This document shows positions 1-22,266 of a stretch of DNA of 22,266 nucleotides, piece after piece; position 1 is the first letter of the stretch, and every line of letters begins with the position of its first letter. The stretch is taken from the IMG/VR virus record IMGVR_UViG_3300022169_000036, positions 1-22,266 of that record; one strand, given 5' to 3'. The DNA is from a virus. Made by a program: the position numbers and the translations under genes. The notes beneath the pieces were generated by a model, which was not told where the DNA came from, did not search any database, and worked only from the letters and a program-made list of their open reading frames with translations.

Positions 1-224
1 TAATTTATACATTGCAAATCCATTTTAAGTGAATTTATCAAAACCTGCTTTCTATTAATTGCGTGATTGTATTTAGCAATGTTTTTTTCGTCAAGCAAAT
101 TGAAATGCTTTCTTAATACTGATTTTCTGTTCTCTACCATATCGCAAAACCTTATAAGTTCGTTTGCTTTGTCAAGCATTAGTTCAGCTTTCAATCGTAG
201 GTTGTTCAATTCTTGTCCTGTCAT
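1..224 (-). CDS. Hypothetical small helical protein, cut by the left window edge
   Basis: The frame opens with ATG at 222-224 and stays open to base 1, giving at least 74 codons. It starts MTGQELNNLRLKAELMLDKA and is rich in Leu, Lys, Glu and Asn, so it is probably mostly helical. I see no signal peptide, membrane segment or known motif. It lies 18 nt downstream of a good Bacteroidota-type -7 element (242-249), which suggests it begins a new transcription unit rather than continuing the small-gene operon to its right. The C terminus is outside the window, so length and family cannot be judged. Function unknown. Confidence 0.6.
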   Translation of the reverse strand, partial: MTGQELNNLRLKAELMLDKANELIRFCDMVENRKSVLRKHFNLLDEKNIAKYNHAINRKQVLINSLKMDLQCIN

Positions 225-241
225 AACTTTATATTTTTTTT

Positions 242-270
242 CAAATATACAAATACTTTTTCAATTACAA
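242..270 (-). promoter_or_regulatory. Bacteroidota-type promoter for the gene at 1-224
   Basis: Read on the minus strand, TTG (268-270) is followed by 18 nt and then TATATTTG (242-249). This matches the Bacteroidota primary sigma factor pattern TTG-N17-23-TAnnTTTG. The core at 242-261 is identical over 20 nt to the promoter at 12868-12887. Transcription should start about 6-8 nt further left, giving a leader of roughly 10 nt before the ATG at 224. Confidence 0.6.
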
Positions 271-273
271 GTA

Positions 274-570
274 TCAATTCATTTTTAATTCAATGGACAT
301 AGCAATAGATACTCCTTTGGCGGCATCCATTATCTTGCGACACAGGTAAAGTTCAGGAACTAACTTGTCAGCTTCACGTTCTTTTCCTGCGTTTGTTTTC
401 TCCTTAGAATTATAATATGCTGCGTTGTGCCTTTGGTTGGCTTCTACCTGCTCCCTTGCTAAAAACAACATATTGCAAGATAACTTTCTATGACCTTCAT
501 ATAGGTCTTTATATTGCCCTGACTGATAAGCCTCGACTATCTCATAGATTTCTGATAAAATTTCATCCAT
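274..570 (-). CDS. Hypothetical phage protein (98 aa)
   Basis: A 98-residue soluble, charged and probably helical protein with no membrane segment or recognised motif. Its ATG lies inside the C-terminal codons of the preceding gene: the stop of that gene at 563-565 overlaps this start by 8 nt, so translation is probably coupled. The start sits in the 26-bp direct repeat at 567-592. It is the last gene of the small-gene operon, and a new promoter (242-270) follows almost at once, with no clear terminator hairpin between. Function unknown. Confidence 0.7.
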   Translation of the reverse strand: MDEILSEIYEIVEAYQSGQYKDLYEGHRKLSCNMLFLAREQVEANQRHNAAYYNSKEKTNAGKEREADKLVPELYLCRKIMDAAKGVSIAMSIELKMN

Positions 571-832
571 TTCTTAAATCAAATTTGTAATCGTCAACCC
601 ATACAGGAGTTTTTTCTCCGACATATCCACCAAAGGTATTGAAATCAAGGTACTCAATAGCCTCATCTTCGCTCATACCATCCTTAATGCAGATGTCTAT
701 ACACTTAGTTCTGCTATAAACTACCTTCCACAAATTTGGATCAAACCCTATTATGGCATCATCAAGTTCATCAGCAAACATAACGTCATCTGAACTTCCG
801 TAATACTCTGTAATATATTCTTTAAATCCCAT
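563..832 (-). CDS. Hypothetical acidic phage protein (89 aa)
   Basis: An acidic 89-residue protein containing the stretch DGMSEDEAIEYLDFNTFGGY followed by VGEKTPVW. From general knowledge this resembles a family of small unknown proteins common in phages of diverse hosts, though I cannot name it. It ends in DYKFDLRNG, the same nine residues that end the preceding protein (822-1022), because a 26-bp DNA repeat covers both gene ends. It overlaps the preceding gene by 11 nt and the next by 8 nt, as expected for a tightly coupled operon. Function unknown. Confidence 0.75.
   Translation of the reverse strand: MGFKEYITEYYGSSDDVMFADELDDAIIGFDPNLWKVVYSRTKCIDICIKDGMSEDEAIEYLDFNTFGGYVGEKTPVWVDDYKFDLRNG
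567..592. repeat. 26-bp direct repeat, copy 1
   Basis: Bases 567-592 are identical to 829-854 over 26 nt. On the minus strand the repeat encodes the last residues of one gene (DYKFDLRNG) and contains the ATG of the next. This copy covers the junction between the 89-aa and 98-aa genes. Confidence 0.9.
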
Positions 833-1022
833 TTCTTAAATCAAATTTGTAATCTTCTAACTGCCTTTTGGCTTTTTTATAGACCTTGTACAAGGCTTTA
901 AACCTTTCGTCATCCTTATAGCTATCATAATCGTTATCCACGAATGTTGCTCTTGACCGAAATGGAACAGGTATAGACATATATTCATCTTCGCTAAACC
1001 TAACGTAAAATTCTTTTGCCAT
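822..1022 (-). CDS. Hypothetical phage protein (66 aa)
   Basis: Starting at the ATG at 1020-1022, this 66-residue charged protein begins MAKEFYVRFSEDEYMSIPVP and ends DYKFDLRNGI. The frame is open upstream to 1061, but the internal ATG is preferred because it comes directly after the stop of the previous gene (1024-1026). No domain is recognised; Lys and Tyr are abundant in the last third. Its last residues are shared with the following gene through the 26-bp repeat at 829-854, and its end overlaps that gene by 11 nt. Function unknown. Confidence 0.65.
   Translation of the reverse strand: MAKEFYVRFSEDEYMSIPVPFRSRATFVDNDYDSYKDDERFKALYKVYKKAKRQLEDYKFDLRNGI
829..854. repeat. 26-bp direct repeat, copy 2
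   Basis: Identical to 567-592 over 26 nt, at an offset of 262 bp. This copy covers the junction between the 66-aa and 89-aa genes, including the ATG of the latter at 830-832. Confidence 0.9.
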
Positions 1023-1023
1023 C

Positions 1024-1410
1024 TTATTTTCGTTTAAAATCTTCTGATTCATCTTCGCCAAATACTCCTAATTCATAGAAGCCTGTCAGCTTTAGAACTG
1101 CTCTGCTCATTGAACGCTTCTCAGCCATTTCCATAACATACCAAGAATTGGTATTTGAATCTTTAAAGCTATCACCTTTCAATGCACTACCAAAGGTCTG
1201 AATCTTTGCACCATCTTTTGATGCGTTGGCTTTTACAACTGCAAAGTTGGTTTCACATTTTATGACTTCATAGTCAATAAATATTTTTTCTTTGGCTTGG
1301 ATTTTATCAATGCCACTTCTTGTGATAATTGTGAAGTGTTGATGTTTAAAAATATCACTACTTGTTAATTCGTAGTGCTTGTACAATTCAATTAATTTTT
1401 CTCGGTTCAT
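1024..1410 (-). CDS. Putative recombination-associated protein, possibly single-strand annealing-like (128 aa)
   Basis: The ATG at 1408-1410 is preferred over the upstream in-frame ATG at 1471-1473 because it follows the previous stop (1412-1414) directly; the longer form would add 21 Lys-rich residues. The protein is 128 aa. Near its C terminus (about 93-122) lies EMAEKRSMSRAVLKLTGFYE followed by LGVFGEDE. A basic helix rich in Arg/Lys and Ala that leads into a glycine turn and an acidic 'GED' ending is a shape I associate with Rad52/ERF/Sak-type annealing proteins. The alternative is an unrelated conserved phage protein. It lies in an operon of small, possibly early, genes, which fits a DNA-metabolism role. 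The gene is secure; the function is a weak inference. Confidence 0.7.
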   Translation of the reverse strand: MNREKLIELYKHYELTSSDIFKHQHFTIITRSGIDKIQAKEKIFIDYEVIKCETNFAVVKANASKDGAKIQTFGSALKGDSFKDSNTNSWYVMEMAEKRSMSRAVLKLTGFYELGVFGEDESEDFKRK

Positions 1411-1411
1411 C

Positions 1412-1597
1412 TTACTTTTTTTTGTTTTCGTGAATAATAACTTTTGCTTCCTGAAGAGATTTAATTGAAGCATTTAATTTTTTCCAAATTTCTAAATTAT
1501 CGTCATCAACCCATTCTGAATCTAACAAAGTAGAATTTAATACCTTTAACGCATTTTGTTGAATGGTTATGGATTTCATTAATTTTTCTGTATTCAT
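1412..1597 (-). CDS. Hypothetical small helical protein (61 aa)
   Basis: A 61-residue protein, MNTEKLMKSITIQQNALKVL onward, ending in a Lys-rich tail (HENKKK). The pattern of hydrophobic residues suggests two helices that could form a coiled coil. There is no membrane segment and no known motif. It lies 24 nt downstream of the 90-aa gene, and its stop is 1 nt before the ATG of the 128-aa protein, so it is an internal operon gene. Function unknown. Confidence 0.6.
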   Translation of the reverse strand: MNTEKLMKSITIQQNALKVLNSTLLDSEWVDDDNLEIWKKLNASIKSLQEAKVIIHENKKK

Positions 1598-1621
1598 CTT
1601 GTTTATTTATTAATTATTATA

Positions 1622-1894
1622 TTAATTATTAGTATTCCAACTGCTCAACATTTCTGCTTTGCCGTTAATGTAATTGTTTCTTGATTGTTCTATGGAAGGA
1701 ATTACAACTTGTCGTTGTTCGTTTAATGTTACGCTTAAATAACATTCTTCTTCGCCTGTGAATCGCATCCTTGAAATCCAATTGGTTAAGACGTTTCTGT
1801 TCAACTCCCATACAACTGTATAGCTATCATCATAGTTTGGTAGGTTACATCCTTTGTGAATGTTAACCCCTTCTTGTAAATCTTTTATCTTCAT
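1622..1894 (-). CDS. Hypothetical protein, first gene of the small-gene operon (90 aa)
   Basis: A 90-residue soluble protein, MKIKDLQEGVNIHKGCNLPN onward, with several aromatic residues and no recognised motif. It is first in the operon behind the promoter at 1910-1936. The -7 element ends 15 nt upstream of the ATG, so the leader should be only about 10 nt. The lysis module to its right is closed by a terminator (1957-1987), so this operon is transcribed separately. Function unknown. Confidence 0.65.
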   Translation of the reverse strand: MKIKDLQEGVNIHKGCNLPNYDDSYTVVWELNRNVLTNWISRMRFTGEEECYLSVTLNEQRQVVIPSIEQSRNNYINGKAEMLSSWNTNN

Positions 1895-1909
1895 ATCTTA
1901 TATTTTGGA

Positions 1910-1936
1910 CAAATATACAAATAATAAATGAATCAA
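1910..1936 (-). promoter_or_regulatory. Bacteroidota-type promoter of the small-gene operon (1894-274)
   Basis: The minus strand has TATATTTG at 1910-1917, an exact TAnnTTTG match, with TTG at 1934-1936, 16 nt upstream (slightly short spacing). It shares 14 nt (1910-1923) with the promoters at 242 and 12868. It lies immediately after the terminator at 1957-1987, which fits a new transcription unit. Confidence 0.55.
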
Positions 1937-1956
1937 AAAAATAAAAATTTAAGCAT

Positions 1957-1987
1957 AAAAAAACCCCTACAAGGTTGCAAGGGTTTT
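1957..1987 (-). terminator. Intrinsic terminator of the lysis/late operon
   Basis: On the minus strand AAAACCC (1981-1987) can pair with GGGTTTT (about 1960-1966). The inner part pairs imperfectly. The stem runs straight into seven T residues (1957-1963). It lies about 67 nt after the holin stop. The flank at 1944-1966 is 22/23 identical to that of the terminator near 12590. Confidence 0.75.
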
Positions 1988-2054
1988 CCTAAAAAAATAA
2001 TAAATTATGAACAAGATTCAGCAAAGCTAATCCTAATATTTTAAAATCGCAAAT

Positions 2055-2498
2055 TTATTTTTCTGCCGATGAACCATAGTAATATGCAAAGATGTTGGAT
2101 ATTACAACCCCCTCAACCATACCCATAAGGTGTACAAAGAGTTCATTATGCAAAACCCCTTCTTCGTAAACTACTGCGTATATAATAAATAGAAAAGAAA
2201 CTAAACCAACAATACCTGTCAGCATCATCATAATGTCCTTGCTTCCTGTTTTCTTTACTTCAACCTCTCTGCTTCGTGCAGAATCTCTGTCTTTTATTTC
2301 AAGGTCATACATTTCTTGAGTTTTTTGTAAAGCCACTTTTTTATCTTCAGGACTAATTGATTCGTCTTTGTCAATAAGATTTTTAACCATTCCCAAAACC
2401 CCTGCGTCAGGTAATAAATCACCTGCGACACTAAGTATATGAGGAGCAGTATCTGCCAAAAATTTTCCAAGTTTCGTATTTTTAAATTTCTTTTCCAT
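2055..2498 (-). CDS. Putative holin (3TM / gene-transfer-agent holin type)
   Basis: A 147-aa protein with a soluble N-terminal half and two clear hydrophobic segments at about residues 89-110 and 119-141. Just before the first is a charged linker with RDSARSRE (about 71-78); a 'D-x-SAR-x-RE' linker ahead of the membrane segments is typical of the holin family found in gene transfer agents and many phages. It would sit in the inner membrane and release the lysis enzyme at the end of infection. It directly follows the M15 peptidase gene (2 nt gap) and is the last gene before the terminator at 1957-1987. A longer loop or a weak third segment could exist near residues 14-40. The role as holin rests on family resemblance plus context. 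Confidence 0.75.
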   Translation of the reverse strand: MEKKFKNTKLGKFLADTAPHILSVAGDLLPDAGVLGMVKNLIDKDESISPEDKKVALQKTQEMYDLEIKDRDSARSREVEVKKTGSKDIMMMLTGIVGLVSFLFIIYAVVYEEGVLHNELFVHLMGMVEGVVISNIFAYYYGSSAEK

Positions 2499-2500
2499 AG

Positions 2501-2947
2501 TTAAACATCAAATAAATAAACCTTTGGATTCTTTGCATCTTGGTAGACGTCTAAGTGAACCCAATTTATCGGACTGCCTTTAAGATTGCGTTCTAATCTT
2601 ACCTTACAAGGAAACTTATCAGGATGCGTTTTAATCCACTCTCTCACATCATTTGGTGTTACCCCTTCAATATTAAAATCAAATGCTTTCCCCATCATAT
2701 GAGCAGACAAATAGATGCTTTTTTTATTCTTTACCATAGGACTTTGATTGTGCCGCAATCCTCTTTGGCTAAATGTACTTCCAAATGCCCAATTGTTAAT
2801 TGTAATTGGATTGCCGAAATGCTCACGAATGATAACCAAACATTCAAGCAGTTTATCGTCAAAGAATTTCCAAGCACCTTCACCATAACGATTGTAAACA
2901 TTTTCATCAACTAATTCCTTGATGTCAAAATACTCTTTAATCTTCAT
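2501..2947 (-). CDS. Peptidase M15 family endolysin (peptidoglycan peptidase)
   Basis: A 148-aa protein with the zinc-binding pattern of M15 peptidases: SAHMMGKAFDF with His83 and Asp90, then WVHLDV with His131 and Asp133. These match the HxxGxAxD and WxHxD motifs of the D-Ala-D-Ala carboxypeptidase/endolysin family (M15_3 type). It would cleave peptide stems of peptidoglycan during lysis. It has no signal peptide, so it must cross the membrane through the holin. It overlaps the upstream membrane/coiled-coil gene by 11 nt and is followed by the holin gene. The length is typical of a single-domain enzyme without a separate wall-binding domain. Confidence 0.88.
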   Translation of the reverse strand: MKIKEYFDIKELVDENVYNRYGEGAWKFFDDKLLECLVIIREHFGNPITINNWAFGSTFSQRGLRHNQSPMVKNKKSIYLSAHMMGKAFDFNIEGVTPNDVREWIKTHPDKFPCKVRLERNLKGSPINWVHLDVYQDAKNPKVYLFDV

Positions 2948-3251
2948 TTTGCTTTCTTTTGTTTACTCTTTTCTTTGCAGTCAATACAATTCTTTCTTCC
3001 AACCTTGCAATAGTTTCTGTTTGCTTCATTAAGATATCGTTGTACTCCTCTAACTTTTGTCGTAAAACTGCAATTTCTTCCTTGAGTTCTTGAATCGTTG
3101 CTTCGTGATTTCTTACAATTGCCGCTGCCTGAATCGTTGCTACAATCCACCCTGTGATTTTTTTATAATTTAAAATAAAACCAAAAGCCAAAGCTGCAAC
3201 TATTACTGTGCTAAATCCGTGCTTGTTTATCAAATCTAAAAACTGTTCCAT
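2937..3251 (-). CDS. Membrane plus coiled-coil protein, probable lysis accessory (104 aa)
   Basis: The protein has one hydrophobic segment near the N terminus (about 12-28), a second weaker one (about 33-46), then a strong coiled coil at about 48-90 (ELKEEIAVLRQKLEEYNDIL) and a basic tail (KKRVNKRKQNED). It lies directly upstream of, and overlaps, the M15 endolysin gene. That position and layout suggest a second holin, an anti-holin or a spanin-like protein acting at the inner membrane. No lipobox is seen, so an outer-membrane spanin is unlikely. A tail-associated coiled-coil protein is the alternative. Confidence 0.6.
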   Translation of the reverse strand: MEQFLDLINKHGFSTVIVAALAFGFILNYKKITGWIVATIQAAAIVRNHEATIQELKEEIAVLRQKLEEYNDILMKQTETIARLEERIVLTAKKRVNKRKQNED

Positions 3252-3256
3252 ATGTA

Positions 3257-3475
3257 TTATATTTCTATGTAAAAATTATCTTGATAATATCCATCGCCTT
3301 TCAAAGAATCAACTCTTGCTCTGAGTAATTCCTCAGTCGCAAACTCTTCTAAAATTGGTTGCCCTGTTGTTACTACTTGATTCTCCTCTACGAATCCGCA
3401 ATGGATTATAGTCCTATCGCTTGAACTTGCTAAGTACCAAGTTTTGTTGGTTGGTTTTATTATTGATTTTGCCAT
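3257..3475 (-). CDS. Small conserved phage protein, probably virion- or fibre-associated (72 aa)
   Basis: A 72-residue protein, MAKSIIKPTNKTWYLASSSD onward, containing HCGFVEENQVVTTGQP. From memory, small proteins with the pattern 'NKTWYL...H.G...NQV.TTGQP' are common next to tail fibre genes in Bacteroidota phages; their role is not known to me. It lies between the BspA-like adhesin gene (11 nt upstream) and the lysis genes (5 nt to the next ATG). It could be a fibre chaperone, a fibre tip component or a linker. It has no signal or membrane segment. Confidence 0.7.
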   Translation of the reverse strand: MAKSIIKPTNKTWYLASSSDRTIIHCGFVEENQVVTTGQPILEEFATEELLRARVDSLKGDGYYQDNFYIEI

Positions 3476-3486
3476 AGTTTTTTTAT

Positions 3487-4824
3487 TTATACTCCTCCGT
3501 TATCTGTAATAGTCCAATTGTAGGTGTCAGTTAATGTATCCCTTGCAGCTTCTGCCTCTCCTCCTAATGTATATGTCGTAAATCCTGCGTGAAACAATAC
3601 GTTACTATTTACATTTTGCGCAGCCCAACCGATTAATAAAGCATCGTATATTGCAGTTGTAAGAGAGCCATATAAAAACATATTTTGAGCAGTTGTTAAA
3701 CTTGTAATATCCCAACCGCTAAAATCTGCATCTGTAAGTTGACGACAAAAGTAAAACATATTTTGAAAACTTACTGCACTTGAAACATCCCAAGTTTCAA
3801 GAAACCCTCCGTTCATTGCTCTACAATCCCTAAAAGTATTTACAAAGTGAGTTGCATTAGATGTGTTCCAAACATCGGAATCAACCGCAGGGTTATACAC
3901 AAAGTTAGGATTAAAGTTACTCAAGTTGAGTTCAAACATACTGCTAAAAGAAGTTGAAGTTGTAAGTAAAGTTGTCTTAAAATGGTCAATATCTCCTTGA
4001 AAAAACCTTTGTCGGTAAAACATTCTGTTAAAAGTAGTGCAACTTGATGTATCCCAATTTAAAAAAGTAGGCGTGTTTAAAAGACTTACATTGTATACTC
4101 CTGCAATAAAATAACCAAGGTTAGTTACATTAGATACATCCCAATTATTAAATGATGGATTTTGCAATGCATAACAAAAATAAAACATCTGTTCCATATT
4201 TGTTACACTTGACGTATCCCACGAACTAAAATCCCTATCAGCAAGTCCACTACGACCTCTAAATCCTCTGTAAAAACTTGTGCATTCTGAAACATCAAAC
4301 AATTCAATTCCTGTATTTCCAACCATTGCAGTGCTTAATGTTTGTGTATGAAACATTTCGTAAAAAGTAGTAAACTTAACACCATCAGTTGCCGAAATAT
4401 CCATATTCGTACAATTCTTAAATGCACCATCATTTGTAATTGCCTCAAACAAAGTTCCCCATTGACTAACGTCAAGTATCTTTTTTTGGTCACCTCCATT
4501 TTGGAATGTCCAACCTTCACAACTTCCAAGCATTGTAATAGTGTAAGTTCCTTCAGAATCGTAGGTGTGAGTTACTCCACCAACAGGAATTTCTGTAATT
4601 GTTTCTTCATTGCCATCTCCCCAATTAATACTAAAGTCAACTACTGAGCCGTCTATTATTGGTAGCTTAACTTGGTCTGAGTTACTTACTCCTGTATTGC
4701 CTGTGTTCCACGAAGTGATAAATGGAGTTCCATTTTCCCAAACTAAATTGCTTCCAAGATAAACCTTGTTTACATCAGTTTCTCCAATCTTAACCCCACT
4801 TACATCGTTTGCTCCTAATTTCAT
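3487..4824 (-). CDS. Tail adhesin: attachment segment, PKD-like domain and BspA-type (DUF285) repeats
   Basis: A 445-aa protein with four parts. Residues 1-30 (LGANDVSGVKIGETDVNKVY then LGSNLVWE) resemble short N-terminal segments often found on phage tail-tip proteins. Residues about 35-100 form a PKD-like domain, with INWGDGNEE and THTYDSEGTYTITM. Residues about 115-385 carry repeated DUF285/BspA units, seen as WDTSSVTNMEQMF, WDVSNVTNLGYF, WDTSSCTTFNRMF, WNTSNATHFVNTF, WDVSSAVSFQNMF and WDITSLTTAQNMF. Residues 390-445 are a C-terminal cap. BspA repeats fold as leucine-rich-repeat-like structures and are known in bacterial and protist adhesins. The likely role is receptor binding at the tail tip. 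It follows the heptad-repeat fibre gene with a 1-nt gap. Confidence 0.85.
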   Translation of the reverse strand: MKLGANDVSGVKIGETDVNKVYLGSNLVWENGTPFITSWNTGNTGVSNSDQVKLPIIDGSVVDFSINWGDGNEETITEIPVGGVTHTYDSEGTYTITMLGSCEGWTFQNGGDQKKILDVSQWGTLFEAITNDGAFKNCTNMDISATDGVKFTTFYEMFHTQTLSTAMVGNTGIELFDVSECTSFYRGFRGRSGLADRDFSSWDTSSVTNMEQMFYFCYALQNPSFNNWDVSNVTNLGYFIAGVYNVSLLNTPTFLNWDTSSCTTFNRMFYRQRFFQGDIDHFKTTLLTTSTSFSSMFELNLSNFNPNFVYNPAVDSDVWNTSNATHFVNTFRDCRAMNGGFLETWDVSSAVSFQNMFYFCRQLTDADFSGWDITSLTTAQNMFLYGSLTTAIYDALLIGWAAQNVNSNVLFHAGFTTYTLGGEAEAARDTLTDTYNWTITDNGGV

Positions 4825-4825
4825 A

Positions 4826-6262
4826 TTAGATGATAAAATAAATTGTCGTTGCCACAGGTGTCAAAGCATCATACTCAGCTTGTGTTACTGCGGTTATTGC
4901 GTTTGTTGTATATGTTGCTCCTACATTCTTCTCAATTCTATTACTAATAGCCGTAACATTTGTTGCAATATTACTTGTATTGGTTGAAATATTAGTTGTA
5001 TTAGTTGAAATATTGCTCGTATTTGTAGCAATGTTGGAAGTGTTTGTTGAGATATTTCCTGCATTTGTAGAAACTCCGCTTGTGTTAGTTCCAATATTTG
5101 TTACATTAGTAGAAATTGCACTTGTGTTTGTAGAAATATTACTTGCATTTGTAGCTATATCTCCTGTAATAGTTGCAACAGGAACTGAGTTAATCGTTCC
5201 TACTGTTGTTGCTCCTGTGTTATCAATTGTAACATCTCCGCTCATTGCAACAGATGCTGATTGGTTAGATGCATTTCCTAAAAACATCTTTGCAGAATTT
5301 AGATTAGGTGTTGCATTTGCTCTACCTGCTCCAATTACTTTTACAATACCTGCACTTGCGTGACTTCGGATTACCTTTCCAACATTTTGAATATCGGATG
5401 CCTCACCTGTTGGGGGAGTTGAAGTTAATTCGCCTGCAACAGTACTAACATACAAAGTATCTCCTTCGCTAAATGCTGATGTATTTAATCCTGATAGATT
5501 ACCAAAGGTTACAACTTCACAAGCTGCGTTATTATTTGCGTCTGCGAAAACTAATCCGAAAGCAGGTCTTGCCGCTACATCGTCAGCATCTGCTAAATCA
5601 ACTAAAGTTTCATTGCCGCTAACTCCTGTAATTGATACAACCTTTCCCTTTAACAAAGTTGAACCACTTGCATTCTTTGCTTCAAATCTAACCGCTCCAT
5701 TTAAATCACCGATAAAATCAGGAGAAGTAACCGAACCTGTAAAAACTGCTCCTGTCAAATCTGCTTTCCCTGCTAATGCTGAAGCGTTTGCATCTATGGC
5801 AGTAACATTTGTAGCAATGCCTGAAGTATTGGTAGCAATGTTGCTTGTGTTCGTAGAAATGTCAGAAACATTCGTTGCAATGTCATTTCTATTTGTCGTA
5901 ATATCTGTAACATTTGTAGCTATGCCTGAAGTGTTGGTTTCTATGTCAGTTACATTAGTTGCAATGTTACTTGTATTTGTGCCAATGCTTGACAAATTAG
6001 CAGCAACTCCGCTTGTATTTGTAGAGATATTAGATACATTAGTAGCTATATTAGTTACATTCGTAGCAATGTTAGTTACATTAGTAGCTATTCCGCTTGT
6101 ATTTGTGGCAACATTACTTTGCGTTGAAGTCAATTCGGTTGCGTTATTATTTACAACTGTCTTTATTTCATTCGCATTTGTGAATGTCAATTTCTTATTT
6201 TCAGGTAAAGCATTTGCTTGTCCTAAAATTTTATCGTCAAAGGTTATATTAGTTGCTGCCAT
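4826..6262 (-). CDS. Trimeric tail fibre with two heptad-repeat stalks
   Basis: A 478-aa protein. Residues 1-50 look like an attachment segment. Residues 51-162 are 16 heptads of the type IATNVTN / ISTNTSG, with a hydrophobic residue at position 1 and Asn at position 4: a parallel coiled-coil stalk. Residues about 163-368 are a globular part that includes KADLTGAVFTGSV, a region with FSEGDTLYVSTVAGELTSTP, and FLGNASNQSASVAMSGDVTI; I associate all three with phage fibre proteins. Residues 369-438 are ten more heptads. The end has VTQAEYDAL and TTIYFII, a common short fibre terminus. The first codon overlaps the stop of the connector gene (TAATG). It probably forms a trimeric fibre or neck whisker. 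Confidence 0.85.
   Translation of the reverse strand: MAATNITFDDKILGQANALPENKKLTFTNANEIKTVVNNNATELTSTQSNVATNTSGIATNVTNIATNVTNIATNVSNISTNTSGVAANLSSIGTNTSNIATNVTDIETNTSGIATNVTDITTNRNDIATNVSDISTNTSNIATNTSGIATNVTAIDANASALAGKADLTGAVFTGSVTSPDFIGDLNGAVRFEAKNASGSTLLKGKVVSITGVSGNETLVDLADADDVAARPAFGLVFADANNNAACEVVTFGNLSGLNTSAFSEGDTLYVSTVAGELTSTPPTGEASDIQNVGKVIRSHASAGIVKVIGAGRANATPNLNSAKMFLGNASNQSASVAMSGDVTIDNTGATTVGTINSVPVATITGDIATNASNISTNTSAISTNVTNIGTNTSGVSTNAGNISTNTSNIATNTSNISTNTTNISTNTSNIATNVTAISNRIEKNVGATYTTNAITAVTQAEYDALTPVATTIYFII
4949..5158. repeat. 21-bp-unit repeats, second heptad block of the fibre gene
   Basis: Ten consecutive 21-bp units encode heptads 369-438 of the fibre (such as IATNASN, ISTNTSA, ISTNVTN). 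The amino acid pattern is strict, but synonymous codons differ between units, so the DNA is only partly repetitive. Confidence 0.85.
5777..6112. repeat. 21-bp-unit repeats, first heptad block of the fibre gene
   Basis: Sixteen consecutive 21-bp units encode heptads 51-162 of the fibre (VATNTSG, IATNVTN, IATNVSN and relatives). Two adjacent units (58-64 and 65-71) are identical at protein level. Long open frames on the opposite strand here are by-products of the repeat. Confidence 0.85.
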
Positions 6263-6807
6263 TATAGTTCGTATCTTTTGTTAATTGAATAAGTTGTTCC
6301 TTGCGATGAATAGCTTTCAGTTCTGTTGCTTCTGATATACTCAGGAGTATTAACTGCAAGTTCAGGAATGTTTCCAAAGTTTTGTGTCAAGTAATTCTTC
6401 ACTTGATTTTCATAAAATACCTTACTTGCGGTTGCTTGTCTTTGCATATTTCCCAATTCATCTGAACCGATTGAAGTTACTTCGTCAGTATCTCCTATTG
6501 AAATAGTTTCTGCCCCTATCTTATAAAGCATTCTTGGCAAAGCCATCACATACGTTTGCCATATAATCATCTTCATAACTGAAGCCTTGTCGCTATCATA
6601 TAACTCTTGGTAATAACCTGCTAAGGTGTTTGAATTATAATCATTTCTTAGCTTAATCATCAATGAAGTTCCGAGTACATTTTGTGCTGCAAGGTCTGTT
6701 GACTGAATTACCAAAGGTTCTAAAAGTCTTGAATCAAAGTTTTCAGTAATGCCTAAGTAAAACTTTAGGTCATCTAATCCAATAAGTAAAGGTATTGTTA
6801 CTGCCAT
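6262..6807 (-). CDS. Head-tail connector-like protein (DUF6712-like)
   Basis: A 181-aa, mostly helical protein beginning MAVTIPLLIGLDDLKFYLGI. Its size, its position right after the portal gene (11 nt gap) and its N-terminal pattern 'hydrophobic-DL-Y-G' fit the gp6-like adaptor proteins that sit under the portal ring. I recall close relatives in Bacteroidota phages under the name DUF6712, though I could not check this. It would line the head-tail passage and give the tail a docking surface. The C terminus (SYSSQGTTYSINKRYEL) is polar and probably extended. Its stop overlaps the start of the fibre gene (TAATG), so the two are probably translated in a coupled way. Confidence 0.65.
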   Translation of the reverse strand: MAVTIPLLIGLDDLKFYLGITENFDSRLLEPLVIQSTDLAAQNVLGTSLMIKLRNDYNSNTLAGYYQELYDSDKASVMKMIIWQTYVMALPRMLYKIGAETISIGDTDEVTSIGSDELGNMQRQATASKVFYENQVKNYLTQNFGNIPELAVNTPEYIRSNRTESYSSQGTTYSINKRYEL

Positions 6808-6818
6808 TTTCTTAAATT

Positions 6819-8981
6819 TTATTTAGGATATGCTCCTTGATTTGGCATATCTTTAGGTGCTATTTTTGAATCTTTATTTCCTCGTGGATTTGGTTTATAG
6901 CTGCTCGGAATACTGCTAACCTCTTCTCCTTTGCTAATATACTTTTCGGTTTTGTCTTTCATTCTATAAAGTTCTTCTCTGAAGAAATGTCCACAGCTTC
7001 TACCGCCCTTATATTTAAACAAATCGTATGCTAACCCCTTGTGACCGAATGACTTATTAACCCCATCTCTTGTGGCTTTGTCAATATCCTCCAAACGATA
7101 AACAACTCCGTTTCCTGTTCTTCGCATCATTGACTTGCAAAAATCTCTGCTATTGCCTGAACTATATTTTTCTTGGTAAGTGTAACGAACTTTGTAAAAA
7201 GATTTGTCTAAATAACTAAATCCATTAGGCTTACTTTTAATAAAATCAGCTAAACGTTCAATAGATGATTTCTTAGGCTTTATTAAACTGTTTGCCCAAT
7301 CTTCTATACTTTCTCCGTTTGCTTCCCTTGTATCAACTAATTCCCAATCGTTAAAGTCTATCTTTTCTCCTGCTAAAGCGTCAAGCATTTGCTCATCGTT
7401 AAAGTCTTTTTTTTTAGAAAGGTTTTCTTCATTGGTTAACCAAACTGAAGCATCTTCATCTGAGAATCCATACCCTGCTTTAAGCATCAATTTAGCTTGT
7501 GCTTCCGTTAACTGACCTTTGCCATACTTCCGAACTATACGTTCAATGCCTTGCATCTGTCTACCTGTTAGATTCTTCAAAGATTCGTTTACTTCCGTTG
7601 TTTCTTTTAAATCTTCTTCAGGATGCGTTTCTCCATCCATCACGCTGCCGTCAGGCATTGTATGAGTAGGTCTTGGTTGTTCTCCTTCAGGAAATAATGA
7701 TTCCGCTAATTCAGGAGTAAATTGTAGCATTTGAACAAGGAATGCTTTCGCTTGGTCAATAGTCAATATACCTTCGTTTACGTTGGTCATTATACCCAAT
7801 GCTGAAGAAATCTGCGCTCCGTTGTAACTTGCCTCTTTATCTTTTGCTATTAAATCAAGTTCAGCTTGTGTTTCATTGCCTTGTGGTTCTATACCTTCAG
7901 ATGTTGGCATATCAATAACGGAAACAACTGCTTCTTCTTTTACTTCTTTAAACCTTACATCTTCGCATTCTAATTCTGAAAATATAGGACTTAGAATTTC
8001 AAGGATTTGTTCCCTTCGTGGAATGACTATCTTTTCCATCATTCGCTCTGTGGCAAATACAAGTTCTTCTGTTTCGCTTGTGAATCCTGAACCTTTAGAA
8101 TTTAACCCACTTATCAAATTAGCTGATGGTATCCTGTGTGCTTTTAAGATTCCTATCTCAGCAGTTTCATATTGATTTTCGTAAATCTTATCAATACCTG
8201 TTAAATTAGGTGTTGAAAATGTTGGAGCATTACCACCTTGTCGGTAAAAGGTTGTGATTACCTTCCCTGCATTTGCTGCTCCTGTTGTTTGATGTTGTGT
8301 TTCAACAGAATCTTGTTTGTCAATTTCAGCATCTCCACTTGTTTCTTTGCTGATAATCATTGAAGGAAACATTCCGTTCTGCGCTCCGTGATTATGCATC
8401 ATATAAATCGCAATCTCTAATTCAATAGCATCTGCTGCTGAAAGGTATTTTGGTCTGCCGTAAGGTGTATTAAATGTTCCTGAATCGTAATAGTAAAGAA
8501 GTGACTTTGCGTCTTCGTTATTGTAACTATTTATGTAAGTGTTCTTGTAATTATAAATTGGACTTTTTGGATTCCAATCTTCCTTATAGCTAAATCTGCA
8601 AGGATAACCATCCTCTAATTCTACAACTCTGAAATGTGCTACGTTAATATTCTCAACCGCTTTAATCTCCATCAATGGATTTCTGCGAATCTCTAAGCTA
8701 ATGCTCTCCTGAACTAATAAACCTGAAGCAATTGAAAGCAGGTTTTTCTTTTTGAAGAACTCTTGCAATTTTGCATCCTTTTCTTTGTCCTCACAGGTTA
8801 ATCCTAAACCAACAATCTGTTGTGCCAAATCATCAATAATACATTGATGCGTTGGACTATTGTTGTAAAGGGAATTTAAGTAATTTGAAAAAAGGTTGTC
8901 AAATGCATTTGGATAATAGGTGCTTAACCTTCTTTGTCCTTGTATTGCATTTGTTTTATAGCGAGATAATTGAATCTTCAT
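6819..8981 (-). CDS. Portal protein with long C-terminal extension
   Basis: A 720-aa protein. Residues about 1-350 look like a PBSX-type portal, with a central region (about 170-325) holding TPYGRPKYLSAADAIELEIA, an early Asn/Gly-rich loop and the stem/crown region GSGFTSETEELVFATERMME. Residues about 470-515 hold TGRQMQGIERIVRKYGKGQL and AGYGFSDEDA, a helical segment common at portal C termini. Residues about 590-680 form an extra domain with Cys615, Cys663 and His665 (FCKSMMRRTGNG and KYKGGRSCGHFFREELY), and the last 40 residues are polar. The portal is the dodecameric ring through which DNA is packaged. Unusually, it lies downstream of the capsid gene. The start overlaps the stop of the 105-aa gene (TAATG). 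Confidence 0.85.
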   Translation of the reverse strand: MKIQLSRYKTNAIQGQRRLSTYYPNAFDNLFSNYLNSLYNNSPTHQCIIDDLAQQIVGLGLTCEDKEKDAKLQEFFKKKNLLSIASGLLVQESISLEIRRNPLMEIKAVENINVAHFRVVELEDGYPCRFSYKEDWNPKSPIYNYKNTYINSYNNEDAKSLLYYYDSGTFNTPYGRPKYLSAADAIELEIAIYMMHNHGAQNGMFPSMIISKETSGDAEIDKQDSVETQHQTTGAANAGKVITTFYRQGGNAPTFSTPNLTGIDKIYENQYETAEIGILKAHRIPSANLISGLNSKGSGFTSETEELVFATERMMEKIVIPRREQILEILSPIFSELECEDVRFKEVKEEAVVSVIDMPTSEGIEPQGNETQAELDLIAKDKEASYNGAQISSALGIMTNVNEGILTIDQAKAFLVQMLQFTPELAESLFPEGEQPRPTHTMPDGSVMDGETHPEEDLKETTEVNESLKNLTGRQMQGIERIVRKYGKGQLTEAQAKLMLKAGYGFSDEDASVWLTNEENLSKKKDFNDEQMLDALAGEKIDFNDWELVDTREANGESIEDWANSLIKPKKSSIERLADFIKSKPNGFSYLDKSFYKVRYTYQEKYSSGNSRDFCKSMMRRTGNGVVYRLEDIDKATRDGVNKSFGHKGLAYDLFKYKGGRSCGHFFREELYRMKDKTEKYISKGEEVSSIPSSYKPNPRGNKDSKIAPKDMPNQGAYPK

Positions 8982-9298
8982 TACGATAGTGTAAAGTCTA
9001 ATGTATAATCAAAGGTGTTGTTTAAGTTTATATCCAAGAACCTAACTACTCCCTTTTTTAAATCCACATCTTCCTGTGATATAGAATAAAAATAGGTATC
9101 ATCTATTAATTGAGATGTGTCTGCTACATCTAAATTGAATGAATAATACCCATCACTTATAGTTGTGATAACAGAAGAAAAAACAAGCTGACTTCGTGAA
9201 GGACTATCAAGCGTAATAGTAATTGTATCACCAATTAGGTTACTCTGATTCAGTCTTACTTTTATCGGACTTAATTGATTCTTGGTTATAGTTATCAC
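8981..9298 (-). CDS. Small beta-rich structural protein (105 aa), GTG start
   Basis: The protein begins MITITKNQLSPIKVRLNQSN. The only possible start is GTG at 9296-9298, because an in-frame stop (9299-9301) lies directly before it. I associate this kind of opening (MITITKNQ, beta-rich) with small tail- or fibre-associated proteins of Bacteroidota phages, which supports the GTG. The rest alternates hydrophobic and polar residues (DGYYSFNLDVADTSQL), consistent with a beta sandwich. It overlaps the upstream 70-aa gene by 59 nt, an unusually long overlap, and its stop shares bases with the portal ATG. Probably a virion component; role unknown. Confidence 0.65.
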   Translation of the reverse strand: MITITKNQLSPIKVRLNQSNLIGDTITITLDSPSRSQLVFSSVITTISDGYYSFNLDVADTSQLIDDTYFYSISQEDVDLKKGVVRFLDINLNNTFDYTLDFTLS

Positions 9299-9452
9299 TT
9301 ACCTTTTTCTTTTTTAATTTTGGATTCTGTAAAATTACTGATTCTAATTCAGGAAATTTTAGTATGACCCATTCAATGTCTTTAAAAGTGGTAGCATCCG
9401 TAATCTCGAATGCTACCCTTTTATATTGGTATTTACCTTTTTTTAGAACCAC
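9240..9452 (-). CDS. Small charged protein (70 aa), GTG start or product of frameshifting
   Basis: A 70-codon frame starting at GTG (9450-9452), inside the end of the preceding gene; it has no ATG at all. It contains DATTFKDIEWVILKFPELES and a Lys/Ser-rich tail. It overlaps the upstream 71-aa gene by 20 nt, and the overlap includes a run of seven A (9438-9444 on the minus strand). It may therefore be read by re-initiation at GTG or as an extension of the 71-aa protein after a +1 or -2 shift. It lies two genes after the tail-tube-like gene, where tail assembly chaperones are often found. Function unknown. Confidence 0.5.
   Translation of the reverse strand: MVLKKGKYQYKRVAFEITDATTFKDIEWVILKFPELESVILQNPKLKKKKVSDNYNQESIKSDKSKTESE
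9433..9444 (-). other. Candidate ribosomal frameshift site (A7 then AGG TAA)
   Basis: At the end of the 71-aa gene the minus strand reads AAA AAA AGG TAA, with the A run at 9438-9444. A tRNA on the second AAA could slip +1 or -2 and still pair perfectly. It would then read GGT AAA TAC in the frame of the 70-aa gene, giving a fusion of about 135-140 aa. No pseudoknot was identified. Confidence 0.3.
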
Positions 9453-9648
9453 TCTTTTTAGTCTTAATTTCTACTTTTGGTAATTCCAAACCCATCAATT
9501 TGTACTGAGCAATTACCTTTTCTTTGTTGGTAATATATGATTTTAATTCAGGATTGTCCTTTAGAAACTTTTCAATTTCCGTTTTTTTTGTTTTGGCGTC
9601 TACAATCAACTTAGATTTAGAGCCTTCGTAATTCCCAAATAAATACAT
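9433..9648 (-). CDS. Small basic protein after the tube-like gene (71 aa)
   Basis: A 71-residue protein, MYLFGNYEGSKSKLIVDAKT onward, with a helical middle (EIEKFLKDNPELKSYI) and a basic end (TKKSGSKKR). The ATG at 9646-9648 is 2 nt after the stop of the tube-like gene. No domain is recognised. The last codons are AAA AAA AGG TAA, a possible slippery site (see the entry at 9433-9444). By position it could be a tail assembly chaperone, a capsid decoration protein or a connector. None of these is supported by a motif. Confidence 0.65.
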   Translation of the reverse strand: MYLFGNYEGSKSKLIVDAKTKKTEIEKFLKDNPELKSYITNKEKVIAQYKLMGLELPKVEIKTKKSGSKKR

Positions 9649-9650
9649 AA

Positions 9651-10193
9651 TTAAGCAGGTTCAGTTATAGCAAATGCTGCAGTAAATTCTGCAAAGTCAA
9701 CCATTGGCATAGGTGCAGTAGCTTCTTCCATCAAGGTCAAAGTTACACCTTTAGCATCTGACAAAGCAGTTCCTGAAGTACCTGCATCAGAACCTGTTGC
9801 TGAACAACCTCTTTCGTTACCCATATAAGTATAACTTCCGTTTACCCATTTGATAAGAACTTCTGTTCTTCCTTTAACCAAGTTTTCAGTTAATGTTACT
9901 ATTGAAGCATCATAACCATCCAACTTAAATTCTAAGTTTCTATCGTATTTAAACGCATTTGAAGTAGCATCTGAAGTTATAGGTGTTGTAACTGTTGAAG
10001 TATTAAATACAGGCTCAACATGAAACGCAGGAACTGATGCTCCTGAATTTGTAATTGTTAACGCTCCGTTGGTAATACTAAAAACTGCTTCAGAACTTTT
10101 TCGTGCTTCGTGGTCTATAAGGTAGATTGAATCAATTCCTGAAGGAGTTGCGCAACCTCTTTTGTAGGCACTTAATGTTAATGTACAAGACAT
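9651..10193 (-). CDS. Putative tail tube-like virion protein (180 aa)
   Basis: A 180-aa beta-rich protein. It starts MSCTLTLSAYKRGCATPSGI and has an internal segment FKYDRNLEFKLDGYDASIV, then EVLIKWVNGSYTYMGNERGC and, near the end, SGTALSDAKGVTLTLMEEA. This layout (N-terminal 'SC..' with Cys, a beta segment ending in 'D', then 'G.Y...G..NG', then 'GTAL.D..G.TLT..G.E') is one I recognise from a very common Bacteroidota phage protein that is usually encoded near the capsid and is likely the tail tube or a comparable major structural protein. It is the first gene after the hairpin that follows the capsid gene. A capsid decoration protein is the main alternative. Confidence 0.6.
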   Translation of the reverse strand: MSCTLTLSAYKRGCATPSGIDSIYLIDHEARKSSEAVFSITNGALTITNSGASVPAFHVEPVFNTSTVTTPITSDATSNAFKYDRNLEFKLDGYDASIVTLTENLVKGRTEVLIKWVNGSYTYMGNERGCSATGSDAGTSGTALSDAKGVTLTLMEEATAPMPMVDFAEFTAAFAITEPA

Positions 10194-10217
10194 AGTCTTT
10201 TCGTTTTAGTAATGAAA

Positions 10218-10241
10218 GGGGAACGAAATTAATCGCTCCCC
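10218..10241 (-). other. Hairpin between the capsid gene and the tube-like gene
   Basis: On the minus strand GGGGAGCGA can pair with the complementary arm ending in CCCC, a stem of about 9 bp with one G-U pair and a short AT loop. The imperfect position is a G-U wobble in the minus-strand RNA but an A-C mismatch in the plus-strand RNA, so it suits a minus-strand RNA structure. The T tract after it is short (TTTCATT), so it is at best a partial terminator or an RNA-stabilising stem. Confidence 0.5.
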
Positions 10242-10252
10242 AAAAATATAAA

Positions 10253-11188
10253 TTATGCTGTTGTGTCCTCGTAAGTAACCCAATCAGTAGTTACTGCTCC
10301 TGCTCCGTAACCAAAATTTCCGAAGATGTTAGCTTGATTTTTCAAATTATCTCTTTGGTCAATTACATCTAAAGAGATGATATCGTTTGGTGCAGATGGT
10401 AAACCTATTCCTAAGTTTGAAGTCTTACCTAAAACTGCCCATCTTGAGTTCAAGTTTGGAACAACCTTAATTCCGAATCCACCAAAGTTTGTTGGCTCAG
10501 AAGAAAGAACTGCCATATCTTGCGTCTGTAAACTTCTTCTGTATGCCCAAGCAGTTGCAGGAGAAACATGAAAGAATACATCAGCTTGCTCGTTTAACAA
10601 AGCAGTTGGTATAACTGCAACCATTCCGTTGAATCTTGCTTGAATCGTTGTAGGGTCAACTAATGAATTAGCACCTGAAAGAATTTGAGCAGTTAATGAA
10701 GCAGCGGTTAGCTTGTCATTAATCAACTTACAGAATCCGTTAATAGTTGCAGTAGGGTCACCTGTTGCACCTGCGTTAGAACTCCATAATTCGCTTTCTA
10801 CAACTTTTAAAGCTTTCTCAGAAATGTTTGAAACCATTGCTACTTTCAACTCTTCAGGAATACCCATTGCGTGAATGTTAGCTACTGCTTCTTTCCACTC
10901 TGTGTTCTTGAACAAATCGTAAGGTAATGGAAGGTTGATTGACTTTTTGTCAATTGTAAACTCCGTGTCGCTTATTGCTGCCGTACCTGCTTCTGTTGGT
11001 GCTGCTGCGTATGCTTGAACGATGTCTGTTCCTGTTGTCATTTCCCACATAGAAAACTTGTCTCTTGTGCCTTGAACTTGCTTAATTCCAAAACCTGCAT
11101 CAAATGATGCTGCTTGTAATACTGCCTCCAAAAATACTTCCTCTACTCTGCTTATCGAGTCGGAAGCCTGTGTAATAGTTACTGCCAT
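10253..11188 (-). CDS. Major capsid protein (HK97 fold)
   Basis: A 311-aa protein starting MAVTITQASDSISRVEEVFL. It has the features of HK97-type capsid proteins of the smaller kind: a loop-like region with KINLPLPYDLFK-type residues (about 84-95), a helical spine region (MGIPEELKVAMVSNISEKAL), and near the C terminus FGIKVVPNLNSRWAVLGKTS with FGYGAGAVTTDWV. It is encoded 3 nt after the protease/scaffold gene, the classic protease-scaffold-capsid order, and has no cleavable N-terminal delta domain of its own. It would form the icosahedral head. Position plus the overall pattern make the call solid even though no single diagnostic motif exists. Confidence 0.85.
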   Translation of the reverse strand: MAVTITQASDSISRVEEVFLEAVLQAASFDAGFGIKQVQGTRDKFSMWEMTTGTDIVQAYAAAPTEAGTAAISDTEFTIDKKSINLPLPYDLFKNTEWKEAVANIHAMGIPEELKVAMVSNISEKALKVVESELWSSNAGATGDPTATINGFCKLINDKLTAASLTAQILSGANSLVDPTTIQARFNGMVAVIPTALLNEQADVFFHVSPATAWAYRRSLQTQDMAVLSSEPTNFGGFGIKVVPNLNSRWAVLGKTSNLGIGLPSAPNDIISLDVIDQRDNLKNQANIFGNFGYGAGAVTTDWVTYEDTTA

Positions 11189-11191
11189 TTT

Positions 11192-12319
11192 TTAGTAATT
11201 TAATCTGTTGTTAAAATAATTTGCAACTGAACTTCCGCTTTCGTTGCTGAGTTTAGTGATTGATTTTGGTGCTACTTTTGACACCTTTGATAATTTTTCT
11301 GTGTTTAAGTTTGTTGCTTTTTCAAGACTTGAAAGTGTTTCTTTAACAGATGCCAACTCAGATTTCATTTCTTCGTTTTCTTTCATCATTGATTCAGCAG
11401 CTTCAACTTGTGCAGCAACTGCATCAACTAAAGTGTCAATTAAAGCACTTACGTCTTCTTTGGCAACTTCTTTTACTTCTTCAACAACTTCTTCTTCCAT
11501 CATCTTTTCTTCCTTGTCTTTCATCAAGTCTTCAGCTTCAGTCATAGAAACTAAAACTCCACCTTCAATAGTGATTGTTTTACCATCTACTTCAAAAGAA
11601 CCTTCAGCAGGAATAGTCATTGCTTCGTCAGCAAATACTTTAGCACCTTCTTCAAAAGATTCAGCATAAATTAATACTCCTTCACCAACATCCATAGATG
11701 CTAATTCAGTTTTTTTGCTCGGTATCATTTCACCGAGTTTCGTTAGAATAGCATCTAACTTTACATTGGTATTACTCATTTCTGATTTATTTAATTGTGT
11801 TAATTCGTGGTTCATATCCGCTTCCACAGATATACCTTTATAAGTTCCGTCTTTGATTTTTGCCCAAACATCATCGTTTGAAATATATGTTCCTTGCATC
11901 CAAGTTTTTGCAGGTACTTTAAAACCTAACTCAGTAGCTTTGTCATTTAATGGATTTTGTACTATCCAATTTTCTACCACATCAACACCATCCAACTTTT
12001 GGTTTTCGTTGTGTTCGCTATTCCATTCGCCTAATGTTACCTTTTTAAGCATATAGTCTTTGGCGATGTCTTCAATTGTTTCTCCACTAAAGTATATTTC
12101 ATATGGGTCACCTGCATCTGATACTCTTGGAATAACTTTGTCAGGAATAAGAACAGGCGAATAAATCATTCTCTTCTCATCTTGAACGGAAAGTTGAATA
12201 GGTTTATCATCTTTTGATAAAAAAATAAAGTCAGTTTCAATTGCAGGACTTTCTACTAATGCAATTCTAAACACCGAACTGTCCAACCAATCTTTTTTCT
12301 TAAGTTCAAATCTTTTCAT
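11192..12319 (-). CDS. XkdF-like prohead serine protease fused to scaffold
   Basis: The ATG at 12317-12319 is chosen, giving 375 aa. An upstream in-frame ATG (12392-12394) would run through the promoter region. Residues 1-170 are the protease: RIALVESPAIETDFIFLSKD, then GEWNSEHN with His103 and KGISVEADMNH with Ser164. His plus Ser in 'GhSVEA' is the pattern of XkdF-type head maturation proteases. Residues about 210-260 form a small beta-rich insert (DGKTITIEGGVLVSMTEAED). Residues about 265-340 are an acidic coiled coil (EEVVEEVKEVAKEDVSALID), the likely scaffold that is removed on maturation. The capsid gene follows at once. It cleaves itself and capsid or scaffold chains during head assembly. 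Confidence 0.85.
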   Translation of the reverse strand: MKRFELKKKDWLDSSVFRIALVESPAIETDFIFLSKDDKPIQLSVQDEKRMIYSPVLIPDKVIPRVSDAGDPYEIYFSGETIEDIAKDYMLKKVTLGEWNSEHNENQKLDGVDVVENWIVQNPLNDKATELGFKVPAKTWMQGTYISNDDVWAKIKDGTYKGISVEADMNHELTQLNKSEMSNTNVKLDAILTKLGEMIPSKKTELASMDVGEGVLIYAESFEEGAKVFADEAMTIPAEGSFEVDGKTITIEGGVLVSMTEAEDLMKDKEEKMMEEEVVEEVKEVAKEDVSALIDTLVDAVAAQVEAAESMMKENEEMKSELASVKETLSSLEKATNLNTEKLSKVSKVAPKSITKLSNESGSSVANYFNNRLNY

Positions 12320-12324
12320 TAACG

Positions 12325-12332
12325 CAAAATTA
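12325..12332 (-). promoter_or_regulatory. Candidate -7 element of the head operon promoter
   Basis: The minus strand has TAATTTTG, a match to TAnnTTTG, only 5 nt upstream of the protease ATG. No TTG is found at the expected distance, so the match is weaker than at other sites. If it is used, the transcript would start at or next to the ATG. Confidence 0.4.
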
Positions 12333-12352
12333 CAGAACAATACAACCTTTAT

Positions 12353-12383
12353 TTGCATCCTTTCCTTGCTTTGCTTATTTTTG
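12353..12383 (+). promoter_or_regulatory. Bacteroidota-type promoter of the plus-strand HTH gene
   Basis: TTG (12353-12355), 20 nt, then TATTTTTG (12376-12383), both fitting the Bacteroidota consensus. The ATG at 12388 is 4 nt beyond the -7 element, so a leaderless or near-leaderless transcript is expected. It is divergent from the head operon promoter within a 68-nt gap. Confidence 0.55.
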
Positions 12384-12387
12384 CAAT

Positions 12388-12576
12388 ATGGCAAAACCGA
12401 TAAAATACTTTTTAGATTTGGAAATACTCAGGAAGGTTGAAGTCTGTGAGATGATAGGATGCTCTTTAAGAACCATTGACAACTACGTCAAGAAAGGCTT
12501 ACCGATTCACAAACCGACAAACGCAGCACCTTACTATTTAGCTTCTGAAGTTTACGATTGGATTCAAAGCAATTAA
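12388..12576 (+). CDS. Small HTH DNA-binding protein (excisionase/MerR/Nu1-like)
   Basis: A 62-aa protein with a single helix-turn-helix at about residues 15-38 (VEVCEMIGCSLRTIDNYVKK then GLPIHK), followed by a small wing and final helix with LASEVYDWI. This short winged helix-turn-helix layout is found in excisionases, MerR-like regulators and the N-terminal part of lambda Nu1-type terminase small subunits. It is the only convincing plus-strand gene here, sits between the tail and head modules and is divergent from the head operon. A regulator of that promoter, or of itself, is therefore plausible. A terminase role is unlikely because another terminase small subunit is present at 21373-21753. 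No integrase is nearby to support an excisionase. Confidence 0.75.
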   Translation: MAKPIKYFLDLEILRKVEVCEMIGCSLRTIDNYVKKGLPIHKPTNAAPYYLASEVYDWIQSN

Positions 12577-12587
12577 AATTTAGGCAT

Positions 12588-12615
12588 AAAAAAACCCTGC
12601 ATTTCTGCAAGGTTT
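12588..12615 (-). terminator. Intrinsic terminator of the 64-aa gene, between convergent genes
   Basis: AAACC-C-TGCA, a short loop and TGCA-A-GGTTT (12592-12615) form a stem with one mismatch. On the minus strand it runs into seven T (12588-12594), ending the 64-aa gene. The plus-strand HTH gene ends 11 nt before it, and some termination from that side is also possible. The flank at 12575-12597 is 22/23 identical to 1944-1966. Confidence 0.7.
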
Positions 12616-12636
12616 CTGATTTATCTCGATACAACT

Positions 12637-12831
12637 TTAAGAGTTTGCAAGTTTATTTTTTGCTCTTTTCACCGCCTTGTTGTATTCGCTTTCGTTGTTG
12701 TAGTGGTAAGTTCTGTTTATCTTTTCATTAACTCTATTAAAGTTAAAACTTAAACCGTTATCTTTAATTACTCTGTTGATGTAAAAGGTTGAGTTACCTA
12801 CCACATCTGTCTTAATTGTCATTGCTTCCAT
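12637..12831 (-). CDS. Unknown 64-aa protein in a self-contained unit (moron-like)
   Basis: A 64-residue protein, MEAMTIKTDVVGNSTFYINR onward, with many Asn, Tyr and Lys residues and a basic C terminus (KAVKRAKNKLANS). There is no membrane segment or motif I recognise. It has its own promoter (12868-12897) and its own terminator (12588-12615), and it separates the tail operon from the head operon. This arrangement, one small gene with private signals inside a late region, is typical of accessory 'moron' genes, which often affect the host or competing phages. It could instead be a small early regulator. Function unknown. Confidence 0.65.
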   Translation of the reverse strand: MEAMTIKTDVVGNSTFYINRVIKDNGLSFNFNRVNEKINRTYHYNNESEYNKAVKRAKNKLANS

Positions 12832-12867
12832 CTTGTTGTTTTTTGTTATTACTTTTTTATTACCCTA

Positions 12868-12897
12868 CAAATATACAAATACTTTTTACTTCTACAA
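12868..12897 (-). promoter_or_regulatory. Bacteroidota-type promoter of the 64-aa gene
   Basis: Minus strand: TTG (12895-12897), 19 nt, TATATTTG (12868-12875), an exact match to the consensus and its preferred spacing. The first 20 nt of the core (12868-12887) are identical to 242-261. The ATG is 36 nt downstream of the -7 element. Confidence 0.65.
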
Positions 12898-12926
12898 CTA
12901 TTTTATAAAAAAACTTTAAAAAAAAA

Positions 12927-14762
12927 TTATTTACCAATCTTTACAAGGTCATCAACCCTGTTGTCTAAGGATGCAGAGTCTTTGATGTCCTGCTGAATTA
13001 CAACTGCCCTAACTGAACCGAATCCATCTCTTCCACCTACACCTTGATTGGTAGCGTTAAAGTTTGGTATTCGTGGAGTTTCTGTTGATGGTCTTGCACC
13101 TCCGCCACCTGCACCACCTGAAACAGTTGGAGTTGAAGAAGAACCTGTTTTAGTGCTTAGTATTTTTTTAACTTGTAACAATCCAAAAACACCTGTTGCA
13201 ACTGCTTGTGCTATTGCGTAGCCCGGAATCGCTGCGCCCGGACTTGTTTGTGCTGCCCTTAGCGAACCTGCTATTGCTGCATATGTGTCAAAGGTTGCCT
13301 GTGCTACTGCAATACCTTTTTGTGCTTTCTCATTCTTTCCTGCTAATTCTTGCAAGATGTTAAACCCTGAACTAACTAATCCAACTTTTATATCAAACAA
13401 TGTTTTTGCATCAGCCATCTGTTTATCATCGGAAGCCTTTTGAGTAGCATCTATTTTATCTTGTGCTTCCGCATCTATTGCCGTAAGTTCATTTTGATAT
13501 TCTTTTTCAATTGCTGCTAAAGCATCTTTTTTTGCTTGCTCATCTGTAATTGCTAATTCTGCATCAAGCAACCTTTGGTCACGCTCTTGTAATGCTTCCG
13601 CTTTTTTTCTTTCAAATTCTGTCTTACCCACTAATGCCAATTCATCAACAATTTGTTTCTGCTCTTTTAGTAAAGAATTTCTATTGGTCAACTGCTCCGC
13701 TTCAAATCCTGCAACTTGTGCTTTCGTAGCAGCATATTCGTTTTCTGCAACTTGTAATGCAACTTTTGCTTCTTGACTATTCTTGTCTAAAGCAAGTTGT
13801 CCTTTTGCTGCATCAATAGAAACCTGTGCCAATTTTAACTGTTCCGCTTGTTGCTTTTGCAATACAACTGCCAACTCTTCATTGGCTTTAATTCTTTCTT
13901 TAAATGTTAATCTGTCATCATCTCGAATCTGTCTTAACTTTTCAGCTTGTAAATCATACTTTTCAATTAACCCTCTAATTCCTGCTTCTGCTAATTCTGC
14001 TGATTTTGCAAGTTCAGTATTTGTTTTTACGGCTTCATAAGTTGCTTCAATGCTTATTTCTTTAACCCCTTCAACTACACCTTCAGCAACTTTTCCAACC
14101 TCACTTATAGCTCCTGAAAAGTTTTCAACTATATCTTTACCTGCATCAACTGCATCAGATGCTACTTCTAAAATATTTGTTTTAGTTTCTAAAATTGCAG
14201 CATTTAATTCTTTAATTGTTTCAGGGTCTTTATCTCCAAAAAAACTTTGCTCCCAAGCCAATTGTGCTTTTTGTAATCCTAAACTTAAAGCATAAAATTC
14301 AAGTTTTATAGGTGTCAATACAAGTGTGAGTAATCCCTTTGCAACCTTTGTTAACTTATCAAATCCACCTGTTGCATCACTTACATTTTCAAACACGTCA
14401 GTAATTACATCAGCAACCTGTGTTCCTATTGCTGAAATAGTGCCTAAGACATTTGTAAAGACATCCATTACCTTTTGGTTATTTTTGAATGCAGCAACTA
14501 ACAATCCAATCACCCCAACTAATAAACCAATACCTGCCGCTTTTATTGCACCACCAAGTGCTTTGAATCCTTTACCTGCTTTTCCTGTTGCTTTAGCAGT
14601 CATATTCCCTGCCTTCTTTCCTGCTTGTCCTGAAGCCTTTTGATTCGCAGTAGCTTCTTTTTGCGTATCAACAAATTCTTCTGACTTCTTGACAAGTTTA
14701 CCCATTGAACTTAACCCTTCGGTTGTGTCAACTACTGTCTTAACTTCTAATATTTCTGCCAT
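12927..14762 (-). CDS. Tail tape measure protein
   Basis: A 611-aa protein. An N-terminal helical part rich in Ala, Gly and Lys (about 1-68) is followed by a hydrophobic segment (about 69-92, GGAIKAAGIGLLVGVIGLLV). Then come a further helical stretch, a long coiled coil (about 240-470, with EAEQLTNRNSLLKEQKQIVD and QERDQRLLDAELAITDEQAK), an Ala-rich patch (FDTYAAIAGSLRAAQTSPGA), and a Gly/Ser/Pro-rich end (TVSGGAGGGG). This is the usual layout of a tape measure: it sets tail length and may form a channel in the host membrane. At about 1.5 Å per residue it would allow a tail of at most about 90 nm. It is the last gene of the tail operon, which is unusual. Confidence 0.85.
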   Translation of the reverse strand: MAEILEVKTVVDTTEGLSSMGKLVKKSEEFVDTQKEATANQKASGQAGKKAGNMTAKATGKAGKGFKALGGAIKAAGIGLLVGVIGLLVAAFKNNQKVMDVFTNVLGTISAIGTQVADVITDVFENVSDATGGFDKLTKVAKGLLTLVLTPIKLEFYALSLGLQKAQLAWEQSFFGDKDPETIKELNAAILETKTNILEVASDAVDAGKDIVENFSGAISEVGKVAEGVVEGVKEISIEATYEAVKTNTELAKSAELAEAGIRGLIEKYDLQAEKLRQIRDDDRLTFKERIKANEELAVVLQKQQAEQLKLAQVSIDAAKGQLALDKNSQEAKVALQVAENEYAATKAQVAGFEAEQLTNRNSLLKEQKQIVDELALVGKTEFERKKAEALQERDQRLLDAELAITDEQAKKDALAAIEKEYQNELTAIDAEAQDKIDATQKASDDKQMADAKTLFDIKVGLVSSGFNILQELAGKNEKAQKGIAVAQATFDTYAAIAGSLRAAQTSPGAAIPGYAIAQAVATGVFGLLQVKKILSTKTGSSSTPTVSGGAGGGGARPSTETPRIPNFNATNQGVGGRDGFGSVRAVVIQQDIKDSASLDNRVDDLVKIGK

Positions 14763-14764
14763 TC

Positions 14765-17038
14765 TTATGTGATTAAAATTTGACCTGATTGTGTTGCTAT
14801 ATCTTGGTTGGAATCGTAAAAGAATCCGTAAACATTTGCACTTGCTTCAACGCTTGGTGTTGCTCCACTACCATTTCCTTCGTCAAAATTGTTATCGCTT
14901 CTTTTCCATTGAACTATTGAACTGACTATATTGTAAGGATAATAAAATGCAATTTGATTCTTGTAAATTGTAAACCTTTTCATAAAGGTAGCAGTTGCAG
15001 GTTGACTGCTTGTTAGACTTATACCTTCCAATTTAACTAATCTTAGCAAGGTATTCTTGTAATAGAATTTTTCGTTAAACTTCAATCCATCAATTTGATT
15101 TCTGTTCAGCTTAATGTTCATTTTAATTTCTCTGCTTTGCTCAGAATAGGTTTCTTCCAAATACGTTTTCCAATACCTTTCATATAGGTTTTGACTTGGA
15201 TAACCTACGCTTGACCAATATGAAAGTGACTGCCCAAAGTTGTTATCTGTTTCATCGTATCCTCCATTTTGAAACCTCCAATTTCCAATGAATGGAACAT
15301 TGGTTACAATGGCAGAAACTGCGTTATTAAACAAGGACTTTAAAGTAAAAGTAAAATTTGTAAATGCTTTGTTAGTAATCTGAGTTACTTCTACGTCATA
15401 ATTTGTTTGAAGTATTGTAGGTTTCCCAACTATTAAATTACCGCTACTGTCAACCATTTTAGGAATTACTGCTTGACTAAAATCCACAGGAACGCTTGGA
15501 ATTGTTGAAATAGGAACTTCAATTTTTAATTCATTCTTTGCTAATTCTGTGCCTGTGTTTTCTATAAACTTTTCTCCGAAATTCTCATTCTTTAATTCCT
15601 TGTATTGCTTAGAATAAAAGTCATCGTTTTCTTTATATGCTAAACGGATAGACTTTGCACCTTGAACGCTGAAAGGTTTAATCTGAACATCAACCCCATC
15701 TTCAATTATATCGTCTAAAATTATTACCTCAGCATTATCTTCAATCCAATCTACAAATGGAGTCATCTCATAAGTTCCATCAGGGTTTGAAATTATCTGA
15801 GCATTGGACTGTATGGCAACTGTTCGGAATATATCCCAAGCCGTCAACTTAGGACAATTTGCAGGAACATCCACCAAAGAATTTGCATTTAAAGCAGGTG
15901 CTTGTAATAATTTAAAGTAAAAACTTGTTGTAAATGTTGCCGATGATATGTTGAATGAAGTGTATGTTAAATGTATGCTATATCCTTCAGTTAAATTAAC
16001 TGTAAACTCTTTATTAAAGGTTATTGTGCCTGTATTAGAATATACAATTTGACTTGTAAAAGTTGCACCAAAATCAGGGACTGATGAATTTGTTTCTACA
16101 AAGTAACTTAAGTAAGCAATTCCTGTTTGAGTACCATATACAAAGTCTACATCTCCTTCAATAGAAAACGTATAATTACCACTAACAGGTACAATATATT
16201 TATCGTTATTTGTATCCCAATTTGGTGTGCTTACGCTATTGTATAAACTAACTGCTCCCCAAGTTACCTTAGTAGAAGATTGGTTTCCTGACAAAACTAA
16301 TGGTGAAATATTTAAAAAGTAACCTGTGTTATCTAATGGACTTGTCGTTAAGGTAGGTATTTTATTTTTATCGTTATGCAACAAAATACATTGATGCATT
16401 ATCTGCTGCATATTGTTCACAGTAATGTTGATTGGCATTAAGTCAAACAACTTCTGCAAGGTTATGGCAGGCTTAAAGTTAACCTCAAACAACTCATTTA
16501 CATAACCAACAGATGCGTTAGGGTCATAGGTAAAATTATCTCCATAGTCAATGACAGGCCACAAATAACCATTATTAACCATATATTGATATGGGTCATA
16601 AAAGTAAGGTTGAATTTCTGTATAGTTATACGCAATAGTTTCACCATCGCATAACTCAGCCATCGTAATATTTGACAATGTAGCTTTCAAGTCAGTTTCA
16701 TTACCTTGAAATATCATTTCTACTTCTTTGGAATCGCCTTTGGTTGTGTTTACAACGAAGAAACTTCCAAAGAACCTTTCAAATCCATCAACTAAAATTC
16801 TGCCTTTTATAGATTTGTTCAAGTTTACCTTTGCCGATTGTGATGGGTCAGTAACATCGCCTATTGCTTCCAATAATCCTCCGATAAGCGGAAGCCTAAA
16901 TGACTGCCTTGTAATCGTTCCCTGACTTCCTAAATTATCAATTGAAGCAACTAACTTATTAATCTGAATGCTTTCATTTTCAAAAGTTCTGCAAACGTGT
17001 GAAACGCCATCTATGTCTAAAATAATTGTAACTACCAT
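14765..17038 (-). CDS. Probable tail hub / baseplate protein with jelly-roll-like insert
   Basis: A 757-aa protein. Residues about 1-125 (NKLVASIDNLGSQGTITRQS, FRLPLIGGLLEAIGDVTDPS and a GRILVDGFERFFGSF strand) resemble the N-terminal hub domain of siphophage tail-associated proteins. Residues about 265-380 look like an inserted beta domain, with YIVPVSGNYTFSIEGDVDFV and a long threonine-rich stretch, similar to carbohydrate-binding or C1q-like jelly rolls. Residues about 390-700 carry KLTAWDIFRTVAIQSNAQII and RSIRLAYKENDDFY-type segments, typical of the second hub part. It precedes the tape measure gene by 2 nt. Probable role: the ring or needle base at the tail tip, possibly with sugar binding. 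Confidence 0.6.
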   Translation of the reverse strand: MVVTIILDIDGVSHVCRTFENESIQINKLVASIDNLGSQGTITRQSFRLPLIGGLLEAIGDVTDPSQSAKVNLNKSIKGRILVDGFERFFGSFFVVNTTKGDSKEVEMIFQGNETDLKATLSNITMAELCDGETIAYNYTEIQPYFYDPYQYMVNNGYLWPVIDYGDNFTYDPNASVGYVNELFEVNFKPAITLQKLFDLMPINITVNNMQQIMHQCILLHNDKNKIPTLTTSPLDNTGYFLNISPLVLSGNQSSTKVTWGAVSLYNSVSTPNWDTNNDKYIVPVSGNYTFSIEGDVDFVYGTQTGIAYLSYFVETNSSVPDFGATFTSQIVYSNTGTITFNKEFTVNLTEGYSIHLTYTSFNISSATFTTSFYFKLLQAPALNANSLVDVPANCPKLTAWDIFRTVAIQSNAQIISNPDGTYEMTPFVDWIEDNAEVIILDDIIEDGVDVQIKPFSVQGAKSIRLAYKENDDFYSKQYKELKNENFGEKFIENTGTELAKNELKIEVPISTIPSVPVDFSQAVIPKMVDSSGNLIVGKPTILQTNYDVEVTQITNKAFTNFTFTLKSLFNNAVSAIVTNVPFIGNWRFQNGGYDETDNNFGQSLSYWSSVGYPSQNLYERYWKTYLEETYSEQSREIKMNIKLNRNQIDGLKFNEKFYYKNTLLRLVKLEGISLTSSQPATATFMKRFTIYKNQIAFYYPYNIVSSIVQWKRSDNNFDEGNGSGATPSVEASANVYGFFYDSNQDIATQSGQILIT

Positions 17039-18259
17039 TTACTGAATCTGCATTAATTCGTTATTAGCATATTGCAAGTTAACTTCAACCTTGTAAAGTT
17101 CCTGTTGAACGCTGACTATTCGGTAGCTTGTAGTTGTTACAACCATCGGATGCGTTCCATCATCGTCAAACATTACAACAATAGCTGACTTGTATAATTC
17201 CGATAAAGCATCAACCTCAATTTGTGAAAGGTAATCGCTTCGTAAAACAATGTTTCTTGTCGCTGAATTACCGAACTCTTGAATATTAGGATTATTGATG
17301 TTCTGAATATCTGTGAATGTTGTGGCTTTGTAGTTTATTCCATCAGATTGAATCCGCTTACCCTTCGTTATATTTAAACTTTGCTCAGATAGCATTGTGA
17401 AGTTTTGATATTCATCGCCACCATATCTGTTAACCCAATACAATCTATGGTTTCTTTGCTTAGGATTACAAGCCTGTCTTCTGACAGTTATTATTTCAGA
17501 ATCATAGGTTGTGTCTTCATCGTTACTGTAACGTATTAATATCTTCCACGAAGCAGCAGCAACAGGAATTGAAGCATCAAGCAAATTAAGCTGATACCTT
17601 CCATAACCGATTGCAGTAGGTTCTCCAAGTTCATCATCAGTTGCAGTACCTGTAATTTCAGAACCATTTAATCTGTGAAATGTAGTAATAACATTTGTAG
17701 CAGTTAAGATTTTATCCTGACTATCGTAAAAGCCTCTAAATTGATTTGGATAAGAAAGGTTCTCGCCATCATTTGTAAGCAATGAAATGTCCTGCTTTAT
17801 CTTTGGAAGTTTAATCGGCTCAAAAGAGTACCAATAAAAATCTCTGTAATTGATTGCCACAGGTTGGTTCTCGTATCCGTTGTAAACGTAAAACTCTTTT
17901 GTCTGTGCAGGTGGATAAGTTATAAAGATTGGAGGAACATCAGCAGTTGCTGAACTTGTTTGTGCCACTTCAATCTTTACTAAGTTAAACGAATTAGGCG
18001 ATAATGAAAGGAAGTCAAAGTTTGATTTAAAGAATGTATCCTGCAAAAGTTTAAAAGGTTCTACAACTACTGCTTGACCAATTGGTGTAACATCTCTAAT
18101 GACTTCTGTGTCTGCTATGCCAACTATTGAAACTCTAATTCTAAATGTCAGGTTTGCTCTTGCAGTTCCATCGTTTGATATTATTACCGCAAAAGGATTG
18201 TAAAGTCCATAAATTCCAATGTCAGGATTTGTATTTGTGTATGTTGCTACTGTTGCCAT
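17039..18259 (-). CDS. Probable distal tail / structural protein (406 aa)
   Basis: A 406-aa beta-rich protein starting MATVATYTNTNPDIGIYGLY, with NRHLYWVNRYGGDEYQNF-like residues (about 268-285) and an end rich in beta strands (SYRIVSVQQELYKVEVNLQY). Its large size, its position between an HK97 gp10-like protein and the hub-like protein, and the 'YWVNRYGG' element suggest a distal-tail or baseplate component that folds as a beta sandwich. It abuts the next gene with no gap (stop at 17039, ATG at 17038). No enzyme motif is seen. I cannot name the family. Confidence 0.5.
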   Translation of the reverse strand: MATVATYTNTNPDIGIYGLYNPFAVIISNDGTARANLTFRIRVSIVGIADTEVIRDVTPIGQAVVVEPFKLLQDTFFKSNFDFLSLSPNSFNLVKIEVAQTSSATADVPPIFITYPPAQTKEFYVYNGYENQPVAINYRDFYWYSFEPIKLPKIKQDISLLTNDGENLSYPNQFRGFYDSQDKILTATNVITTFHRLNGSEITGTATDDELGEPTAIGYGRYQLNLLDASIPVAAASWKILIRYSNDEDTTYDSEIITVRRQACNPKQRNHRLYWVNRYGGDEYQNFTMLSEQSLNITKGKRIQSDGINYKATTFTDIQNINNPNIQEFGNSATRNIVLRSDYLSQIEVDALSELYKSAIVVMFDDDGTHPMVVTTTSYRIVSVQQELYKVEVNLQYANNELMQIQ

Positions 18260-18850
18260 TTAGGTTGATTTTTGTGTTACTATGAAACCTTGTTTTCTAA
18301 GTGTATCTCCTATATCATAAGCCATATCTATTGCCATTGCTTTTTCTAAAGAATCTTTTTTTTCTTTAAATGCTCTGTCACTTGCCTTACTCATAAAATT
18401 AGTTCTTATAATTCCATCCCTTGCAATTGCTCTTCCCATCATAAAAGCTGCTGCCTTTATATTTGCAGGAGTCTTTGCTACAAATTGAGATACTTTTTGA
18501 CCTGACTTATTTTTAAATACTTTCTTCAATCTCATTTTGGAAGTTTTAATGTACTCTTCCATTACCCCCTCTGCAAGGTTTTTCTTCTTGAATTTAAAAG
18601 GTGCTTTCTGTGACTTATTCCATCCATTAACCCCTTTCTCTATAAAAATGCCATACATTTCTTTTGAAGTAAATTCTAAATCAAACCCTTCGTTGTTTTC
18701 TTTTAAGTCATAACCCAACCCTTTGCTTAAATCCCCTGTATTGTTAGTCTTTCTTTTTTTGCCTGCAAAGCCTGTCAAGTTCAAATTGCTTCTCGCTTGT
18801 TTTATAGATTCATCTGCATATTCCTGCAATGCCTTTTTTAATTCTTTCAT
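18260..18850 (-). CDS. HK97 gp10-like tail completion protein
   Basis: The ATG at 18848-18850, sharing one base with the previous stop, is chosen over the TTG at 18853 (196 aa). The protein has the features of the HK97 gp10 family: YGIFIEKGVNGWNKSQKAPF (about 66-85), the 'Y/F-...-E-x-G' and Pro-Phe turn, then a helix and FMMGRAIARDGIIRTNF near the end. The basic stretches (FAGKKRKTNN, MRLKKVFKNKSG) are rather long. The role is to complete the tail or head-tail interface by capping the tube. It follows the tail-terminator-like gene, as expected. Confidence 0.65.
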   Translation of the reverse strand: MKELKKALQEYADESIKQARSNLNLTGFAGKKRKTNNTGDLSKGLGYDLKENNEGFDLEFTSKEMYGIFIEKGVNGWNKSQKAPFKFKKKNLAEGVMEEYIKTSKMRLKKVFKNKSGQKVSQFVAKTPANIKAAAFMMGRAIARDGIIRTNFMSKASDRAFKEKKDSLEKAMAIDMAYDIGDTLRKQGFIVTQKST

Positions 18851-19269
18851 CAAATCAAGCAGGTTTTTTGCAAGTCAAAATTGATTGTAAATTCCACTCC
18901 ACCCAATCCATCCTTATATCTTTTGTTAACTGTGGTTACCGCAATGCTATCAGGAAAGTAATATCCATATCTTTTAAGGTAATCCACAAACATTGATGCG
19001 ATTCCAAAGCAGTCCGAAATTACTTCTTTTCTGCGTTCATCTTCGTTGCCAATTGTGTTGATTAGGTCAAGCATTTCAAACTTCAAAGCAAAGGTGTCAA
19101 CCTGTAAGTTCAAGGTCATTGTATCTGCCAAAGAATACACCAACCTAACCCCTGTTTTATCTAAGCCTTTATCAGCGTATTTCTCAAAGTCTACATAATT
19201 GATTTCTGTGAAGTTGGTTTTAACTACAACTTTAATGTTTTCTATTATTTGCTTGATTGACGTTTGCAT
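18850..19269 (-). CDS. Tail terminator-like protein
   Basis: A 139-aa protein, MQTSIKQIIENIKVVVKTNF onward, with a central helix (FEMLDLINTIGNEDERRKEV) and a C-terminal pair of beta strands (KDGLGGVEFTINFDLQKTCL). The pattern 'LMDL...NRNEVISDC...L...L' followed by 'D.LGGVEFTI..D' is one I connect with the tail terminators of Bacteroidota phages, here only roughly matched. It would form a ring at the top of the tail tube. It overlaps the previous gene by 38 nt and the gp10-like gene by one base. The neighbouring gp10-like gene supports the call. Confidence 0.55.
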   Translation of the reverse strand: MQTSIKQIIENIKVVVKTNFTEINYVDFEKYADKGLDKTGVRLVYSLADTMTLNLQVDTFALKFEMLDLINTIGNEDERRKEVISDCFGIASMFVDYLKRYGYYFPDSIAVTTVNKRYKDGLGGVEFTINFDLQKTCLI

Positions 19270-19933
19270 TCTTTTGGTTTATTTCGTTTATCTTACTTTG
19301 TTCTATCCAAGTGAACGCTCTCCATATTGGCATTTGTTCAGCTTTCTCCATTTTAGTTGCATCATCATTTGCTAATATTTTTAGCAACCCATACAACTTT
19401 CTTCCATCACTTTCTTCAGCACCTTGCTCCCCTTTGTAAAGTATTGGATAATTTTCTTGCAAAGTTACAATAATTTGATTAAAGAGTTTTGTACTCCATA
19501 ACGAAAAAATAAATGGTGCATCGTAAAAAACAGGTTGCATTTCTAAATATTCCTTTTTGCTAAATGGTTTATTCCAATCCTTCCTGTAAATTAAAGCAGT
19601 AATGGCATAAAGAAATTCATTAGTGTCAAAGTTTACATCTACATTTACCAACTCAATCAAGAATTTTAAAGGAATGTCAAGAAGGTCTTCAGGAGCAAAG
19701 TAATCAACTGCGTTGTAAGTTATCTTTGCAGGTGCTTCTCCAATATCTTCGTTTCCGATATAAGCATAAAAGGTCAGCAAGACTGCCAAAGCATCTTCTT
19801 CAGAAAACCTTTCTTTGGTTATTTTTAGGTGCTTAAAAAAAGTCGCTACCTGCTCCGTTTCGCTCTGCGTTCCAAGTTGCTGCATTAAAGCCTGTGGAAT
19901 CTCCCTTGAGGAACTTGGTATGTGTATTTTCAT
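19232..19933 (-). CDS. Unknown structural or assembly protein (233 aa)
   Basis: A 233-aa helical protein, MKIHIPSSSREIPQALMQQL onward, with an internal hydrophobic stretch (LDIPLKFLIELVNVDVNF), a conserved-looking FSKKEYLEMQPVFYDAPFIF segment and a basic end (NQANNRKH). The opening 'IP.S..EI' loosely recalls proteins that precede the tape measure in other phages (tail assembly chaperones), but the position is different here, so this is a guess. It overlaps the end of the terminase gene by 101 nt in another frame and the next gene by 38 nt. No enzyme motif is visible. Function not recognised. Confidence 0.65.
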   Translation of the reverse strand: MKIHIPSSSREIPQALMQQLGTQSETEQVATFFKHLKITKERFSEEDALAVLLTFYAYIGNEDIGEAPAKITYNAVDYFAPEDLLDIPLKFLIELVNVDVNFDTNEFLYAITALIYRKDWNKPFSKKEYLEMQPVFYDAPFIFSLWSTKLFNQIIVTLQENYPILYKGEQGAEESDGRKLYGLLKILANDDATKMEKAEQMPIWRAFTWIEQSKINEINQKNANVNQANNRKH

Positions 19934-21380
19934 AACTCGGTTGTTTTGGGTTTTTAAATACTATATTCTTTTCAATTATGCCTGTAAGCACATCTGCTGC
20001 ATCATCGTGTGCATTTGCCCTAAAGTTCTTCTTAAACCCTGTCAGATGCTTCCAAAACATCCCCCACCTATTATGCCAATCCTTTGGAAATAAGATGTGC
20101 CTTTGGACTTGTGCTGAGTTGGAAACAATCCTTGCTTCTTTATTCATAGACTGATGGAAACTATTGATTGCAGCTTTGGTGTTTTTCTGAATGTTAATCG
20201 CAAAGTACCTACCTCCGTTATTGCTTTCAAAGTCCGCTTGTTTTGTTCCTGCATCATTCAGCATCTTTGGCAGCATAACCTCAGTTGCCTCCATAGAATC
20301 CATCGTGTAAAGTATGTCGGTAATATAGATGTCATCGCCAACCCTGTCGTAACAAACCGAGCAAAGGTAATCAGCACCTGCGTCAGCCGTATCAGTATAG
20401 TTTCCTTTCTTACTTACGTTCTCAGGTATGTGGTCATAGGTTCGCCATTCTCCTGAGTAAAGCAATCCTTCCTTTGATGTTGGATTCCCTTGATGTAAGC
20501 ATTCAAATTTGTTTGGGTCAATCCTGCGTTCCTCAGTTAGCTTTTTAATTGAATGTCTATTTTCCCATAACGCTTCCCCAACTGCTCTTTCATCAATAGG
20601 CATCTTTTCGCTTGTTTTAATAGCTTCAAAGTTTAGCTTTACCCATTCGTTAGGGTTAAATGAATCTAAGTCATCTAAGGAAGTGATTACATTTACCTTT
20701 TCGTTTTCTTCAATCCTTCCAATTACATCTTCCTCGTGCCACCTTGTAAAAACAATTAACTGCTGACTATTATTGTGCAGCCTCGTCTTGACAACCGAAG
20801 TGTACCAATCCCAAGCTGATTCACGAATTACAGGAGAAGAACCTTCCTGATAATCCTTATAAAGGTCATCCATTATTACGCAATCCAAAGTTATAGAAGT
20901 TAATGCTCCGCCTCTACCAACTGCCTTCAACATTCCCTTGTGTCCAACTATTTCAAACTCTTCTGAGTTCCTAAGAAATGAACTTGCAACTGTTACAACA
21001 TTGCTTGAGTTTAGTTTCGTTTCAGGGAATAAAGCAGCGTATTCAGGAGTATCAATTATCCGTTGGTTATCTCGGTTGAATTTACGAGCAATGGTTGCGT
21101 TGTATGAAGTGACTGCAAGTCTTAAATTAGGATTTAGCCCAAACATAAAAGAAGGCAACCGCCTTGTGCTACCTTCAGACTTTCCGTGTTGCGGAGGCAT
21201 TGATACCATCAGCTTCTTAATCTTGCCTTTTGCGAACCTGTCTAAAATTTCGTAATAGGCTTTGTGATAAGGCTGCCATTCAAAATCTGTTGTAGTGTAG
21301 CTTGTGTAATCTTTTAGGTTAGTCCTTGCTTTTCTCCTTGCAATTTCCTCCTCAATTATTACTTCTTCAAGGTTAGCCAT
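19833..21380 (-). CDS. terL: Terminase large subunit
   Basis: A 515-aa DNA packaging motor subunit. ATPase half: a Walker A-type MPPQHGKSEG at about 61-70, a Walker B IMDD at about 169-172 with the catalytic acidic pair, and a coupling region FTRWHEEDVIGRI (about 211-223). Nuclease half: YTDTADAGADYLC with the first Asp cluster (about 328-340), ESNNGGRYFAI with Glu385, and HDDAADVLTGI with Asp459/460 as the third metal-binding acidic group. Length and order are typical. It cuts concatemeric DNA and drives it through the portal. The ATG overlaps the terS stop by 8 nt. The last residues (RNGAGSDFF) lie in the 101-nt overlap with the next gene, and the stop follows a run of seven T. Confidence 0.95.
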   Translation of the reverse strand: MANLEEVIIEEEIARRKARTNLKDYTSYTTTDFEWQPYHKAYYEILDRFAKGKIKKLMVSMPPQHGKSEGSTRRLPSFMFGLNPNLRLAVTSYNATIARKFNRDNQRIIDTPEYAALFPETKLNSSNVVTVASSFLRNSEEFEIVGHKGMLKAVGRGGALTSITLDCVIMDDLYKDYQEGSSPVIRESAWDWYTSVVKTRLHNNSQQLIVFTRWHEEDVIGRIEENEKVNVITSLDDLDSFNPNEWVKLNFEAIKTSEKMPIDERAVGEALWENRHSIKKLTEERRIDPNKFECLHQGNPTSKEGLLYSGEWRTYDHIPENVSKKGNYTDTADAGADYLCSVCYDRVGDDIYITDILYTMDSMEATEVMLPKMLNDAGTKQADFESNNGGRYFAINIQKNTKAAINSFHQSMNKEARIVSNSAQVQRHILFPKDWHNRWGMFWKHLTGFKKNFRANAHDDAADVLTGIIEKNIVFKNPKQPSYENTHTKFLKGDSTGFNAATWNAERNGAGSDFF

Positions 21381-21753
21381 CAGTTACCCTTTTAGCTTGT
21401 TTTAGACGTTCCTCAAGTTCTTCATCAGTTAGGTTTGACAAATCAAGGTTCTTGTTTGTGTTTTCAGTTTCCATTCTTTCAATGTAACCTCTTTTTTTTC
21501 CTTTGGTTTTTAGGTAGAAAATAGTTGATGTCGGAACATTGTCTTTTATCTGCTGATGCAATTGAGTTTCCGCAAAGTCCAAAGCTACGTTTTCAATATC
21601 CTTTACCTGCTTAGCAAAATCTTCGTCATCTTTTAGCCATCCGTAAAATGTAGTTCTTCCTACTCCGACCTTTTTACAGGCAGTTGTGACGATTCCAAGC
21701 GAAGATTCTAACGCTTCAATAACTGCCTTTTTATGTTGTTCCGTTTTGTTCAT
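21373..21753 (-). CDS. terS: Terminase small subunit
   Basis: A 126-aa protein with an N-terminal helix-turn-helix at about residues 8-42 (KKAVIEALESSLGIVTTACK then KVGVGRTTFYGWLKDDEDF), a helical middle (DFAETQLHQQIKDNVPTSTI), and an acidic, Leu-rich C terminus (LSNLTDEELEERLKQAKRVT). This is the usual layout of small terminases: DNA recognition, oligomerisation, contact with the large subunit. The large subunit gene follows with an 8-nt overlap. It would recognise the packaging start site. The upstream neighbour ends 2 nt before this ATG. Confidence 0.88.
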   Translation of the reverse strand: MNKTEQHKKAVIEALESSLGIVTTACKKVGVGRTTFYGWLKDDEDFAKQVKDIENVALDFAETQLHQQIKDNVPTSTIFYLKTKGKKRGYIERMETENTNKNLDLSNLTDEELEERLKQAKRVTDG

Positions 21754-21755
21754 CG

Positions 21756-21914
21756 CTAAGTTCTTTTTAAAATTTCATCAATCTGCTCCTGAGTTAACTT
21801 GTCATCAGGTTTGCCTCCGTAGGCATTGTAAATTATCAACAAAGTAATTACCATCCCTGCAAGAGCAATTAAAACAATTATTGCTGAAACTATTATTATG
21901 TTTAAAATCCACAT
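21756..21914 (-). CDS. Small single-pass membrane protein (52 aa)
   Basis: ATG at 21912-21914, stop at 21756-21758, 52 codons. One long hydrophobic segment covers about residues 2-29 (ILNIIIVSAIIVLIALAGMV), followed by a polar tail with YGGKPDDKLTQEQIDEILKR. It ends 2 nt before the terS ATG, so the two are probably co-transcribed. A small holin-like protein, a host-membrane modulator or a virion membrane peptide are all possible; there is no motif to choose. The lysis genes are at the other end of the window, which makes a holin role less likely. Confidence 0.6.
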   Translation of the reverse strand: MWILNIIIVSAIIVLIALAGMVITLLIIYNAYGGKPDDKLTQEQIDEILKRT

Positions 21915-21954
21915 TAATTCCAATAGATAAATGTATATTCTGAATCTTCTTCTT

Positions 21955-22074
21955 TCAATTCTGTTGTGTTATGTGCAGTATCACTAAGCATCCTATTTCT
22001 TCGTCTTTGTCGTTATAAAAGTAGATGGTGTTTTCAAGATATAAATCAAAGAGAACATCTGCATCTACCATCAT
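21955..22074 (-). CDS. Possible tiny acidic protein (39 aa)
   Basis: A 39-codon frame starting at the first of two adjacent ATGs, 6 nt after the stop of the ribbon-helix-helix gene, and ending at 21955-21957. It is acidic, with DADVLFDLYLENTIYFYNDK followed by DEEIGCLVI. It is kept because of the tight spacing after the upstream gene. It is too short to be certain, and no family is recognised. Confidence 0.35.
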   Translation of the reverse strand: MMVDADVLFDLYLENTIYFYNDKDEEIGCLVILHITQQN

Positions 22075-22080
22075 ACAAAT

Positions 22081-22245
22081 TTACAGAATTTTGTGTTTAG
22101 CGTCATAAGCTATCAAGTCACGAATGTACTTTGATAGACTTCGGTAATCGTCATATATTTCAATACTTCGTTGCCTTGCTATTTTCTTTTCAGCCTCAGG
22201 CATCGTTAATACAACATTTGGTTGTGCTTTCTTTTCTTTTTCCAT
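22081..22245 (-). CDS. Ribbon-helix-helix (CopG/Arc-type) DNA-binding protein
   Basis: A 54-aa protein. A short beta strand near the start (NVVLTMPE, about 10-17) is followed by a helix rich in Lys/Arg (AEKKIARQRSIEIYDDY, about 18-34), a turn and a second helix with RSLSKYIRDLIAYDAKH (about 35-51). The 'SxSxYIRxLI' pattern is the hallmark of ribbon-helix-helix repressors such as CopG, Arc and antitoxins. No toxin-like partner follows, so a free regulator is more likely than an antitoxin, though the tiny neighbours are uncharacterised. Its -7 promoter element ends 4 nt before the ATG, so it is probably leaderless. It may autoregulate and set the timing of the packaging/tail operon. Confidence 0.7.
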   Translation of the reverse strand: MEKEKKAQPNVVLTMPEAEKKIARQRSIEIYDDYRSLSKYIRDLIAYDAKHKIL

Positions 22246-22249
22246 CGTG

Positions 22250-22257
22250 CAAATATA
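22250..22257 (-). promoter_or_regulatory. Candidate -7 element of the right-end operon promoter
   Basis: The minus strand has TATATTTG, an exact TAnnTTTG match, only 4 nt from the ATG of the ribbon-helix-helix gene. The TTG element would lie beyond the window, so this site is only half-supported. Confidence 0.45.
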
Positions 22258-22266
22258 CTATTTTAA

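Follow-up and report, generated by a model that had tools for sequence, protein, structure and literature searches.

A probable moron beside a group-wide helix-turn-helix gene at the tape-measure/protease seam of a marine Bacteroidota phage

Related systems and the layout of the phage

Phage morons are complete transcription units added to phage genomes, as discussed for SPP1, whose late region is interrupted by orf 8-10 and oriR (PMC6316719). The locus described here resembles both. Like a moron, the gene termed o64 is one small gene with its own predicted promoter and hairpin terminator, lies between conserved genes, and is missing from near-identical relatives; unlike phage morons, its promoter carries the early-gene motif of its own phage group. 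As in SPP1, a syntenic virion-assembly region is broken by a block with transcription signals on either side. Here, however, the fixed part is a single opposite-strand helix-turn-helix (HTH) gene, and no origin was identified.

A second comparison is provided by the Nonlabens phages P12024S and P12024L (genus Inhavirus). By protein similarity, these share the order protease, capsid, portal ... tape measure with the window, which is the whole stretch of DNA that was analysed (the complete IMG/VR record IMGVR_UViG_3300022169_000036, 22,266 bases), and they likewise carry opposite-strand genes between tape measure and protease. In contrast to the window, P12024S has ten different minus-strand genes (gp50-gp59) at this place and no HTH homologue, and protein identity between these phages and the window is only 21-33%. 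At the level of the protein, the size and predicted fold of the HTH gene product resemble those of BldC, excisionases, and the DNA-binding domains of terminase small subunits, although identity to these small winged-HTH proteins is 17-29% and the matches fall below curated family cut-offs.

The window derives from a marine Bacteroidota phage. A census of non-overlapping open reading frames (ORFs) gives 28 on the minus strand and one, the HTH gene, on the plus strand. The minus-strand genes include those for the terminase small and large subunits, tail genes, a tape-measure-like gene, an S78_2/XkdF-type head protease, a capsid-like gene, the portal, fibre-like genes, and an M15-type endolysin candidate. 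Searches of the window found no tRNA, no Rfam match, and no match in a DNA search of phage records. The locus itself is the seam between the tape-measure gene and the protease gene (Table 1). The first-pass annotation described two small genes here, with the HTH gene divergent from the head operon across a 68-nt gap, and the ORF coordinates confirm this layout. Its further proposal that both genes break the late region stands in part: the HTH gene, the sole plus-strand gene, does reverse the direction, whereas o64 runs the same way as the late genes.

Table 1. Positions of the features at the tape-measure/protease seam, in window coordinates
Feature	Position	Strand	Basis or remark
Head maturation protease (Peptidase_S78_2, XkdF-like)	11192..12319	-	Family matches; first gene of the head operon
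Divergent gap, HTH gene / protease-head operon, 68 nt	12320..12387		ORF coordinates; protease start at 12319
Predicted -7 box TAATTTTG of protease/head operon	12325..12332	-	Lacks a TTG at the usual spacing
Candidate operator, imperfect inverted repeat ATACAA-N7-TTGCAT	12340..12358		TTGTAT in most relatives; weak evidence
Predicted HTH promoter TTG-N20-TATTTTTG	12353..12383	+	Bacteroidota-type pattern
Winged helix-turn-helix protein, 62 aa	12388..12576	+	The window's sole plus-strand gene; fixed throughout the phage group
Insert with o64, promoter and terminator, about 350 nt	12577..12926		Empty site of 0-8 nt in relatives
o64 3' hairpin and U-run, predicted intrinsic terminator	12587..12617	-	Folding, z -2.8
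o64, 64 aa (possibly 61 aa from 12822), no named family	12637..12831	-	ORF call, family scans
Predicted o64 promoter TTG-N19-TATATTTG	12868..12897	-	Contains the group's early-gene motif TTTGTATATTTG (12868-12879)
Copies of TTTGTATATTTG	242-253, 1910-1921, 12868-12879	-	Motif count
Tape-measure-like tail protein	12927..14762	-	Its stop abuts the HTH stop in empty-site relatives

Relatives were gathered by scans of IMG/VR and of one genome collection. Twelve relative records reach past the protease start (L002-L011, L028, and L046), among which L002/L003, L006/L007, and L008/L009 are near-duplicates. Neither a profile scan for further HTH relatives nor one that used the group's most distant protease added a group member. 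The closest relative is L046 (JAOKCF010000017.1), a 29.6-kb contig from a Vicingaceae single-cell assembly with 99% identity to the window in TerL and capsid and 98% in the protease. Its census is alike in kind: 41 of 42 ORFs lie on one strand, and the HTH gene stands alone on the other. The ends of this contig show no overlap, and it may be incomplete; compared with L124, however, its genes come round to the terminase genes again. The presence of a near-identical phage on a Vicingaceae single-cell contig suggests the host family: the host probably belongs to Vicingaceae or is closely related to it, although phage contigs in single-cell assemblies can stem from infection or from contamination.

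Two other genes are themselves variable. The tape-measure gene is a mosaic, with about 38% identity to the window in L002, L004, and L046 as compared to 87% in L005, despite close flanking genes. The second half of the portal gene (6819-8981) is variable or split among relatives, with two separate matching parts in L005, L008, and L028. A separate observation concerns record IMGVR_UViG_3300020182_000149, the source of L124 and L005: its first 682 bases (L124 1-682) match its end (the end of L005) at 94% identity, which may reflect a strain-mixed circular assembly.

The insertion site and the o64 transcription unit

In eight of the relative records (L002, L003, L004, L005, L006, L007, L011, and L046, amounting to six distinct versions), the stops of the tape-measure and HTH genes are 0-8 nt apart. 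These empty sites indicate that the window carries an insert of about 350 nt, at which no target duplication is seen. The remaining members hold other contents at the seam: plus-strand genes with their own promoter in L008, about 140 nt with no called gene in L010, and a 110-aa ORF in L028. As the contents differ in this way, the seam is an insertion hotspot in which relatives hold different cargo. Window and empty-site relatives thus form a clean pair, occupied and empty, that documents the gain of a single gene among uncultured marine Bacteroidota phages.

The insert has the architecture of a self-contained unit. The proposal that the 64-aa gene has its own promoter and terminator is borne out at the level of prediction. 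Upstream, the pattern TTG-N19-TATATTTG is present, which in this exact form is expected 0.03 times in the entire window. Downstream, the minus-strand RNA of 12577-12636 folds with -15.6 kcal/mol as compared to a shuffle mean of -8.4 (z -2.8), forming an 11-bp stem that ends in a U run. Taken together, o64 fits a moron in an insertion hotspot, given its predicted promoter and terminator.

The promoter also connects o64 to the rest of the phage group. The motif TTTGTATATTTG within it has three copies in the window where 0.03 would be expected, each directly upstream of a start codon, and it also precedes early-region genes in L046, L130, and L124 as well as the cargo of L008. It is therefore a probable early promoter motif of the phage group, as judged from its placement. 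As the o64 promoter holds the motif that precedes the early genes of the group, o64 is probably made early in infection. This group can now be given a candidate early promoter motif and, in Vicingaceae, a likely host family.

The o64 protein is basic (pI 9.8) and has a confident structural model (pLDDT 90.6), in which four strands are followed by a C-terminal helix (beta-beta-beta-beta-alpha). Its description as a protein of no recognised family holds: family scans, including Pfam, give no match, and structure searches against the PDB and viral structures return nothing significant. The top Foldseek row is a Pur-alpha repeat (E 0.2 over 38 columns, not significant), with Z at most 4.8. Nucleic-acid binding would be a guess for its activity.

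Three homologues are present in IMG/VR (L034, L035, and L036), in other phage contexts and with 53-55% identity. Their start corresponds to the fourth codon of o64, suggesting that the true start may be 12822, which would give a 61-aa protein. Elsewhere, o64 is found neither by tblastn in phage records nor in 46 genomes of the order. Among 395 Bacteroidota genomes, two partial matches lie inside longer frames (333 and 628 aa) and are taken as chance. In base composition, the o64 ORF has 31.8% GC as compared to 35.1% for the genome, and about 21% of equal-size windows are equally low.

The homologues (L034 5990-6200, L035 5960-6200, and L036 270-500) adjoin small genes that are separated by short G+C-rich hairpins. 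Together with a recurring AAACAAATATT-ATG leader, this gives the appearance of a row of small gene cassettes.

History and fold of the HTH gene

If the two genes formed one co-acquired accessory island, as the first-pass annotation suggested, they should be found together in relatives. They are adjacent and small, each has a promoter, and the late region is otherwise unidirectional, all of which would suit a joint arrival. The HTH gene, however, occurs in every one of the 12 relative records covering the site, in identical place and orientation with 40-98% identity, and o64 is present in none of the 12. The o64 homologues, in turn, occur in unrelated phages with no HTH gene. The expected co-occurrence thus fails, and the single-island reading, already contradicted by these counts, is very improbable. 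What survives of it is that o64 was inserted and that the HTH gene is probably an older insertion; the two have separate histories.

The older insertion is suggested by more distant phages found with a protease alignment. Among the 62 records with a readable large gene preceding the protease, this gene lies on the same strand and ends within 120 nt of the protease in 56; the other six have larger gaps before the protease. In L047-L051, tblastn identifies the preceding gene as a tape-measure homologue, except in L050, where only the protease matches. As distant relatives mostly join tape measure and protease, the joined order is probably ancestral, with the HTH gene added at the base of the group. 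The ten opposite-strand genes of P12024S at the same place suggest that the seam is prone to gene gain well beyond the present phage group. A lysogeny module was considered at this site in the distant record L033 and dropped, as its opposite-strand genes are not integrase-like by eye.

These data are best accommodated by two independent layers, a recent moron (o64) and an older, fixed HTH gene that is likely a local regulator; this explanation is considered moderately probable. Here, o64 would be a recent, self-contained gain at the convergent tape-measure/HTH seam, made up of a promoter, a single small gene, and a terminator, with a role that is probably accessory in the host cell and perhaps involves nucleic-acid binding. 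The HTH gene would be older, now fixed, and opposed to the late operon. Its product would bind the short divergent gap, limiting its own transcription and modulating the start of the head operon. The moron's function and timing, along with the DNA target and the regulation, are what we infer. Among the new facts, the empty sites stand out most, along with the differing ages of the genes, the motif of the early promoters, and the family to which the host probably belongs. The pattern as a whole is ordinary, with no departure from known kinds of phage genome evolution.

The HTH protein itself matches HTH_17 with 18.7 bits (curated cut-off 27), MerR_1 with 17.3 bits (curated cut-off 21.6), and phrog_668 (HTH DNA-binding) with E 9.8e-6; its weak matches span HTH_17, MerR, excisionase, and terminase families. 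In phage records, tblastn gives weak Aeromonas matches only. The AlphaFold model (pLDDT 87.9) is confident in two of five models only, and its structural matches are phage terminase small-subunit DNA-binding domains, excisionases, and BldC (7lw0, Z 7.8, 1.5 A over 51 residues; BldC 6ama, Z 6.6). The protein is of winged-HTH type by its model, with middling Z values that make this a fold-level assignment only. The modelled fold indicates DNA binding and leaves the role unspecified. As packaging proteins and excisionases are among the nearest structures, regulation is not the sole reading.

One alternative would be a packaging factor, that is, a second, DNA-site-binding terminase part with a packaging start in or near the divergent gap. 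The best PDB sequence and structure matches are indeed terminase small-subunit DNA-binding domains (7lw0, E 0.0054 and the Z given above; 1j9i, E 0.0087), and the P12024S record starts just before the protease gene. Such record starts can be arbitrary, however, and fold matches at such Z values are common. In addition, an ordinary small-subunit candidate that matches small-subunit families adjoins TerL (21373-21753). The HTH gene lies 7 kb away, and is thus neither next to TerL nor the sole small-subunit candidate; the L046 contig, moreover, breaks at TerS rather than at the gap. A packaging role is accordingly judged unlikely.

Excisionase function, either left from or serving a temperate life style, would likewise suit a winged HTH of this type. 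The Pukovnik Xis (Z 7.6) and RdfS (Z 6.4) are among the structural matches, phrog_66 and phrog_4691 match as well, and one of two distant cellular relatives is near an integrase-like ORF, as judged by eye. However, none of the larger proteins that were scanned, from the window and from L046/L130, matches an integrase family, and excisionase function is given only a slim chance.

The HTH gene might also be a passenger that plays no part in phage regulation and instead targets, for example, a host promoter or superinfecting phages. This would be in keeping with the small DNA-binding proteins of this type that are common in Bacteroidota mobile elements (two distant matches). Against this, position, orientation, and gap are fixed in all relatives despite divergence to 40% identity, whereas the neighbouring cargo varies; a passenger is thought improbable. 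This retention of gene, orientation, and gap, while the neighbour on the other side changes, is also why local regulation is preferred.

The divergent gap and candidate regulation

Local regulation by the HTH protein would act at the divergent gap, where -7-type boxes flank both sides of a short conserved stretch. The box TAnnTTTG is the -7 box of the main sigma factor, as supported by transcription-start mapping in Flavobacterium psychrophilum (PMC9723704). As generic sigma-70 scanning picked up neither the HTH and o64 promoters nor the o64 terminator, Bacteroidota-type patterns were used instead; the chance of any TTG/-7 site in the relevant gap is about 0.4-0.6% for each of these two genes. 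The TAnnTTTG box upstream of the HTH gene is retained in all lineages. On the protease side, the TAATTTTG box is invariant in seven close relatives, with the variants TAATTTTA in L008, L010, and L011 and TAACTTTG in L028. As the HTH and protease boxes lie a few bases before the start codons, both messages are possibly leaderless or nearly so.

The gap is also 68 nt long in five close relatives and 10 nt longer in L005 and L046. This 10-nt insertion is confined to the HTH side, leaving the spacing to the protease box unchanged. Mean column identity across the gap is 87% in close relatives, in a small sample of seven that includes some near-duplicate records. Within it, the arms of the candidate operator vary at one column and the N7 centre is more variable. 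This pattern and the one-sided insertion are hints at most. As the entire gap is conserved, the footprint of an operator is weak. An exact search finds one copy in the window against 0.31 expected, which is not significant, and in more distant lineages ATACAA-N7-TTG(C/T)AT is not visible. That the HTH protein may control the head operon, as first proposed, is plausible, and the HTH gene is a small, testable candidate regulator of the head genes.

A different form of control would be a one-gene switch, in which the HTH gene, as the sole opposite-strand gene of a phage of about 30 kb, opposes the late operon. In most relatives there is no terminator between the tape-measure and HTH genes, so late read-through could run antisense through the HTH gene into the head operon, silencing HTH and releasing the head genes. 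This form is regarded as rather doubtful. In the window, the o64 terminator would break such read-through.
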